64,000 nucleotides of DNA, from assembly GCF_002101315.1 (NCBI RefSeq), contig NZ_CP020777.1, positions 62,001 to 126,000 of the forward strand, given 5' to 3'. Source of the stretch: Candidatus Pelagibacter sp. RS39. Lineage in GTDB: Bacteria > Pseudomonadota > Alphaproteobacteria > Pelagibacterales > Pelagibacteraceae. The translations under genes were made by a program, and so were the position numbers. Under the pieces are notes generated by a model. That model was given only the letters and a program-made list of their open reading frames with translations, searched no databases and was not told the DNA's origin. Of this stretch, positions 1 through 64,000 are shown piece by piece. How positions within the stretch are numbered: the first letter of the stretch is position 1; each line of letters starts with the position of its first letter.

Positions 1-532
1 AAGTATCATAAATCTTCTTAATTTTTTCTGGGTCTCCAGAAACAATTTTTTTATCTTTATCCCTGATACAAGTTATTACTTCACCTACAAATTCTACGGT
101 TACCTGTAAAATTTTTCCTAAAAACTTATGCTCTTTAATGTTTGCAGAATTTACTCCAATAAAAGTAATTTCTGCAAGATGGCCTCTTTTACCTCTTTCT
201 TTAAGCGCCGTGTTAAATTGATCATAAATTTTATTGCTTAACAAAGGTTTGCTTGTAGTCAGTTTGTTGTCACTATCACCAAAGTCTGTAATGATCGTTT
301 CGTATGCTATTTTAGCACCCTTTAAGAAGTCTTTTTTGGCATTTTCATCGAAATCATTTTTTTTGTTTATCTTCATTTCAGGATTTATATTTTTCATAAT
401 TTCCTCAAACTGAGGTGAAGCTTTTCCCTCAAAACCTGTTCTTTTTCCTAGGATTCCTCTGAGTCTTAAAAAGATGAAACCAGCAATCATTGCCAATAAA
501 ATAATATCTATATATTCAAAACTATAATTCAT
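1..532 (-). CDS. Tim44-like domain protein, 3' end outside window
   Basis: The reading frame is open from an ATG at 532 to the window edge, so about 177 N-terminal residues are visible and the C-terminus is missing. It begins with a hydrophobic segment at about residues 8-25 (YIDIILLAMIAGFIFLRLR), followed by a charged linker. A soluble domain then contains FLKGAKIAYETIITDF and ITFIGVNSANIKEHKF, the pattern of bacterial Tim44/TimA-like proteins that associate with the inner membrane. In Alphaproteobacteria this gene is commonly divergent from fxsA-secB near hemE, as here. The molecular role in bacteria is poorly defined, and a membrane or import/assembly role is an inference. Confidence 0.8.
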   Translation of the reverse strand, partial: MNYSFEYIDIILLAMIAGFIFLRLRGILGKRTGFEGKASPQFEEIMKNINPEMKINKKNDFDENAKKDFLKGAKIAYETIITDFGDSDNKLTTSKPLLSNKIYDQFNTALKERGKRGHLAEITFIGVNSANIKEHKFLGKILQVTVEFVGEVITCIRDKDKKIVSGDPEKIKKIYDT

Positions 533-589
533 AATTTGAACTTAATTACTATGTTGATTAATTTCAACTAACAATTACATTAAAGACAA

Positions 590-1015
590 ATGAACACAGT
601 ACTTTTAGCTGTTATTTTAATCCCAATTGTAGAGATTTACCTTTTTATAAAAATCGGGTCTCAAATAGGTGCTTTTACTACTATATTTCTGGTATTTTTT
701 ACTGCAGTTGTGGGAGTGTACTATGCCAGATACGAAGGAATTAACACTCTAAGGTCTGGAATGACACAAATAATTAAAAATCAAATTCCCGCCCACGAAT
801 TAATTTCTGGTGCAGCGATAGCATTTGCAGCTGTTCTGTTGATCATACCAGGATTTGCAACTGACTTGGTTGGCTTTCTTTTAATCATCCCAATAACACG
901 AAGGTTAATATTAGGAAGATTAAACAAAAAATTTGAAAATAAAGAGACGAAAAAAAGTAATTTTATTGAGGGAGAATTTGAAGATATAGAAGATGACAAT
1001 GACAGAAAAATTTAA
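590..1015 (+). CDS. fxsA: FxsA family membrane protein
   Basis: This 141-residue protein has hydrophobic segments at about residues 3-22, 27-47 and 72-100, followed by a charged tail. The N-terminal VEIYLFIKIG and the central IPGFATDLVGFLLIIP are characteristic of the FxsA family. E. coli FxsA is a cytoplasmic-membrane protein linked to suppression of F-plasmid exclusion of phage T7, and its normal cellular role is not well known. Here it lies between the Tim44-like gene (divergent) and secB. Its 3' end overlaps secB by 23 bases, which suggests a two-gene fxsA-secB unit. Family assignment is firm; function is open. Confidence 0.85.
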   Translation: MNTVLLAVILIPIVEIYLFIKIGSQIGAFTTIFLVFFTAVVGVYYARYEGINTLRSGMTQIIKNQIPAHELISGAAIAFAAVLLIIPGFATDLVGFLLIIPITRRLILGRLNKKFENKETKKSNFIEGEFEDIEDDNDRKI

Positions 1016-1421
1016 AATTTTAGCAAAATACATAAAAGATATGTCTAGTGAAACACCAGATGTTGAAACTTACATATCCGCAGGAAATAACATGGGTAAA
1101 TATCAATTAGATATCGATATCAAATCAATAGCCCTTAAAAATAAAATGATCGAGGTAAATATAACATTAAAATTTCAACACAAAGATACACAAGTTAAAA
1201 AATCTCATTTTGAGATTGTTTACGCAGCAGCGGTAAAAATTGATGAAACCATTAAAGAAAAAAAAGATCTAGAAAAAATTGTTCTATGTGATGTTCCTAA
1301 TTCAGTTTATCCAGATTTAGAAAAATCATTTTTAGATATGATGCATAATTCTGGATATCCTAACATCAAATTAGAAAAAAAGATTGATTTTACAAAACTT
1401 TATTTAGAAAGATTTAATTAA
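993..1421 (+). CDS. secB: Protein-export chaperone SecB
   Basis: SecB keeps preproteins unfolded and hands them to SecA for Sec-dependent export. The 142-residue length matches the family. The sequence shows the SecB beta-sheet signature, including YQLDIDIKSIALKNKMIEVN and KSHFEIVYAAAVKID, then VLCDVPNSVYPDLEKSF. Two in-frame ATGs lie close together (993 and 999) and either could be the start. Both overlap the end of fxsA, so translation is probably coupled. The 3' end overlaps the convergent dnaQ by four bases. Export of the porin at 20.2 kb is a plausible use, by inference. Confidence 0.9.
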   Translation: MTMTEKFKILAKYIKDMSSETPDVETYISAGNNMGKYQLDIDIKSIALKNKMIEVNITLKFQHKDTQVKKSHFEIVYAAAVKIDETIKEKKDLEKIVLCDVPNSVYPDLEKSFLDMMHNSGYPNIKLEKKIDFTKLYLERFN

Positions 1422-2080
1422 TAAAAGTTTTTTTTAAGAGAAGTCTTAAGATAAATTTGATGATTTTTAAGCTCTTCAGGCGACGGTTTAATAACCTTTT
1501 TAGAGTAGATAACTTTTTCAGTATTTAATTTTGAAACCTCTTCCTCTTTATTTTTAAAATCTAAAGTTGGTTCTTTTTGGTCTATCAAATTTATATAAAC
1601 TTTAGCTAGCAAATCACAGTCGATAAGCGCAGTATGTTGGACCCTTTTGGAATTATCTATCCTATATCTTTTACATAAAGCATCCAAACTAATTTGGGAG
1701 CCTGGAAATTTATTTCTAGCTAACAATAGCGTGTCTACTATCTCATTATCAATTTTTTCTTTTCCAAGAATTTTAAGTTCATTATTTAAATGAGATAAAT
1801 CAAATTCTGCGTTATGAATTATCAATCTTTTATCTTTAATAAATTTAAGAAAATCATCAGCTACTTCTTTAAATTTCATTTTATCAGATAAAAAACTATC
1901 TGAGTATCCATGTACTTCAAAAGCTTTTTCAGAAACTTTTCTTTCTGGATTTAAGTAGCAGTGAAACTTATTTTTTGTTGGTATTAAATTATCTAATTCA
2001 ATACATCCGATTTCTACAATCCTGTGTCCCTCTTTAACTGAAATACCAGTTGTCTCTGTGTCTAAAACAATCTCCCTCAT
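1418..2080 (-). CDS. dnaQ: DNA polymerase III epsilon subunit (3'-5' exonuclease)
   Basis: This is the proofreading exonuclease of the replicative polymerase. The three DEDDh exonuclease motifs are visible: DTETTG at residues 7-12, HNAEFDLSHL near residue 90 and HTALIDCDLL near residue 150. At 220 residues it is a normal size for an alphaproteobacterial DnaQ. Its ATG overlaps the coaE stop by four bases, making it the last gene of the leftward ppsR-maf-aroE-coaE-dnaQ operon. The C-terminal tail after the exonuclease domain would hold the polymerase-binding part. It ends convergently with secB. Confidence 0.93.
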   Translation of the reverse strand: MREIVLDTETTGISVKEGHRIVEIGCIELDNLIPTKNKFHCYLNPERKVSEKAFEVHGYSDSFLSDKMKFKEVADDFLKFIKDKRLIIHNAEFDLSHLNNELKILGKEKIDNEIVDTLLLARNKFPGSQISLDALCKRYRIDNSKRVQHTALIDCDLLAKVYINLIDQKEPTLDFKNKEEEVSKLNTEKVIYSKKVIKPSPEELKNHQIYLKTSLKKNFY

Positions 2081-2646
2081 ATTAAATTTTCTATAATCTC
2101 TTTTACTCTTGTTTTAACAGAATTTTTCTTAAAATTGTTCTTTATTATAAATTGAGACTTCTTTCTTTTTAAATCAAGTGAAAGTTGAATCTTTTGAAAA
2201 TTATTTAGTATTTTCATGTTGAAATTTTTCCTTTTCTTTAATCTTCTGAAGGTTTCTGATTTCTTAGACTCAACAAAAATCAATATATCGTTTTTTTTAT
2301 TAATCTTATTTTCCAATAAAAGAGGAATATCTAAGACTACAATTTTCTTATCTTTGTTTCTTTTTAAAAAATTATTCATTTTTTTTCTAACTTCATAATG
2401 AACAATCTTAATAATCTTTTTTAAATTCCTCTTGTTAGATAGAATTGCATCAATAATTTCTTTTTTTTTAATCGGAAAAGAATCGAAATAAAGCGGAAGT
2501 TCTTTTTTTAATTTTTGAAAAACCTTTTTGTTTTCTTTATAGATTTTTGCAACTTCTAAATCTGCATTAAATACAGGAAAACCAAAACATTTAGCTATAT
2601 AAGATTTACCAGATCCTATATCGCCTAAAATACCTATTCTTTTCAT
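2077..2646 (-). CDS. coaE: Dephospho-CoA kinase
   Basis: CoaE phosphorylates dephospho-CoA at the ribose 3'-OH, the last step of coenzyme A synthesis. The N-terminal P-loop GILGDIGSGKS spans residues 5-15 and is followed by FGFPVFNADLEVAKIY, the family's substrate-binding Asp region. The central VVLDIPLLLENKINKK matches the usual D(I/V)PLL motif. At 189 residues it is slightly short, and the second half is unusually lysine-rich. It overlaps both dnaQ and aroE by four bases (ATGA), so it is translationally coupled in the operon. A second CoA gene, coaBC, lies at 62.5 kb. Confidence 0.9.
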   Translation of the reverse strand: MKRIGILGDIGSGKSYIAKCFGFPVFNADLEVAKIYKENKKVFQKLKKELPLYFDSFPIKKKEIIDAILSNKRNLKKIIKIVHYEVRKKMNNFLKRNKDKKIVVLDIPLLLENKINKKNDILIFVESKKSETFRRLKKRKNFNMKILNNFQKIQLSLDLKRKKSQFIIKNNFKKNSVKTRVKEIIENLI

Positions 2647-3437
2647 AAATCTAAAAAATTCTTTAATTCGTCATCAATTTTTGGTTTAACTTTGTGCCAT
2701 AGTTTAAATGCTTCAAAAGCCTGATAAATAAACATCATTTTACCATTAGAAACCTGACAGCCTAAGCTTTTCCCAGTTTTTAAAAAATTTGTCTCTTTTG
2801 GATTATAAATAACATCATAAAATAGCTTTTCTTTATTCATATTTTTAAAATTTAAACCTATTTCATCTTCTTTGCTTAAACCCAAACTGGTAGCATTAAT
2901 AATCATATCAAATTCTGCTTGGTCCCCCCAGTCAACTAAGCCTATGTTTGGAAAATTTTTCTTTAAGTCTTTAGCCTTTTCCTTTGTTCTATTGCTTACT
3001 GATATTTTAGAAACACCCAATTTTTCTAAAGCATAAATTATAGAAGGCACTACACCTCCAGCTCCTAAAATAAATATTGATTTATTATTTAAATCAAATT
3101 GAGTATCTTTTAGACTTAATTCAAAACCTTTAATATCGGTATTGTGACCTACTAGTTTTTTATCATGCATATAAATGGTATTAACAGATTGAGTAATCTG
3201 AGCTTCTTCACTAAGCGTATCTAAAAAAGGAATGACATCGGTTTTAAAAGGAACAGTAACGTTTATTCCATCTAATTTATTATCCTTAATTTCATTAATA
3301 ATCTCTTGAATTTCGTTCTTATCTATTTTTCTTCTGTCATAATTTGCATCAATATTATTTTTTTCAAACCAATAGTTGTGTAATTTAGGTGAAAGTGAAT
3401 GTTCGATAGGATTTCCAATTACAAGATATTTTTTCAT
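2643..3437 (-). CDS. aroE: Shikimate dehydrogenase
   Basis: AroE reduces 3-dehydroshikimate to shikimate with NADPH in aromatic amino acid synthesis. Shikimate-binding SLSP lies near residues 14-17 within GNPIEHSLSPKLHN. The catalytic Lys is in NVTVPFKTDVIPFLD and the catalytic Asp is in HNTDIKGF. The nucleotide-binding glycine motif is ILGAGGVVPSIIYAL. The length of 264 residues is typical. It overlaps coaE and maf by four bases each. Placement beside maf and coaE near the origin is a conserved alphaproteobacterial arrangement. Confidence 0.93.
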   Translation of the reverse strand: MKKYLVIGNPIEHSLSPKLHNYWFEKNNIDANYDRRKIDKNEIQEIINEIKDNKLDGINVTVPFKTDVIPFLDTLSEEAQITQSVNTIYMHDKKLVGHNTDIKGFELSLKDTQFDLNNKSIFILGAGGVVPSIIYALEKLGVSKISVSNRTKEKAKDLKKNFPNIGLVDWGDQAEFDMIINATSLGLSKEDEIGLNFKNMNKEKLFYDVIYNPKETNFLKTGKSLGCQVSNGKMMFIYQAFEAFKLWHKVKPKIDDELKNFLDL

Positions 3438-4018
3438 TTATAATTATCTAAATATTTTTTAATTTTTTCAATTGGAAGTCCCATTATTGTATTTTCATTT
3501 CCATCGATACTTGAGAATAAATCTCTTCCCTCACCCTCTATTTGATAAACATTATAAGCATATAAAGCCTCATCAGAAATTTTGGCTAGGTAATTTTTAA
3601 GCTCATCATCTTTCATTTTTTTCATTGTCAAAGTTGCCCTATCTGTATGATTCCATACCATAGATCCATTTTTAGAGATACATACTGAACTAATTAAATA
3701 ATGTTTTTTGCCATTAAGTTTTCTTAAAATTTCTAAAGCTTCTTCTCTATTGTCCGGTTTTGATATTAGTTCTCCGTTTAAATCGATGACACTATCAGCG
3801 CCTAAAACTAAATTATCACTATATTTCCCGCTTATCTTGTTGGCTTTTAATTCAGCTAAATTTTTGGATATTATCTCTGGTGAAGCTTCTTCTTTTAATA
3901 AACTCGACTTTACAACATCTTCATCAACATTTGATGGTCTAACTTCATTCAAAATATTGTATTCATCAAGAATTTTCTTTCTAACTTTGCTTTGAGAAGC
4001 AAGAATAATTTTAAGCAT
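3434..4018 (-). CDS. maf: Maf-family nucleotide pyrophosphatase
   Basis: Maf/YceF-type proteins hydrolyse non-canonical or modified nucleoside triphosphates and have been linked to septum control. This 194-residue protein starts with LASQSKVRKKIL and has VLGADSVIDLNGELISKP, the two best-conserved Maf motifs. It overlaps ppsR by eight bases and aroE by four. The exact subclass (dTTP/UTP versus m7GTP) cannot be settled by eye. No missing catalytic region was seen. Confidence 0.88.
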   Translation of the reverse strand: MLKIILASQSKVRKKILDEYNILNEVRPSNVDEDVVKSSLLKEEASPEIISKNLAELKANKISGKYSDNLVLGADSVIDLNGELISKPDNREEALEILRKLNGKKHYLISSVCISKNGSMVWNHTDRATLTMKKMKDDELKNYLAKISDEALYAYNVYQIEGEGRDLFSSIDGNENTIMGLPIEKIKKYLDNYK

Positions 4019-4835
4019 TTTCTTTAAAAATTTCGTATATTTTAATTACTGAAGCTGCCGTTTCTTCTACAGATTTTCTAGTTACATCAATTGATGGCCA
4101 TTTATATTTTTTAAAGGTATTTTTTGCCATGTCCACTTCCTTTTTTATCTGTTCTAAATCAGTGTAAAGTTTATTGGTATTTTCCTTAAGAGAGTTCATT
4201 CTGTTTTTTCTTATTTCTACTAACCTTTCTGGTTCGGTGTTTAATCCCACAACACATGAAGTTTTTGGATTTTTTTTTAAAATCTCTGGAATAGAATCTT
4301 CTGTTATTAAGGGAATGTTGGATGTTTTTAGGCCTTTATTTGCTAAAAAAATAGCTGTAGGAGTTTTGCTTGTTCTACTAACTCCTAATAAGATTACATC
4401 AGATTGTTTTATTTCTTTTACAAGATTACCGTCATCATGATTCATTGTAAATTGAATCGCCTCAATTCTTTTATAGTAGTCTTCATCTAGAGCATATTGA
4501 CCACTTGGTTGGTGTGAGGCTTTTTGGTTTAAAAGTTTAGAAAAACTTAATATTAGATCACCCAACACTCCAAAGCATGGGATTTTTTTCATATCACTAT
4601 TTTTAGCAAGATATTTTGCTAAGTTGCTATCAACGATCGAATATAAAATTATTGAGTTTTTTTCTTGCTCTGCGTTTTCTAAAATTTTTAAAATCTGGTT
4701 TTCTGTTCTAGTAAAGGAATAAGTGTGTACTTTGTAATTTATATTTTTAAATTGTGCTTTAATAGCTATAAATATACGATCTAGAGTTTCACCAGTTGCA
4801 TCTGATATTAAATAAATTTGGTATAAATTACTCAT
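4011..4835 (-). CDS. ppsR: Pyruvate,phosphate dikinase (or PEP synthase) regulatory protein
   Basis: This DUF299 family enzyme is a bifunctional ADP-dependent kinase and Pi-dependent phosphorylase that switches PPDK or PEP synthase off and on. The 274-residue protein opens with IYLISDATGETLDRI, diagnostic of the family. The P-loop-like GVSRTSKTPTAIFLANKG lies near residue 150. It is the first gene of the leftward operon running to dnaQ. Its ATG faces hemE across the putative origin, matching the Rickettsia and Caulobacter layout, where this family flanks hemE. Whether the target is PPDK or PpsA is not visible here. Confidence 0.9.
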   Translation of the reverse strand: MSNLYQIYLISDATGETLDRIFIAIKAQFKNINYKVHTYSFTRTENQILKILENAEQEKNSIILYSIVDSNLAKYLAKNSDMKKIPCFGVLGDLILSFSKLLNQKASHQPSGQYALDEDYYKRIEAIQFTMNHDDGNLVKEIKQSDVILLGVSRTSKTPTAIFLANKGLKTSNIPLITEDSIPEILKKNPKTSCVVGLNTEPERLVEIRKNRMNSLKENTNKLYTDLEQIKKEVDMAKNTFKKYKWPSIDVTRKSVEETAASVIKIYEIFKENA

Positions 4836-4843
4836 GTATAAAA

Positions 4844-4852
4844 TGTGTATAA
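4844..4852 (-). promoter_or_regulatory. DnaA box, consensus match
   Basis: On the minus strand the sequence reads TTATACACA, which fits TTATNCACA exactly. It lies nine bases upstream of the ppsR start codon. In such AT-rich DNA a single match is weak evidence alone; the location in the ppsR-hemE gap raises its value. Confidence 0.5.
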
Positions 4853-4949
4853 ATTTGTATTATATTTATCATATTGGACATTTTTCATAATTTTAAATTT
4901 ACGTTGTAAAACAATACTTTTATTAACAATATCAAACACGTTAAAATCT

Positions 4950-4964
4950 TTAATGATCATTTAA
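4950..4964. promoter_or_regulatory. CtrA-type box TTAA-N7-TTAA
   Basis: TTAA at 4950-4953 and TTAA at 4961-4964 are separated by exactly seven bases (TGATCAT). This is the full CtrA recognition pattern that represses origin firing in Caulobacter. The centre is itself a palindrome (AATGATCATT). Chance occurrence in AT-rich DNA is not negligible. Confidence 0.4.
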
Positions 4965-5034
4965 TGTATTTAGTTAATAAGCTTCAATTTTACGTATATA
5001 TTTAATAAAATTTAAGTCTTAAATGTTAATAAAT

Positions 5035-5043
5035 TGTTTATAA
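5035..5043 (-). promoter_or_regulatory. DnaA-box-like sequence, one mismatch
   Basis: The minus strand reads TTATAAACA, one base away from TTATNCACA. It lies in the hemE-proximal half of the putative origin. It is listed because, with the boxes at 4844 and 5068, it makes a spaced set. Confidence 0.3.
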
Positions 5044-5067
5044 AATGTTCACTAAATTTAATCACCA

Positions 5068-5076
5068 ATATTCACA
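5068..5076 (+). promoter_or_regulatory. DnaA-box-like sequence, one mismatch
   Basis: The plus strand reads ATATTCACA, differing from TTATNCACA only at the first base. It sits 41 bases upstream of the hemE start codon. It is the closest box to hemE in the putative origin. Confidence 0.35.
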
Positions 5077-5117
5077 AGTTATACTAACATTACTACCAAT
5101 TATATTTAATTATTAAT

Positions 5118-6119
5118 ATGTCTCCAATCGAGGAAGTAATAGTAAATAAAAAAAGTAATATTAATCCGATTTGGATTATGAGACAAGCAGGAAGGTATTT
5201 GCCCGAATTTAGAGAAATAAGAAAACAAAATCCAGATTTTATCAAACTTTGTCTTAATGAAAAATTATCTAGTGAGATTACTTTGCAACCCTTGAAAAGA
5301 TTTAATTTAGATGCAGCAATAATTTTCTCTGATATTTTAATGTTACCATACGGTTTAAATCAAAATGTTGAATTTAAAAAAAATATAGGTCCATTGCTTG
5401 GCAATCTTGACTTAGAAAAAATATCTGATGTTAAAGAAGCTGACTTTGTTGAAAAACTTTCACCTATTTATAAATTAATCGAATTAGTTAGTAATTCTCA
5501 ACACACTAAAAATAAAACTACCATAGGTTTTATAGGAGCACCTTGGACCTTATTGGTTTACATGTTAAATAAAAAATCACCAAAATTAAATTTGAATGAT
5601 AATTTTTATGAAGATAAGTATTTAATTGATAAAGTTTTAAAAATTTTAGACAAATTTTTAAAAATACATATTAAAAATCAAATTGATAACGGGGCTCAAA
5701 TAATTCAGATTTTTGATAGTTGGGCTGGCCTATTAAAAGAAAAAGATTTAACTTATTATATATATAATCCTACATTAAGCTTGGTTAACTATGTTAAATC
5801 GTTAAACGTGCCTGTTATCTGTTTTCCGAGAGGAATAAAAAATTATAAAGATTATTGTGAAATTGTTAAACCAGATACAATTTGTATTGACTATGAGGTC
5901 GATCCAATAAAAATTAATAAAGAAATTAAAATTCCTGTGCAAGGCGGAATGGATCCAAAAGTTTTACTTTCTGACAAAGAAAATTTAAAAAAAGAGGCAA
6001 TAAAATATTTAGATATATTTAAAGATCACCCATATATATTTAATTTGGGACATGGTATTTTGCCAGAAACAGATCCAAATATGATGGATTATTTAGTGAA
6101 AACTGTGAAAGATTATTAA
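5118..6119 (+). CDS. hemE: Uroporphyrinogen decarboxylase
   Basis: HemE removes four carboxyl groups from uroporphyrinogen III to give coproporphyrinogen III in heme synthesis. The N-terminal PIWIMRQAGRYLPEFREIR carries the conserved Arg residues that bind the substrate carboxylates. FSDILMLPYGL and the C-terminal NLGHGILPETDPNMM are also family signatures. The length of 333 residues is normal. Its stop codon overlaps the hemH ATG (TAATG), so hemE-hemH-hemJ form a coupled heme operon running away from the putative origin. Confidence 0.95.
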   Translation: MSPIEEVIVNKKSNINPIWIMRQAGRYLPEFREIRKQNPDFIKLCLNEKLSSEITLQPLKRFNLDAAIIFSDILMLPYGLNQNVEFKKNIGPLLGNLDLEKISDVKEADFVEKLSPIYKLIELVSNSQHTKNKTTIGFIGAPWTLLVYMLNKKSPKLNLNDNFYEDKYLIDKVLKILDKFLKIHIKNQIDNGAQIIQIFDSWAGLLKEKDLTYYIYNPTLSLVNYVKSLNVPVICFPRGIKNYKDYCEIVKPDTICIDYEVDPIKINKEIKIPVQGGMDPKVLLSDKENLKKEAIKYLDIFKDHPYIFNLGHGILPETDPNMMDYLVKTVKDY

Positions 6120-7117
6120 TGGAAAATAAAAACGAACACCCACCAGTAAATTTTGGTAAAACTGGAGCTTTAATAATAAATTTGGGAACGCCCGACTCAA
6201 CAAGTTGGCTAGACATAAGAAAATATCTTAAAGAATTTTTATCAGACAGAAGAGTAATCGAGGTTAACCCGATAATTTGGCAGTTTATTTTAAATGTTTT
6301 TATATTAACTTTTCGACCTTCTAAAACAGCAAAAGCCTACAAAGAAATTTGGATGAAAGATAAAAACATTTCACCACTTTTGTATTATACCCAAAAACAA
6401 GCGGAGAAGCTCTCAAGCACAATTTCAGAAAAAAACCTCATAATAGATTACGCAATGAGATATGGAAATCCAAGCATAAGAAGTAAAATTGCAACTCTTC
6501 ATGAAATGGGCTGCGAAAATTTAATAATTCTACCCCTTTATCCTCAATACGCAGCAGCAACTACCGCAACCGTCTGTGATGAAGTATACAGAACTCTTAT
6601 GAAGATGAGATGGCAACCTTCATTAAAAATAGTGCCACATTATGAATCTAACCCTTTATACATAGAAGCACTTGTAAATTCTTTGAATAAGAAAATTAAA
6701 GAAATAAATTGGAAGCCGGATTTGATATTAGCTTCTTATCATGGAATACCACAAAAATATTTTGATAAAGGTGACCCTTATCATTGTTATTGTCATAAAA
6801 CAACGAGACTGATATCAGAAAAATTTACTTCAGTTGAGATTAAGACAACATTCCAGTCTAGATTTGGCCCCGAGAAGTGGCTTCAACCTTATACAGACAA
6901 AACTTTAGAGAGTTTACCTAAAGAGGGTAAAAAAAATGTTTTAGCTATATGTCCAGGATTTTCCTCAGATTGTGTAGAAACTTTAGAGGAAATACAAATT
7001 CAAGGAAAAGAGAGTTTTTTAGAATCTGGTGGAGAAAATTTTGATATGGTGCCATGTTTGAATGATAATGATGATCACATAATCTTATTAAAATCTCTAA
7101 TTCAAAAAAATATCTGA
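6119..7117 (+). CDS. hemH: Ferrochelatase
   Basis: HemH inserts Fe2+ into protoporphyrin IX, the final step of protoheme synthesis, at the inner membrane. The catalytic His lies in LASYHGIPQKYFDKGDPYHC. GPEKWLQPYTDKTL and CPGFSSDCVETLEEI are the other strongly conserved segments, with the last holding the conserved Glu. The length of 332 residues fits the family. It follows hemE with a one-base overlap and is three bases from hemJ. Heme is also the signal read by Irr, encoded at 56.9 kb. Confidence 0.95.
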   Translation: MENKNEHPPVNFGKTGALIINLGTPDSTSWLDIRKYLKEFLSDRRVIEVNPIIWQFILNVFILTFRPSKTAKAYKEIWMKDKNISPLLYYTQKQAEKLSSTISEKNLIIDYAMRYGNPSIRSKIATLHEMGCENLIILPLYPQYAAATTATVCDEVYRTLMKMRWQPSLKIVPHYESNPLYIEALVNSLNKKIKEINWKPDLILASYHGIPQKYFDKGDPYHCYCHKTTRLISEKFTSVEIKTTFQSRFGPEKWLQPYTDKTLESLPKEGKKNVLAICPGFSSDCVETLEEIQIQGKESFLESGGENFDMVPCLNDNDDHIILLKSLIQKNI

Positions 7118-7120
7118 TTA

Positions 7121-7555
7121 ATGAACACTTACTTACTTTTTAAATCATTACATTTAATATCTGTTATTTCTTGGATGGCTGGATTGTTATATCTTCCAAG
7201 AATTTTTGTTTACCATTCTCAAAACAACACTCAACCAGTTATATCAGACGTATTCAAGGTAATGGAAAGAAAACTATTTTTTTATATCATGACACCAGCG
7301 ATGGTATTATCTTGGCTATTTGGTTTATTATTAATCCATGAAATAGGATTTGAACAACTTGGACAAACCTGGATGATTTTGAAATTGATATTTGTCGTTA
7401 TTTTAACAATTTATCATTTTTATCTTGGTCGAATTTTAGGACAGTTTAAATTAGACGTTAATACACATTCACATAAATTTTATCGATTTATAAATGAAAT
7501 ACCGACATTATTGCTTATTTTAATCATATTTGTAGTGATTTTTAAGCCTATCTAG
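7121..7555 (+). CDS. hemJ: Protoporphyrinogen IX oxidase, HemJ type
   Basis: HemJ is the membrane-bound, heme-containing protoporphyrinogen oxidase used by most Alphaproteobacteria instead of HemG/HemY. The 144-residue protein has four hydrophobic stretches. The first, FKSLHLISVISWMAGLLYLP, carries the conserved His at residue 11. WMILKLIFVVILTIYHFYLG follows in the middle, with the conserved Lys before the third helix. Position directly after hemE-hemH supports the call and completes the last steps of heme synthesis in one operon. Confidence 0.88.
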   Translation: MNTYLLFKSLHLISVISWMAGLLYLPRIFVYHSQNNTQPVISDVFKVMERKLFFYIMTPAMVLSWLFGLLLIHEIGFEQLGQTWMILKLIFVVILTIYHFYLGRILGQFKLDVNTHSHKFYRFINEIPTLLLILIIFVVIFKPI

Positions 7556-7591
7556 GGTTGAATATTTACAAATAGCATATATATTCAGTTT

Positions 7592-7615
7592 ATTATTAAG
7601 TCCTTAATAATTTTT
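7592..7615 (+). terminator. AT-only terminator-like hairpin upstream of rho
   Basis: ATTATTAA (7592-7599) and TTAATAAT (7604-7611) form a perfect 8-bp stem around the loop GTCC and are followed by a T run. The stem is AT-only and therefore weak. It could end the heme operon. It also covers the region just upstream of the rho start codon, so a leader role is possible. Confidence 0.35.
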
Positions 7616-7619
7616 AATC

Positions 7620-8888
7620 ATGAACATACAAGAACTAAAACTCAAATCATCTGAACAACTTATTACACAAGCAGAGGAGCTTGGTATTGAGAATGCAAGT
7701 ACATTAAGAAAACAAGAAATTCTTTTTGCCATTTTAAAAAAAGTTGCTGAAAAAGAGGAGATTACAGGGGCAGGTGTTTTGCAGTTACTTCAAGATGGAT
7801 TCGGTTTTTTAAGAGCAATGGAATCAAACTATCTTCCAGGGCCCGATGATATTTATGTCAGTCCAAGCCAAATAAGAAAATTTGGATTAAGAACTGGAGA
7901 TACAGTAGAAGGGCCAGTTAGAGCACCCAAAGAAGGCGAGAGATATTTTGCTCTTTTACAAGTAAGTAAGATAAATTTCGAAGAACCTGATAAGTCTAGA
8001 CACAAAATAGCATTTGATAACTTAACTCCTTTATACCCAGATAAACAATTAGTTATGGAAGTTGAGGCAGCAAAACCAGACAAAAAACAAGATTTAACAC
8101 CAAGATTAATAGATCTTGTTAGCCCAATCGGAAAAGGTCAAAGATCGATAATTATTTCTCCGCCTAAGGCAGGGAAGACTATGATTTTACAAAGCATAGC
8201 AAACTCAATTGCTAAAAATTATCCAGAGTGTTATCTGATCGTATTATTGATTGATGAACGTCCAGAAGAAGTGACGGACATGCAAAGAACTGTCAAAGGT
8301 GAAGTTATTAGTTCAACTTTTGATGAACCTGCACAGAGACACGTTGCAGTAGCTGAAATGGTAATAGAAAAAGCAAAAAGACTTACTGAGCACAAGAAAG
8401 ATGTCGTGATACTACTCGACTCTATAACAAGACTAGGTCGAGCCTATAATGCTGTAATACCAAGCTCTGGTAAGGTTTTAACTGGTGGTGTAGATGCTAA
8501 CGCACTACAAAGACCTAAAAGATTTTTTGGTGCAGCAAGAAATATAGAGGAAGGCGGATCTTTAACTATCATATCTACGGCTTTGATAGATACTGGAAGT
8601 AGAATGGATGAAGTTATTTTTGAGGAATTTAAGGGAACTGGAAATAGCGAAACCGTGTTAGATAGAAAAATTGCAGATAAAAGGATTTACCCTGCTATTG
8701 ATATAACAAAATCAGGAACTAGAAGAGAAGAATTGTTATTTGATAAAAATGATCTTCAAAAAATGAATGTATTAAGAAGAATAATTGCTCCGATGGGGAC
8801 AATGGATGCAATAGAGTTCATTAGTTCTAAATTAAAAGATACTAAAAATAATTCTGATTTCTTCAATTCAATGAACAAACCTAGCTAA
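7620..8888 (+). CDS. rho: Transcription termination factor Rho
   Basis: Rho is the hexameric RNA helicase that ends transcription at rut sites. The N-terminal RNA-binding part includes GFGFLR near residue 60 and [16 protein letters not shown]. The Walker A region is [15 protein letters not shown], and [13 protein letters not shown] carries Walker [22 protein letters not shown] is the Q/R-loop region. At 422 residues it is standard size with no insertions. Its location beside hemE and mnmE is conserved in Alphaproteobacteria. No clear Shine-Dalgarno is visible, because the hairpin at 7592-7615 occupies the region. Confidence 0.96.
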
Positions 8889-8889
8889 T

Positions 8890-9732
8890 TTAAAGATAGC
8901 CAAGTTCTTTTAATTCACTATTAAGCTCAGTTTCTAACTCTTTTTGAATGTTTTTTGGCAGTGTATTTTGCCAAACATTGCTGGGTCCTTTGTTAAAGAA
9001 TTTTACTTTTTCACTCTTTCCTTTAACGAAAACGTTCTCTGTAAAATCACCATTATCTTCAATTTTTTTTAATGCTTCAAAAGAGGTTGATTTTATAATA
9101 TTTTCTTTTTTGGTATCAGACACCTCAAAAGTGATGAAATTTTTAAGAAATGCAATAATTTTATCAATCTCTTGATGTATATTTTTTACTAAGTCCTCGT
9201 ATTTAATTATTAACAAATTTTCATTATCGTTCGTCCAAAACCTATAATGTTCCTTCCAAGAGCCAATATATGTAATTACGTTTCCGCCTCTTAACTCAAT
9301 TTCTTTATCAGGAGAAAGAATTTTCGATGTGAGAAGAAATTTTTTGGATTCTTCAATAGATTTACTGAAGTGATTTGATATGGAGTCAATAAGATTTCTA
9401 GGATCTCTAACAATGTAAATTGTAGCTCGTGTACATCCTTTATTAGTAAAAGGATAATTGTCAACTTTACAGTTTAAATGATGTGTTTTGAAAAATTTAA
9501 TTTTAGCGTCTAGATTTATTCTCTCTTGAGATGTAATCCAATGCTTTTTGATTTCGTGAATATTATTATAATCTTGTGTGAAATACTCTAAAAACCGTCT
9601 TTGTGGATATTGTTCAATTTTTTTTATACTAGGAAAATCAAATATTCCATCTTTTGTATAGACTAAAGAAGAAATTATAGACCTGACCCATGTATTTCCA
9701 CTCTTCGGATATGATGCTACCCAAATAATCAT
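8890..9732 (-). CDS. Sulfotransferase-family protein (copy 1)
   Basis: The 280-residue protein starts with MIIWVASYPKSGNTWVRS, the 5'-phosphosulfate loop of PAPS-dependent sulfotransferases. TIYIVRDPRNLIDSISNHF near residue 115 is the 3'-phosphate-binding motif. The C-terminus has KFFNKGPSNVWQNTLPKN, which matches the KG...W ending of the family. It is a clear paralog of the gene at 25774-26616. The acceptor is unknown; a carbohydrate, lipid or protein are all possible. It is inserted on the opposite strand between rho and mnmE, two bases after the rho stop. Confidence 0.8.
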   Translation of the reverse strand: MIIWVASYPKSGNTWVRSIISSLVYTKDGIFDFPSIKKIEQYPQRRFLEYFTQDYNNIHEIKKHWITSQERINLDAKIKFFKTHHLNCKVDNYPFTNKGCTRATIYIVRDPRNLIDSISNHFSKSIEESKKFLLTSKILSPDKEIELRGGNVITYIGSWKEHYRFWTNDNENLLIIKYEDLVKNIHQEIDKIIAFLKNFITFEVSDTKKENIIKSTSFEALKKIEDNGDFTENVFVKGKSEKVKFFNKGPSNVWQNTLPKNIQKELETELNSELKELGYL

Positions 9733-9770
9733 AAAAGTTTATAATTATATAAAATAAAAAACCAAATTAT

Positions 9771-11102
9771 ATGACAATTTATGCATTATCTAGTGGACCA
9801 GGCATTTCTGGCGTAGCTGTTGTGAGAATTTCAGGTCCAGATTCCTCAAACGTGTTAAAATCTCTAACTAAGCATGAATTGCCATCTCCGAGAGTGGCTA
9901 CCCTTCGAAAAATAAACAATATCAACACTTCTGAGCTTATTGATGAGGGGCTAATTTTATGGTTTCCCGGCCCTCAGAGCTACACAGGTGAAGATATGGT
10001 CGAAATACATATTCATGGCGGCAAAGCTGTCGTGGAAGCGCTTTTAAATACTCTCTCAAATGTAAAAAGTTGTCGGCTAGCGGACCCTGGTGAGTTTACA
10101 AAGCTAGCTTTTCTAAATGGAAAAATAAGTTTGCTAAAAGCAGAGAGTATAGCTGATTTGATCTCGGCAGAAACCGAAATTCAAAGATTGCAAGCAGTAA
10201 AAATAATGAAAGGAAAATCTTCAGAAAAATTTAATGAGTTGAGAGAAAAATTATTGAAAATTTTGTCATTTGTTGAGGCTAAAATAGATTTTCCCGATGA
10301 GGATTTGCCAGAAGAAAATTTAAAAAAGATAAAAGAGGATTCATGGAACGTCTTACATGAGATTAAGAAAATTTTAAACGATCAAAAAGTTGGTGAGATA
10401 ATTCGTGAAGGTTTTAAAATTGCAATTGTAGGTCCAACTAATGCAGGTAAGTCTAGTCTATTAAATAATTTGTCAAACAGGGAAGTTGCAATAGTCTCTG
10501 AAATTGCTGGCACCACAAGAGACGTTGTTGAAACACATTTAAATATAGATGGTTATCCAGTTATAATTTCAGATACAGCGGGCATAAGAGACTCCAAGGA
10601 CGAAATCGAAAAAAAAGGAATAAAATTATCATTAAAAAAAGCTGAAAATGCTGATCTAAAACTAGTAGTGGTGGATGCCAAAAACATTGATTTAAGCGGT
10701 TTTTTGAATGATTTATTAAAAAAAGACGCGATTTTAGTCATTAACAAATCAGATCTGTTAAAAGAAAAATTAGATTCTGAAATTTCTAAATTTAGTCATG
10801 TTTTAATTTCACTAAAAGACAATCTAAATATAGATAAATTAATTTCTAAAATAAAAAAACACTTTGAAAATAAATTTATATCAGAGGAAGATATTTTAAT
10901 TACCAGAGAAAGGCATAGACAACATTTGATACAGTGTGTTGAACACTTGAAAAATTTTTCAGACAAAAATGAAAAAAAAGATTTTGATAAAGCTGCAGAA
11001 GATCTAAGGTTAGCTACAAGACAATTAGGTATGATTGTCGGTAAAGTCGATGTAGAAGAGATATTAGGCAGTATTTTCAACGATTTTTGCATTGGAAAAT
11101 AA
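9771..11102 (+). CDS. mnmE: tRNA modification GTPase MnmE
   Basis: MnmE with MnmG installs the (carboxymethyl)aminomethyl group on U34 of tRNAs reading NNA/NNG codons. The N-terminal folate-binding domain spans about residues 1-118. The G domain shows G1 GPTNAGKSS, G2 in the TTRDVVE region, G3 DTAG and G4 NKSD. The C-terminus ends CIGK, matching the essential C-(I/L)-G-K tail. The length of 443 residues is typical. Its partner mnmG follows after a 117-base gap. Confidence 0.95.
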   Translation: MTIYALSSGPGISGVAVVRISGPDSSNVLKSLTKHELPSPRVATLRKINNINTSELIDEGLILWFPGPQSYTGEDMVEIHIHGGKAVVEALLNTLSNVKSCRLADPGEFTKLAFLNGKISLLKAESIADLISAETEIQRLQAVKIMKGKSSEKFNELREKLLKILSFVEAKIDFPDEDLPEENLKKIKEDSWNVLHEIKKILNDQKVGEIIREGFKIAIVGPTNAGKSSLLNNLSNREVAIVSEIAGTTRDVVETHLNIDGYPVIISDTAGIRDSKDEIEKKGIKLSLKKAENADLKLVVVDAKNIDLSGFLNDLLKKDAILVINKSDLLKEKLDSEISKFSHVLISLKDNLNIDKLISKIKKHFENKFISEEDILITRERHRQHLIQCVEHLKNFSDKNEKKDFDKAAEDLRLATRQLGMIVGKVDVEEILGSIFNDFCIGK

Positions 11103-11219
11103 CAACAGTTTTACAGGGTTTTTTTGAAGTTTTTTATTGATTTTCGTTGATAAACAACACTTTTTTAAGAAAAAAAACACAAATCTTGTAAATATTCTAA
11201 TCGAATATAAATTTAGTCC

Positions 11220-13091
11220 ATGAAAAAAGATTTCCAATTCGATGTAGTTGTTATCGGCGGTGGCCATGCTGGTTGTGAAGCTGCAACGGCCTCAGCAAGA
11301 CTTGGTGTAAATACCGCTTTGTTTACACATAACAAAAATACAATCGGAGAAATGTCATGCAATCCAGCTATAGGTGGTTTAGGTAAAGGTCACCTAGTTA
11401 GAGAAATTGATGCTTTAGATGGTGTTATGGGAGAGGTAGCAGACAAGTCTGGAATACAATTTAGATTATTAAATAGAAGTAGAGGACCTGCAGTTCGAGG
11501 ACCCCGAACTCAATCTGACAGATCATTATATCGTAAATATATGCAAGAAAAACTTGTAAACTACTGTAATTTAAGCATTTTTTCAGATCCTGTAATAAAG
11601 TTTATTTTTAAAAATAACCAAATAAGTGGGTTTATAACACTTAAAGGTAATAAAGTGAGTTGTAACAAGTTAATCTTAACAACAGGCACTTTTTTGAATG
11701 GTTTGATACATATAGGTGATGAAAGAACACCTGCAGGACGATTTAATGAAAAACCGAGCACAGGTCTAAGCGAACAATTAGAAAAGTATAATTTCAAAAT
11801 TGGAAGATTAAAAACAGGCACACCTCCTAGATTAGATTCTAGAACAATTAATTTTGAAAATTTGGAAAAACAGTTTGCCGATGAAGATCCATATTTTTTT
11901 TCTTTTCTGACCAAAAAAAATTTAAACAAACAAGTTTCTTGTTCTATGACTTATACAAACGAAAAGGTTCATAAAATAATAGAAAAGAATTTATCTAAAA
12001 GTGCAATGTATTCCGGAAGCATACAAGGAGTTGGTCCTAGATATTGTCCCTCTATTGAAGACAAAATAGTAAAATTCGCTGATAAGACAAGACATCAAAT
12101 ATTTCTTGAGCCTGAGGGTCTAAATGATCATACAATCTACCCTAATGGCATATCTACATCTCTACCTGAGGTTGTACAATATGAAATACTCAACAATATC
12201 AGTGGTTTAGAGAATGTAAAAGTAATTAGACCAGGATATGCTATAGAATATGATTATATTGATCCAAGAGAGCTTTTTTTAACATTGGAGACAAAAAAAA
12301 TAAAAAATCTTTATCTCGCTGGTCAAATAAATGGAACTACAGGTTATGAGGAAGCAGCTGCTCAAGGTCTTATAGCAGGAATTAATGCTGCTCTATCTTT
12401 AAAGAATATGGAACCTTTTATTTTAGATAGATCAGACGCATACATTGGCGTTATGATAGATGACTTGGTTACCAAAGGTGTTGCAGAGCCTTATAGAATG
12501 TTTACATCTCGAGCAGAGTATAGACTAAGTCTTAGATCAGATAATGCAGACTTAAGGCTTACTCATAAAGGAATTAAAATCGGTTTAATAGCAGAAAATA
12601 GAAAACAACTATTTGAGGACAAATTTAATAAATTAAGTAAAATATCTCTTCAAATGTCTAATTTAAATATTTCACCCTCTAAGGCAGATAAATTTGGAAT
12701 AAAAATAGCTAAAGACGGTGTTTTTAGATCAGCAGAGGAAATTCTTACCCAAAAAAGTGTTGATATGATAAAAATAAGGGATATTTGGCCTGAAATCGCT
12801 GATTATGGGAATGAAATTGATGAGCAGATTGAGATTAACTCTCATTACAGAGGATATTTAAAGAAACAAAAAGCCGATATTTTAGCTTTTAAACGAGATG
12901 AGAATTTAGCAATACCAGATAATATTAATTATGATCAATTTTCAGGCCTTTCTAACGAGGTAAAAGCTAAATTCAAGGAAATAAGGCCTAAAACCATGGG
13001 ACAGGCCTTAAGAATCGATGGAATAACTCCTGCAGCTGTATATATTTTGTTGTCACACGTCAAAAGAAAGTCTATTAAGCATATAGCTTAA
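11220..13091 (+). CDS. mnmG: tRNA uridine-5-carboxymethylaminomethyl modification enzyme MnmG
   Basis: MnmG is the FAD-dependent partner of MnmE. The FAD-binding [17 protein letters not shown] lies near residues 13-29. [20 protein letters not shown] is the family signature with its conserved Cys. The later [19 protein letters not shown] is the second nucleotide-binding region. The length of 623 residues is normal. The stop overlaps the rsmG start (TAATG). It begins the mnmG-rsmG-parA-parB coupled operon, a classic origin-proximal arrangement in bacteria. Confidence 0.96.
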
Positions 13092-13738
13092 TGGACAACA
13101 TAATTTTAAATTCTTATTCCAAGATCTCCAATTTGAATGTTTCACGTGAAACTTGTAATGAGCTCGAGAACTTAATCTCGATGATACAGGAAAAAAATCA
13201 AGAAATTAACATTATAAGCAAAAAAACCGATGAAAAAGAGGCTATAAGAGAGCGACATATAATCGATTCAGCACAAATTATTGATTTTGTTGATTTAAAT
13301 AGCAATACAACCTCAGATTTAGGATCAGGAGGAGGAATGCCTGGATTAATTGTAGCTATAGTGATGAAAAAAATAAAAAATAACATGAAAGTAAACCTCT
13401 ATGAAAAAAGTTACCACAAATGTGTTTTCCTAAGAGAAGTTTCAAAAAAATTAAATTTAAATACAAAAATAATTCAGAAAGATATTTTTTCACTTAAAAA
13501 TATTGAAACAGGAACAATTATGTCCAGGGCATTTAAGCCAATGCCTGTCATTTTAAACTTGGTTAATGAAAATTTTAAAAAATATAAAAATATTATTTTT
13601 TTTATGGGAAGTAGTGGGAGAAAAATTCTTAATGAAACTCTTCAAGAGTGGGATTTAGAATACGAAGAAAAAAAAAGTTTAACGAGCAACGACTCGTTTA
13701 TATTGAACATCAAAAAAATTAAAAAAAAAATTTCATGA
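13091..13738 (+). CDS. rsmG: 16S rRNA m7G527 methyltransferase RsmG
   Basis: RsmG methylates N7 of G527 in 16S rRNA using SAM. The SAM-binding motif DLGSGGGMPGLIVAI lies near residues 75-89. SRAFKPM is the later conserved segment. The length of 215 residues fits. The first 20 codons hold a near-perfect parS site at 13138-13153, translated as NVSRET, so this stretch serves two functions. The stop overlaps the parA start by four bases (ATGA). Confidence 0.94.
   Translation: MDNIILNSYSKISNLNVSRETCNELENLISMIQEKNQEINIISKKTDEKEAIRERHIIDSAQIIDFVDLNSNTTSDLGSGGGMPGLIVAIVMKKIKNNMKVNLYEKSYHKCVFLREVSKKLNLNTKIIQKDIFSLKNIETGTIMSRAFKPMPVILNLVNENFKKYKNIIFFMGSSGRKILNETLQEWDLEYEEKKSLTSNDSFILNIKKIKKKIS
13138..13153. 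promoter_or_regulatory. parS: parS centromere site inside rsmG
   Basis: The sequence TGTTTCACGTGAAACT matches the universal ParB site TGTTNCACGTGAAACA at 15 of 16 positions. The inner 14 bases (13139-13152) are a perfect palindrome. It lies about 600 bases before parA and about 1.4 kb before parB. ParB binding in or near gidB/rsmG is known from other bacteria. It supports origin-proximal chromosome segregation. Confidence 0.88.
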
Positions 13739-14529
13739 AAATAATTTCAATTATAAATCAAAAGGGTGGGGTTGGAAAAACAACAACTGTAATTAATTTA
13801 GCGTCCGCTTTATCTCAACTTGGTAAAAAAATTTTAGTAATTGATTTAGACCCTCAAGGGAATGCTACTACAGGATTAGGATTATCAAACACCTCTCAAT
13901 CTGATCAAACAATTTATGGAATTCTCAATGGGACAATGACGATTTCGAACGTTATTAAAAAAACAAACTTTCAAAATCTTGATTTAATATCATCGAATGT
14001 AGATCTGTCCGGATTGGAGGTTGAGACTGCTGGTGATAGTGATAGAGCCTTTATACTTAAGGCTAAATTAACCGCGTATTTAAATGATTCTAGAGGATTA
14101 TATGATTATATCCTCATAGATTGTCCTCCTTCTTTGAGTCTTCTAACAGTAATGGCTTTAGTATCATCTAACTCACTGCTTGTGCCATTACAAACAGAAT
14201 TTTTTGCTTTAGAAGGACTTACACAGCTTATGAAGACTATTGAGAGAATTAAAGTTAACTTGAATCCCCAATTGGAGATCCAAGGCATACTTTTAACAAT
14301 GTATGATCGAAGAAATAAACTTTCATCACAGGTTGAACAAGAAGCGAGAGATTATTTTAAAGACAAAGTTTACCAAACTGTAATACCTCGAAATGTAAGA
14401 TTATCTGAAGCACCATCGCACGGAATCCCAGTATTAATATATGACAAGAATTGCCCAGGAAGTAAGTCATATTATAATTTTACAGACGAGTTCATGGCAC
14501 AAGAAAATAAAGTTGGGAGTGCAGCATAA
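13735..14529 (+). CDS. parA: Chromosome partitioning ATPase ParA
   Basis: ParA is the deviant Walker A ATPase that moves ParB-parS complexes apart. NQKGGVGKTTTVINLA at residues 8-23 is the deviant Walker A with its signature Lys. LIDLDPQGNATTGLG is the Walker A' segment and LIDCPPSLSLLTVMA holds Walker B. The length of 264 residues is typical of chromosomal ParA/Soj. The stop overlaps the parB ATG (TAATG). With parB and the parS in rsmG it forms a complete segregation locus. Confidence 0.95.
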   Translation: MKIISIINQKGGVGKTTTVINLASALSQLGKKILVIDLDPQGNATTGLGLSNTSQSDQTIYGILNGTMTISNVIKKTNFQNLDLISSNVDLSGLEVETAGDSDRAFILKAKLTAYLNDSRGLYDYILIDCPPSLSLLTVMALVSSNSLLVPLQTEFFALEGLTQLMKTIERIKVNLNPQLEIQGILLTMYDRRNKLSSQVEQEARDYFKDKVYQTVIPRNVRLSEAPSHGIPVLIYDKNCPGSKSYYNFTDEFMAQENKVGSAA

Positions 14530-15371
14530 TGAATAAAATAAAAAAAGGACTTGGTAGAGGATTATCTTCCTTAATCGGTGAAACTAAGGTTGAGAATAAA
14601 ACAAATAATCTAAGTTTAGCCGAGATAGTTCCGAATAAATATCAACCAAGAAAAAATTTTGATGAAGAAAACTTAAATGATTTAGTTAATTCAATAAAAG
14701 AACGGGGTGTTATTCAGCCAATTATAGTTAGAAAATCTAATACGAACAATTCCAAATATGAGATTATAGCTGGAGAAAGAAGATGGTTAGCAGCTCAGAA
14801 AGCAGGACTACATGATATTCCGGTCGTTGTTACAGATGCAGACGATCTTAAATCTTTAGAATTTGCAATTGTAGAAAACGTACAAAGACATGATTTAAAT
14901 CCTTTAGAAGAGGCTCAGGGTTATAAAAGATTAATAGATGAATTTGCGTATGATCAGGATAAGGTATCCAAATTTATCGGCAAAAGTAGAAGTTATATTT
15001 CTAACTCATTAAGGTTACTTAATTTACCAAAAGAGGTTCTTGATTTCGTAGAGCAAAAGAAAATTACCGCTGGTCATGCAAAGATATTAGTAGGGCTGGA
15101 TAACGCTATTTTTCTAGCAAATAAATTTATTGAAAAAAAATTATCTGTAAGACAAGCAGAAAATTTAGTTAAAATATTTAGAAAAACTAAAAGAAATACC
15201 TCCAGCAAAGTTGATTCAAATATCCGAGATTTAGAAAACTCTATATCCGAAAAAATTGGGCTAAGTGTTTCCATTAAAAATAATAAAAACAATAAAGGCA
15301 CAATATCATTTTATTACAAAGAGCTTGATCAATTAAACAAGATTATTGATATAATTAAATCTGGATATTAG
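14529..15371 (+). CDS. parB: Chromosome partitioning protein ParB
   Basis: ParB is the CTP-dependent clamp that loads at parS and spreads. The N-terminal LGRGLSSLIGE at residues 8-18 is the ParA-interacting segment. The CTP-binding region includes NKYQPRKNFDEENL and GERRWLAAQKAG, the latter matching the GERRxRA box with W in place of one residue. The helix-turn-helix lies around KVSKFIGKSRSYISNSLRLL. At 280 residues it is normal. The 3' end overlaps the convergent holA by 17 bases. Confidence 0.94.
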   Translation: MNKIKKGLGRGLSSLIGETKVENKTNNLSLAEIVPNKYQPRKNFDEENLNDLVNSIKERGVIQPIIVRKSNTNNSKYEIIAGERRWLAAQKAGLHDIPVVVTDADDLKSLEFAIVENVQRHDLNPLEEAQGYKRLIDEFAYDQDKVSKFIGKSRSYISNSLRLLNLPKEVLDFVEQKKITAGHAKILVGLDNAIFLANKFIEKKLSVRQAENLVKIFRKTKRNTSSKVDSNIRDLENSISEKIGLSVSIKNNKNNKGTISFYYKELDQLNKIIDIIKSGY

Positions 15372-16353
15372 TATTTTCAACTTTATCTAAAATCATATTA
15401 TTTATGATTTGATTAGAAATCTGAGGATTTTTTTTAATTAAACTCTCTGTATTGTTTAGATCTACAATAAAATTCTCAATATCTTTCAATTCCCATATTT
15501 TGATTTGTTGTTTGATTATATTTTTATCTTTCCAGAATATTGGAGGTTTAAATGAGTTAATTACTTGATCAACATTATTATTTTCTTTTAAATTAAGTCT
15601 TAACTTTCTTAGTCTTTTTAACTTATTTAAAAAAGTTCTTACAATTAAAATATTATCCTCACTAGATGGGATATTTTCATTAAGAATATTGAGAGTTCTT
15701 TTTTTATTTTTGCTTAGACAATTATCTACTAGCTCTCCAGCACTGTAATTTTCACTGAGGTTTGTTAATTTTAAAATATCTTCTAATTCTAATTTTTTAT
15801 TGTTTTGACTTAAATTAATAATTTTTTGTAATTCATTTTTAAGATTAATTCTATCTCCTTGTGATCTTTCAATGATTAAATTTATGTTCTCAGAAGATAA
15901 ATTAATCTTATTTTCAAACAAAATTTTTTTTGCGATAGATAAAAGAGTTTGTGGAGTATCTTCGTAAAAAGGAACAATTAGTGCCATCTTTTCTTTTTCA
16001 AAATAATTCCTAAGTTTGGATTTTTTATCCAATCTTTTGGCGATCAAAATAATAACAACATCATTTATGTTTGATGTAATTACTTCTTCTATTAAATTTA
16101 ATATTTTGTCAGAGACATCAGATATCAAAATTAACTTTTCATTTTCAAAAAAGGACTTGGAATAAATATTTTCAAAAAATACTTGTTTATTGTCAATTAT
16201 ATCTTTTTCAGTATATTTATAGGTGTTTTTTTTTGTAAATTGACTAAAATTAGCTTGAATTACATCCTGTTTTTGACCTTCATTCTCGCCATAAAATAAA
16301 AAATAATTAGTTTTACTCTTTAATTTTTCTATCTCGTAAAATTTAGATATCAT
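15355..16353 (-). CDS. holA: DNA polymerase III delta subunit
   Basis: HolA is the clamp-loader subunit that opens the sliding clamp. The 332-residue protein is divergent and very AT-biased. It keeps the family layout: N-terminal FLFYGENEGQKQDVI, then ISDVSDKILNLIEE and VVIILIAKRLDKKSKL, and a helical C-terminal collar. It overlaps lptE by 11 bases at its start and parB by 17 at its end. The leuS-lptE-holA order is conserved across Proteobacteria, which makes the call firm despite sequence divergence. Confidence 0.85.
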   Translation of the reverse strand: MISKFYEIEKLKSKTNYFLFYGENEGQKQDVIQANFSQFTKKNTYKYTEKDIIDNKQVFFENIYSKSFFENEKLILISDVSDKILNLIEEVITSNINDVVIILIAKRLDKKSKLRNYFEKEKMALIVPFYEDTPQTLLSIAKKILFENKINLSSENINLIIERSQGDRINLKNELQKIINLSQNNKKLELEDILKLTNLSENYSAGELVDNCLSKNKKRTLNILNENIPSSEDNILIVRTFLNKLKRLRKLRLNLKENNNVDQVINSFKPPIFWKDKNIIKQQIKIWELKDIENFIVDLNNTESLIKKNPQISNQIINNMILDKVENTNIQI

Positions 16354-16813
16354 TTGCGATGATACCTAAAAAGATATTTATATCTTGTAAAATTTGAGAA
16401 ATCATATTTTTTTCAAGATTAACTTTTAATTGATCAAGTTCAAATTTGTTACTCTTGGAATTAAAAGTTGTCTCTTTTGTGAATTTTTTTTGATAATTTT
16501 TGTTGTTAATTTTGTTAGTGAAATACGTGTTAACAGTTAAAACTAATTTATAACTAGTGGCATTACCTTTTTTATCTTTACTAACAATACTCTCTTGTTT
16601 TGAAGTATTAAGATCAAGATCAAAAATATTTTTTGCATCATTTGCTTCCAAATTTTCTAAATTTCTAATTATTTTTCTGCCAATATTTTTGTTACCTGAA
16701 AAGTTTATGTTGTCTATTTTAAAGTTTGAATCTTTCTTAATTTGATAAACTGGAGTGTAGCCGCAGCTCAGTAAAAATAAAAAAATAAAAAAATATTTAA
16801 AATTTTTTGTCAT
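16343..16813 (-). CDS. lptE: LPS-assembly lipoprotein LptE
   Basis: LptE plugs the LptD barrel and helps place LPS in the outer leaflet. The 156-residue protein has a lipoprotein signal with lipobox FLLSC and acylated Cys17, followed by GYTPVY, the typical LptE start. It lies between leuS and holA, which is the standard position. The leuS stop and lptE start overlap (TAATG). Sequence conservation outside the N-terminus is low, as is usual for LptE, so context carries much of the weight. Confidence 0.82.
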   Translation of the reverse strand: MTKNFKYFFIFLFLLSCGYTPVYQIKKDSNFKIDNINFSGNKNIGRKIIRNLENLEANDAKNIFDLDLNTSKQESIVSKDKKGNATSYKLVLTVNTYFTNKINNKNYQKKFTKETTFNSKSNKFELDQLKVNLEKNMISQILQDINIFLGIIANDI

Positions 16814-19353
16814 TAGTTGATAATAAAGTTAATTAATTTATTTTCTATATATATTGTTTTTATAATTTGTTTATTATCAAGGTATTTTTTAATTTGTTCG
16901 TCCTTTTTGATATTTTCAATCAATGTTTTTTTATCAACTGATTTACTGATCGAGAAAACTTTTCTTTTTTTACCGTTTATTTGAGTAACGATATTGAATA
17001 TTTCCTGCTCGAGATATTTCTGATCTACTTCAGGCCACTCTATAGCTTCAGTTGATATTTTTAGTTTCTCAAGACATTCATTTGAAAAATGTGGAATTAT
17101 CGGATTAATAACCTTTAAAATATTTATATAATTTTTGTGAAAATTGCTTCCCCAGTCTTCTTTATTTGTGTGTTGATTTAAAAAAGAGTGAATTTTGTGA
17201 ATTGAGGCAATAGTGACATTAAAACCAAATCTGTTTAAGTCGTCACTTAATTTTTTAATTATTTGGTTTGTAAATTTTTCCAGTTCATTATCAAAGTTTG
17301 AAAATTTCTTTTTATTGTTGATAACTTTTTCGTTTAATGACCATAATTTTTGAAGAAATTTGAAAGATGCACTTATACCTGTATCAGACCATTGTATGTC
17401 TTTTTCTGGAGGGCTGTCAGACAAAATGAATAATCTAACAGCATCAGCTCCATACATCTTAATAATTTTTTCAGGATCAATAGTATTTTTTTTTGATTTT
17501 GACATCGACTCTGATGGACCAACAGTGACTTTTTCAGTTGGGTTATTATTTAGGAAATAGTTTTTGCCATCTTTGCTGAAAACATCATCGGGATAAATCC
17601 AATTATTATCTTTATCTTTATAAGTTTCGTGACAAACCATACCTTGAGTAAATAAACCTTCAAACGGTTCTTCTAATGTCGTATCTTTATTATCTAAACT
17701 TATAGCTCTCATAAAAAAACGTGAATAAAGAAGATGTAATATTGCGTGTTCAACACCACCAATATATTGATCAACAGGCATCCAGTAATCTAATTCGTTT
17801 TTATTAAATGGCTCTTTAATATTTTGTGCAGAGCAAAATCTTAAATAATACCAAGAGGAGTCTACAAAAGTATCCAATGTATCTGTTTCACGTTTACATT
17901 TTTTTCCATTTATCTCAACTTCTTTCCACTTTTCTTGGCTATCAAGCGGATTGCCGTTAGTATTAAGATTTATATCTTCTGGAAGTTTAACTGGTAAGTG
18001 ATCTTCTGGAACTTTTACTACATTATTATTTTCATCGTATGCTATCGGAATAGGACATCCCCAATACCTTTGTCTTGATATTCCCCAATCTTTTAATCTA
18101 AAATTAGTTTTTCTTTTACCTAATTTTTTATCTTCAAGAATTTTTATTGCTTCATTTATAGATTCATCTGGAACATTTAAATTATTTAAAAATTTAGAGT
18201 TTATAATTACACCAGTACCAGAATAAGCTTCATTGCCAACTTTATAAGTGTCATCTTTATCAATAGGTCTAACGACTGTTTTTATTTCAAGATCATATTT
18301 TTTTGCAAAATCAAAGTCTCGCTGGTCGTGGGCTGGACAGCCAAACACTGCACCAAAACCATAGTCCATTAAAACAAAATTAGCGAAAAAAACAGGAACT
18401 TTTGAACCTTTTTCAAATGGGTTAATAGCAGTAAGTTCGGTTTTAAATCCTATTTTTGTTGCTTGTGCAATAGACTCTTCTGTTGTTCCTGTTTTTGAAC
18501 ATTCTTTTTTAAACTTCTGAAAATCATCATTATCTTCATAATATTTGGAAAGGGGATGATCAACTGATAATGCTAAAAAGGAAAATCCAAAAAGAGTATC
18601 TGGTCTTGTTGTGTAGCATTTTATTGACTTTATGTTTTCTGAACCTTCAATTTTAAAGTCAATTTCACACCCATATGATTTACCAATCCAATTTTTTTGC
18701 ATTGTTTTAACTTTATCTGGCCAATTCTTTAAAGTTTCCAAACTATTTAATAGTTCCTCAGAAAAATGAGAAATTTTAAAAAACCATTGATTTAATTTTT
18801 TTCTTTCAACTATCGCACCGGATCTCCAACCTTTTCCATCTATAACTTGCTCATTAGCAAGCACAGTTTTGTCAATTGGATCCCAATTGACATAGCTTTC
18901 CTTTCTATAAACTAAACCTTTATCATAAAGATCTAAAAATATTTTTTGTTGATGTTTGAAGTATTCTGGTGAACATGTTGAAATTTCTCTATCCCAGTCA
19001 ATTGATAGACCCAACATTTTCAATTGAGACTTCATAACTTTAATGTTTGTTTCTGTCCAAGTTTTAGGGTTTAGATTGTTCTGTTTTGCTGCATTTTCAG
19101 CCGGCATTCCAAATGAGTCCCATCCCATTGGGTGTAGAACATTGAAACCTTTTAAAGTTTTGTATCTAGAGAGTACATCTCCGATAGTATAATTCCTGAC
19201 ATGACCCATGTGGATTTTTCCCGATGGATAAGGAAACATTTCCAAACAATAAAATTTTTTTTTATTTTTATCTATTTCTGATTTAAAAGATTTATTTTTA
19301 TCCCAAAATCTTTGCCATTTGTCTTCGACTAGCTTGAAATTATATCTTTCCAC
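16813..19353 (-). CDS. leuS: Leucyl-tRNA synthetase
   Basis: This class I synthetase charges tRNA-Leu. The HIGH-type motif is in [15 protein letters not shown] near residue 45 and the KMSKS motif is in [16 protein letters not shown] near residue 620. The CP1 editing domain is present, including [11 protein letters not shown] and the [13 protein letters not shown] region. The length of 846 residues is normal for bacterial LeuRS. It leads the leuS-lptE-holA operon. The DUF3576 gene lies upstream in the same direction. Confidence 0.97.
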
Positions 19354-19383
19354 TATTATTGAATAATTTAAATTTACTATAAT

Positions 19384-19998
19384 TTAATTTTTTTTCCTAC
19401 TATCACCTTGTTTAGGTTCTCCGATTATATAGGGGTTCTCTTTTTTATTTTTATCAATGATTTCTTTTTGATATTTTGTAGCTTTTTTAAGTATGCTCAA
19501 GTTAAGATCTGCAACTAAATCATTATTATTTTTACTAATTGAGCAATTAGTTAAATTGTCGGAACATTTTTTTAGATAAACATTTATGTCTAAAGCATCT
19601 GATCTTATTTCATTTGTTAAAAATCTAACAGAAATTTTAACAGACTCATTAGGAGAATTATTTTCACTGTACCAATCAGTGATTACTATACCACCACTAT
19701 AATTAGCAGAAGCCAAAGGCATAAAATCTAAAGTATCAAGTGTTGCACGCCACAAAGGATTTGCACTAGCAAACTCATAGTTTGTTCCCTTTTGAGAGCC
19801 ACCCATTATTCTAAAACCACGTCCCTCATTCATATTTTTTTCCACTCTTTTTCTTGGATCTGGAGGAAAGTCTTTAGCACTTACTTTTTTTGGCTTTATA
19901 GCCTCGCAACCAGTTTGTGTTATGAGGATCAATATTGAAAATAAAATTAAAATATTCCTCTTGAAAACAATCATTTTGAGCATAAACCTTATTAACAT
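19384..19998 (-). CDS. DUF3576-family lipoprotein
   Basis: The 204-residue protein has a hydrophobic signal with lipobox ITQTGC (Cys31 from the first ATG). The body includes FRIMGGSQKGTNYEFASANPLW and SGGIVITDWYSENN, which match the alphaproteobacterial DUF3576 family. Three in-frame ATGs lie at codons 1, 6 and 9. Codon 6 or 9 would give a more ordinary lipoprotein signal and 5' boundary. It sits directly upstream of leuS, a common location in Alphaproteobacteria. An envelope role is inferred from the lipobox and neighbours; no activity is known to me. Confidence 0.78.
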   Translation of the reverse strand: MLIRFMLKMIVFKRNILILFSILILITQTGCEAIKPKKVSAKDFPPDPRKRVEKNMNEGRGFRIMGGSQKGTNYEFASANPLWRATLDTLDFMPLASANYSGGIVITDWYSENNSPNESVKISVRFLTNEIRSDALDINVYLKKCSDNLTNCSISKNNNDLVADLNLSILKKATKYQKEIIDKNKKENPYIIGEPKQGDSRKKN

Positions 19999-20055
19999 AA
20001 AATCTGATGTTTAAAATTAGATTATGATTATATTACTCTTAAAGCCCTAAAATAC

Positions 20056-20076
20056 ATGCAAAAAGTGATGCAAAAA
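20056..20076. repeat. Pair of ATGCAAAAA direct repeats upstream of porin
   Basis: Two identical 9-mers (20056-20064 and 20068-20076) start 12 bases apart in the 188-base gap between the DUF3576 gene and the porin. The rest of the gap is AT-rich with several possible -10 elements (TATAAT at two places) and no small gene that I can support. The repeats could be an operator for the porin. Function is unproven. Confidence 0.35.
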
Positions 20077-20186
20077 TACAACACTGATAAAAATTTATTG
20101 TTAAAATTACACAAATATATAATTAAATGGCTGTTTTTTGCTAAATATACCCTGTTTATAATTAATTATAAAAAAGGAGTATATTT

Positions 20187-21113
20187 ATGAACAACTTAAA
20201 AAAAGTAGGATTAACTGCTTTAGCTACTACTCTTGTTTCAACAGCTTCTGTTGCTGGCGAAATGAGCGTAAGTGGTTCTGCATCTTTATCTTACACAGGT
20301 CTTAGCACCAACTCAGACGTTAACCCATGGGCTATGGGAGATAGCGTTAAGTTTAATGGTGGTGGAGACTTAGACAATGGTATGACTGTATCAGTTTACT
20401 ATGAGTTAGATGGTGGTAACTATGATGACTACAATCTAAAACTAGGTATGGGTGATATGGGTACATTATCATTCTCAGGTGCATCAAGCTCAGGAAGTGG
20501 TGTTGATAAACTTAAAGACATCGTTCCAACTGCTTACACACCAGTATACGAAGCAACAGACGCTACTGACAGTGGTTTGATTGATGCTTCAGGTAACAAC
20601 CAATCTGGTCAGTGGGGTTATGACATAACTGTAGGTAATGCAGCATTGTCAGCATCTTACAACCCAGAACCAGCAGCTGGTAAAACAGCAGAAACTGGTC
20701 TTGCAATCGTTTACAGCGGCTTAATGGATGGTTTAGAATTAAGCGCTGGTTACTTTGATGACGGTGATGAAGCAGAAAACGACACTCTAGGTATTAAATA
20801 CACTATGGGTTCAATGACTGCTGCTTACCAAATGACAAAAGTAGACTACGAAGCAACTGGATCAACTGACCAAGATGCAACACATGTTGGTATATCAATA
20901 GCTGTTAATGATCAGTTATCTGTATCAGCTGGTCAACAAAGCATCGAGTTTGACGGTACTGCAGAAGATGAGAAAAACTCAGGAGTTATGGCATCATACA
21001 CAATGGGATCTATCTCAATGGCTGGTGGTTTCAACAAACTTGAGAATAAAGGTGGATCAACTTCAGCAGCTGATGTTGAAGCTTCTATCTTTAATATCTC
21101 GTTTGCATTCTAA
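20187..21113 (+). CDS. Outer-membrane porin (SAR11 type)
   Basis: The 308-residue protein has a clear Sec signal peptide ending SVAG near residue 24. A beta-barrel-like body follows, alternating polar and hydrophobic residues, rich in Gly, Ser and Asp and poor in Lys. It ends FNISFAF, with the C-terminal Phe needed for Bam recognition. Gly- and Asp-rich motifs such as KFNGGGDLDNGMTVSVYYEL resemble Gram-negative porins. The strong AAAAAGGAG ribosome site, the less AT-biased codons and the strong terminator suggest very high expression. Substrate selectivity is unknown. Confidence 0.85.
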   Translation: MNNLKKVGLTALATTLVSTASVAGEMSVSGSASLSYTGLSTNSDVNPWAMGDSVKFNGGGDLDNGMTVSVYYELDGGNYDDYNLKLGMGDMGTLSFSGASSSGSGVDKLKDIVPTAYTPVYEATDATDSGLIDASGNNQSGQWGYDITVGNAALSASYNPEPAAGKTAETGLAIVYSGLMDGLELSAGYFDDGDEAENDTLGIKYTMGSMTAAYQMTKVDYEATGSTDQDATHVGISIAVNDQLSVSAGQQSIEFDGTAEDEKNSGVMASYTMGSISMAGGFNKLENKGGSTSAADVEASIFNISFAF

Positions 21114-21138
21114 TCATCTGATTAGTTAATTTATATTA

Positions 21139-21168
21139 AGGCCCCTAGAAATAGGGGCCTTTTTTTTT
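21139..21168 (+). terminator. Rho-independent terminator of the porin gene
   Basis: AGGCCCCTA (21139-21147) and TAGGGGCCT (21152-21160) form a perfect 9-bp GC-rich stem closed by a GAAA tetraloop and followed by eight Ts. It is the strongest terminator in the window. It separates the porin from the convergent ThiE-like gene. Confidence 0.95.
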
Positions 21169-21700
21169 ATTCAAAATAAGAAATCCCTGCAAAACCAAAA
21201 GGTTTAATCATATTAAGCTTTTTTAAATTTTTATTGTTAATACCACCCAAAGAAATATCATTCATTTTTGTAGTCGCTCTTAGTTTTAAATATCTAAAAA
21301 TATTTAATTGTTGATTTGTTTTTTTTTTAAATAAAGGAGATAAAAAAATTTCCTCAGTTTTTTGTAATTCTTTTATTTTTATTTCTTTAAGATTATGTGC
21401 TGATCCTAAAATCCTAAATTTTTTTTTTGAAGTGGTAGTTTTTAGGTTTAAATTTTTGTTAGAAGACGAGATATAAACTCCATCTGCATCCAATTTTCTA
21501 GCCAATTTGATATCATTACTGATATAAAAACATCTTTGATTTTTTTTACAGAAATCACGTAATTCAATTAAAGTCTTTATTGAGGTTTCTTTATCTTTAT
21601 TTCTCCATATAAAAGATATATTTTTATTTAAATTTATTAAGTGAGTGTAATCAAACTCATTTATAAAGTAGTATTTTTTTAAGTTATTTATATGCATCAT
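21167..21700 (-). CDS. ThiE/TenI-like (thiamine phosphate synthase family) protein
   Basis: At 177 residues this is shorter than the roughly 210 of ThiE. The C-terminal ISLGGINNKNLKKL and PFGFAGISYF match the phosphate-binding strands of the TMP-synthase/TenI barrel. KLDADGVYISSSN corresponds to the usual GADGVHLGQ region with the Gln replaced. The N-terminal strands are poorly conserved. It may be a degenerate or functionally shifted paralog rather than a full ThiE. Its start overlaps the divergent yggS-type gene by nine bases. No other thiamine gene is visible nearby. Confidence 0.6.
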   Translation of the reverse strand: MMHINNLKKYYFINEFDYTHLINLNKNISFIWRNKDKETSIKTLIELRDFCKKNQRCFYISNDIKLARKLDADGVYISSSNKNLNLKTTTSKKKFRILGSAHNLKEIKIKELQKTEEIFLSPLFKKKTNQQLNIFRYLKLRATTKMNDISLGGINNKNLKKLNMIKPFGFAGISYFE

Positions 21701-22357
21701 ACTGAAAGCAATTTAATTGAAATAAATAATAAAATTAAGAATAAAATTAATTCATTATCCTTAGATCAATATAATCCAAAAGTGATTGCTGTATCAAAAA
21801 CTTTTAAAGAGCAAGATATTTTGCCTTTATTAGATTATGGCCATCTTGATTTTGGTGAAAATAAAGTTCAAGAGGCTTTATTAAAGTGGCCCAAACTTAA
21901 AGAAAAATATAAGAACGTAAAATTACACATGTTAGGAAAGTTGCAAACAAACAAAGCTAAGTTTGCAGTTGATATCTTCGATTACATTCACTCTTTGGAT
22001 AATCTCAAGCTTGCAAATAAATTAGCAAATGAAATTCATAAAAAAAATAAAAAAATTAAAATGTTTATTCAGATTAATTTAGGTGGTGAAAAACAAAAAT
22101 CTGGAATAGAGCCTAATGATTTAGAAGTGTTTTACAAAAGTTGTTTATCATTGAAACTAGATATTGTAGGAACCATGTGTATTCCACCAGACAATCAAGA
22201 TCCAAAGTTATTCTTTAAAGAATTATTTAATTTAAATAGTAAAATTAAACTTCCTGAAATTAGTATGGGTATGACCAATGATTATTTGGGTGCTTTAGAG
22301 TATGGATCAACATATTTAAGAATTGGTACAGGTATATTTGGAAGAAGAACTAATTAA
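21692..22357 (+). CDS. PLP homeostasis protein, YggS family
   Basis: These proteins bind pyridoxal 5'-phosphate without known catalysis and buffer PLP and amino-acid pools. The 221-residue protein has IAVSKTFKEQDI near residue 30, with the PLP Lys. HLDFGENKVQEALLKW, LHMLGKLQTNK and the C-terminal ISMGMTNDYLGALEYGSTYLR region follow. All are standard family blocks. The start region overlaps the divergent ThiE-like gene, so both promoters lie inside coding DNA. The 3' end overlaps the convergent YkuD gene by eight bases. Confidence 0.92.
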   Translation: MHHTESNLIEINNKIKNKINSLSLDQYNPKVIAVSKTFKEQDILPLLDYGHLDFGENKVQEALLKWPKLKEKYKNVKLHMLGKLQTNKAKFAVDIFDYIHSLDNLKLANKLANEIHKKNKKIKMFIQINLGGEKQKSGIEPNDLEVFYKSCLSLKLDIVGTMCIPPDNQDPKLFFKELFNLNSKIKLPEISMGMTNDYLGALEYGSTYLRIGTGIFGRRTN

Positions 22358-22847
22358 TTTTAATTCTTATCTTTTTATTTATCAACTTGGCTAGAATTAA
22401 AAAATCTTTTTTACACAATGCAATACATCCCTTTGTTGGTAAGTAATTTTTTGTTAAATGTAAAAAAATAGCACTTCCTTTTAGTTTTATTGGATTTTTA
22501 TAATTATATTTTATTAAAATAAAAAAATCATACTTATGATCTTTACGGTATAATTTCTCGTGACTTATTTTAAGATTTTTTTTTATCTTTATTAATTTAT
22601 TATAAAATTTGCTGTTAGGGTCATCGCACCATCCCATATTTTTTTTAATAGATATTGATTTTAGTTTTGAAAAAGGTTTTTGTACTCTATCTGACCTGTA
22701 ATAAATATTTCCTAAATTGAATATCCCTTTTGGAGTTGTTAAATCACCCTCAACCTTTTTATTAGAAAATCCCTTTTTTCCAATACAACACTTAAATTTA
22801 AAATCATCAATTAAAAGTGTGTCTTTATTTTTGACAATAATTATCAT
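22350..22847 (-). CDS. L,D-transpeptidase-like (YkuD domain) protein
   Basis: YkuD enzymes crosslink peptidoglycan or attach lipoproteins to it through an active-site Cys. The C-terminal HLTKNYLPTKGCIAL matches the HX(n)S/TxGC(I/V)R signature with the catalytic His and Cys, and GDLTTPKGIFNLG matches the upstream TPxGxF motif. The 165-residue protein shows no signal peptide or membrane segment. That is odd for a periplasmic enzyme, although some YkuD proteins are annotated the same way. Its start lies 11 bases from the divergent winged-helix regulator. Confidence 0.78.
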   Translation of the reverse strand: MIIIVKNKDTLLIDDFKFKCCIGKKGFSNKKVEGDLTTPKGIFNLGNIYYRSDRVQKPFSKLKSISIKKNMGWCDDPNSKFYNKLIKIKKNLKISHEKLYRKDHKYDFFILIKYNYKNPIKLKGSAIFLHLTKNYLPTKGCIALCKKDFLILAKLINKKIRIKIN

Positions 22848-22858
22848 ATTTTAAAAAA

Positions 22859-23419
22859 ATGAACTCTCGAATTTTAATAATATATGAATATCAAATTTTA
22901 TACCAAATATTAAATGAAATCAGCGAAGGCTTAAATTTTGAGATTACTCAATTTAACAGTAAGGATTTAAAAGATCTAAAGTATGATCCCAAAAATAACT
23001 ATTTGATTATTTCAAAAAAAAAAATTGAAGGAATTAAGAATAGTTTAATCTTGGAAAATATACCAATTAAATTCGAAAAGCTTATTGAAATGATTAATAT
23101 AAATTTTTTAAAAAATAAATTTTCAGATCAATCATATATAAATATTGGTGAATATAATCTAGATTTAAACTCTAGAAAAATTTCTCATGGAAATAAAAGT
23201 TTAAATTTAACAGAAAGAGAAACAAATTTAATAATCTTTATCAAAGACAAAAAAAATGTAACGATTAAAGAATTGCAAAAAATGGTCTGGGATTATTCAC
23301 CAGATCTAGAAACACATACTGTTGAAACACATATTTACAGATTAAGGAAAAAAATGAAAGAAACTTTTGGAAATGAAAATTTTATCTTAAATACTAGTAA
23401 TGGTTATTCGATAGATTAG
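22859..23419 (+). CDS. OmpR-type winged-helix regulator with degenerate receiver domain
   Basis: Residues ~93-186 form a clear Trans_reg_C winged helix: YNLDLNSRKISHGNKSLNLT, then LTERETNLIIF and ETHTVETHIYRLRKKMKETFG, ending ILNTSNGYSI. The N-terminal ~85 residues have receiver-like strands. They lack the N-terminal acidic pair and the phosphoacceptor Asp: the expected site reads NNYLIISKKK. It is therefore probably not phosphorylated in the usual way. No histidine kinase is adjacent. It is divergent from the YkuD gene and convergent with the kinase gene downstream. Targets are unknown. Confidence 0.8.
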   Translation: MNSRILIIYEYQILYQILNEISEGLNFEITQFNSKDLKDLKYDPKNNYLIISKKKIEGIKNSLILENIPIKFEKLIEMININFLKNKFSDQSYINIGEYNLDLNSRKISHGNKSLNLTERETNLIIFIKDKKNVTIKELQKMVWDYSPDLETHTVETHIYRLRKKMKETFGNENFILNTSNGYSID

Positions 23420-23422
23420 TTA

Positions 23423-24349
23423 TTAAATTCTCGCACCTATTTTTTGAATAATCTTTGAGGATAATTCCGTTCCTTTGATCAAACACTCTTTAACATTTAA
23501 TTGGTTAATTACACCATGAAGATATCCTGCAGCAAATAAATCCCCAGCTCCAGTTAAATCTTTTATATTTAAATTAAATTGGGCATTTACCTCCACAACT
23601 TGATCCTTGTTTATTGAAACTGCACCTTTTTCACCCCTAGTAATTATCATATTTTTTTTAATTTCTTTTGAGAATGATACGGCTTCCTCAAATGTTTTTG
23701 CGTCAATTAAAGATAATATTTCTTGTTCGTTTGCAAAAATAATATCCAATTTATTTTTAACTAATTCCAAAAAATGTGGCTTATGTCTTTCTACACAAAA
23801 AAGATCTGATAGTGACATAGCAGCTTTTTTTGAATGAACGATAGCTTTATCAAAAGCTTTCTTTGGATCACCTTCATCCCATAAATAACCTTCCAAAAAA
23901 ACCATCTCTGAATTTTTTACATCTTCTTCTTTAATATCATTATCATTAATCTTACCAGCGGTACCAAGAAATGTGCACATTGTTCTTTCAGAGTCAGGTG
24001 TTATTAAAATTAAACAAGATCCAGTAGGTATTTCTTCTTGTTTTTTTTTATATAAATATTTTACTTTTTCTTTTTTTAAACCATTTTCATATTTTTGACC
24101 AAGTTCGTCGTCGCTAACTTTTCCAATAAATCCCACTTGATTTCCTAATTGAGATAAGCCAACTATTGAATTAGCAACAGATCCGCCTGAAATAGTTTCC
24201 TCAATTTTTAGTGATGTAAGTAATTTTTTAAATTCTCCTTCATCTATTAACTTCATAGTGCTCTTTGTTAATGAATGTTCTAATAAAAATTCATCTGATA
24301 CTTTACAGAGCACATCAACAATAGCATTTCCAATTCCTAATATTTTCAT
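23423..24349 (-). CDS. PfkB-family carbohydrate/adenosine kinase
   Basis: The 308-residue protein has both PfkB signatures: GGSVANSIVGLSQLG near residues 56-70, and DLTGAGDLFAAGYLHGV near residue 267 with the catalytic Asp. In Alphaproteobacteria this subgroup is usually annotated adenosine kinase, but sequence reading alone cannot exclude another nucleoside or sugar as substrate. It lies one base from nth, with the nth stop overlapping its ATG, so it is part of a dapB-nth-kinase run. Confidence 0.85.
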   Translation of the reverse strand: MKILGIGNAIVDVLCKVSDEFLLEHSLTKSTMKLIDEGEFKKLLTSLKIEETISGGSVANSIVGLSQLGNQVGFIGKVSDDELGQKYENGLKKEKVKYLYKKKQEEIPTGSCLILITPDSERTMCTFLGTAGKINDNDIKEEDVKNSEMVFLEGYLWDEGDPKKAFDKAIVHSKKAAMSLSDLFCVERHKPHFLELVKNKLDIIFANEQEILSLIDAKTFEEAVSFSKEIKKNMIITRGEKGAVSINKDQVVEVNAQFNLNIKDLTGAGDLFAAGYLHGVINQLNVKECLIKGTELSSKIIQKIGARI

Positions 24350-25002
24350 TAAGGTTTTTTTGCAAAAAATGGTTTTTTTCGATTAGGATAGCAAGAAGTA
24401 CAAATTTTACAACTTAATCCATAACAATCTCTTGCCTTACAATATTCTCTACCGTAATAAATTATTTGTAAATGTAATTTGTTCCAATATTTTTTAGGAA
24501 ACAATCTTTTTAAATCATTTTCTGTTTGAACAACATTTTTTCCATTTGTTAACCCCCATCTCTGGGCTAATCTATGGATGTGGGTATCAATAGGAAAAGC
24601 AGGATGACCAAAACCTTGGGACATCACTACGCTAGCAGTTTTATGTCCTACGCCTGGTAATTTTTCAAGTTCCTCAAAAGTTTTGGGTACCTTGCCCTTA
24701 TAATCTCTGACCAGTATTTTTGACAAATTGTAAATACTCTTTGCTTTAATCCTAAAAATACCGATTTTTTTAATTAAAGTTTCTATTTTTTTTCTTCCTA
24801 ATTTAACAAAGTGTTCTGGTTTATGATATTTTGGATAAATATTTTTAGTCACATTATTTACATTTACATCTGTACATTGAGCAGAAAGAAGAACAGATAT
24901 TAAAAGAGTGAATACATTCCGACTTTTGAGTGGAACTTTTATACTTGGATATGTTTTATTTAGTATCTTAAGTATTATTTTTGCTCTTTGAATTTCATTC
25001 AT
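24349..25002 (-). CDS. nth: Endonuclease III (DNA glycosylase/AP lyase)
   Basis: Nth removes oxidised pyrimidines and nicks the abasic site. The helix-hairpin-helix LEKLPGVGHKTASVVMSQ includes the catalytic Lys, and FPIDTHIHRLAQRWGL carries the catalytic Asp. The C-terminal Cys-rich segment CKARDCYGLSCKICTSC would hold the 4Fe-4S cluster, with spacing not identical to the E. coli C-x6-C-x2-C-x5-C. I chose the ATG at 25002 because it overlaps the dapB stop as TAATG. An upstream ATG at 25062 would add 20 residues inside dapB. Confidence 0.92.
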   Translation of the reverse strand: MNEIQRAKIILKILNKTYPSIKVPLKSRNVFTLLISVLLSAQCTDVNVNNVTKNIYPKYHKPEHFVKLGRKKIETLIKKIGIFRIKAKSIYNLSKILVRDYKGKVPKTFEELEKLPGVGHKTASVVMSQGFGHPAFPIDTHIHRLAQRWGLTNGKNVVQTENDLKRLFPKKYWNKLHLQIIYYGREYCKARDCYGLSCKICTSCYPNRKKPFFAKKP

Positions 25003-25784
25003 TATTTGAAATTCATTAAGTCTCTCATTGAATATAAACCAGGTTTTTTTCTTATTAACCAACTAGCAGCTGTTAGCGCACCTTCAGAGTAAAGTGCTCT
25101 ATCAAATGCTTCATGATTAAGTCTTATTATCTCTTTTCCACTGGAAAATAAAACCTCATGTTCACCAATAATTTTACCTTTTCTAACTGAATTAAAATTT
25201 ATTCTTTTTCCATAAGGAAATTTCTTTTTATTAAGATATTTTTTACCCATAATTCCATAGAAATTTTTGTTTTTTCCTATTGCGATGCCCTGACCTAACA
25301 TTAATGCTGTACCAGAAGGATGATCTTTTTTAAATTTATGATGAGCTTCAAAAACTTTACTTAGAAAATTATTACCTAGAGATTTTGATGCAATCTCAGT
25401 TAAATACATCAAAAGATTAATGCCAAGACTCATATTTCCAGCTTTGAGAATTGGAATTTTTTTTGAAATTTTTTTTATTATATTTTCCTCTTTTAAAGAA
25501 AAACCTGTAGTCCCAATTATCACTCTTTTTTTTTGTTTGGCAGCAATATTAAGAACTTCAAGTGTACATTTTGGAATTGTGAAATCTATTATAACGTCAC
25601 TTTTCTTAAAGGCTTCAGAACTATTTAATTTTGGTAAAATACCAATGATTTTTTTTCTTTGTAACTTATTTTCTGTGAGACTGTTAATTTTAAATCTTTT
25701 ATCTTTACTTGCAGATTTGATTAATTGCTGTCCCATTCTACCCAGACATCCTGTAATTGTTAAATTTATTTTTTTAGTTTTCAT
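25002..25784 (-). CDS. dapB: 4-hydroxy-tetrahydrodipicolinate reductase
   Basis: DapB makes tetrahydrodipicolinate for lysine and diaminopimelate synthesis. The N-terminal nucleotide-binding motif is GCLGRMGQQLIKSA near residues 13-26. VIIGTTGFSLKE and EAHHKFKKDHPSGTALMLG follow, the latter holding the catalytic His-His-x4-Lys stretch. The length of 260 residues is normal. It overlaps the upstream sulfotransferase gene by 11 bases and couples to nth through TAATG. Confidence 0.94.
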   Translation of the reverse strand: MKTKKINLTITGCLGRMGQQLIKSASKDKRFKINSLTENKLQRKKIIGILPKLNSSEAFKKSDVIIDFTIPKCTLEVLNIAAKQKKRVIIGTTGFSLKEENIIKKISKKIPILKAGNMSLGINLLMYLTEIASKSLGNNFLSKVFEAHHKFKKDHPSGTALMLGQGIAIGKNKNFYGIMGKKYLNKKKFPYGKRINFNSVRKGKIIGEHEVLFSSGKEIIRLNHEAFDRALYSEGALTAASWLIRKKPGLYSMRDLMNFK

Positions 25785-26616
25785 ATTGAAAGAATTTTAA
25801 ATCATCTCGGTAATATTCATTCATTTTTTTTATCATGTTTTCATCAAGATTTTTCTTCCAGTCATTTTCTGGCCCTTGATAAAAGAATTTAATTTTTCTA
25901 TTGTCTTTTAAAGAATATACGTTTTCACCAAACTTACCCGCATTTTCTATGTTTTGTAAACTTTTAAAGTTAGTCGTATCAACAGCATTATTAAGTTTTT
26001 TTTGATCAATTTTATTATCAAATCTCATTAAGGTATTAACAAAAACAACTAGTTTTTCAAAAGTTTGAGTTGGATTTTTAACCATATCCTCGTATCTAAT
26101 TGTAACTCTTCTAAAAGACTTATTACTTAGCCAAGATCGGTAGTTAATTCTCCAAGAGTTGACAATATTTGTTTTTGCATAGTTTTTTAGATGTGGATAG
26201 TCTTCTAATACTTTATTTTCATCTTGCATAAACTTGAGTGCTTGGTCATATGAGCCAAAATCATTATGATTTTTTACTGAAGTGATTACATTTCTTGGAT
26301 CTCTAATGACATAAATAACTCCCAAGGTGTATTCTGGCTTTGTAAAGTCGTTTCCAAAAGCAGTAATTAAAGAATTGTGCGTTTTTAAAAACTTCACTTT
26401 TTTTTGGTCACGAATATCTTTTTGTGAAGTTTCCCAGTGTTTATGAATTTCACCTTGTTTGACCTTTTCTTTAAAAAATTGTTTATTTGGATAATCTTCT
26501 ATTAAATTTAGTTTATTAATATCAAAAATTCCGTTTTCGCAAAAATAATAAGCCGTTATAAAAGATCTAACCCAAGTATTTCCACTTTTTGGATATGAGG
26601 CAATCCAGATAATCAT
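25774..26616 (-). CDS. Sulfotransferase-family protein (copy 2)
   Basis: This is a 280-residue paralog of the protein at 8890-9732, identical in length. It starts MIIWIASYPKSGNTWVRSFI, the PAPS 5'-phosphosulfate loop. GVIYVIRDPRNVITSVKNHN is the 3'-phosphate motif and FYQGPENDWKKNLDENM is the family C-terminal motif. The substrate is unknown. It lies between dnaJ and dapB and overlaps dapB by 11 bases, so it may be cotranscribed with dapB-nth-kinase. That pairing looks incidental. Confidence 0.8.
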   Translation of the reverse strand: MIIWIASYPKSGNTWVRSFITAYYFCENGIFDINKLNLIEDYPNKQFFKEKVKQGEIHKHWETSQKDIRDQKKVKFLKTHNSLITAFGNDFTKPEYTLGVIYVIRDPRNVITSVKNHNDFGSYDQALKFMQDENKVLEDYPHLKNYAKTNIVNSWRINYRSWLSNKSFRRVTIRYEDMVKNPTQTFEKLVVFVNTLMRFDNKIDQKKLNNAVDTTNFKSLQNIENAGKFGENVYSLKDNRKIKFFYQGPENDWKKNLDENMIKKMNEYYRDDLKFFQYEN

Positions 26617-26687
26617 ATTTATTTATTAAACTAGGTATTAATTATTTCAACTTAAATTTTTTTTTTGATGAACTAAAGTTGAATTTA

Positions 26688-27824
26688 TTAACTTTTCCAA
26701 AAATCTTTTGCTTTTTGAAAAAATTTTTTGATACTTGGATTAGATTTATCGTTTTCTATTTCCCTGAATTTTTCTAAAAGACTTCTTTGTTCTTTGTTTA
26801 AATATACTGGAACTTCAGTTTTAATTTGCACATACAAATCCCCAAAATCTCCTCTACGCATAAAAGGCATTCCTTTGCCTTTCAACCTAAATTGTTTACC
26901 ATCTTGAGTTCCATCAGGTATTTTTATTTTTGCTTTTTTACCATCTATTGTTGGTATTTCTATTGTTGTACCAAGTGCTGCATCTGCTATTGAAATTGGA
27001 AATTCAAAGAATAAGTTTACATCTGATCTTTTAAATAACTCGTGAGATTTTACATTAATAAATAAATATAAATCACCACTAGCACCCCCTCTAGTTCCTG
27101 CTTCACCTTTCCCAGCAAGTCTAATTCTTGTTCCATCATCAACCCCTTTTGGTATTGTGACAGATACTTTTTTTGAGGTTTGAGTATTTCCTTGTCCATT
27201 ACAGTCTGAGCAAGGATTGGTTATTTCCTCTCCGCTTCCAGCACATTGAGGACAGGTTTGTTGAACTGTAAAAAAACCTTGATTAGATCTAACTCTACCG
27301 TTTCCTCCACAGTAAGTACATCTGTCAGGGCTAGATCCAGGCTTAGATCCATTTCCCTTACATGTGTTACATTTTTCCGACGTCGAAAATTGTATATTTT
27401 GCTTTTTTCCCGCGTAAGCTTCTTCTAAAGTAATCGATAAATCATATCTTAGATCTGAGCCTCTATTATTTGAGTTTCTTCCTCTAGAACTTCTTCTTCC
27501 ACCACCAAAGTCGCCAAAAAAATCCTCAAATATGTCTGAAAAATCTGCACCACTAAAACCCCCAAAACCTCCAAATCCACTTTGTCCACCGCCACCATTT
27601 TCAAAGGCAGCATGACCAAAATTATCGTAATTTTCTTTTTTAGATTTATCGGATAGAATGCCGTAGGCTTCACTTGCTTCTTTAAATTTTTCCTCAGCTC
27701 CCTTGTCGCCTGGATTTTTATCTGGATGATATTTTACAGCTAACTTTCTATATGCAGATTTTAACTCTTCAGGGGATGCGCTTTTATTTACGCCGAGGAC
27801 GTCATAATAATCTCTTTTTGCCAT
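26688..27824 (-). CDS. dnaJ: Chaperone protein DnaJ
   Basis: DnaJ delivers clients to DnaK and stimulates its ATPase. The J domain has the HPD motif in [11 protein letters not shown] near residue 33. A Gly/Phe-rich region spans about residues 77-110. Four zinc-binding CxxCxGxG-type repeats follow: [24 protein letters not shown] and CSDCNGQG. The substrate-binding C-terminal domain completes a class A DnaJ of 378 residues. It follows dnaK after 27 bases in the order grpE-dnaK-dnaJ. Confidence 0.97.
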
Positions 27825-27851
27825 TTAATACCCCGGACAGATAAATGTATG

Positions 27852-29777
27852 TTAAGCGCTCTTTTCTTTATTCTCGTCTTTTACTTCCTCAAAATCAGCA
27901 TCAACAACATTATCATCTTTTTTTCCTTTATCATCTTTACCATCATCTTTATTAGAATCTGGTTTTGTATTTTGTTGTGATTTATATATTGCCTCTCCAA
28001 GTTTCATCGAAGCTTGAACTAATGCCTCAGTTTTCTTCTTGATATCGTCTGTGTTTTCACCTTTAAGAGCTTCTTTCAGTTGACTTGAAGCATCTTCAAT
28101 AGCTTTTTTGTCAGCTTCAGATACCTTAGAACCGTGTTCTTTAAGATTTTTGTCCGTAGAGTGTATTAAGGTGTCTGCTTGATTTCTAACATCTACCGAC
28201 TCTCTTTTCTTTTTGTCAGCATCTTTATTGGCTTCAGCATCTTTTACCATTTTTTCAATTTCTTCATCACTTAAACCACCTGAAGCTTGAATTTGAATTT
28301 TCTGTTCTTTACCAGTACCCTTGTCTTTTGCTGAAACATTAACAATACCATTTGCATCGATATCAAATGTAACTTCAATTTGAGGAACACCTCTAGGAGC
28401 TGGCGCAATTCCAACAAGCTCAAAGTTTCCTAAAATTTTATTATCAGCCGCCATCTCTCTTTCACCTTGTAATACCCTAATAGAAACAGCAGGTTGATTA
28501 TCTTCAGCAGTTGAAAATACTTGGCTTTTTTTTGTAGGTATTGTTGTATTTTTTTCAATTAACTTTGTAGACACTCCACCTAAAGTTTCAATTCCAAGAG
28601 AGAGAGGTGTTACATCTAATAATAATACATCTTTCACATCTCCTTGAAGAACACCTGCTTGAATTGCAGCACCCATAGCCACAACTTCGTCAGGGTTAAC
28701 ACTTTTATTGGGTTCTTTTCCAAAGAAATTCTTAACTTCCTCAATTACTTTTGGCATTCTTGTCATTCCACCAACCATTACAACTTCGTCAATTTCATTT
28801 GCTGTGATACCAGCATCTTTTAATGCTGTTTTACAAGGTGGCATTGTTCTTGCTATAAGATCTTCAACTAGTGCTTCTAATTTTGCTCTTGTAAGTTTTA
28901 AATTGATATGTTTTGGACCTGTTTTGTCAGCCGTGATAAACGGTAAATTTATATCAGTTTGTTCAGCTGAAGATAATTCAATTTTAGCTTTCTCAGCGGC
29001 TTCTTTTAATCTTTGAAGAGCAAGCTTATCTGATTTTAAATCTATCCCATTATCTTTTTTAAACTCCGCAATTAAATATTCCACTACAGAATTATCAAAA
29101 TCTTCACCACCTAAAAATGTGTCTCCGTTAGTTGATTTAACTTCAAAAACTCCATCACCAAGTTCAAGTATCGAAACATCAAATGTTCCGCCACCTAGGT
29201 CATAAACTGCAATTTTTTTATTTTGTTTTTTATCTAAACCATAAGCTAATGATGCAGCAGTTGGTTCATTTATAATTCTTAAAACTTCTAGACCTGCAAT
29301 TTTACCAGCATCTTTTGTTGCTTGCCTTTGAGCGTCATTAAAGTAGGCAGGCACAGTAATCACAGCTTTTGTAACAGCTTGGCCTAAATATTTTTCTGCT
29401 GTTTCTTTCATTTTTTGTAAAATAAAAGCTGAAATTTGAGATGGAGAGTATTTTTCTCCTTTAGACTCTATCCACGCATCTCCTTTTTCTGAATTAACAA
29501 TCTTGAATGGAGCTGCTTCTATATCTTTTTTAACAGTTGGGTCATCAAAGTTTCTTCCAATTAATCTTTTAACTGCAAAAATAGTATTTTCAGGATTAGT
29601 TACAGCTTGTCTCTTAGCTGGCTGTCCTATTAATTTTTCTTTTTCCTCAGTAAAGGCTACAACAGATGGTGTTGTCCTTGCACCTTCTGCATTTTCTAAA
29701 ACTTTTGCTTGGCTACCTTCCATTATAGCTACACAAGAGTTAGTAGTTCCTAAATCTATTCCAATAATTTTACTCAT
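27852..29777 (-). CDS. dnaK: Chaperone protein DnaK (Hsp70)
   Basis: DnaK is the ATP-dependent Hsp70 chaperone. The N-terminal [17 protein letters not shown] binds [21 protein letters not shown] and [18 protein letters not shown] are the other Hsp70 signatures. The substrate domain starts after [14 protein letters not shown]. The acidic/lysine tail after residue 600 is typical. The length of 641 residues is standard. A good GAGGAG ribosome site lies upstream of the ATG. It sits between grpE and dnaJ. Confidence 0.98.
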
Positions 29778-29837
29778 AATTATTAATTCTCCTCGTCATA
29801 TAAGTGTTATTTTCAATTCTACAAGCTGTTCTAATCA

Positions 29838-30476
29838 TTATTTGGTCTCCGAATTCTCTTTAGTTTCCTCTGTTTTAGCTGTTTTTTTTTGAGTTTTCTT
29901 AGCTACGCCAACTAAAGAGGGTCTTAGTAATCGATCTTTAATTGTGAAACCTTTTTGAATTTCTTGAATTATAGTTCCTGGCTCTTTTGTATCATCCTCA
30001 ATTTCCATCATTGCTTGATGAAAGTTTGGATCTAATTTTTTATTTAAACTATCAATCTGCTTAATGTCATTTTTGTTAAATATGGATATTAAATCTTTAT
30101 GAATTATATCAAAATGATCTAAAGTTTTTTTAAGTGCTTCAGAGTCTTTCAACTTCTCATCACTCTCTAAAATATTTTTTGATCTTTCAAGATTATCTAT
30201 AAGGCTAAGCGCTTCTTTAGCAAATGAAAAACCACCGTACTCAAAAGCATCCTCCTTCTCTTTCTCAAACCTTCTTCTTTGATTTTCCATTTCAGCAAAT
30301 GTTCTAGCTAATTTATCTTCGAGCTCTAAAATCTTTTCTTCTGGTGTTAATTCTTTTTTTTCATCTTCCTCTTTTTTGTTATGATCATTCGTTTGATCCT
30401 GAGGTTTAGGAGATTGATTATTTTCCTCTTTAGCTAGATTTTCTTTTTTAATATTTTCTTTTTGATCTTTTTCCAT
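29838..30476 (-). CDS. grpE: Nucleotide exchange factor GrpE
   Basis: GrpE releases ADP from DnaK. The first ~55 residues are a long charged, low-complexity N-terminus. A coiled coil (about residues 50-100: LELEDKLARTFAEMENQRRR) and the beta-wing domain ending KGFTIKDRLLRPSLVGVAKK follow. At 212 residues it is typical. hrcA, often next to grpE, is absent. The start faces rdgB across only 36 bases, so its heat-shock promoter must lie there or inside rdgB. Confidence 0.93.
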   Translation of the reverse strand: MEKDQKENIKKENLAKEENNQSPKPQDQTNDHNKKEEDEKKELTPEEKILELEDKLARTFAEMENQRRRFEKEKEDAFEYGGFSFAKEALSLIDNLERSKNILESDEKLKDSEALKKTLDHFDIIHKDLISIFNKNDIKQIDSLNKKLDPNFHQAMMEIEDDTKEPGTIIQEIQKGFTIKDRLLRPSLVGVAKKTQKKTAKTEETKENSETK

Positions 30477-30492
30477 AGATGCTTATATGGTA

Positions 30493-30510
30493 AGAAATTT
30501 AGGAATTTCT
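30493..30510. promoter_or_regulatory. Short dyad between divergent grpE and rdgB
   Basis: AGAAATT (30493-30499) and AATTTCT (30504-30510) are perfect inverted repeats around TAGG. They occupy most of the 36-base divergent gap. It does not resemble the HrcA CIRCE element. It could be an operator or chance in AT-rich DNA. Confidence 0.25.
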
Positions 30511-30512
30511 AG

Positions 30513-31115
30513 ATGTTAAAAAAAAAAATATCAAAAATTTTAATTGGCACAAATAACAAAGGAAAACTTAAAGAAATTAAGGGTTTACTGCCAAAATCAA
30601 TTAAAATTTTTTCTACATCAGATTTTAAGCTTAAAAGCCCCGCTGAAAATGGAAAAACATTTAAAGAAAACTCAATAATTAAATCTAAGTATTTCTCAAA
30701 AAAATCTAATTTAGTTTGTATTGCTGATGACTCTGGTCTTGAAATAGATTGCTTGAATAAAAAACCTGGAATTTTTTCAGCCAGATGGGCGGGATCTAAA
30801 GGAGATTTTAGCAAAGCAATTAAAAGAGTGTACAGAGAATTAAGTAAGAAAGATAAAGATTGGAAAGCTAAAAGGATCAAAGCAAGATTTGTTTGCGCAT
30901 TGTCGATTTGTTATCTAGACAAAACAATTGCAAGTGTAGTTGGAAAAATTGATGGTTATATTTCAAATAAAATTAGAGGCAAAAATGGTTTTGGATATGA
31001 TCCAATTTTTATTCCCAAAAAAAAGAAACAAACTTTTGGTGAAATGAAGTTATCTAGTAAATATAAAATTGACCATAGATCAATTGCATTTAAAAAAATT
31101 AAAAAATTTCTTTAA
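30513..31115 (+). CDS. rdgB: XTP/dITP diphosphatase (RdgB/HAM1 family)
   Basis: RdgB removes inosine and xanthosine triphosphates from the nucleotide pool. GTNNKGKLKEIKGLLP at residues 11-26 is the N-terminal nucleotide motif. ADDSGLEIDCLNKKPGIFSA is the catalytic block. GFGYDPIFIP and the C-terminal SSKYKIDHRSIAF match the family. The length of 200 residues is normal. It is divergent from grpE. The 3' end overlaps the convergent LppC-like gene by 17 bases. Confidence 0.92.
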   Translation: MLKKKISKILIGTNNKGKLKEIKGLLPKSIKIFSTSDFKLKSPAENGKTFKENSIIKSKYFSKKSNLVCIADDSGLEIDCLNKKPGIFSARWAGSKGDFSKAIKRVYRELSKKDKDWKAKRIKARFVCALSICYLDKTIASVVGKIDGYISNKIRGKNGFGYDPIFIPKKKKQTFGEMKLSSKYKIDHRSIAFKKIKKFL

Positions 31116-32256
31116 GTTTACCATCATTAATTTCATAAAAATTTAATTGATGGTTAATCTTATTATCTTTAATTTCAAAAACTCCTATTTTTCCTTTAAA
31201 TGTATTTTGAGTTTTGAATGATTTGCTTATTTCTAAAGTTTCATTTTTTAATGATAGGTAATATATTAATCCTATTAAATCATAGCTCAGTAAAGATAGA
31301 TAACTTGGTTTATAATTAAATTTTTTAAAAAATTTATTAGTAAAATCATCTAAATTTTGTTTGTTAATAGAGGGATAATAAATTGGTTGTAAATTTTTTT
31401 CTTTTAGTAAACTTTCATCAAACCACTGATTTAAGGTAATTATAAATTTATTTTTTGGTGATACATCTGTATATAGCAATGAAGTGACAACGCTTTTTAA
31501 ACTTTCATCAAAATCTGCAATTATAATAGAATCAAACTTTACTTTTCCAAGAGTGTATTTTTTTTCAAGATTTTCTATAATCTTTTCTTTATTTGGTTCA
31601 TCGGATTTTTCAACCCTTAATATTTCATCTAATAAGTTTTGTTTTCTTATTCCATAGTTTGTGATTTTTTCTATTTGTTTTGTTAACTTAGTAGGGTCAA
31701 TATCATAGTTGTATCGTTTAAAAAATTTTATCTTAGACTCTCTAATTCCTTTTTTTATCTCTAAGTCATAATTTAAATTTGGAATTAAAAAAATTGTTTT
31801 TTTTATCTCACTTTTCTCTAAAAATTTTTTAATAGTTTTTAATTGTGAAGAAGAGTTTATTCCGCTGCTAATCACATTTTGATGAAGATCTAAAGTTTTG
31901 TTTGTTAAAGATAAAAAAGTAATACTTTTTACTTTATTTAAAAATAATATATTTCTATGAAAAACTGGACCTATTACCAGTGATATACCCATTTTCTCAA
32001 ATTCTAAAGCTGAGCGTAATGTTATTTCAGGATCCGATCTGGTGTCTTTAGGATATATCTCTATATTATTATTTTTTATATCTATTAAAGCCATCCTTAT
32101 TGAATTAAGTATTTGCTTTCCTAAAGACGCATTTTCTCCTGATAGTGGTGCTAATACCCCAATCTTAATTTTTGTTTCTTCAGAATATGAAATAGATGTT
32201 CCAAATAATAAAACCAAAAAAAATACAGAAAAAAGAATTTTTAAAAATTTATTCAT
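31099..32256 (-). CDS. Periplasmic-binding-fold protein, LppC/penicillin-binding protein activator-like
   Basis: The 385-residue protein has an N-terminal signal of about 25 residues (FLVLLFGTSISYS). IKIGVLAPLSGENASLGKQI then starts a type 1 periplasmic-binding fold. GISLVIGPVFHRNI is also typical of the LppC/Peripla_BP_6 group. No lipobox Cys is present, unlike E. coli LpoA. In Alphaproteobacteria this gene is regularly divergent from rsmI, as here. A role as activator of peptidoglycan synthesis is inferred from the family; an amino-acid-binding role is the alternative. Confidence 0.78.
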   Translation of the reverse strand: MNKFLKILFSVFFLVLLFGTSISYSEETKIKIGVLAPLSGENASLGKQILNSIRMALIDIKNNNIEIYPKDTRSDPEITLRSALEFEKMGISLVIGPVFHRNILFLNKVKSITFLSLTNKTLDLHQNVISSGINSSSQLKTIKKFLEKSEIKKTIFLIPNLNYDLEIKKGIRESKIKFFKRYNYDIDPTKLTKQIEKITNYGIRKQNLLDEILRVEKSDEPNKEKIIENLEKKYTLGKVKFDSIIIADFDESLKSVVTSLLYTDVSPKNKFIITLNQWFDESLLKEKNLQPIYYPSINKQNLDDFTNKFFKKFNYKPSYLSLLSYDLIGLIYYLSLKNETLEISKSFKTQNTFKGKIGVFEIKDNKINHQLNFYEINDGKLKEIF

Positions 32257-32290
32257 TTAATGATTTATACAATTTTAGTATTGTATAATT

Positions 32291-33154
32291 ATGACTGTAA
32301 ATCTTAAATTTGAAAACAAACAAATTAAAAAAGGTCTATATATAATACCCACTCCAATTGGAAATTTAGGAGATATTACTTATCGAGCAATAGAAATTTT
32401 AAAAAAGTCCGATTTTATTCTATGTGAAGATACTCGAATTTCGAGAAAATTGATGGAAAGGTTCGGTGTTAAATCAAAATTGTTACCCAATCACAAATTT
32501 AATGAAAAGAAAAATTTACCTCAAATTATTAATCATTTGAGAAATGATAAAATTGTCTCTCTGATATCTGATGCTGGCACTCCAGGAATATCCGATCCAG
32601 GAGCCATATTAGTAAGACAATGTGTTAAAGAAAGAATTGATATTTATCCATTACCAGGACCTTCAGCGGTCAGTACAGCTATATCAATTAGTGGTTTTTC
32701 TGAAAAATATTTTTTTTATGGTTTTTTTCCATCAAAATTGAAAGAAATTAAAAATGATCTTAAATCTTTATCACAACTAGACACCAGTATTGTTTTTTTT
32801 ATTTCATCAAGAAAAATAAATAAAGCTATTCCATTTATTAAAGCTAGTTTTTCAGAGAGAGATATTTTGATTTGTAGAGAAATGACTAAATTTTACGAAG
32901 AATATTTGAGATATAAGGTGGATGATCTAAAGACTTTCGATGAAGATTTAAAAGGTGAGCTAACTATTGTGATATCTGAAAGAAAAAAGGTAAAAAAAGA
33001 TTCTCTTTTGTTAAGTGAATCAGATAAGAACAATATAAAAGGAATGATTAATAAACTAAGCATAAAAGAAATTGTAAATGTAATTTCTCAAAACAGCAAC
33101 GTTCCTAAAAAAAAAATTTACAATTTTTGTCTTAAAATAAAAAATGAAGTTTAA
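32291..33154 (+). CDS. rsmI: 16S rRNA 2'-O-ribose C1402 methyltransferase RsmI
   Basis: RsmI methylates the 2'-OH of C1402 in the 16S decoding centre. The N-terminal GLYIIPTPIGNLGDITYRAI and FILCEDTRISRKLM, followed by ISDAGTPGISDPG and YPLPGPSAVSTAIS, are the SAM-dependent tetrapyrrole-methylase-fold signatures. The length of 287 residues is normal. It overlaps the BON lipoprotein gene by 11 bases. It is divergent from the LppC-like gene across 34 bases. Confidence 0.95.
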   Translation: MTVNLKFENKQIKKGLYIIPTPIGNLGDITYRAIEILKKSDFILCEDTRISRKLMERFGVKSKLLPNHKFNEKKNLPQIINHLRNDKIVSLISDAGTPGISDPGAILVRQCVKERIDIYPLPGPSAVSTAISISGFSEKYFFYGFFPSKLKEIKNDLKSLSQLDTSIVFFISSRKINKAIPFIKASFSERDILICREMTKFYEEYLRYKVDDLKTFDEDLKGELTIVISERKKVKKDSLLLSESDKNNIKGMINKLSIKEIVNVISQNSNVPKKKIYNFCLKIKNEV

Positions 33155-33737
33155 AATTTCAATATTATTGTTGATTACTTTTTTTTTATCAGGATGTGTT
33201 GGTGTTTCCTCAAAGGGAATTTTTGGTACTGGAGTATCAGTTGCTTTAGATCCTCGATCTTTAGGAACACAAATTGACGACTCTATAATGCAAAAAAATT
33301 TATCAGCAAGATTAATAATAATGGATAAAAAATATTTTTTATCAATAAAATCAAAAGTTCTTGATGGAAGAATATTTTTAACCGGTAAAGTTGATGACCC
33401 TGAAGAAAAACTTCAAATAACAAAATTGGCCTGGGAAACAGAGGGAGTCAGGTCCGTGAGAAATGATATAAAAATTAAGGAGAAATTTAACTTTCAACAA
33501 TCTGCAAAAGACATTTTGATTACGTCCCAACTAAGGACAGCTTTAATTTTGAATAAAGAAATAAAAGCAACAAATTACCAGATAGATACCTATAAAAAAA
33601 AAATATATATTTACGGTATAGCTTTAACATCTGATGAAAAAGAATTAGTAGTAAATGAGGCTAAAGAAATCTTAGATGTTGAAGATGTAATAGCAAGTAT
33701 TTTAATTGTTGATGATTTAAGAATTCAAAAAAATTAA
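33144..33737 (+). CDS. BON-domain lipoprotein
   Basis: The 197-residue protein has a signal with lipobox FLSGC and Cys18. Two BON-type repeats follow: about residues 50-115 (LDGRIFLTGKVDDPEEKLQI) and about 120-190 (YKKKIYIYGIALTSDEKELV). Such periplasmic lipoproteins (DolP/OsmY type) bind phospholipids and help outer-membrane integrity. The gene overlaps rsmI by 11 bases and the convergent malic enzyme by four. yraN, often between rsmI and this gene, is missing. Confidence 0.85.
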   Translation: MKFKISILLLITFFLSGCVGVSSKGIFGTGVSVALDPRSLGTQIDDSIMQKNLSARLIIMDKKYFLSIKSKVLDGRIFLTGKVDDPEEKLQITKLAWETEGVRSVRNDIKIKEKFNFQQSAKDILITSQLRTALILNKEIKATNYQIDTYKKKIYIYGIALTSDEKELVVNEAKEILDVEDVIASILIVDDLRIQKN

Positions 33738-36019
33738 TCTTTTTTATAATCAATTACATCTGAAGAATATGCTGCAATAGATGCTAGATTAATAATTTCC
33801 GATGTTGAAGTTCTTAAAGGAGCAATCTCTATTGGAAGGCCCAAACCAATTAACAAAGGTCCAATAACTTTTGCTCTACTCATTGATTTTATCATTTTGT
33901 ATGAAATGGCTGCACTATGCTGGCTAGGCATTATCAAGACATTTGAGTTTCCTACAATTTCTGAAAATGGATAAAGTTCTTTATATAATTCTTCCAGCGC
34001 AACGTCTGGCTGCATTTCTCCATCAAATTTAAAATCAACTTTATCTTTCTTTAAAATTTCAACTGCATCGCTTAGCCTTTTTGTTCTGTCAGTAGCTGGC
34101 TCTCCAAAAGTAGAATGAGATAAGAAAGCGATTTTCGGATCAAATCCAAATAATCTAACCACTCTAGCAGCTGATTTAGCCATTTCTGCTAATTGATTTG
34201 CATCAGGATATTCAATGACAGAGGTATCACATATAAAAATTGTTTTTCCTCTATTAACTATCAAGTTAAGACCGAACATAATTTCCCCAGCTCTAGGATC
34301 TACAACTTGAGTTATCTTTTCTAGTGATGAAGAATATCTTCTAGTATTTCCAGTCACCATTGCATCAGCATCCTTACATGCTACCATACAAGATGACCAA
34401 ACAACTCTATCATTTCTTACTAAACGATCACAATCACGCTCTAGCATACCTTTGTTTCTTTGAAGTTTTTCAAAAAGATATTTTGTATACTTCTCTCTTT
34501 TCTTATCATCTTTTGAATTAATAATTTCTATGTCAAAATTTTCGCTGTAACCTATCTTTTTAAGTTGATCTTTAATCAAATCTTCTTTGCCGACTAAAAT
34601 TGGTATTCCTAAGTTTGAGTTTTTAAATGCTATTGCTGCTTTAAGCATATTTTCATCCTCACCATCCGCAAAGATTACTTTTTTTGGTTTTTTCCTTATA
34701 TAAGTATTTACTCCCTGCATGATCGTAACTGTTGGGTCTAATCTTTGTCTTAATTGATCTTTGTAGTCATCAAAATCTTTTATATTAATTCTAGCAACAC
34801 CAGTATCTATCGCTGCTTTAGCTACAGCAGCTGGAATTACGCTTATTAGTCTTGGGTCAAATGTTGAGGGAATTATATAATCTTTTCCATAATGTGGTCT
34901 TTCACCTCCCATCGCAGCAACAACCTCATCTGGGACCTCTTCTTTTGCTAGGTTAGCGATCGCGTGAGCTGCAGCAATTTTCATCTCCTCGTTTATAGTT
35001 TTGGATCTTACATCTAATGCACCTCTAAAAATGTAAGGAAAGCCAATCAAATTATTTACCTGGTTTGGATAGTCTGATCTTCCAGTAGCCATGATGACAT
35101 CATTTCTTACCTCTGCAACTTCCTCTGGTTTGATTTCTGGATCAGGATTTGCACATGCAAATATGATAGGATTTTTCGCCATTGTTTTAACCATATCTTT
35201 TGTCAAAGCACCTTTTGCTGATAAACCCAAAAAAACATCTGCATTATTTATTGCATCTTTTAAAGTTCGATGTTTGGTTTCAATAGCATGGGCTGATTTC
35301 CACTGGTTTAAATTTTCTCTTCCACTGTAAATCACCCCCGTTCTATCAACCATGGTAATATTTTTTTGAGGAACACCAGTTTTTTTAAATAAATTTGCAC
35401 ATGCCATTGCTGATGCTCCTGCACCATTTACAACTATTTTTACTTCGTCAATTTTTTTTTTGGTAATATCAAGTGCATTAATTAATGCAGCTGTAGTTAT
35501 AATCGCTGTACCATGTTGATCGTCATGAAAGACAGGGATATCTAAAATTTCTTTTAGTTTTTCCTCGATAACAAAACAATCGGGAGCTGCAATGTCCTCT
35601 AAGTTAATGCCCCCAAAACTTGGAGCAAAATTTTTAATACTATTGATTATCTCGTTATGATCTTGTGAATCAATTTCAAGATCTATTGAGTCGATATCAG
35701 CAAACCTTTTAAATAATACTGCTTTTCCTTCCATAACAGGTTTTGAGGCTAAGGCTCCTAAGTTACCCATACCTAAAATTGCGGTACCATTACTTATTAC
35801 TGCAACAAGGTTTCCTTTACTTGTGTAATCAAACGCAGTTTCTGGGTTTTCACTTATGGCTTTTACTGGTGCCGCTACCCCTGGCGAATAAGCTAAAGCG
35901 AGGTCTCTTTTTGTAGTCATGTTTTTTGAGGATGAGATTTCAATCTTCCCTGGCTTATTATGACGGTGATAATCTAAAGCTTCTTTATCTGTATAATGAT
36001 CAATTTTAGTTTTTTTCAT
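33734..36019 (-). CDS. maeB: NADP-dependent malic enzyme with phosphotransacetylase-like domain
   Basis: It decarboxylates malate to pyruvate with NADP+. Residues 1-~430 are the malic-enzyme part: [18 protein letters not shown], then [20 protein letters not shown]-type residues and [20 protein letters not shown]. Residues ~440-761 are the C-terminal PTA-like domain, which is usually regulatory rather than catalytic in MaeB. The length of 761 residues is typical for proteobacterial MaeB. It stands alone, convergent with the BON gene and divergent from murJ. Confidence 0.95.
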
Positions 36020-36069
36020 TTAGCTTAATTAGGTGTACAAATGAGGTAAATTTAAGACTAATATGATTT

Positions 36070-37599
36070 ATGAATTTAGTTAAGTCAACAGGGACTTTTG
36101 GTTTCTATACTATTATCAGCAGATTACTTGGATATTTGAGAGATGTTTTAATAGCAATTTTTCTTGGAACAAGTTTTTTGGCGGATGCTTTTTTTGTAGC
36201 ATTTAGAATACCGAACACTTTTAGAAGACTTTTTGCTGAGGGAACTTTCAACTCAGCTTTTGTGCCTAGCTACATGTCTGAACTAGTTAAAAATAAATCA
36301 AGATCAAATAAATTTGCCAACGATGTCTTTAATTTATTATTCTTAGTTTTATTTTTTTTAGTTCTCATAATTGAAATTTTCATGCCAATTTTTGTAGGAT
36401 TAATAGCCCCAGGCTTCGTTGAAGATATTAAAAAATTTGAATTAGCAACTACTTTAACAAGAATTACCTTCCCTTTTTTATTATTCGTAAGTTTATCCTC
36501 TTTTTTTGGTGCAATTTTGAATTCACATAATAAATTTGCTGCTGCTTCAGCAGCGCCAATTGTATTAAATTTAGTTTTAATATTCATTTTATTATTTGGA
36601 AGATATTTAGGTGATGAATTAATTTATTATCTTTCTTATGGAATTTCTTTGGCCGGATTATTGCAATTAATTTTTTTATATAGATTTGTAAAAAAATATT
36701 ATGTTATAGATTTTGATCTTAAATTTAAAATTACTAATAAAGTAAAAATTTTTTTTAAAAAATTATTACCTAGTATTTTTTCTTCAGGAGTTACCCAAAT
36801 AAATATTTTGGTTGGAACAATTATAGCTTCATTCCAGGCAAGTGCTGTATCATACTTATATTATGCAGATAGGATATATCAGATTAATTTAGCTATAGCC
36901 GGAATAGCCATTGGCATTGTTGTTTTACCTCAGCTTTCAAAGCATGTTCATCAAAAAAAAAAGAAAAAAATATTATTAATTCAAAATAAAGCATTAGAGC
37001 TAAGTATGTTTTTAAGCATACCTGCATCTGTAGCGTTGGTTATAGGATCTGAACAAATAATCTCAGCTCTATTTGGATATGGTTCTTTTACAATGGAATC
37101 TGTTCTCAATGCATCAAAAGCACTTTATTATTTTGGTCTAGGACTCCCAGCATTCGCATTAATAAAAGTTTTTTCGACATTTTTTTTTGCAAATCAAGAT
37201 ACTAAAACTCCATTTTATATTTCCTTAGTTTCTGTTTTGCTAAATATTTTAATAAGTGTTTACTTTTTTAAAGATATTGGTTTTATAATAATTCCTATAG
37301 CAACGACCATATCTTCATGGTTTAATTCTTTAATATTATTTATTTATTTAAAAAATAATAACTTATTTGAATTTAACAAAACTTTTTTTAAACAATTTGT
37401 TAAGATAATTTTTGCATCAATTATAATGGGTATTTTCTTTCAATACTTGATCTTATTATTTGAAAATCAATTGAGTTATGCCTATTTCTTCAAGTCTGCT
37501 TATTTATTATTATGTGTTTTATTCACAATAATTTTTTATTTCGCAGTGTCATATTTTATCAAAGCTTTTAATTACCAAGATATTAAATTAAAGTATTAG
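36070..37599 (+). CDS. murJ: Lipid II flippase MurJ
   Basis: MurJ flips lipid II across the cytoplasmic membrane for peptidoglycan synthesis. The 509-residue protein starts TFGFYTIISRLLGYLRDVLI and has FRIPNTFRRLFAEGTFNSAF, the family signature. About 14 hydrophobic segments follow to the C-terminus. It is three bases upstream of trpS. The murJ-trpS pairing is common in Alphaproteobacteria. Hydrophobic residues are strongly Ile/Phe-biased, in keeping with the low G+C. Confidence 0.94.
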   Translation: MNLVKSTGTFGFYTIISRLLGYLRDVLIAIFLGTSFLADAFFVAFRIPNTFRRLFAEGTFNSAFVPSYMSELVKNKSRSNKFANDVFNLLFLVLFFLVLIIEIFMPIFVGLIAPGFVEDIKKFELATTLTRITFPFLLFVSLSSFFGAILNSHNKFAAASAAPIVLNLVLIFILLFGRYLGDELIYYLSYGISLAGLLQLIFLYRFVKKYYVIDFDLKFKITNKVKIFFKKLLPSIFSSGVTQINILVGTIIASFQASAVSYLYYADRIYQINLAIAGIAIGIVVLPQLSKHVHQKKKKKILLIQNKALELSMFLSIPASVALVIGSEQIISALFGYGSFTMESVLNASKALYYFGLGLPAFALIKVFSTFFFANQDTKTPFYISLVSVLLNILISVYFFKDIGFIIIPIATTISSWFNSLILFIYLKNNNLFEFNKTFFKQFVKIIFASIIMGIFFQYLILLFENQLSYAYFFKSAYLLLCVLFTIIFYFAVSYFIKAFNYQDIKLKY

Positions 37600-37602
37600 A
37601 AT

Positions 37603-38604
37603 ATGAAAAAAAAAATTTTCTCCGGTGTTCAACCTACGGGAAATCTTCATTTAGGAAATTATTTAGGAGCCATAAAAAACTTTGTTGATTTAAATAACGA
37701 TATTCAAAATGAGTGTATCTTTTGTGTAGTTGACCTTCATGCAATAACAGTAAGCCAAAATCCAAAAGATTTAAAATCAAATATACATGAGACAGTAGCT
37801 ACATTTGTTGCTAGTGGAATAGATCCTAAAAAAAGTATAATTTTTAATCAATCTCAAGTGAGCGCTCACTCAGAGGCAGCGTGGATTTTAAGCTGTGTTG
37901 CCAGAATGGGATGGCTAAATAGGATGACTCAATTTAAGGAAAAAGCTGGCAAGGATAAAGAAAAAGCAAGTATCGGTCTTTATTCGTATCCTGTTTTAAT
38001 GGCAGCTGATATTTTATTATATGACTCAACTCATGTACCCGTTGGAGATGACCAAAAACAACACTTGGAGTTATGTCGTGATATAGCTCAAAAATTTAAC
38101 AATGATTATAAAATCGAAAATTTTTTTATAGTCCCTGAACCTTTAATTAAAAAAGAATTTTCTAGAATTATGAGTTTAAAGGATGGTCTTAAAAAGATGA
38201 GTAAATCAGAGGTATCAGACTTGAGTAGAATAAACTTAACTGATGATAAAGATCAAATAATAAATAAAATTAAAAAAGCAAAAACTGATACTTTACCTTT
38301 ACCTAGTAAAATTGAAGAGTTAGACAAAAGACCTGAGGCTAAAAATTTAATTGGTATTTATTCAAGTTTGATGAATAATACACTCCAAAAAACGATTGAT
38401 GAATTTGCTGGAAAAAATTTTTCAGAATTTAAAGAAAAATTATCAGAAATAGTTGTTAATGAAATTAATCCAATCTCATTAAAAATTAAAGAGCTATTAG
38501 ATGATAAAGTTTTTTTAGAAAAAATACTTAAAGATGGATACGAGAAAGCTAATGAAATTGCCTCAAAAAAAATAAAAAAAATTCATGAAATCGTAGGTTT
38601 TTGA
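37603..38604 (+). CDS. trpS: Tryptophanyl-tRNA synthetase
   Basis: This class I synthetase charges tRNA-Trp. FSGVQPTGNLHLGNYLGAIK at the N-terminus holds the HIGH-type motif. KKMSKSEVSDLSRI near residue 200 is the KMSKS loop. LMAADILLYDSTHVPVGDDQ is the conserved Trp-binding helix region. The length of 333 residues is normal. It follows murJ directly, and the NifU-like gene begins 53 bases later. Confidence 0.96.
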   Translation: MKKKIFSGVQPTGNLHLGNYLGAIKNFVDLNNDIQNECIFCVVDLHAITVSQNPKDLKSNIHETVATFVASGIDPKKSIIFNQSQVSAHSEAAWILSCVARMGWLNRMTQFKEKAGKDKEKASIGLYSYPVLMAADILLYDSTHVPVGDDQKQHLELCRDIAQKFNNDYKIENFFIVPEPLIKKEFSRIMSLKDGLKKMSKSEVSDLSRINLTDDKDQIINKIKKAKTDTLPLPSKIEELDKRPEAKNLIGIYSSLMNNTLQKTIDEFAGKNFSEFKEKLSEIVVNEINPISLKIKELLDDKVFLEKILKDGYEKANEIASKKIKKIHEIVGF

Positions 38605-38657
38605 GGATATTTTCATAAAGCGGTACCATTTTTAAAAATATTGCTTATATATAATTT

Positions 38658-39197
38658 ATGTTTGTTCAGACTGAGATTACACCAAATCCTAATTCTTTAA
38701 AATTTATACCAGGCAAGGTTGTTTCAAGTGCAGGATCATTTGAAGTAAATAAAAATGACAATGTAAATAATGAGCTAATTAGAAATATTCTTTCAGTAAA
38801 TGGTGTAGAGGGAATTTTTTTAAGTAAAGATTTCATTTCAGTTAATAAACGTGATGAAAATTCTTGGGACGATATCAAGCATATAGTGGTTTCACATATT
38901 AATGAATTTTATGCATCAGGAAAAGAATATGTCATAAATAAAGATCTAAACGAACAAAATGATAGTTTTGATGAAATTGAGAAAAGAATAATCCAATTAC
39001 TTGAGGAGAAAATTCGTCCAGCAATTGCAAGAGACGGAGGAGATATTAAATTTAAAGAGTTTAAAGATGGAGTTGTTAAAGTTCAATTACAAGGGAGCTG
39101 TTCTGGATGTCCTAGTTCAACAATGACTTTAAAACAAGGTGTTCAAAATCTCTTATGTCATTATTTGCCAGAGGTTAAAAAAGTTGAAGCTGTTTAA
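38658..39197 (+). CDS. NifU-like Fe-S scaffold/carrier protein
   Basis: Residues 1-~90 form the Nfu N-terminal domain, starting FVQTEITPNPNSLKFIPGK. Residues ~110-179 form the NifU C-terminal domain with IRPAIARDGGDIKF and GSCSGCPSSTMTLK, where the CxxC binds the 4Fe-4S cluster. The length of 179 residues matches alphaproteobacterial Nfu proteins that carry clusters to apo-enzymes. The glucosaminidase gene starts three bases after its stop. Confidence 0.93.
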   Translation: MFVQTEITPNPNSLKFIPGKVVSSAGSFEVNKNDNVNNELIRNILSVNGVEGIFLSKDFISVNKRDENSWDDIKHIVVSHINEFYASGKEYVINKDLNEQNDSFDEIEKRIIQLLEEKIRPAIARDGGDIKFKEFKDGVVKVQLQGSCSGCPSSTMTLKQGVQNLLCHYLPEVKKVEAV

Positions 39198-39200
39198 TAT

Positions 39201-40283
39201 ATGAGAAAAATCTTTAAAAAAAATAGAATAAAACCATTTAGAGTTTTTGATGAAAATAACCTAAGTTCGCTACCAAGAATTATTCTAAGTAGTGTACTTG
39301 TTATCTTATTTTTTTATTCTTTGCCGATTATTGTTAATTTTACCAGCAATAAAATTGAAAGTTCGGCTGGAATTCAAAATAATTCAAAAGCAATACTTGC
39401 ATACACTCTTAATAAAAAATCCTCAAATTCATCAAATTCCCAAACACTTAATGAGGATGATCTATTAATCGATATTTATAGTTTAAATGATCAAGAAACA
39501 GATACAGTAAGATTAGATGCTTCAACGATTAAACAACTTTTTGAAGATACAGATTATAAGCTTGATGATGTAAGAAAAAAAAAATTAGTCAAGCCTATAG
39601 CTTTAACTTTACTTCCTGCTGAAATAAAAATGATCGAAAGCGTTAAAAAGAGGAAAGAGTTTTTTATACAAATAGTATTACCACTAATTTTAGAGGAAAA
39701 TAAAAATATTAAATTAGATAGAAAAAGATTATTTAGTATAATTAATAAGAATAATAACTCGAGCTCAGAGAAAAGATGGTTAGAAAAAAAATATAAACAA
39801 TATGGTATACCCTCAAAAGATTTATCAATATTAAAAAGAAGAATGGATATAGTTCCAGTTTCATTAGCACTTGCTCAAGCTGCTAAGGAAACAGGATGGG
39901 GAACTTCAAGATTTGCTCAACAAGGAAATGCATTATTTGGTCAATGGACTTGGTCAGGCGAGGGATTAAAACCAAAAGATGCTGAAAAAAGTGAAGGCCA
40001 CAAGGTGATGAAATTTAATGTTTTGCAAGCATCTGTAAGAGCTTATCAGAGAAATATAAATACTCATTCCAGTTATGAAGATTTTAGATTAGCCAGAGCT
40101 AAATTAAGAGATTTAGGACAACCACTGGACAGCATGATTTTGTCAAGTTATTTGGATAAATATGCTGAAACAGGAAATGAGTATGTGAAAGTTTTACAAA
40201 AGATTATTCAACAAAATAATTTAAAAGATTTTGATGATGCAAAATTGTTACCCTCAAGTATTGAGTTAGAAAGTTTAATTTAA
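39201..40283 (+). CDS. Glucosaminidase-domain (Bax-like) protein
   Basis: The 360-residue protein has one hydrophobic segment at about residues 27-47 (IILSSVLVILFFYSLPIIVN) and is probably anchored in the inner membrane facing the periplasm. The C-terminal half, from VSLALAQAAKETGWGTSRFA onward, is the glucosaminidase fold with catalytic Glu and the ALFGQWTW segment, related to E. coli Bax. It probably cleaves glycan strands of peptidoglycan. It is convergent with the polysaccharide deacetylase. Confidence 0.83.
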   Translation: MRKIFKKNRIKPFRVFDENNLSSLPRIILSSVLVILFFYSLPIIVNFTSNKIESSAGIQNNSKAILAYTLNKKSSNSSNSQTLNEDDLLIDIYSLNDQETDTVRLDASTIKQLFEDTDYKLDDVRKKKLVKPIALTLLPAEIKMIESVKKRKEFFIQIVLPLILEENKNIKLDRKRLFSIINKNNNSSSEKRWLEKKYKQYGIPSKDLSILKRRMDIVPVSLALAQAAKETGWGTSRFAQQGNALFGQWTWSGEGLKPKDAEKSEGHKVMKFNVLQASVRAYQRNINTHSSYEDFRLARAKLRDLGQPLDSMILSSYLDKYAETGNEYVKVLQKIIQQNNLKDFDDAKLLPSSIELESLI

Positions 40284-40289
40284 AATTTA

Positions 40290-41342
40290 TTATCTAATAA
40301 TAAACTGTGTACCAAACCATCTCCATTTACCATTATCATTTACAGAACAATTAATACGACCTCTTCTTGGCAAGAATGGTTCCCTAAATTTTATTGTAAG
40401 CTCTTTTTCAACAAGTTTAATATTTGATTTCATCCATTTATCTCCTTCATTTGAGTAGCAATTAATATTTTCAATATTTTTTTGATCATCAAAAAAATTA
40501 ACTTTAAATTTAGGTGGATTATTTTCTTTTGATAATTTTTTTTCCACAGGCTCCAATTTTTTATATTCGAGTGGATAATAATTTATTATCGATTTAAATC
40601 TTTTAATTTCTCCGTATTTTTCATTAATTGGAAACCTCGGAAGTTCAAATTTATTTTTATTTACGTCGATAATTCCCGAATGTTGTCCAAATGCAATTTT
40701 GAAATTTTGAGATATATAATCTCTCATAAATCCTGAATATTCTCCAAATGGGTAAGAAAATAAAGTCGGTACATATCCTAATTTTTCTTTAAAAATAAGA
40801 TTTGATGTTTTTATATCATTTAAAAAAATCTCCTGTGATTTATCGATTAAATAATCATGGGAGTGCGAGTGGTGTCCAATAACACCAAATTCACTACGTT
40901 CAATTTCTTTAATTTGATCCCAATTCATGTATCCATTATTTCCAACAGGTTCAGTAGAGACAAATAATACAAATGGAATTTTATTTTTTTTCAAGTAAGG
41001 CCAGGCATTATCGTAAAAGGATTGAAATGCATCATCAATAGTAAGTAGAATCTTTTTTTCTTTTTTTGGAATATCAAACTCATTTTCAAAATCTTTTGGA
41101 TGATAAAAGTTTAAATTAGCATCTAAAATAAGTTCGACATGTTTCTTGAAAATATCCATTGATATATTAGTTGATGGATATTTAAACTCATTAAATCGAT
41201 GATACATAATTGACAATACACCCTCATCATTAGAAAAATATTTAATATTTTCTTGTGCGTTTGAGTTAAAAGTCAATATAATTAAAAAAATGAATAAATT
41301 AATTATAGATGCTGCAAAGGATAATATTTTTTTTATGATCAT
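40290..41342 (-). CDS. Polysaccharide deacetylase-family protein
   Basis: The 350-residue protein has an N-terminal signal of about 30 residues ending NSNAQ. The NodB-type core has LSIMYHRFNEF and LLTIDDAFQSFYDNAWPYL (motif 1 with the Asp pair). IGHHSHSHDYL gives the metal-binding HxxxH motif. It may deacetylate peptidoglycan or another envelope glycan. The C-terminal ~80 residues form a beta-rich domain of unknown role. The signal needs the start at 41342, which lies inside tsaB on the other strand. Confidence 0.85.
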   Translation of the reverse strand: MIIKKILSFAASIINLFIFLIILTFNSNAQENIKYFSNDEGVLSIMYHRFNEFKYPSTNISMDIFKKHVELILDANLNFYHPKDFENEFDIPKKEKKILLTIDDAFQSFYDNAWPYLKKNKIPFVLFVSTEPVGNNGYMNWDQIKEIERSEFGVIGHHSHSHDYLIDKSQEIFLNDIKTSNLIFKEKLGYVPTLFSYPFGEYSGFMRDYISQNFKIAFGQHSGIIDVNKNKFELPRFPINEKYGEIKRFKSIINYYPLEYKKLEPVEKKLSKENNPPKFKVNFFDDQKNIENINCYSNEGDKWMKSNIKLVEKELTIKFREPFLPRRGRINCSVNDNGKWRWFGTQFIIR

Positions 41343-41673
41343 TAATAATAATAATTATAGTGTTACTCATGAAAATAGCAAAAATAATTATGAAAAACTG
41401 TTTGTTTTACTCACTGATTTTTTAAAAAATAATAATTTAGAGATTAGTGATATTGGATTAATTTATATAAATAGAGGCCCTGGTAGTTTTGCAGGTATCA
41501 GAAATTCTTTATCGACAATTAAAGCAATTCATATGATTAAAAAAATTGATTATTATTGTTTTAGTTTTGAGGACTTTGAGAATGAAACGAATATAAAGTA
41601 TGAAAATATACCGCATCTTTGCAGTAAATTTAGCCTCAAAAAAAATTTGATTAAACCTTATTATATAAGTTAA
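41290..41673 (+). CDS. tsaB: TsaB-like protein, short form
   Basis: TsaB is the non-catalytic partner of TsaD in making t6A on tRNAs. This 127-residue protein keeps only the first ASKHA half: MNKLIIDAAKDNIFFMI, then NRGPGSFAGIRNSL at about 61-74, matching the GPGSFTGLR hallmark. Usual TsaB has 200-230 residues, so the C-terminal lobe is missing. Its first 53 bases overlap the deacetylase 5' end on the other strand. Position before fur-miaB is the standard tsaB place, but rimI is absent. It could be a minimal functional form or a decaying gene. Confidence 0.75.
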   Translation: MNKLIIDAAKDNIFFMIINNNNYSVTHENSKNNYEKLFVLLTDFLKNNNLEISDIGLIYINRGPGSFAGIRNSLSTIKAIHMIKKIDYYCFSFEDFENETNIKYENIPHLCSKFSLKKNLIKPYYIS

Positions 41674-41681
41674 AATTAGGT

Positions 41682-42122
41682 ATGACAGACACTGCAGATA
41701 CAATTGAACAAAAGTGTTTAGCTAAAGGTGTTAAACTAACAGAACAAAGAAAAATTATTGCAAAAATAATTTCGGAGTCAAAGTCAGAGTATGGAGAGTC
41801 AGATCATCCTGATGTAGATGAACTTTATAGTCGTGTTTCGAAAGTTGATCCAAAAATAAGTATAGCTACAGTTTATAGAACAGTAAAACTATTCGAAGAG
41901 GCTGGTATCTTAACAAAACACGATTTTAAAGGTGGAAAGGCAAGATATGAAGCAATGATCGAGAGCCATCATGATCATTTGATAGATATCAAAACAGGTG
42001 AGATTATAGAATTTGTTGATGATGAGATTGAGAAACTTCAAAAAAAAGTTGCTGAAAAATATGGTTATAAATTAGTAGATCATAAATTAGAATTATATGG
42101 GGTTAAAAAAAAGCCTCAATAA
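41682..42122 (+). CDS. fur: Fur-family metalloregulator (Fur/Mur)
   Basis: Fur-family repressors sense Fe2+ or Mn2+. The 146-residue protein has a winged helix (KLTEQRKIIAKIISES, then SIATVYRTVKLFEEAGI). The dimerisation domain has ESHHDHLIDIKTGEIIEF with the metal-binding His cluster. The C-terminal CxxC zinc site of E. coli Fur is absent. In Alphaproteobacteria this locus (before miaB) encodes the Mur/Fur ortholog, often manganese-responsive. It is distinct from the Irr-type protein at 56943. It may act on the Fur-like boxes at 60.6 kb, by inference. Confidence 0.9.
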   Translation: MTDTADTIEQKCLAKGVKLTEQRKIIAKIISESKSEYGESDHPDVDELYSRVSKVDPKISIATVYRTVKLFEEAGILTKHDFKGGKARYEAMIESHHDHLIDIKTGEIIEFVDDEIEKLQKKVAEKYGYKLVDHKLELYGVKKKPQ

Positions 42123-43451
42123 ATGAGTCAAAAAATTTTCATTAAAACTTTTGGATGTCAAATGAATGAGTATGACTCTAATAGAATATTAGATACTGTT
42201 AAAAAAATTGGTTATGAAAAGACAGAAAAATACGAGGATGCTAATTGTTATTTGTTAAACACATGTCATATAAGGGATAAAGCTAAAGAAAAAGTCTATT
42301 CTGAAATAGGTAGAGTAAAAAAAATTTTTAGATTTAAAAAAAAACCTTTAGTTATTATTGTAGGATGCGTTGCTCAAGCAGAAAATCAAGAAATGCTAAA
42401 AAGAGAGCCTTTCATTGATTTGGTAATAGGTCCTCAAGCTTACCATAAAATTAATGATACAATTTTAAATTATGTTGAAAAAAAAAGGAAACTTGAAGAA
42501 ACAGAGTTTGATGCGGTTACAAAATTTGAATACTTGAGTAAAATAAAAACTAAAGTAGAAAAAGTTTCATCTTTTTTAACAATTCAAGAAGGCTGTGATA
42601 AGTTTTGTCATTTTTGTGTAGTTCCTTACACTAGAGGACCAGAGTATTCAAGGCCACCTAGTCAAATTTTGGACGAAGCAAAATATTTAGCAGACAACGG
42701 TGTAAGAGAAATAACTTTGTTAGGCCAAAATGTTAATGCTTATGAAAGTAATGGGTTTCGTTTATCAGATTTAATATTAAGTATTGAAAAATTAAATGAA
42801 ATTAAAAGAGTAAGATACACAACATCTCATCCAAAGGATATGACCAATGACCTGATTGAAGTTTATAAAAGTTCAAATAAACTTATGCCACTTGTACATT
42901 TACCAGTGCAAAGTGGATCGAATAGAATATTAAAATTGATGAATAGAAATCATACTATTGAGAATTACATCGAGACATTTAATAAGCTTAAAGAAATTAA
43001 TTCAAAAATAGAATTTTCAAGTGATTTTATAATTGCTTACCCTGGGGAAGAAAATCAGGACTTTGAAGATACTTTAAATCTTATAAAAAAAGTAAAGTTT
43101 ATAAACTCTTACTCGTATATTTTTAGCCCTAGACCTGGAACTGTTTCAGAAAATCTAAATTTAATTGATAAAAAAACTTCATTTGAAAGGTTAGAAATAA
43201 TTCAAAATGAATTGTTTGAAAATCAGATCCAAAAAAACAAGTCTTTAGAAAACAGTATTGTGGAAGTATTAGTTGAAAATTTCACAGAAGATAAAACTAA
43301 AACATTTGGAAGATCTAAGCACATGACATCAGTAATCTTTGATGGTAAGAAAAGTGATATTGGAAAAATTGTGCAAGTAAAAATTAGTAAAAGTAACAGA
43401 AGTACTTTATTTGGTGAAATTGTAGATAATTCTAATCAGAAAGTTGCATAA
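42123..43451 (+). CDS. miaB: tRNA-2-methylthio-N6-dimethylallyladenosine synthase MiaB
   Basis: MiaB is a radical-SAM methylthiotransferase acting on A37 of tRNAs. The N-terminal domain has KTFGCQMNEYDS and NTCHIRDKA, with cysteines for the auxiliary cluster. The radical-SAM CxxxCxxC is in EGCDKFCHFCVVPYTRG near residue 155. A C-terminal TRAM domain closes the protein. The length of 442 residues is normal. The gene starts next to the fur stop with no gap. Confidence 0.96.
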   Translation: MSQKIFIKTFGCQMNEYDSNRILDTVKKIGYEKTEKYEDANCYLLNTCHIRDKAKEKVYSEIGRVKKIFRFKKKPLVIIVGCVAQAENQEMLKREPFIDLVIGPQAYHKINDTILNYVEKKRKLEETEFDAVTKFEYLSKIKTKVEKVSSFLTIQEGCDKFCHFCVVPYTRGPEYSRPPSQILDEAKYLADNGVREITLLGQNVNAYESNGFRLSDLILSIEKLNEIKRVRYTTSHPKDMTNDLIEVYKSSNKLMPLVHLPVQSGSNRILKLMNRNHTIENYIETFNKLKEINSKIEFSSDFIIAYPGEENQDFEDTLNLIKKVKFINSYSYIFSPRPGTVSENLNLIDKKTSFERLEIIQNELFENQIQKNKSLENSIVEVLVENFTEDKTKTFGRSKHMTSVIFDGKKSDIGKIVQVKISKSNRSTLFGEIVDNSNQKVA

Positions 43452-43453
43452 AT

Positions 43454-44449
43454 TTGAGCGGAATAACAAAAAAAAATATTGATCAGGCAATAAAGTTTGT
43501 TTACTCGGATAATAACTCTTTAAGTGTAATATTTCATGATAACGATTTGTTAATGGGTATTGCTGGGGAATTTAATAAAAATTTACAGGAACTTGAGAAA
43601 ATCACAAAATGTAGTTTGTACTCAAGAGGAAATTCTATTCTTATAAAATCGGACCCTGAAACAAATGAAAAAGTAAAGAATGCGATCCAATTTTTAGTTA
43701 ATCAATTTATTAATAATGGTAATATCGAAAATAAAGATATACTTTCTTCGGTAGACAAATTTATGATTAATGAAAAAATAAAAAACAATAATGTAACTGA
43801 TATAATTAAAACTCCTAAAAAATCAATAATTCCTAGATCAGAGAAACAAAAGAATTATGTTAGAGCTTTAAGACAAAGTGATATTGTAATTTCTGCTGGA
43901 CCAGCAGGAACAGGTAAAACGTTTTTAGCTGTTGCAGTTGGTTTGACTATGCTTTTGGAGAAAAAAATTGAAAGAATAATTTTATCAAGACCTGCTGTTG
44001 AAGCTGGAGAGCGTTTAGGATTCTTGCCTGGTGATATGAAAGAGAAAGTAGACCCTTATTTAAGACCGTTATATGACTCTTTATATGACTTGTTTGATTT
44101 CGAAAAAATCCAAAGAATGATTGAAATTGGAGATATAGAAATAGCACCATTAGCTTTTATGAGAGGTCGAACTCTTAAAAATTCCTTTGCAATTTTAGAT
44201 GAAGCACAAAATGCAACCGATACTCAGATCAAAATGTTTCTTACTCGTATTGGTGAAAATTCAAAAATTGTAGTTAACGGAGATCCAACCCAAATTGATC
44301 TACCTAACAAAAATATGTCGGGACTGGTAAGATCAAAAGAATTACTTGGACATTTAAAAGAGATATCAATAGTTGATTTTGATCACTCAGATGTTGTTAG
44401 ACATCCACTTGTATCAAAAATAGTAAAAGCATATTCAAATAATGATTAA
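43454..44449 (+). CDS. PhoH-like ATPase
   Basis: The 331-residue protein has an N-terminal KH-like part of about 100 residues. The PhoH ATPase has Walker A SAGPAGTGKTFLAVAVGL near residue 150 and a Walker B-like FAILDEAQNAT. The start codon is TTG, three bases after the miaB stop; no good ATG gives a fuller N-terminus. The 3' end overlaps ybeY by eight bases. PhoH-YbeY adjacency is conserved and suggests a role in rRNA/RNA processing. Confidence 0.92.
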   Translation: MSGITKKNIDQAIKFVYSDNNSLSVIFHDNDLLMGIAGEFNKNLQELEKITKCSLYSRGNSILIKSDPETNEKVKNAIQFLVNQFINNGNIENKDILSSVDKFMINEKIKNNNVTDIIKTPKKSIIPRSEKQKNYVRALRQSDIVISAGPAGTGKTFLAVAVGLTMLLEKKIERIILSRPAVEAGERLGFLPGDMKEKVDPYLRPLYDSLYDLFDFEKIQRMIEIGDIEIAPLAFMRGRTLKNSFAILDEAQNATDTQIKMFLTRIGENSKIVVNGDPTQIDLPNKNMSGLVRSKELLGHLKEISIVDFDHSDVVRHPLVSKIVKAYSNND

Positions 44450-44909
44450 AGTTAGTGTCTTCTCTGAAGAGAAGGCTTGGTCAAAAAGACTGAAAAATAA
44501 AGATATTTTTTTCAAAAAAATATGTAGGGCTTTTCCAAAGAAATACCAATTTTCAAACAAAAAAGTATTATTTAGCTTACTACTTTCTAATAATAAAAAT
44601 ATTAAAAAATTAAATAAAAATTTTAGAAATAAAAATAAATCTACCGATATTTTATCTTTTCCATTCAATAAAAAAATTAAACTTCCAAAAAATAAAAATA
44701 TGTATTTGGGAGATATTATAATTAGTTATAATTATTTAGATAAGCCTAAATCTCAGGATTTAGAGTTATTTAAACAAAAAACCATTAAAATTTTTATTCA
44801 TGGTTTTCTTCACCTTTTAGGATTTGACCACAAAAAGAATAAAGATTATTTTAAAATGTTAAGAGAAGAAAACTTTATATATAAGCATGTAAAATCTAAA
44901 ATAAATTAA
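44442..44909 (+). CDS. ybeY: Endoribonuclease/rRNA maturation factor YbeY
   Basis: YbeY is a zinc-dependent RNase that acts in 16S rRNA 3'-end maturation and ribosome quality control. The C-terminal IHGFLHLLGFDHKK matches the family's H-x3-H-x5-H zinc motif. KSTDILSFPF is the other strongly conserved block. The length of 155 residues is normal. It overlaps phoH and is one base from lnt. corC, which usually follows ybeY in Proteobacteria, is absent from this place. Confidence 0.93.
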   Translation: MIKVSVFSEEKAWSKRLKNKDIFFKKICRAFPKKYQFSNKKVLFSLLLSNNKNIKKLNKNFRNKNKSTDILSFPFNKKIKLPKNKNMYLGDIIISYNYLDKPKSQDLELFKQKTIKIFIHGFLHLLGFDHKKNKDYFKMLREENFIYKHVKSKIN

Positions 44910-44910
44910 T

Positions 44911-46455
44911 TTGAAAAAAAAACTTTTTATTGAATCAATTATTTTAATTTTACTAGGTTCCTTTTCGTCATTAAGCTTACCTCCATTTAATTATATACTA
45001 ATTAATTTTTTAACTTTTAGTTTACTCTATATTCTTTTGATAAAAATCTTTGAGGTAAGTAAAAATAAAAAGTTATTTTTCCTCTATGGTTGGTTATTTG
45101 GACTTGGATATTTTACAAGTAATCTTTACTGGATTTCGATATCATTAACTTTTGATGAAAGTTTTAAGTTTTTGATCCCTTTTAGTATAGTTTTAGTCCC
45201 AGCTTTTTTAGCTTTATTTTATGGTTTAGCTTCATTTTTATTTTTAATCCTTAAGCCAAAGAAAAATTTAAGCTCTTTTTTTCTTTTTTCTTTAATATTT
45301 GGAACAATTGAATTCATAAGAGGAACTATTTTGACTGGGTTTCCATGGAATTTAATTGCTTATAGTTTTTCTAATTATATTGAAATTTTAAGTATTAACT
45401 CGATTATTGGCACTTATAGTTTTAATCTTTTTTGTATCTCTCTTTTTACTAGTACTTCATTTTTAATTTTAAGAGATAACAAAAAAGAAATTATTGTTTG
45501 TATTTTATTTTTCATAATAACTTTATCTTTTTATTTCTTTGGATCTCAACGATTAGAAAATTTCAATAATATTAAGGCTAATAAATTAGATTACAAACTA
45601 AGAGTTATAAGCTCAAATGTTAGTATTGATAGATTTTATAACGATACCGATCCTATTTCAGTAATCAATGATCTCATTAAAATCAGTTCTCCACAAAAAA
45701 ATAAAAAAACGATTTTTATTTGGCCTGAGGGTATATTGCCAGACATTTCAAAAAACCAACTAAGGGAATATAAATTTTTATTTGAGAATGAATTTAATCA
45801 AAATCATATACTATCAATTGGGATCAATGATATCAAAAAAGAAGGTCAAATTATTAGATATTATAATTCATTAACAATTTATAATCACAATTTTGAAATA
45901 TTAAATTCATACAACAAAGTTAATCTAGTTCCCTTTGGTGAGTTTTTACCCTTTGAAAAAATGCTGAGCCTTATAGGATTAAAGACTATTACTAATAATT
46001 ATCAATCTTATTCAAAAGGAGAAAAAAGAAATATTATAGAAGTTAATAACACTAATTTTTCGGTAAGACTATTACCACTTATTTGTTATGAAATAATTTA
46101 TAGCGGAAATATTTTTAATAATAGAGATTTTGATTTTATTGTAAATATTTCCGAAGATGGTTGGTTTGGTCAGTCTATAGGTCCCCATCAACATTTTGTG
46201 CATAGTATTTATAGAGCCATTGAAAGTGGCAAATATGTTTTAAGATCTGCTAATAACGGAATAGCCGCAATAGTTAATCCCTTGGGAGTTGTTGAAAAAC
46301 AAGTCGATTTAAATCAATCCGGTTTTGCTGATTTATCTCAAACAAAAAAAATAGAGCCAACAATATTTTCAAAATATGGAAATAAAATTTTTGCAATAGT
46401 AATTTTATTGTATATTTTTTTAATATTTTCATTTAATAGAATTGGAAATGAGTGA
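44911..46455 (+). CDS. lnt: Apolipoprotein N-acyltransferase
   Basis: Lnt adds the third acyl chain to lipoproteins in the inner membrane. The N-terminal ~190 residues form about six membrane segments. The nitrilase domain follows, with the catalytic triad in IWPEGILPD (Glu), [15 protein letters not shown] (Lys) and LICYEIIYS (Cys). The start is TTG at 44911 directly after ybeY. The length of 514 residues is normal. It overlaps metK by 14 bases. Lipoproteins in the window (LptE, DUF3576, BON) would be its substrates. Confidence 0.93.
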
Positions 46456-47617
46456 TTCAAAAAACTATCTTTTTACTAGCGAATCTGTTTCTGAAGGACA
46501 CCCAGATAAAGTATCTGATAGAATTTCAGATATGGTTGTTGATACTTATATATCTGGAGATCCGTATTCTAGAGTAGCCTGTGAAACGTTAACCACTACT
46601 AATAAAGTTGTTTTAGCAGGTGAGGTTAGAGGACCAGAAATTAAAAAAGATGAATTAATTGAAAAAGTTAGAGCCTGTATTAAAGATATTGGTTATGACC
46701 AAGAGGGGTTTACCTGGAGAGAAGCAACTAAAATTGAAAGTCATTTACATTCTCAATCTGCTGATATTGCCATGGGTGTTGACTCGAGCGGAAATAAAGA
46801 TGAGGGAGCTGGAGACCAGGGTATTATGTTTGGTTATGCGTGTGATGAAACTGAAGAATTAATGCCAGCACCAATTCATTATTCTCACAAGATTTTAAGA
46901 TTAATGGCTGAGGATAGAAAATCAGGAAAACTAAAAAATATTGAACCAGATTCTAAGAGTCAAGTAACATTTGAATATGTTGATGGCAAACCCTCAAAAG
47001 TAAAATCAGTTGTTATTTCTTCTCAACATTCAGCTGATATAAATCAATCACAAGTTAGAGATTTACTTAGACCTTATTTATTAAAATCTATACCTGAAAA
47101 TTTTCTTAATGATTTTAATGAGGATGAGTTTTATGTTAATCCAACAGGTAATTTTGTTATTGGTGGCCCAGATGGTGATTGTGGTTTAACAGGTAGAAAA
47201 ATTATAGTTGATACATATGGTGGGGCAGCACCTCATGGTGGTGGTGCTTTTTCTGGAAAAGATCCAACAAAAGTTGATAGATCAGCCGCTTATGCAGCAA
47301 GATATATTGCAAAAAATATTGTTGCATCAAAAATTGCAGATAAATGTTTGATTCAGCTTGCTTATGCAATTGGAGTATCGAAACCTTTGTCCATTTATGT
47401 AAACTTGTTTGATAACAGTTTAGAAAAAAATAATTTTGTTGTGAGAAAAATTAAGGAGAGTTTTGATTTAAGTCCTAGAGGTATTAGAGAGATGTTAAAT
47501 CTTAACAAACCCATTTACGAAAAAACTTCTGCTTACGGTCATTTTGGTAGAGCACCAGAAAGTAATGGCTCATTTTCTTGGGAAAAAACAGATAAAACAA
47601 GCATTTTTTCAAAATAG
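46442..47617 (+). CDS. metK: S-adenosylmethionine synthetase
   Basis: MetK makes SAM from methionine and ATP. The ATP-binding [20 protein letters not shown] lies near the N-terminus. [12 protein letters not shown] and [19 protein letters not shown] are the two family signature blocks. The length of 391 residues is normal. Its first 14 bases lie inside lnt, so no independent SAM-riboswitch leader fits. trmB and rimP, which usually follow, are absent and nusA comes next. Confidence 0.97.
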
Positions 47618-47623
47618 TTTTTG

Positions 47624-47651
47624 TTGAATTAAAAAAAAACTTTACTATATT
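47624..47651 (+). promoter_or_regulatory. Predicted sigma-70-type promoter for nusA operon
   Basis: TTGAAT (47624-47629) and TATATT (47646-47651) are separated by 16 bases. This places the start near 47658, just ahead of the hairpin at 47675. It lies right after the metK stop, in the gap where trmB and rimP are normally found. Confidence 0.55.
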
Positions 47652-47674
47652 CCTCTTACATTATTGATCTTTAC

Positions 47675-47701
47675 AAAATGGGCTCATGCCCATTTTTTTT
47701 T
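47675..47701 (+). terminator. Terminator-like hairpin in the nusA leader
   Basis: AAAATGGGC (47675-47683) and GCCCATTTT (47688-47696) form a perfect 9-bp stem around TCAT and are followed by a T run to 47701. It could end the metK transcript or attenuate the promoter at 47624. It lies 16 bases upstream of the nusA ATG. Confidence 0.75.
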
Positions 47702-47716
47702 GGAGTAAACAAAAAT

Positions 47717-49270
47717 ATGTTAAATAAAAGAGCTGATAAACTTGAATTATTAAGGATTGCAGAAGCTGTTGCATTAGAGAAGTCGATTGATAAAGAACTT
47801 ATTATTAGTTCAATGGAGATTGGAATTGCTAAAGCTGCAAAATCTAAATTTGGTCAAGAAAATGAGATAAAAGTCTTGATCGATAGAGATAGTGGCAACA
47901 TAGAAATTTTTAGAAAATTAATAATTACAGAAAATCCAGAAAATTCTAATACTGAAATAAAACTTGAAGATGCAGTAAACCTAAGTGATAGTAACAAAGG
48001 TAAATCAGTTGGAGATGAAATATTACAACCACTACCCTCATTTGATTTTGGTCGTATAGCAGCTCAAATAGCAAAGCAGGTAATTAGCTCAAATGTTAGA
48101 GATGCTGAGCGTGACAGGCAATTTAATGAATTTATAGATAAAAAGGATAGTATATTAAGTGGAATAGTAAAAAGATTGGAATTTGGCAATGTTATAGTCG
48201 ATTTAGGAAGAACAGAAGCTATTATTCAAAAAAGTGAGCTCATTCCAAGAGAAATCATTAAAGCTGGAGATAGAGTAAAAGCATATTGTTTCGATGTAAG
48301 AAGAGAACAACGTGGACAACAAATATTTTTATCTAGAGCACACCCAAAGTTCATGGAAAAATTATTTATACAAGAAGTCCCAGAAATATATGATGGACTT
48401 ATAGAGATAAAATCATCTTCAAGAGATCCAGGAAGTAGAGCAAAAATCTGCGTAAAAGCAGTTGATACCTCGTTAGATCCTGTTGGAGCATGTGTAGGAA
48501 TGAGAGGTTCAAGAGTGCAAGCAGTAGTCAATGAACTTCAAGGTGAAAAAATTGATATTGTGAATTGGTCTGAAGATCCAGCAATTTTAGTCTCAAATGC
48601 ACTTTCCCCAGCTGATGTAATTAGAGTCAACGTTGATACAGAAAGGAAAAAACTAGATGTTATATTGACTGAAGAAAATTTAAGTAAAGCCATTGGAAGA
48701 AGAGGTCAAAATGTTCGTTTGGCAACAAAACTTTTAAATTACGAAATTAATATAATGACTGATCAAGAGGACTCAGAGAAAAGGCAGATTGAGTTTAAAG
48801 AAAAAACTGAAAATTTTGTTAAAAATCTTGAGTTAGATGAAACTTTAGGACAATTACTTGTTGCTGAAGGTTTTTCAACAATTGATGATATTAAAGATAG
48901 TTCAACTGAAAACTTACTCAAGATAGAAGGTATTGAGGAAGACACAGCAAAAGCACTAATTGAGAGAGCTAAAGAATTTTATGAGAGAGATCAAGAAGAT
49001 ATCTCAAAAAGAATAAAAGAACTTGGTCTTGAGGAGTCTTTAATAAACTTAAAGGGCATGACACCTGGAATGCTAGTTACATTAGGTGAAAAGAAAATAT
49101 TAACTTTAGAGAATTTTGCTGATTTAGCTTCTGACGAATTAACTGGTGGATATGATATTGTTAGGGGTTCAAAAGTAAAAATAGAGGGTTATCTTGAGGA
49201 CTTTGCATTATCAAAAGAGGAAGCTGATAATTTAATAATGTCTGCTAGAGAAATAGCCTATAAAGATTGA
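47717..49270 (+). CDS. nusA: Transcription termination/antitermination factor NusA
   Basis: NusA binds RNA polymerase and modulates pausing and termination. The N-terminal domain starts at KLELLRIAEAVALEKSIDKE. The S1 domain lies near residues 140-205. The KH domains include DPVGACVGMRGSRVQAV and SKAIGRRGQNVRLATKLL. Two acidic C-terminal repeats follow. I chose the ATG at 47717 (517 residues) because an in-frame ATG 13 codons upstream would translate the terminator hairpin. It is followed by infB after ten bases; ylxR is missing between them. Confidence 0.95.
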   Translation: MLNKRADKLELLRIAEAVALEKSIDKELIISSMEIGIAKAAKSKFGQENEIKVLIDRDSGNIEIFRKLIITENPENSNTEIKLEDAVNLSDSNKGKSVGDEILQPLPSFDFGRIAAQIAKQVISSNVRDAERDRQFNEFIDKKDSILSGIVKRLEFGNVIVDLGRTEAIIQKSELIPREIIKAGDRVKAYCFDVRREQRGQQIFLSRAHPKFMEKLFIQEVPEIYDGLIEIKSSSRDPGSRAKICVKAVDTSLDPVGACVGMRGSRVQAVVNELQGEKIDIVNWSEDPAILVSNALSPADVIRVNVDTERKKLDVILTEENLSKAIGRRGQNVRLATKLLNYEINIMTDQEDSEKRQIEFKEKTENFVKNLELDETLGQLLVAEGFSTIDDIKDSSTENLLKIEGIEEDTAKALIERAKEFYERDQEDISKRIKELGLEESLINLKGMTPGMLVTLGEKKILTLENFADLASDELTGGYDIVRGSKVKIEGYLEDFALSKEEADNLIMSAREIAYKD

Positions 49271-49280
49271 GTAATGACTT

Positions 49281-51452
49281 ATGGAAAACAAAAAATTAAA
49301 ATTAACAATTTCTGGGAAACCAAAAAAATCTTTTAAGAATTTTGAAACATCAAGATCTCAAGGAAAACATTCTGTCGTAATTGAAAAATCACAAAATAAG
49401 TTTTCTAAAAAAGGAAGTTCATTCAGGCCCAATAAACCAAAGCTTTCGACGAAATTTCAAATCAACCCTAATGACTTTGAAAAAAGAAAACTTGCAGAAC
49501 AAAGAGCTACTAAAAGACTTAAAGATGATGGAAGCACGAAAGATAAAAAGTTAAAATCAGGTACAAAAAAAAGGGAAGTTAAGCTAACAGTTTCTAGAGC
49601 ATTGAGTGATGAGATTGAGGCTAGAGAGAGAAGCTTGGCTTCTGTTAAAAGAGCAAGGGAAAAAGAAAATAAAATTCAAAACAAAGACCAAAGTAAAGAT
49701 AATCTTAAACCTGTAAAAAGAGATATTAATATACCTGAAGCTATAACAGTAAGAGAATTAGCAAATAGAATGGCCGAACAATCAAGCAACGTTATCAAGC
49801 ACTTGTTTGAAATGGGTGCTACAGTCACGATTAATCAAACGCTTGCGGCTGACACAGCTGAATACTTAGTAAAAGAATTTGGACATAACCCAATCAGAGA
49901 GGAAAGAGCAGAAGAAATAATTCAAAAAATAAAAGCTTCAAGGGCTGAGAATTTAAAAAACAGACCCCCAATTGTTACTGTCATGGGACACGTTGATCAT
50001 GGAAAAACTTCTGTGCTAGATGTTTTAAGAAGTGCAAATGTTGTTTCAGGAGAATTTGGTGGAATTACTCAACATATAGGAGCTTATCAAATAGAAAGCC
50101 AAGGAAATAAATTAACTTTTATAGATACTCCAGGTCATGCAGCTTTTACAGAAATGAGGGCAAGGGGATCAAAATTAACTGATTTAGTTGTATTAGTAGT
50201 TGCAGCAGATGATGGTGTGAAACCTCAAACAGTAGAATCAATTAAACATGCTAAGGCAGCCAATGTTCCAATTGTAGTAGCAATAAACAAATGTGATCTA
50301 CCAGAAGCTGACCCGCAAAAAATTAAAAATCAATTATTAGAACATGAATTAATAGCTGAAGATTTATCTGGAGATACTTTAATGGTTGAAATATCAACCA
50401 AGACAAAAAAAAATTTAGACAAATTAGTGGAGTCAATAATTTTGCAAGCTGAAATATTAGATTTAAAAACTGATTTTCAGTCAAAAGCTACCGGTGTTGT
50501 TTTAGAGTCAAAAATAGATACAGGTAGAGGACCGGTTGCAAGTATAATTGTAACAACTGGAATGCTTAAAAAAGGAGATTTTTTTGTAAGTGGTTTAAAA
50601 TGGGGAAAAGTAAGGGCAATTATAAATGACAAGGGTCAGAGTATTGAATTTGCTTCACCTTCGACCCCAGTAGAAATTTTAGGAATTAATGGTGCATCAA
50701 AGGCAGGAGATGATTTTATTGTTTTAGAGACTGAGAAAGAAGCTAAAACCCTGAGTGAAAATAGAGCTCAAGAAAATAAAGTTGGAAAAAACCCCTTATC
50801 TTTTGCAACTCAAGAGTCAGCTTTTTCTAGCAACTTATCAAAAGAACTTAATCTTATAATTAAATCAGATGTTCATGGATCCTCAGAGGCAATTAAAAAC
50901 GCGGTCAATCAAATTACTCATGATGAGGTTAAGCCAAAAATAATTTTAGCTGATATAGGGATGGTAACAGAAACAGACGTCACTCTAGCAAAAGCATCAA
51001 ATGCAGTATTAATAGCTTTCAATGTTAAACCAAGTAAGGAAGCAAAAAAACTTGCAGAAAATGAGAAAATAAAAATATCCTCATACAATATTATTTATGA
51101 AGTTTTAGATTATATTAAACTAAGAATGTCAGGATTATTGGCACCCGATGTTCAAGAAACAATTACTGGTACAGCACAAATTTTGGAAATATTTAAAGTC
51201 TCAGGTGCTGGAAAAGTTGCAGGTTCAAAAGTAACTGAAGGAGAAATTAATAGTATTTCAGATATTAGAATTATTAGGGATGGTGCTGTTATTTACACAG
51301 GAAAAGTTTCATCAATATTTAGAGAAAAAAATCAGGTAAAACAGGTAAGTGTTGGTCAAGAGTGCGGAATTACAGTTAAGGATTATATGGATTTTCAAAA
51401 AAACGACACAATAGAAGCATTTAGTGTTACATCTACTGAGAGGTCAATTTAA
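49281..51452 (+). CDS. infB: Translation initiation factor IF-2
   Basis: IF-2 places initiator tRNA on the 30S subunit. The first ~150 residues are a lysine-rich low-complexity region. The G domain starts at PPIVTVMGHVDHGKTSVLDV (G1); DTPGH (G3) and NKCDL (G4) follow. The C-terminal fMet-tRNA-binding domains end ECGITVKDYMDFQKNDTIEA. At 723 residues it is shorter than E. coli's long form, mainly in the N-terminus. Its stop overlaps the rbfA ATG (TAATG). Confidence 0.97.
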   Translation: MENKKLKLTISGKPKKSFKNFETSRSQGKHSVVIEKSQNKFSKKGSSFRPNKPKLSTKFQINPNDFEKRKLAEQRATKRLKDDGSTKDKKLKSGTKKREVKLTVSRALSDEIEARERSLASVKRAREKENKIQNKDQSKDNLKPVKRDINIPEAITVRELANRMAEQSSNVIKHLFEMGATVTINQTLAADTAEYLVKEFGHNPIREERAEEIIQKIKASRAENLKNRPPIVTVMGHVDHGKTSVLDVLRSANVVSGEFGGITQHIGAYQIESQGNKLTFIDTPGHAAFTEMRARGSKLTDLVVLVVAADDGVKPQTVESIKHAKAANVPIVVAINKCDLPEADPQKIKNQLLEHELIAEDLSGDTLMVEISTKTKKNLDKLVESIILQAEILDLKTDFQSKATGVVLESKIDTGRGPVASIIVTTGMLKKGDFFVSGLKWGKVRAIINDKGQSIEFASPSTPVEILGINGASKAGDDFIVLETEKEAKTLSENRAQENKVGKNPLSFATQESAFSSNLSKELNLIIKSDVHGSSEAIKNAVNQITHDEVKPKIILADIGMVTETDVTLAKASNAVLIAFNVKPSKEAKKLAENEKIKISSYNIIYEVLDYIKLRMSGLLAPDVQETITGTAQILEIFKVSGAGKVAGSKVTEGEINSISDIRIIRDGAVIYTGKVSSIFREKNQVKQVSVGQECGITVKDYMDFQKNDTIEAFSVTSTERSI

Positions 51453-51820
51453 TGGCAGATAGAATAGGAAAACCAGTGTCACAAAGACAGTTAAGAGTGG
51501 GTGAAATGATAAAGCAGTCTTTAAGCATGATTTTTATAAGAAATGAGGCTAAGGTGCCGAATTTAGAAACAAACACTATAACGGTGACCGAGGTTAGAAT
51601 GAGTCCTGATTTAAAAATTGCTAAAGCATATGTTCTCCCATTGGGTGGAAAAGATGCGGAAGAAACAATTAATGTTTTAAAGGAATACTCATTTTTAATT
51701 AGAAAAATTTTATCACAAAAAGTGGTTATGAAATTTTTACCAAAATTACTTTTTAGAAAAGATGAATCTTTTGAGTATGCGGAAAAAATAGAAAACTTAA
51801 TAAAACAAACAAATAAATAG
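51452..51820 (+). CDS. rbfA: Ribosome-binding factor A
   Basis: RbfA helps late maturation of the 30S subunit. The 122-residue protein has RQLRVGEMIKQSLSMIFIRN at residues 10-29 and VTEVRMSPDLKIAKAYVLP, typical of the KH-fold family, and ends in LPKLLFRKDESFEYAEKI. It is coupled to infB. truB, usually between rbfA and rpsO, is absent, so rpsO begins 12 bases downstream. Confidence 0.93.
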   Translation: MADRIGKPVSQRQLRVGEMIKQSLSMIFIRNEAKVPNLETNTITVTEVRMSPDLKIAKAYVLPLGGKDAEETINVLKEYSFLIRKILSQKVVMKFLPKLLFRKDESFEYAEKIENLIKQTNK

Positions 51821-51832
51821 GAAGAAAGAGGC

Positions 51833-52081
51833 ATGAACAAAAAGGCACAAGAATTAGCAATGCACGATAAAGATACTGGATCTTCAGAGATACAGATCGC
51901 TTTGCTAACAGAGAAAATTGAAACTCTCTCTAAACATATTAAGCAATTCAAAAAGGATAAACATTCATCTGTTGGATTGTTGAGAGCGGTAAATAGAAGA
52001 AAGAAATTGTTAGAATACCTAAAGAAAAATAAAATGGATTCTTACAAAAATGTACTGTCGAAATTGAATTTAAGAAAATAG
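51833..52081 (+). CDS. rpsO: 30S ribosomal protein S15
   Basis: S15 is a primary 16S rRNA-binding protein. KDTGSSEIQIALLTEKIETL and DKHSSVGLLRAVNRRKKLLE, then SKLNLRK, match the family. At 82 residues it is about seven shorter than usual, with the deficit before DTGSS. An in-frame TAG just upstream excludes a longer start. The AGAGG ribosome site is good. The purine-rich repeat tract follows before pnp. Confidence 0.95.
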   Translation: MNKKAQELAMHDKDTGSSEIQIALLTEKIETLSKHIKQFKKDKHSSVGLLRAVNRRKKLLEYLKKNKMDSYKNVLSKLNLRK

Positions 52082-52138
52082 AAGTCAAAATAGATAGAAC
52101 GGAATGGAACGAAACGAACGAAACGAAATGGAAATGAA
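52082..52138 (+). repeat. Purine-rich low-complexity tandem tract between rpsO and pnp
   Basis: The 57-base gap consists mostly of imperfect units of GAAACG, GAACG and GAAATG, with very few pyrimidines other than single C or T at unit ends. It has no obvious hairpin, unlike the RNase III stem in the E. coli rpsO-pnp leader. It runs into the pnp ATG and would give an unstructured purine-rich mRNA. Its role is unknown; it may be a leader or RNA-protein binding site. Confidence 0.7.
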
Positions 52139-54211
52139 ATGTTTAAAGTATATAAGAAGGAAATTAAAGTAGCAGGAAAGAAGATAAGTTTAGAAACAGG
52201 TAAAGTAGCAAGACAGGCAGACGGTGCAATAATCGCAACATGTGGAGAGACAGTCGTACTAGCAACAGTAGTAGGAGCAAAAAAAGTAGATCCTGATATG
52301 GATTACTTTCCATTATCTGTTAATTACCAAGAAAAATACTACGCAGCTGGAAAAATTCCAGGTGGATATTTTAAAAGAGAAGCAAGACCAACAGAAAGCG
52401 AAACATTAATCTCTAGATTGATTGATAGACCAATCAGACCATTGTTTCCTGATGAATTTAAAAATGAAGTACAGTTATTACCAACAGTAATTTCATACGA
52501 TAAAGAAAATGAACCAGATATTTTATCAATCACTGCATCCTCTGCAGCATTAGCTATATCAGGAATGCCATTTATGGGTCCAGTAGGAGCTTCTAGAGTT
52601 GGTTTTATTGACGGTAAATATGTTTTGAATCCTTCTAAAACTGAATTAGAGAACTCAAGTCTAGATTTAGTTGTAGCAGGTACAAAAGATGCTGTGCTTA
52701 TGGTTGAATCTGAAGCAAATGGTTTGAGTGAAGAAGAAATGTTGAATGCAGTAAAATTTGGACATGAGGGTTTTGTTCCAGTAATTGAAATGATTGAGGA
52801 ACTTGCAAAAGAATGTAGAAAACCTGAGTGGACAGTAGAAATGAAAGATTTATCTAAAGTTAAGAAAAAACTCGAAGAAACTTTTACGGAAGACCTTAAA
52901 AAAGCTTTTGCAACTAGAGACAAACAAGATAGATCAAATCAAATTTCTGAAATCACTGATAAAGCTAAAAAACTTTTTGATGAAGACGAAAATTACACAG
53001 ATCTAGATGTAAATTCTGAACTTAAAAAGATAGAAAAATCAATTGTAAGAACAGATATTCTTAAAAATAAGAACAGAATTGATGGTAGAGGATTATCAGA
53101 TGTTAGACCTATTTCTTGTGAAGTTGGAATTTTACCAAGAGTCCATGGTTCTGCTCTATTCACTAGAGGAGAAACACAAGCAATTGTAACAGCTACTTTG
53201 GGCACTTCTGATGACGAACAAAGAATTGAAAGTTTGGATGGATTACAAAAAGAGAGATTTATGCTTCACTATAATTTTCCGCCATTCTCAGTTGGAGAAA
53301 CGGGAAGGATTGGAACTGGAAGAAGAGAAATAGGACATGGTAAATTAGCGTGGAGGGCTATTCATTCTTCATTACCATCAAAAGAGGCGTTTCCTTATAG
53401 CTTTAGAGTAGTATCTGAAATCACGGAGTCAAATGGTTCATCTTCAATGGCTACCGTTTGTGGTACATCATTAGCATTAATGGATGCCGGAGTTCCGATT
53501 AAAGAACCAGTTGCAGGTATAGCAATGGGTTTAATTAAAGAAGGTGATGATTTTAGTGTCTTATCAGACATTTTAGGTGATGAAGATCACTTAGGAGATA
53601 TGGACTTTAAAGTTGCAGGAACTAAAGATGGAATTACTTCTCTTCAAATGGATATTAAAATTACTGGTATTACATTTGAAATTATGGAGCAAGCATTAAG
53701 TCAAGCTAAAGATGGACGAGTTCATATCTTGGGAGAAATGAATAAAGCATTATCAGCTTCAAGAGCAGATGTTGGAAAACACACTCCAAAAATGGAAAAA
53801 ATAAATGTCGATAAAAAAGACATTGCGGCTGTGATTGGAAAAGGTGGAGCAACGATTAGAGAGATAGTCGAGAAATCAGGTGCAAAAGTAGATGTAAACG
53901 ATGAAGGCGTAGTTACAGTTGCTGCTCCGGATGAAGAATCGAGAAATATTGCAATGCAAATGATCAAAGACATTACTGCCAAAGCTGAATTAAATAAAAT
54001 TTATTCAGGAAAAGTTATGAAGATTATGGAATTTGGTGCATTTGTTAATTTCTTAGGAAAACAAGATGGACTTGTTCATATTTCAGAACTTGCAGATAAA
54101 AGAGTAGCTAAAGTAACTGACGTTGTCAAAGAAGGTGACGAGGTAAAAGTTAAAGTGATTGGTTTCGATAGAGGTAAAGTTAAGTTATCTATGAAACAAG
54201 CAGCTGAATAG
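52139..54211 (+). CDS. pnp: Polyribonucleotide nucleotidyltransferase
   Basis: PNPase degrades RNA 3'-5' with phosphate. It has two RNase PH domains (about residues 15-145 and 310-450, the second with [20 protein letters not shown]) and a KH domain ([20 protein letters not shown]). A C-terminal S1 domain follows ([19 protein letters not shown]). The length of 690 residues is standard. The start ATG lies at the end of the purine-rich tract. Early codons are less AT-biased than those of neighbours. Confidence 0.97.
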
Positions 54212-54221
54212 ATTAAAAATT

Positions 54222-54341
54222 ATGGAGATATTTATATTTTTAGTTTGTTTAGTATTTGTGATTTATTATCTATTTAGGCCTACTTCTAAAAAAGAAAAGG
54301 ATCAATTTAACGATAAAAGTAATTGGCGAGGTGGGTTTTAA
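54222..54341 (+). CDS. Small single-pass membrane protein (39 aa)
   Basis: An ATG 11 bases after the pnp stop opens a 39-residue frame. Residues 2-18 are hydrophobic (IFIFLVCLVFVIYYL), and a charged tail follows (RPTSKKEKDQFNDKSNWRGG). It resembles the small membrane proteins often found at operon ends. I do not recognise a family. It fills almost the whole gap before the convergent fabI, which supports a real gene. It would be cotranscribed with pnp. Confidence 0.5.
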   Translation: MEIFIFLVCLVFVIYYLFRPTSKKEKDQFNDKSNWRGGF

Positions 54342-54349
54342 ATTTACAA

Positions 54350-55135
54350 TTAACTTATATTTTTAGGATCCGGCATTCCAACCTTATTATATCCGGCATC
54401 TACATAATGGATTTCGCCTGTTACACCATTCGCAAGTTCACTAAGCAAATACAATGCTGAATTACCAACATCATGAATATCTACATTTCTTTTTAAAAAA
54501 GAGTGATCTTCGTTCCATTTATACAAAAATTTTGCATCACCTATTGCTGATGCTGCTAATGTTTTGATAGGCCCAGCACTTATAGCATTTACCCTTACTC
54601 CTTTTGTACCTAAATCTCTTGCAAGATATTTAACACTCGCTTCAAGAGCAGATTTACAAACACCCATCACATTATAATTTGGAATTGCTTTAGTGGACTC
54701 GTAAGTCAAAGTTAATAAACTTCCACCCTGCTTCATTACCTTTGAAGCTTCTTTTGCTACTTCAGTAAATGAAAAACATGAGATTAACATACTTCTTAAA
54801 AAGTTTTCTCTAGTTGTATTTAAATATTCACCTGATAATTCTGATTTGTCAGAGAAAGCTACTGCATGAACTACAAAATCAATTTCACCCCATTGGGACT
54901 TGATATCTTCAAATAATTTTATTACTTCATCTTTTTTTTCAACATCACAACTAAATGTAACGTTTGAATTTAATTTTTCTGCTAAAGGAACTACTCTTTT
55001 TTTAAGTGCGTCACCTAAATAAGTAAATGCTAGTTCTGCTCCTGCATCAGCTAATTTTTGAGAGATGCCCCACGCAATAGATCTCTCATTGGCAACACCC
55101 ATTATTAATCCTTTTTTACCTTTCATTAAACTCAT
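54350..55135 (-). CDS. fabI: Enoyl-[acyl-carrier-protein] reductase (NADH), FabI type
   Basis: FabI does the last reduction of each fatty-acid elongation cycle. KGLIMGVANERSIAWGISQK is the nucleotide-binding start typical of FabI. SLLTLTYESTKAIPNYNVMG and the Tyr-x6-Lys catalytic pair (Y...K in VMGVCKSALEASVKYLA) are present. The length of 261 residues is normal. It is the last gene of the fabA-fabB-fabI operon, two bases from fabB. Confidence 0.95.
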   Translation of the reverse strand: MSLMKGKKGLIMGVANERSIAWGISQKLADAGAELAFTYLGDALKKRVVPLAEKLNSNVTFSCDVEKKDEVIKLFEDIKSQWGEIDFVVHAVAFSDKSELSGEYLNTTRENFLRSMLISCFSFTEVAKEASKVMKQGGSLLTLTYESTKAIPNYNVMGVCKSALEASVKYLARDLGTKGVRVNAISAGPIKTLAASAIGDAKFLYKWNEDHSFLKRNVDIHDVGNSALYLLSELANGVTGEIHYVDAGYNKVGMPDPKNIS

Positions 55136-55137
55136 AA

Positions 55138-56349
55138 CTAAACCTTTTCAAAAATTAATGCTGCATTAGTCCCACCAAAACCAAAACTATTAGACATAAC
55201 TGTGTTTAAAGTTGCCCCAGTTTCTGTTTTTGCAATTATTGGGAATTTTTTAGCTTGCTCATCCATTTCGTTAATGTTTGCTGATCCTGTAATGAAATTA
55301 TTTTTCATCATAATTAAACAATAAATTGCTTCATGAACAGAAGCAGCACCCAACGGATGACCCGATAAAGATTTCGTTGAACTTATTTTTGGAATATTCT
55401 CTCCAAAAGTATCTTTTACTGCATTTAATTCTGTAATATCTCCAACTGGAGTTGACGTTCCATGTGTATTGATGTAATCAATTTTATTTTTTGCTGTAGC
55501 CATTGCCATTTGCATACATCTTACAGCTCCTTCACCTGAGGGTGCTACCATATCATATCCATCAGAAGTAGCTCCATAACCAGTTAATTCTGCATAAATT
55601 TTAGCCCCTCTAGCCTTTGCGTGCTCGTATTCTTCAAGTACCAAAACTCCACCACCACCTGCTATTACAAATCCATCTCTGGTTTTGTCGTATGCTCTTG
55701 ATGCTGTTTCTGGTTTATCATTATATTTTGATGATAAAGCAGTCATAGCATCAAACATAGCAGTCATCGCCCAATGAATCTCTTCACTTCCTCCAGCGAA
55801 TACAATATCCTGTTTGCCCATTTGTATTAATTCCATAGAATTTCCAATGCAGTGGCCGCTAGTCGCGCAGGCAGAACTCATTGTATAGTTTGTTCCTTTT
55901 ATTTTGAATGGAACTGCAAGTGTAGCAGAGGCAGTGCTTGCCATTGTTCTTGGAACAATAAATGGGCCCATTAATTTTGGAGTTTTGGCTCTAGTTTTAT
56001 CCGCGGCTAAAATTACATTTTCGATAGAGGGACCCCCAGAGCCCATTACAATTCCAGTTTTGAAATTGCTAACTTCATTTTCCTCTAAGCCCGAGTCTTT
56101 AATTGCCTCCTTCATTGCAATATAATTATAAGCTGAGCCTGAACCCATAAATCTTATTGTTTTTCTATCTACATGATCTTCAAGTTTAATATTAGGTTTT
56201 CCATGAACATGACTTTTAAGATTGTGTTCTTTGTACTCTTCAGAAAAAGAGATTCCTGATTTTGAGTTTAAAAGTGATTGATGCACCTCCTCTTGATTAT
56301 TACCTAAACAAGAAACAATGCCCAGCCCTGTAATAACTACTCTTCTCAT
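55138..56349 (-). CDS. fabB: 3-oxoacyl-ACP synthase I (FabB)
   Basis: FabB elongates acyl-ACPs and is needed for unsaturated fatty acids. The active-site Cys lies in [19 protein letters not shown] near residue 165. The two catalytic His are in [11 protein letters not shown] and [33 protein letters not shown] closes the protein. The length of 403 residues is typical of FabB. Its start overlaps the fabA stop by one base. Confidence 0.95.
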
Positions 56350-56849
56350 TATTTAAATAATCCTACTTTCAAACTTTCTGCTGAATAAATCTTTTTTCCA
56401 TCAGCCAAAACAATCCCATTAGCTAGGCCAACAGTAGTTCCGCCTGGGGACATAATTTTTTTCATATCAATTTCATATGTTACTAGCTTAACATTTTGTA
56501 ATACTTCACCTGTAAACTTTACTGTTCCAACTCCCAGTGCTCTTCCCTTCCCAGGTTTTCCTATCCAGCCCAAATAAAACCCAACTAGTTGCCACATAGC
56601 ATCAAGCCCAAGGCAACCTGGCATTACAGGGTCTTCTTTAAAGTGACAATCAAAAAACCAAAGATCATTTTTGATGTCTAGTTCAGCTTTTAATAAACCT
56701 TTTTTAAAAGTTCCCTTGTCATCATTAATTTCTGTAATTCTATCAAACATAAGCATTGGTGGAAGAGGTAATTTAGCATTACCAGGACCAAATAACTTAC
56801 CCTCACCACAATTTATAAGTTCATCATATGAGAAAGAGTTTTTTTTCAT
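56349..56849 (-). CDS. fabA: 3-hydroxydecanoyl-ACP dehydratase/isomerase (FabA)
   Basis: FabA introduces the cis double bond for unsaturated fatty acids. [20 protein letters not shown] near residue 68 carries the catalytic His, and [20 protein letters not shown] follows with the catalytic Asp region just before. The length of 166 residues is normal. It is the first gene of the fabA-fabB-fabI operon and diverges from irr across 93 bases. irr-fabA-fabB-fabI linkage is common in Alphaproteobacteria. Confidence 0.95.
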
Positions 56850-56907
56850 AAAATTGAGTATCTTATTTACTTGATTTTGAAATTATATAATATAATTATA
56901 ATGCTAG

Positions 56908-56924
56908 TTTAGAATAATTTTAAC
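56908..56924. promoter_or_regulatory. Irr-box (ICE)-like palindrome upstream of irr
   Basis: TTTAGAA-TAA-TTTTAAC matches the iron control element TTTAGAA-YNR-TTCTAAA in the left half fully, in the YNR centre and in 5 of 7 right-half positions. It lies 19 bases before the irr GTG and 59 bases from the fabA ATG. Autoregulation of irr, or control of fabA, is possible. Confidence 0.5.
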
Positions 56925-56942
56925 TAACAATTTACTTAAATA

Positions 56943-57341
56943 GTGAAATATATAGAAAAATTAAGAAATTCAGGATTAAGACCTACTAAACAAAGAGTCC
57001 AAATATGCGAAGTACTGTTTGATACAGAAAAAACATTTCATTTTACAATAAATGAGCTGGAACAAAAAATTAAAGATAAAATTGATAATAAAATATCCTT
57101 AGCAACGATTTATAATACGGTCCATGCCTTTGAAAAAAAGGGATATTTAAAACAAATTCCTATAAATTCGAATCAAACTTATTTTGACACAAACATTACC
57201 AATCATCATCATTTTTATGATTTGAAAGATGGTAAATTAATTGACCTAGAAAACTCTGATGTAGGACCTATAAATATTAAAAGAAAAATTAATGGAAAGA
57301 AAATCAAGTCCATTGAAGTTTTGGTCAAACTTGAAGACTAA
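56943..57341 (+). CDS. irr: Iron response regulator Irr (Fur superfamily)
   Basis: Irr regulates heme and iron genes in Alphaproteobacteria and is destabilised or inactivated by heme. The 132-residue protein starts at a GTG. It has the winged helix (GLRPTKQRVQICEVLF, then ISLATIYNTVHAFEKKGYL) and YFDTNITNHHHFYDL, where the His88-His90 cluster matches the heme/metal site of Irr. The Fur CxxC motifs are absent. It is divergent from fabA, and katG lies downstream. Sites resembling its box sit upstream of irr and katG. Confidence 0.86.
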   Translation: MKYIEKLRNSGLRPTKQRVQICEVLFDTEKTFHFTINELEQKIKDKIDNKISLATIYNTVHAFEKKGYLKQIPINSNQTYFDTNITNHHHFYDLKDGKLIDLENSDVGPINIKRKINGKKIKSIEVLVKLED

Positions 57342-57374
57342 TCTATTAACTTGCTGAGCGTCATTATTAACCAA

Positions 57375-57403
57375 TTGACAGCTATTTAGAACCATTATAA
57401 ACT
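57375..57403 (+). promoter_or_regulatory. Predicted katG promoter
   Basis: A consensus -35 TTGACA (57375-57380) is followed after 17 bases by TAAACT (57398-57403). An ICE-like palindrome overlaps the spacer and -10. The transcription start would fall near 57410, 28 bases before the katG ATG. Confidence 0.6.
57385..57401. promoter_or_regulatory. Irr-box (ICE)-like palindrome in the katG promoter
   Basis: TTTAGAA-CCA-TTATAAA matches TTTAGAA-YNR-TTCTAAA at 13 of 14 arm positions and in the YNR centre. It lies between and over the predicted -35 and -10 elements, a position expected for repression. Irr is encoded immediately upstream. Confidence 0.62.
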
Positions 57404-57437
57404 ACAATATATATTGAATTTAATCATAGGAATATAA

Positions 57438-59675
57438 ATGAGCACTGAAAATTTTAAAAATAAATCTTTTAAAACTAATGAATTAAGTAAATGTCCTTTT
57501 ACAGGAGCGGGCACACCTGCAAAGTTTTCTGCAGGAAGAGGTCAAACAGTAAGAGATTTCTGGCCAAATAGTTTAAATTTAAAAATTCTTAGTCAGCATT
57601 CAAATTTATCAAACCCTATGGATAAAAAATTTAATTATGCAAAAGAATTCAAAAAACTTAATTATAAGGGGCTTAAAAAAGATTTAAAAAAATTAATGAC
57701 AGACTCACAAGAATGGTGGCCTGCAGATTATGGTCATTATGGTCCTTTATTTATCCGACTAGCATGGCATGCTGCAGGAACTTATAGGACTGGTGATGGT
57801 AGAGGTGGTGCCGGCACTGGTAACCAAAGATTTGCACCACTTAATTCTTGGCCAGATAACGTGAATTTAGACAAAGCAAGATTACTTTTATGGCCAATTA
57901 AAAAAAAGTACGGAAGAAAAATTTCATGGGCTGATCTATTTATATTAGTTGGAAACGTAGCATTAGACTCTATGGGTTTTAAAACTTTTGGTTTTGGCGC
58001 AGGTAGAACTGATATCTGGGAACCAGAGGATGATATTTATTGGGGTTCAGAAAAAGAAATGCTAGGCGTGGAAAGATATAGTGGAAAAAGAGATTTGGAG
58101 CAGCCGTTAGGCGCTTCTCACATGGGCTTGATTTACGTGAATCCACAAGGTCCAGATGCAAATCCAGATCCACTACTAGCAGCACATGACATCAGAGAGA
58201 CATTTGGAAGAATGGCTATGAATGATTATGAGACAGCAGCTTTAGTTGCTGGAGGACATACATTTGGAAAATCTCATGGAGCAGCATCAGAGTCTTACAA
58301 GGGTCCAGATCCAGAAGCTTCAAAACTTCAAGATCAGTCTACTGGATGGAATAGTGGATATAAATCTGGTAAAGGCGTCGATACAATAAGCAGTGGTATT
58401 GAAGGTGCTTGGACTCAAAATCCTACAAAATGGGATATGGGTTATTTGGATTGTTTATATGGTCATGATTGGGAGTTAACAAAAAGTCCAGCTGGAGCTC
58501 ATCAATGGACTCCAAAGAAAAATGGTCAAAAAATTAAAATGGTTCCTGATGCGCACCAAAAAGGTGTGCTTCATCCGCCAATGATGCAAACAACAGATAT
58601 ATCAATGAAAGTTGATCCGAGTTATGGACCAATTACAAAGCATTTTCATCAAAACCCTAAAGAGTTTCATGATGCATTTGCTCGAGCATGGTTTAAATTA
58701 ACTCACAGAGATATGGGTCCTAGAGTTTGTTACTTGGGAAGTGAAGTTCCAAAAGAGCAATTAATTTGGCAAGACCCAATTGATAAACCAAAGTACAAAC
58801 TAAAATCAAAAGATATAAAAGATTTAAAAAACAAAATTTCTAAATCAAAAATATCAATTTCAGATTTAGTTTCTACTGCATGGGCATCAGCTTCAACTTT
58901 TAGAGGATCAGATAAAAGAGGTGGTGCTAACGGTGCAAGAGTAATGCTAGAACCGCAAAAAAACTGGGCTGTGAATAATCCTAAGAAATTATCAACTGTG
59001 GTAAAAGCTTTAAATAAAATTAAAGATCAATTTGATAATAAAAAGAAAAGTGTATCAATGGCAGACTTAATTGTTTTGGCAGGTGGCGTTGGTATTGAGA
59101 TGGCAGCTAAAAAAGCAGGTCATAAAGTTAATGTTCCATTTTCAGCAGGTAGAGGAGATGCAAGACAAGATCAAACCGATATTCATTCTTTTGGTCTTCT
59201 TGAACCTCAGGCAGATGGTTTTAGAAATTATCTTAATGGCGGAGCTTCAAATGTCTCAGCAGAAGAAAAATTGGTTGATAAAGCGCAACTAATGGGTCTG
59301 ACTGCACCAGAAATGACAGCACTTATAGGTGGTATGAGAGTTTTAAATACTAACTATGATGGTTCAAATTATGGTGTATTTACAAGTAAACCTGGTTCTC
59401 TTACTAATGATTATTTCGTAAATCTATTAGACATGAATACTACATGGAAAGAGGAAGATAAATCAGAACAAACTTTTGTTGGAAAAGATAGAAAAACTCA
59501 AAAAACTAAATGGAAAGCAACAAGAGTTGATTTAATTTTTGGTTCAAATTCTCAATTAAGAGCTCTTGCGGAAGTTTATGCCTGTGAGGACTCAAGTGAA
59601 AAATTTGTTAAAGATTTTATAGCTGCATGGGTAAAAGTTATGAATTCTGATCGATTTGATTTAAAATTAAATTAA
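57438..59675 (+). CDS. katG: Catalase-peroxidase
   Basis: KatG is a heme enzyme that degrades hydrogen peroxide. The distal site [13 protein letters not shown] has Arg107, Trp110 and His111. [12 protein letters not shown] carries the adduct Tyr. The proximal His is in [14 protein letters not shown]. The duplicated C-terminal half lacks heme ligands, as usual. The length of 745 residues is normal. A good TTGACA promoter overlaps an ICE-like box. A 2OG-oxygenase-like gene follows 23 bases later. Confidence 0.97.
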
Positions 59676-59698
59676 ATTTGAAAAAAAGATAAAGTTAT

Positions 59699-60295
59699 AT
59701 GGCAACAGCAAATTTTGAGGATTTTTACGAAGTTCCAAATTTAAATTTTGACATTTCAAAGTTAAAAGACGACTTAGATAAAATTTTGAAATTAAAAAAA
59801 TTTAATACACCAGGTGTTACACATTTTGGTGCAATTCCATTAAACCAAATTCCAGACGATAAGAGCTCGATTGAAGGGAGCAATATTAGAGGAAAATATT
59901 GGACAATTGCAGATGAAACTGGAAAAGAGGTTTCAAGAGATGTTGATATAGATGAGTCTAAATATACACAATTAATACCTGAATTTGAAAATACATACTT
60001 TGCAAAAGTTTACGAAGTTTTAAGCAAGAGATTTAAATTGGGAAGGGTTAGGCTCTTATTAAAAGAGCCTAGATCAACTTTGAGTTGGCACAAAGATCCA
60101 GAATGTAGGCTTCATGTGCCTATAATCACAAATAAAGGGTGTTCAATGGTTATAGAGAATGTTGCTAAACATTTACCCGCAGATGGTAAAGTTTGGATTA
60201 CAAATAACACTAAATATCATAATTTTTTTAATGGAGGTGAACAGGCTAGAATACACCTTGTAGCTTGTGTTCTTGAGAGTCCTTTTAAAAACTGA
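59699..60295 (+). CDS. Aspartyl/asparaginyl beta-hydroxylase-like 2-oxoglutarate Fe(II) dioxygenase
   Basis: The 198-residue protein has the cupin-type iron facial triad His131-x-Asp133 in WHKDPECRLHVPI and His174 in NTKYHNFFNGGEQARIHLVA. Arg184 is placed to bind 2-oxoglutarate. This pattern fits the Asp/Asn beta-hydroxylase family rather than catalases. The substrate is unknown. The gene follows katG closely and its stop overlaps the DUF2061 ATG by one base, so the three may share a transcript. A redox or iron link to katG is only suggested by context. Confidence 0.75.
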   Translation: MATANFEDFYEVPNLNFDISKLKDDLDKILKLKKFNTPGVTHFGAIPLNQIPDDKSSIEGSNIRGKYWTIADETGKEVSRDVDIDESKYTQLIPEFENTYFAKVYEVLSKRFKLGRVRLLLKEPRSTLSWHKDPECRLHVPIITNKGCSMVIENVAKHLPADGKVWITNNTKYHNFFNGGEQARIHLVACVLESPFKN

Positions 60296-60537
60296 TGGAA
60301 ATTACTAAAGGCATATTTCAAGCATCTCAAAATATTTATCAAAATAATAAAGGTTCATTACTTAGAACAGTAATTTATACAATTGGACATTTTGCAATTG
60401 CAATTACTGTTTTAATGTTGGTTGCGGATGTATCTTTTAAAGTTGCTCTAACTGATGCAATTGTTGAACCAATTGCAAATTCAATTTGGTATTTTATTTT
60501 AGATAAATGGTGGACAAGCAAATCAAAAAATAACTAG
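60295..60537 (+). CDS. DUF2061 small membrane protein
   Basis: The 80-residue protein has two hydrophobic segments at about residues 25-43 and 52-70. SLLRTVIYTIGHFAIAI and the C-terminal EPIANSIWYFILDKWW match DUF2061, whose role is not known to me. It is coupled to the dioxygenase gene by a TGATGG overlap. The 119-base gap after it holds the Fur-like repeats. Confidence 0.75.
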   Translation: MEITKGIFQASQNIYQNNKGSLLRTVIYTIGHFAIAITVLMLVADVSFKVALTDAIVEPIANSIWYFILDKWWTSKSKNN

Positions 60538-60568
60538 TTCATAATATTAACTAAAAAAAAGCAATTAG

Positions 60569-60612
60569 TAATCATTCGCAAAAAAAAATCACGATAATAA
60601 TAATCATTCGCA
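60569..60612. promoter_or_regulatory. Paired Fur-box-like direct repeats
   Basis: TAATCATTCGCA occurs at 60569-60580 and 60601-60612, 32 bases apart, or about three helical turns. The second lies in GATAATAATAATCATTCGC (60593-60611), which matches the E. coli Fur box GATAATGATAATCATTATC at 16 of 19 positions. The repeats lie 45 to 88 bases upstream of the 59-residue Cys-rich gene. The Fur-family protein at 41682 is a possible binder. Confidence 0.5.
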
Positions 60613-60656
60613 TGGATAATTATTGAAAAAATTTTATTTATGATTAATTTTTAATT

Positions 60657-60836
60657 ATGCAAATAGAAAATTATAATTGTAAAAAATGTGGACTGACAAT
60701 TTCTTCAACTTGTTCTAAGTGTGATAAAATTGTTGATGTTGAAGTCCTTGATGATGGTTGTATTGTCCAGAAAACAAAATGTTTAGATTGTGCAAATGCT
60801 CCGGTAATCAAGGATGTTTGTGAGCAACAAAAATAG
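60657..60836 (+). CDS. Cys-rich small protein (59 aa), putative metal-binding
   Basis: A 59-residue frame starts at 60657. It contains eight Cys in three CxxC pairs (CKKC at 8-11, CSKC at 19-22, CLDC at 42-45) plus Cys35 and Cys55. This is typical of zinc-ribbon or small metal-binding proteins. I recognise no family. It lacks a signal peptide, so it should be cytoplasmic. Fur-box-like repeats precede it. The gene ends 32 bases before the convergent SH3 gene. Metal binding is inferred from the Cys pattern. Confidence 0.65.
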   Translation: MQIENYNCKKCGLTISSTCSKCDKIVDVEVLDDGCIVQKTKCLDCANAPVIKDVCEQQK

Positions 60837-60868
60837 TTTAGGATAAAATTAAATAAGGGTGATAAAAA

Positions 60869-61309
60869 TTAGTTAAGGCCCCATGAATTTTCTATTTTAA
60901 TCCAGCCTTTAAAACTACCAGTTTTAATCTTGCACCAATTATTATTACATTTCTGAACTAACAAAACTCTACCCTTTTTTATTTTCGCCAAAGGTTTTGA
61001 AAAATTTGTTGGTTTACTAAATAAAACTTTATCTGTTTTAGGTATTATTGAATTTACCTTTTTAAGTTGAGAAACATGTATCCACCCACTATTATTTTTG
61101 AGATCAATAATCCTTCTAAAATTTTCTTTTTTATCAATCTGTTTTATGGGTAAATTGATCTTTTTATAGATATATTTAATAGGATATTCAAATCCTGGAC
61201 CGTATCTAACATTAACTTTATTTTTTTTTAATGAAAGGAAAGTTTCATTTGCAAAAACGTAAAATGGAAAAAAAATCCAGATTAAAATTAAAAAATATAG
61301 TTTTTTCAT
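60869..61309 (-). CDS. SH3-domain exported protein
   Basis: The 146-residue protein has a signal peptide ending VFA near residue 20. Two bacterial SH3-like repeats follow: residues ~25-85, starting KKNKVNVRYGPGFEYPIKYI, and ~90-146, with VLLVQKCNNNWCKIKTGSFK. Alphaproteobacteria commonly carry such a protein, which is thought to act in the periplasm, perhaps on peptidoglycan. It is 14 bases from the ThiF-family gene and reads in the same direction. Confidence 0.82.
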   Translation of the reverse strand: MKKLYFLILIWIFFPFYVFANETFLSLKKNKVNVRYGPGFEYPIKYIYKKINLPIKQIDKKENFRRIIDLKNNSGWIHVSQLKKVNSIIPKTDKVLFSKPTNFSKPLAKIKKGRVLLVQKCNNNWCKIKTGSFKGWIKIENSWGLN

Positions 61310-61323
61310 TATTTAGCGACAAC

Positions 61324-62061
61324 TTATTTCTTATTAAATTTAACTTTTCTAAAATTAAGATTTAAAAGATCAATAATTAATATTTGATTTTTCAAGTTTT
61401 GCCCAATTTTCATTATCATTTTCAATGCCTCATTTGCTTGGGTTGTTCCCACAATTGATGCAGTTGTGCCTAGAACACCCTCAAATTCACAATTTAAGTT
61501 ATCGTCTGAAATCTCATTTTCTTGGTAGAAACTTTTTAAAGAAGCAGTTTTTCTATCATTAAAGTCAAATGAAAATACATGACCATCAAATTTGCTAATT
61601 GCTCCTGTTATTAATTTTTTTTTTAATTTTTTACAATAATCATTAATTAAAAATTTAGTTTTAAAATTATCTGACCCATCAATTATGATTTCATAATCTT
61701 TAATTATTTTTTTAATGTTATTCCTATCAAGCCTTGCTTTATAAGTTTTAATTTTGGTAGAAGGATTTATTTCTCTTAGTTTTTTTGCAGCTACATTAAC
61801 CTTTGATTTTTTTATATCTTTAGAGGTAAATAAGCTTTGTCTATGTATATTAGAAAGATTAACAATATCGTTATCGATGAGGCCAATATTTCCAATACCA
61901 GCTCTTACTAGATTTTCTGCAGCCGGACAACCCAAACCTCCAACACCAACGATTAAAATTTTAGAGGATAAAATTTTTTTTTGACCTTTCGCTCCTATGT
62001 TTTTTAAAACTAATTGTCTTGAGAACCTTTCAATTTGAGATTTGTTTAGAGTTTCTCTCAT
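61324..62061 (-). CDS. ThiF/MoeB/HesA-family adenylyltransferase, zinc-site-less form
   Basis: These E1-like enzymes adenylate the C-terminus of ubiquitin-like sulfur carriers (ThiS, MoaD). The 245-residue protein has VGVGGLGCPAAENLVRAGIG at about 38-57 and NLSNIHRQSLFTSKDIKKSK, both conserved. GSDNFKTKFLINDYC and the CEFEGVLGTTASIVGTTQA region follow. The zinc CxxC pairs of MoeB/ThiF (CYRC and the C-terminal CxxC) are missing. The partner carrier is not in the window. The gene overlaps dut by four bases. Confidence 0.82.
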   Translation of the reverse strand: MRETLNKSQIERFSRQLVLKNIGAKGQKKILSSKILIVGVGGLGCPAAENLVRAGIGNIGLIDNDIVNLSNIHRQSLFTSKDIKKSKVNVAAKKLREINPSTKIKTYKARLDRNNIKKIIKDYEIIIDGSDNFKTKFLINDYCKKLKKKLITGAISKFDGHVFSFDFNDRKTASLKSFYQENEISDDNLNCEFEGVLGTTASIVGTTQANEALKMIMKIGQNLKNQILIIDLLNLNFRKVKFNKK

Positions 62062-62495
62062 TTACCAGTCGAACCAAAACCTCCTGCTCCTCTTACAGAC
62101 TCTGGAAGTTCATTTGTTTCTTCTAAATCCATTTTTATAATTGGAGTTAAAATCATTTGAGCTACTCTATCATTGTTATTTATATTAAAGCTTTTGTTAC
62201 CATGATTAAATAAAATAACTTTTATTTCTCCTCTATAATCACTATCAATTGTGCCAGGTGTATTTAAAACGCTTATATTATTTTTTGCCGCCAATCCTGA
62301 TCTTGGTCTAATTTGAATTTCATATTCTTTGGGAAATGCAACTGATAATCCAGTTGGTATAAGGCATGATTCTCCTGGTTTTAATTCAATTGTTTTATCT
62401 ATATTTGCCATTAGATCCATACCAGATGCACCGTCAGTTTTATATGAAGGTAATTTTACAGAAGGTTTTAATTTTTTAACTAAAACTTTAATCAT
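62058..62495 (-). CDS. dut: Deoxyuridine 5'-triphosphate nucleotidohydrolase
   Basis: Dut hydrolyses dUTP to dUMP and PPi and so limits uracil in DNA. The five trimeric dUTPase motifs are visible: ASGMDLMA, PRSGLAAK, GTIDSDYRGEI, RVAQMIL and the C-terminal RGAGGFGSTGK arm. The length of 145 residues is typical. It is coupled to coaBC (one-base overlap) and to the ThiF-family gene. coaBC-dut adjacency is conserved widely in Proteobacteria. Confidence 0.96.
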   Translation of the reverse strand: MIKVLVKKLKPSVKLPSYKTDGASGMDLMANIDKTIELKPGESCLIPTGLSVAFPKEYEIQIRPRSGLAAKNNISVLNTPGTIDSDYRGEIKVILFNHGNKSFNINNNDRVAQMILTPIIKMDLEETNELPESVRGAGGFGSTGK

Positions 62496-63694
62496 TAGTT
62501 TAAATGATCAATAATTTTTTCAACTAATTCATCTGAAATTTCTGATTTGGATTTATAATTAAGTTTATCAATTTTTTTATTTTTATAAAAAATCGAAACT
62601 TCATTAAAATCTGAGTCAAAACCAATTGATTCATTTGATACATCATTTGCAACTATCCAGTCACAGTTTTTTTCACTTAGTTTTTTATTAGCATAGCTCT
62701 CTAAATTATTCGTTTCAGCTGCAAAACCCACCACAAGTTTTGGTCTTAAGGAGTTATGATTGGAGATACAATCAAGAATATCAACATTTTTCTCTAATTC
62801 TAAACTAATTTTATCTTGTTTTTTTATTTTTATTTTAGAGGTTTCTTTCACTTTATAGTCACACACTGCTGCTGAAAATATTGCAACATCCACTGGTAAA
62901 CTTTTAAGTGTCGATTGAAACATTTCCTCAGCAGTTTCAACCTCAATCAAATTAACATCATTATTTACTTTTAAATTAGTTGGCCCTGAAATTAAAGTTG
63001 TTTCAAAACCCTTTTTTGATAATGATTTCGCAATTTCATAACCTTGTTTACCACTCGATTTATTAGATATATATCTTACCGGATCGATGTACTCTTTGGT
63101 TGGTCCTGCAGTTACGACTGCCTTTAATTTAGTTTTTAGTTTTAAATCTTTGAAATAAATTTTTAGCTTACTTATTATCTCTTTTGGCTCTGACATTTTG
63201 CCTTCACCATATTCTCCACACGCCATATCTCCAACCTCAGGACCAATTAATTCATAATTATAGGTTTTAAGTTTCGTTATATTTTGTTTAGTAGACTGAT
63301 GTTCCCACATTCTTACATTCATCGCAGGAGCAATAAAAATTTTTTTATTTGACGCAAGAGCAACAGTTGAGGCTAAATCGTCAGAATTTCCATTAGCAAG
63401 TTTAGATATCGTGTTAGCTGTTGCAGGCGCAATTAAAATGAGGTCTGCCCATCTTGAAAGACTAATATGATCCATTTCTGCTTCATTTTCCACACTAAAA
63501 AGATCCTGATAAACTTTGGATTGAGATAACGAACTAATTGAAAGAGGTGTTACAAATTCAGCACCATTCTTAGTAAGAATTGTTTTTATACTTACACCAT
63601 CTTTTTTTAAAAGTCTGATTAATTCAAGACTTTTATATGCAGCTATACCTCCACAAATTATTAATAAGATTTTTTTATTATTCAAGTTACTCAT
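62495..63694 (-). CDS. coaBC: Bifunctional phosphopantothenoylcysteine decarboxylase/synthetase
   Basis: CoaBC makes 4'-phosphopantetheine in CoA synthesis. The N-terminal CoaC part (about 1-190) starts KKILLIICGGIAAYKSLELI. IAPAMNVRMWEHQSTK has the conserved PAMN motif and GDMACGEYGEGKM holds the catalytic Cys. The CoaB part has AVVTAGPTKEYIDPVRYISN. The length of 399 residues is normal. Together with coaE it shows CoA synthesis near the chromosome core. ubiB lies just upstream. Confidence 0.96.
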   Translation of the reverse strand: MSNLNNKKILLIICGGIAAYKSLELIRLLKKDGVSIKTILTKNGAEFVTPLSISSLSQSKVYQDLFSVENEAEMDHISLSRWADLILIAPATANTISKLANGNSDDLASTVALASNKKIFIAPAMNVRMWEHQSTKQNITKLKTYNYELIGPEVGDMACGEYGEGKMSEPKEIISKLKIYFKDLKLKTKLKAVVTAGPTKEYIDPVRYISNKSSGKQGYEIAKSLSKKGFETTLISGPTNLKVNNDVNLIEVETAEEMFQSTLKSLPVDVAIFSAAVCDYKVKETSKIKIKKQDKISLELEKNVDILDCISNHNSLRPKLVVGFAAETNNLESYANKKLSEKNCDWIVANDVSNESIGFDSDFNEVSIFYKNKKIDKLNYKSKSEISDELVEKIIDHLN

Positions 63695-63702
63695 GTAGTG
63701 AA

Positions 63703-64000
63703 TTAAAATACCAATAGACCAAAAATTACAAGGACTAAAAAGCCAATAATAGATTGGTTTCTAAAAGCGATCATTTCTGATTTTTTTGTATTCAAAGCGG
63801 TATAAGAGTTTGAATTTTGTGGAATTTGACCACTAGCCAAATATGATAGAGCTTGGTTAGCTTTATCCATTATTTCTGGAAATTCTGGTAATCTTTTAAT
63901 TACTTCAGAAGTACTTTGAATTGTCTCATTAATTGTGGTCATAGGATCTTTTGTTTCTCTCAACCAATTTTCCAAAACAGGTTTAGACGTAGTCCAAATG
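63703..64000 (-). CDS. ubiB: UbiB (ABC1/ADCK-type) protein, C-terminal part, runs off the window
   Basis: The frame is open from the window edge to a stop at 63703, giving about 99 C-terminal residues. KPVLENWLRETKDPMT is the end of the ABC1 kinase-like domain, and IGFLVLVIFGLLVF is a final membrane segment. UbiB supports ubiquinone synthesis. Order ubiB-coaBC-dut is conserved in Alphaproteobacteria. The catalytic part lies outside, so only family and position support the call. Confidence 0.75.
   Translation of the reverse strand, partial: IWTTSKPVLENWLRETKDPMTTINETIQSTSEVIKRLPEFPEIMDKANQALSYLASGQIPQNSNSYTALNTKKSEMIAFRNQSIIGFLVLVIFGLLVF

Follow-up and report, generated by a model that had tools for sequence, protein, structure and literature searches.

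Genes and DnaA-box-like sites at the ppsR-hemE junction

The locus considered here is an intergenic gap of 282 bp at positions 4836-5117 of the window, by which we mean the whole stretch of 64,000 nucleotides that was analysed (62,001-126,000 of C1, the single contig of a genome of 1,199,990 bases); in genome coordinates the gap spans C1:66,836-67,117. It is flanked by two divergent genes that point away from it, as the first-pass annotation had described. On the left lies ppsR (4011-4835, minus strand; COG1806/PF03618), identified from its translation and by the Pfam and NCBIfam models, the latter being PRK05339 (PEP synthase regulator), which is matched over its cut-off. On the right lies hemE (5118-6119, plus strand), identified from its translation, by the HemE search and by the NCBIfam hemE model, again over the cut-off. 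The ppsR family (PF03618) is the same as COG1806. In PMC1914354 the domain of COG1806 is given as DUF299. According to names read from the translations, the minus-strand genes leading up to the gap are dnaQ, coaE, aroE, maf and ppsR, while the order beyond it is hemE, hemH, a hemJ-like gene, rho, a sulfotransferase-like gene on the minus strand, mnmE, mnmG, rsmG, parA and parB. Among these named neighbours, the NCBIfam scan covered ppsR, hemE, maf, rsmG, parA, parB and the sulfotransferase-like gene; rsmG falls just under its cut-off, and the sulfotransferase-like gene (8890-9732, minus strand), located between rho and mnmE, is without an NCBIfam match at 1e-20. By HemE, the closest named relatives of this genome, among the best 80 of 189 loci, are Pelagibacteraceae single-cell genomes (up to 98% identity), and the SAR11 label given earlier to this DNA therefore stands. 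One further locus, titled Flavobacteriaceae (L179), encodes a Pelagibacteraceae-type hemE (87%) and is probably a mis-binned contig.

The gap is 83.3% AT, compared to 70.4% for the window as a whole. It had been called both the most AT-rich and the longest gap of the window; the former holds by a hair's margin (0.837 for the AT-richest 282-bp stretch, against 0.833 at 31088), while the latter does not, since among the internal gaps between ORFs of at least 60 aa it ranks second to 60538-60868, which measures 331 bp. No RNA gene is predicted anywhere in the window by Rfam or ARAGORN, and an RNA gene inside the gap was rejected on this basis. The parS-parAB locus that the first-pass annotation had placed about 8 kb away was also examined. 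A parS-like site, TGTTTCACGTGAAACT, with one mismatch to the consensus, is found at 13138-13153 (plus strand) within the rsmG-like gene (13091-13738), and it is followed on the plus strand by a parA-like gene (13735-14529), whose matches to ParA-type families all remain under cut-off, and by parB (14529-15371), which matches TIGR00180 (parB_part) over the cut-off. The site and the starts of the two genes (13735 and 14529) lie 8-9.4 kb from the gap. In shuffled sequences, matches to the parS consensus with as many as three mismatches number 0.28 per window.

Three DnaA-box-like 9-mers reported in the first-pass annotation are present in the gap, namely an exact TTATNCACA at 4844-4852 on the minus strand, reading TTATACACA, and one-mismatch boxes at 5035-5043 (TTATAAACA, minus strand) and 5068-5076 (ATATTCACA, plus strand). 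To these we add two one-mismatch boxes, both reading TTATTAACA, at 4920-4928 (plus strand) and 5024-5032 (minus strand). The boxes at 5024 and 5035 form a tandem pair with an 11-bp step, and 5046-5054 (minus strand) is a possible third position of this array, box-like by eye in some relatives and poor in the genome studied here. The left box, at 4844-4852, is box-like by eye in many of the aligned relatives. A lone exact TTATNCACA is a weak signal, as the window contains three of them. The pattern TTATNMACA, which was picked after viewing the alignment of relatives, occurs four times exactly and seven times at up to one mismatch in the gap, where the stricter TTATNCACA occurs once. Over 639,990 bases (53% of the genome) the mean is 0.055 exact TTATNMACA per 282 bp, and the gap is the sole 282-bp window with four. 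A box matrix built from relatives, with the genome studied here and its nearest relative left out, likewise ranks the gap first among the 282-bp windows of the same 639,990 bases (sum 67.4, compared to 58.5 for the runner-up). The runner-up, at C1:630,753, is an artefact caused by a coding repeat (DEHGHK). A DEHGHK repeat run in a zinc-binding-protein-like gene (L023:440-1489) mimics a cluster of DnaA boxes at the DNA level.

Location of dnaA and strand skew

The first-pass annotation had proposed that the gap is an origin unlinked to dnaA. The dnaA gene is indeed not adjacent, as it starts at C1:129,454, about 62 kb from the gap and outside the window. Origins apart from dnaA are described for Alphaproteobacteria in the excerpts of PMC1914354, hence the distance is unsurprising. 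HemE and DnaA are separated by about 61-70 kb wherever both are found on one contig, which is the case in eight of ten genomes from both families of the order (five of seven from the same genus and three of three from the sister family; in the two others the genes are on different contigs). The side on which dnaA lies relative to the direction of hemE is opposite in the sister family compared to the genus.

It is conceivable, and in our opinion very unlikely, that replication starts instead at dnaA, in the gap between rpsT and dnaA, with the hemE gap left as a relic or serving DnaA titration. The rpsT-like, dnaA and dnaN-like genes are clustered together, and the alignments of SAR11 genomes in the available part of PMC12421898 were begun at DnaA. 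In its raw form, the sampled cumulative GC skew is weak; it bottoms out at 90-150 kb, and a two-arm fit to the raw skew slightly favours 120-150 kb (5999) over 60 kb (5695). The raw skew points 25-85 kb off the gap. However, the rpsT-dnaA gap (C1:129,182-129,453; 272 bp, 80.5% AT) contains two TTATNMACA with a single mismatch each and none that is exact, and the counts of exact matches in the equivalent gap of six relatives are 0, 0, 0, 0, 1 and 0. We have also rejected the raw GC skew as a decider, since it is too noisy and is dominated by gene strand (coefficient 0.117, compared to 0.026 for the replication arms).

The skew was corrected by jointly fitting gene strand and replication arm to the third-position GC skew (GC3) of 615 ORFs on a 5-kb grid. 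The optimum of the corrected GC3 skew falls at C1:65,000, with dnaA (130 kb) 2.6 log units worse and with a broad interval, in which about 35-120 kb stays within about 2 log units and 150 kb stands at 2.1. The effect of the arm on GC3 has t = 3.5 when the chromosome is split at the gap and the point opposite, and t = 2.8 when it is split at dnaA. In a second closed genome, of which 30% was sampled and none over the hemE junction, the junction falls short of the best position by 0.4 log units and dnaA by 2.8. Thus, in each of these two genomes the corrected skew points to the hemE gap in preference to dnaA, weakly and without deciding the matter. The terminus fitted from the corrected GC3 is loose, at 400-635 kb, and not opposite the gap. 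The AT3 skew was rejected as a locator because its optimum is away from the gap (at 0 or 50 kb, to which 65 kb is inferior by 2.3 units). The switch in GC skew that the first-pass annotation had named as possible support is thus placed best near this gap by the corrected GC3 skew, within a broad interval, while the raw and AT3 skews point elsewhere. Skew is described as insufficient for several species of Alphaproteobacteria in the excerpts of PMC1914354, and Pelagibacter is listed among the chromosomes with arms seemingly unequal by skew in those of PMC2099444.

Conservation of the junction within SAR11 and in the sister family

Among 37 genomes of the same genus (including the one studied here), 31 contain a match to the Pfam ppsR model, and HemE is matched in 30 and not matched in seven. 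In all 30 loci ppsR is located divergently upstream of hemE, across a gap of 261-284 bp. Of 189 HemE loci in the genome_contigs collection the best 80 were considered; ppsR is found upstream in 79 of them, across gaps of 269-284 bp, and in the odd one out the sequence ends before ppsR. The two collections overlap, with at least four of the 79 loci identical to members of the same-genus 30, and so not all loci are independent; removal of four gaps identical to earlier ones left 75 further gaps, 74 of them distinct. Across the SAR11 genomes compared, in which the first-pass annotation had suggested looking for conserved boxes, the flanking genes and the length of the gap are thus conserved. The 30 same-genus gaps contain 88 exact TTATNMACA, compared to a mean of 5.7 in dinucleotide shuffles (sd 2.4; maximum of 200 shuffles, 12), and 24 copies of TTATNCACA, compared to 1.0, with the reservation that the gaps share ancestry and that these contrasts are not counts of independent events. 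No gap among the 30 is without an exact TTATNMACA and four of them have just one, while the 75 further gaps have from two to six apiece (262 in total), and 56 of the 75 possess the right, hemE-side box according to the strict pattern.

In the alignment of 105 gaps, with a mean column identity of 0.763, the best conserved 9-mers are TTATTAACA at 4920 (0.945) and ATAAAATGT at 5040 (0.941), which overlaps the box at 5035. These are followed by TTATTCACA at 5068 (0.926), which is the consensus form of the hemE-proximal box, TTTAATTAT at 5105 (0.893) and TGTTAATAA at 5024 (0.890), the first member of the tandem pair. Boxes on the same strand (at up to one mismatch) are separated by 11 bp in 15 cases, compared to 0.6 in shuffles, and by 22 bp in 14 cases, compared to 0.5; these steps correspond to one and two turns of the helix.

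In the 24 genomes compared from another family of the order, the sister family, the ppsR model has no match. HemE is matched in 21 of them, and in all 21 the left neighbour is maf and the gap before hemE measures 265-275 bp. These data bear on the possibility, to which we give hardly any credence, that the gap is merely a double promoter for ppsR and hemE, AT-rich like the rest of the genome and kept since both genes need it. A divergent gene pair does need promoters, the window is 70% AT, and boxes are scarce in the sister family, where exact TTATNMACA are missing from 14 of the 21 gaps (10 in total, compared to 2.1 in shuffles, sd 1.4). However, the length of the gap has survived the absence of ppsR, with maf as the neighbour, an observation that speaks against a simple promoter region, and neither the enrichment of boxes nor their 11/22-bp phasing within the genus is a promoter feature.

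DnaA boxes also mark titration sites, and three exact TTATNMACA occur together in a second place in the window, before a porin-like gene (19999-20186), but a DnaA-bound regulatory or titration cluster of the datA type, devoid of origin activity, is scarcely credible at a junction that is the proven origin in Caulobacter (excerpts of PMC1914354) and in a gap that combines the AT-richest stretch of the window with the best switch of the corrected GC3 skew. The gap at 19999-20186 falls within the 282-bp stretch that has the densest cluster outside the putative origin in the bases read, and the porin-like gene behind it is perhaps regulated by DnaA.

Taken together, the conserved junction and gap length, the enrichment of boxes and the optimum of the corrected GC3 skew support the origin assignment made in the first-pass annotation. 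As far as skew and conservation allow a test, neither of the refuting outcomes named in that annotation was seen. Judging from these sequence comparisons, we propose that this SAR11 bacterium very probably starts the replication of its chromosome in the ppsR-hemE gap, and that its oriC shares this locus with the origins of Caulobacter and Rickettsia.

Putative unwinding element, regulators and comparison with known origins

If the gap is the origin, the 41 bp between the right box and hemE (5077-5117, plus strand) are the candidate for the unwinding element, as suggested by the alignment of relatives and by the analysis of NTA runs. They are AT-rich and begin with the triplet-like repeats ATACTAACATTACTA. 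In many SAR11 gaps, the hemE-side box is followed by about 4 bases and then by triplets of the ATA-CTA-ATA kind. In 28 same-genus gaps (two loci without the right box by pattern, L049 and L065, were left out of the analyses of this element), NTA runs have a mean of 2.93, compared to 2.02 (sd 0.16), and the lag-3 score is 0.456, compared to 0.391 (sd 0.019), in a region that was in both cases chosen after looking. At least three NTA are found near the right box in 33 of the 56 further gaps that have this box. In the sister family there is no excess of NTA runs (1.76 vs 1.85), and the lag-3 score is 0.481 vs 0.393 (sd 0.021). Among the 21 gaps of that family, hemE-side triplets of the form CTACTACTACTA occur in two (L091 and L129) and CTACTACTA in one (L142), both resembling the expected DnaA-trios, and most of the other gaps exhibit other triplet-like runs. 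A DnaA-trio unwinding element adjoining hemE is at best plausible.

The following order of events can be envisaged. DnaA-ATP would bind the boxes of the gap, and the pair at 5024/5035 would seed a DnaA filament, which the box at 5068 would steer towards hemE, into the AT-rich 41 bp. Opening of the duplex would follow there, then loading of DnaB, after which two forks would depart along the reading directions of ppsR and hemE. ParB bound to the parS-like site 8 kb away may then assist the separation of the newly made origins.

CtrA is probably not involved in this origin, because it was not found in the genome: the best score against NF045991, a model that bears the name of the Rhodobacter-type CtrA and is passed by one of 14 control genomes, is 126.9 of the 350 bits required. 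The genome encodes four winged-helix regulators, one of which is over the PhoB cut-off, while the rest pass none among the best 25 matches shown for each. Pelagibacter is stated to be without a ctrA ortholog in the excerpts of PMC2877005. A short regulator at about 22860-23420 (L099:1165-1725) has NCBIfam matches at 1e-10 that span its C-terminal winged-helix part only, with no receiver domain. The CtrA motif TTAA-N7-TTAA occurs once in the gap and 21 times in the 30 same-genus gaps, compared to 8.7 in shuffles (sd 3.0). We have nevertheless rejected CtrA sites as a regulatory layer, since CtrA was not found and nine of the 21 motifs overlap DnaA boxes; the excess probably arises because the 11-bp tandems of boxes create the motif. 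The IHF consensus WATCAANNNNTTR is absent from the gap and occurs three times in the 30 gaps, compared to 2.4 in shuffles, a scan that neither proves nor disproves binding; three genes of the IHF/HU family are present in the genome. A CcrM homolog is reported for SAR11 in the excerpts of PMC3973325, and GANTC (CcrM) sites show no enrichment, with two in the 30 gaps vs 4.5 in shuffles.

Few cells in the sea are as abundant as those of SAR11, whose growth is estimated by means of origin-to-terminus coverage. Such work would gain an anchor from an origin at a fixed coordinate, some 62 kb away from dnaA, and this origin would be one of the Caulobacter type that works without CtrA. In the literature searched, which left most subscription papers aside, we found no description of the sequence of a SAR11 origin, and DoriC may hold a prediction. 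In a legend of PMC4033161, oriC is said to have been identified manually, and in the excerpts of PMC9589681 the terminus was set from coverage minima.

It is tempting to go further and to regard the SAR11 origin as a pared-down, CtrA-free form of the ancestral alphaproteobacterial origin: a cassette of a fixed length of about 280 bp, situated about 61-70 kb from dnaA, with a shifted box code (TTATTAACA in place of TTATCCACA), pairs of boxes in helical phase and a DnaA-trio element on the hemE side, which the ppsR-less sister family would have kept in length while its trio part was sharpened and its boxes drifted. This scenario is tentative, and we would sooner doubt it than assert it in its entirety.

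Comparison with the characterized systems places the gap in a familiar context. In the excerpts of PMC1914354, the proven origin of Caulobacter is located between hemE and COG1806, and so is the predicted origin of Rickettsia, which agrees with what the first-pass annotation had stated about the hemE junction. The origin of Caulobacter crescentus (Cori) resembles the gap described here in the flanking pair of genes, in the presence of DnaA boxes and in an AT content above that of the genome. Cori differs in its length of 404 bp and in its sites for CtrA (five) and IHF (one), according to the excerpts of PMC1914354, whereas the SAR11 gap measures 282 bp and lacks the IHF consensus, and no protein of the genome passes the cut-off of the CtrA model. 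Another difference from Cori concerns the box code, as among 80 boxes of the SAR11 relatives picked by TTATNMACA 30 read TTATTAACA and one reads TTATCCACA. The predicted origin of Rickettsia prowazekii is similar in its flanks and its AT content (82.6%, compared to 83.3% here) and differs in length (384 bp, compared to 282 bp), according to the same excerpts; CtrA and IHF sites are attributed to it in the title of a cited paper. With respect to the basal unwinding system, composed of DnaA boxes and DnaA-trios (3'-GAT-5') in the excerpts of PMC8287927, many SAR11 gaps exhibit the same succession of a box, a spacer of about 4 bp and NTA repeats, although the gaps of the genus satisfy the published loose rule (at least three NTN within 16 bp of the box) about as often as shuffles do (19 of 28, compared to 65%). 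With its hemE and COG1806 flanks, several predicted DnaA boxes and an excess of AT, the gap shares these features with the alphaproteobacterial origins at the hemE junction, and it would be a new and well-supported member of an origin type already known.
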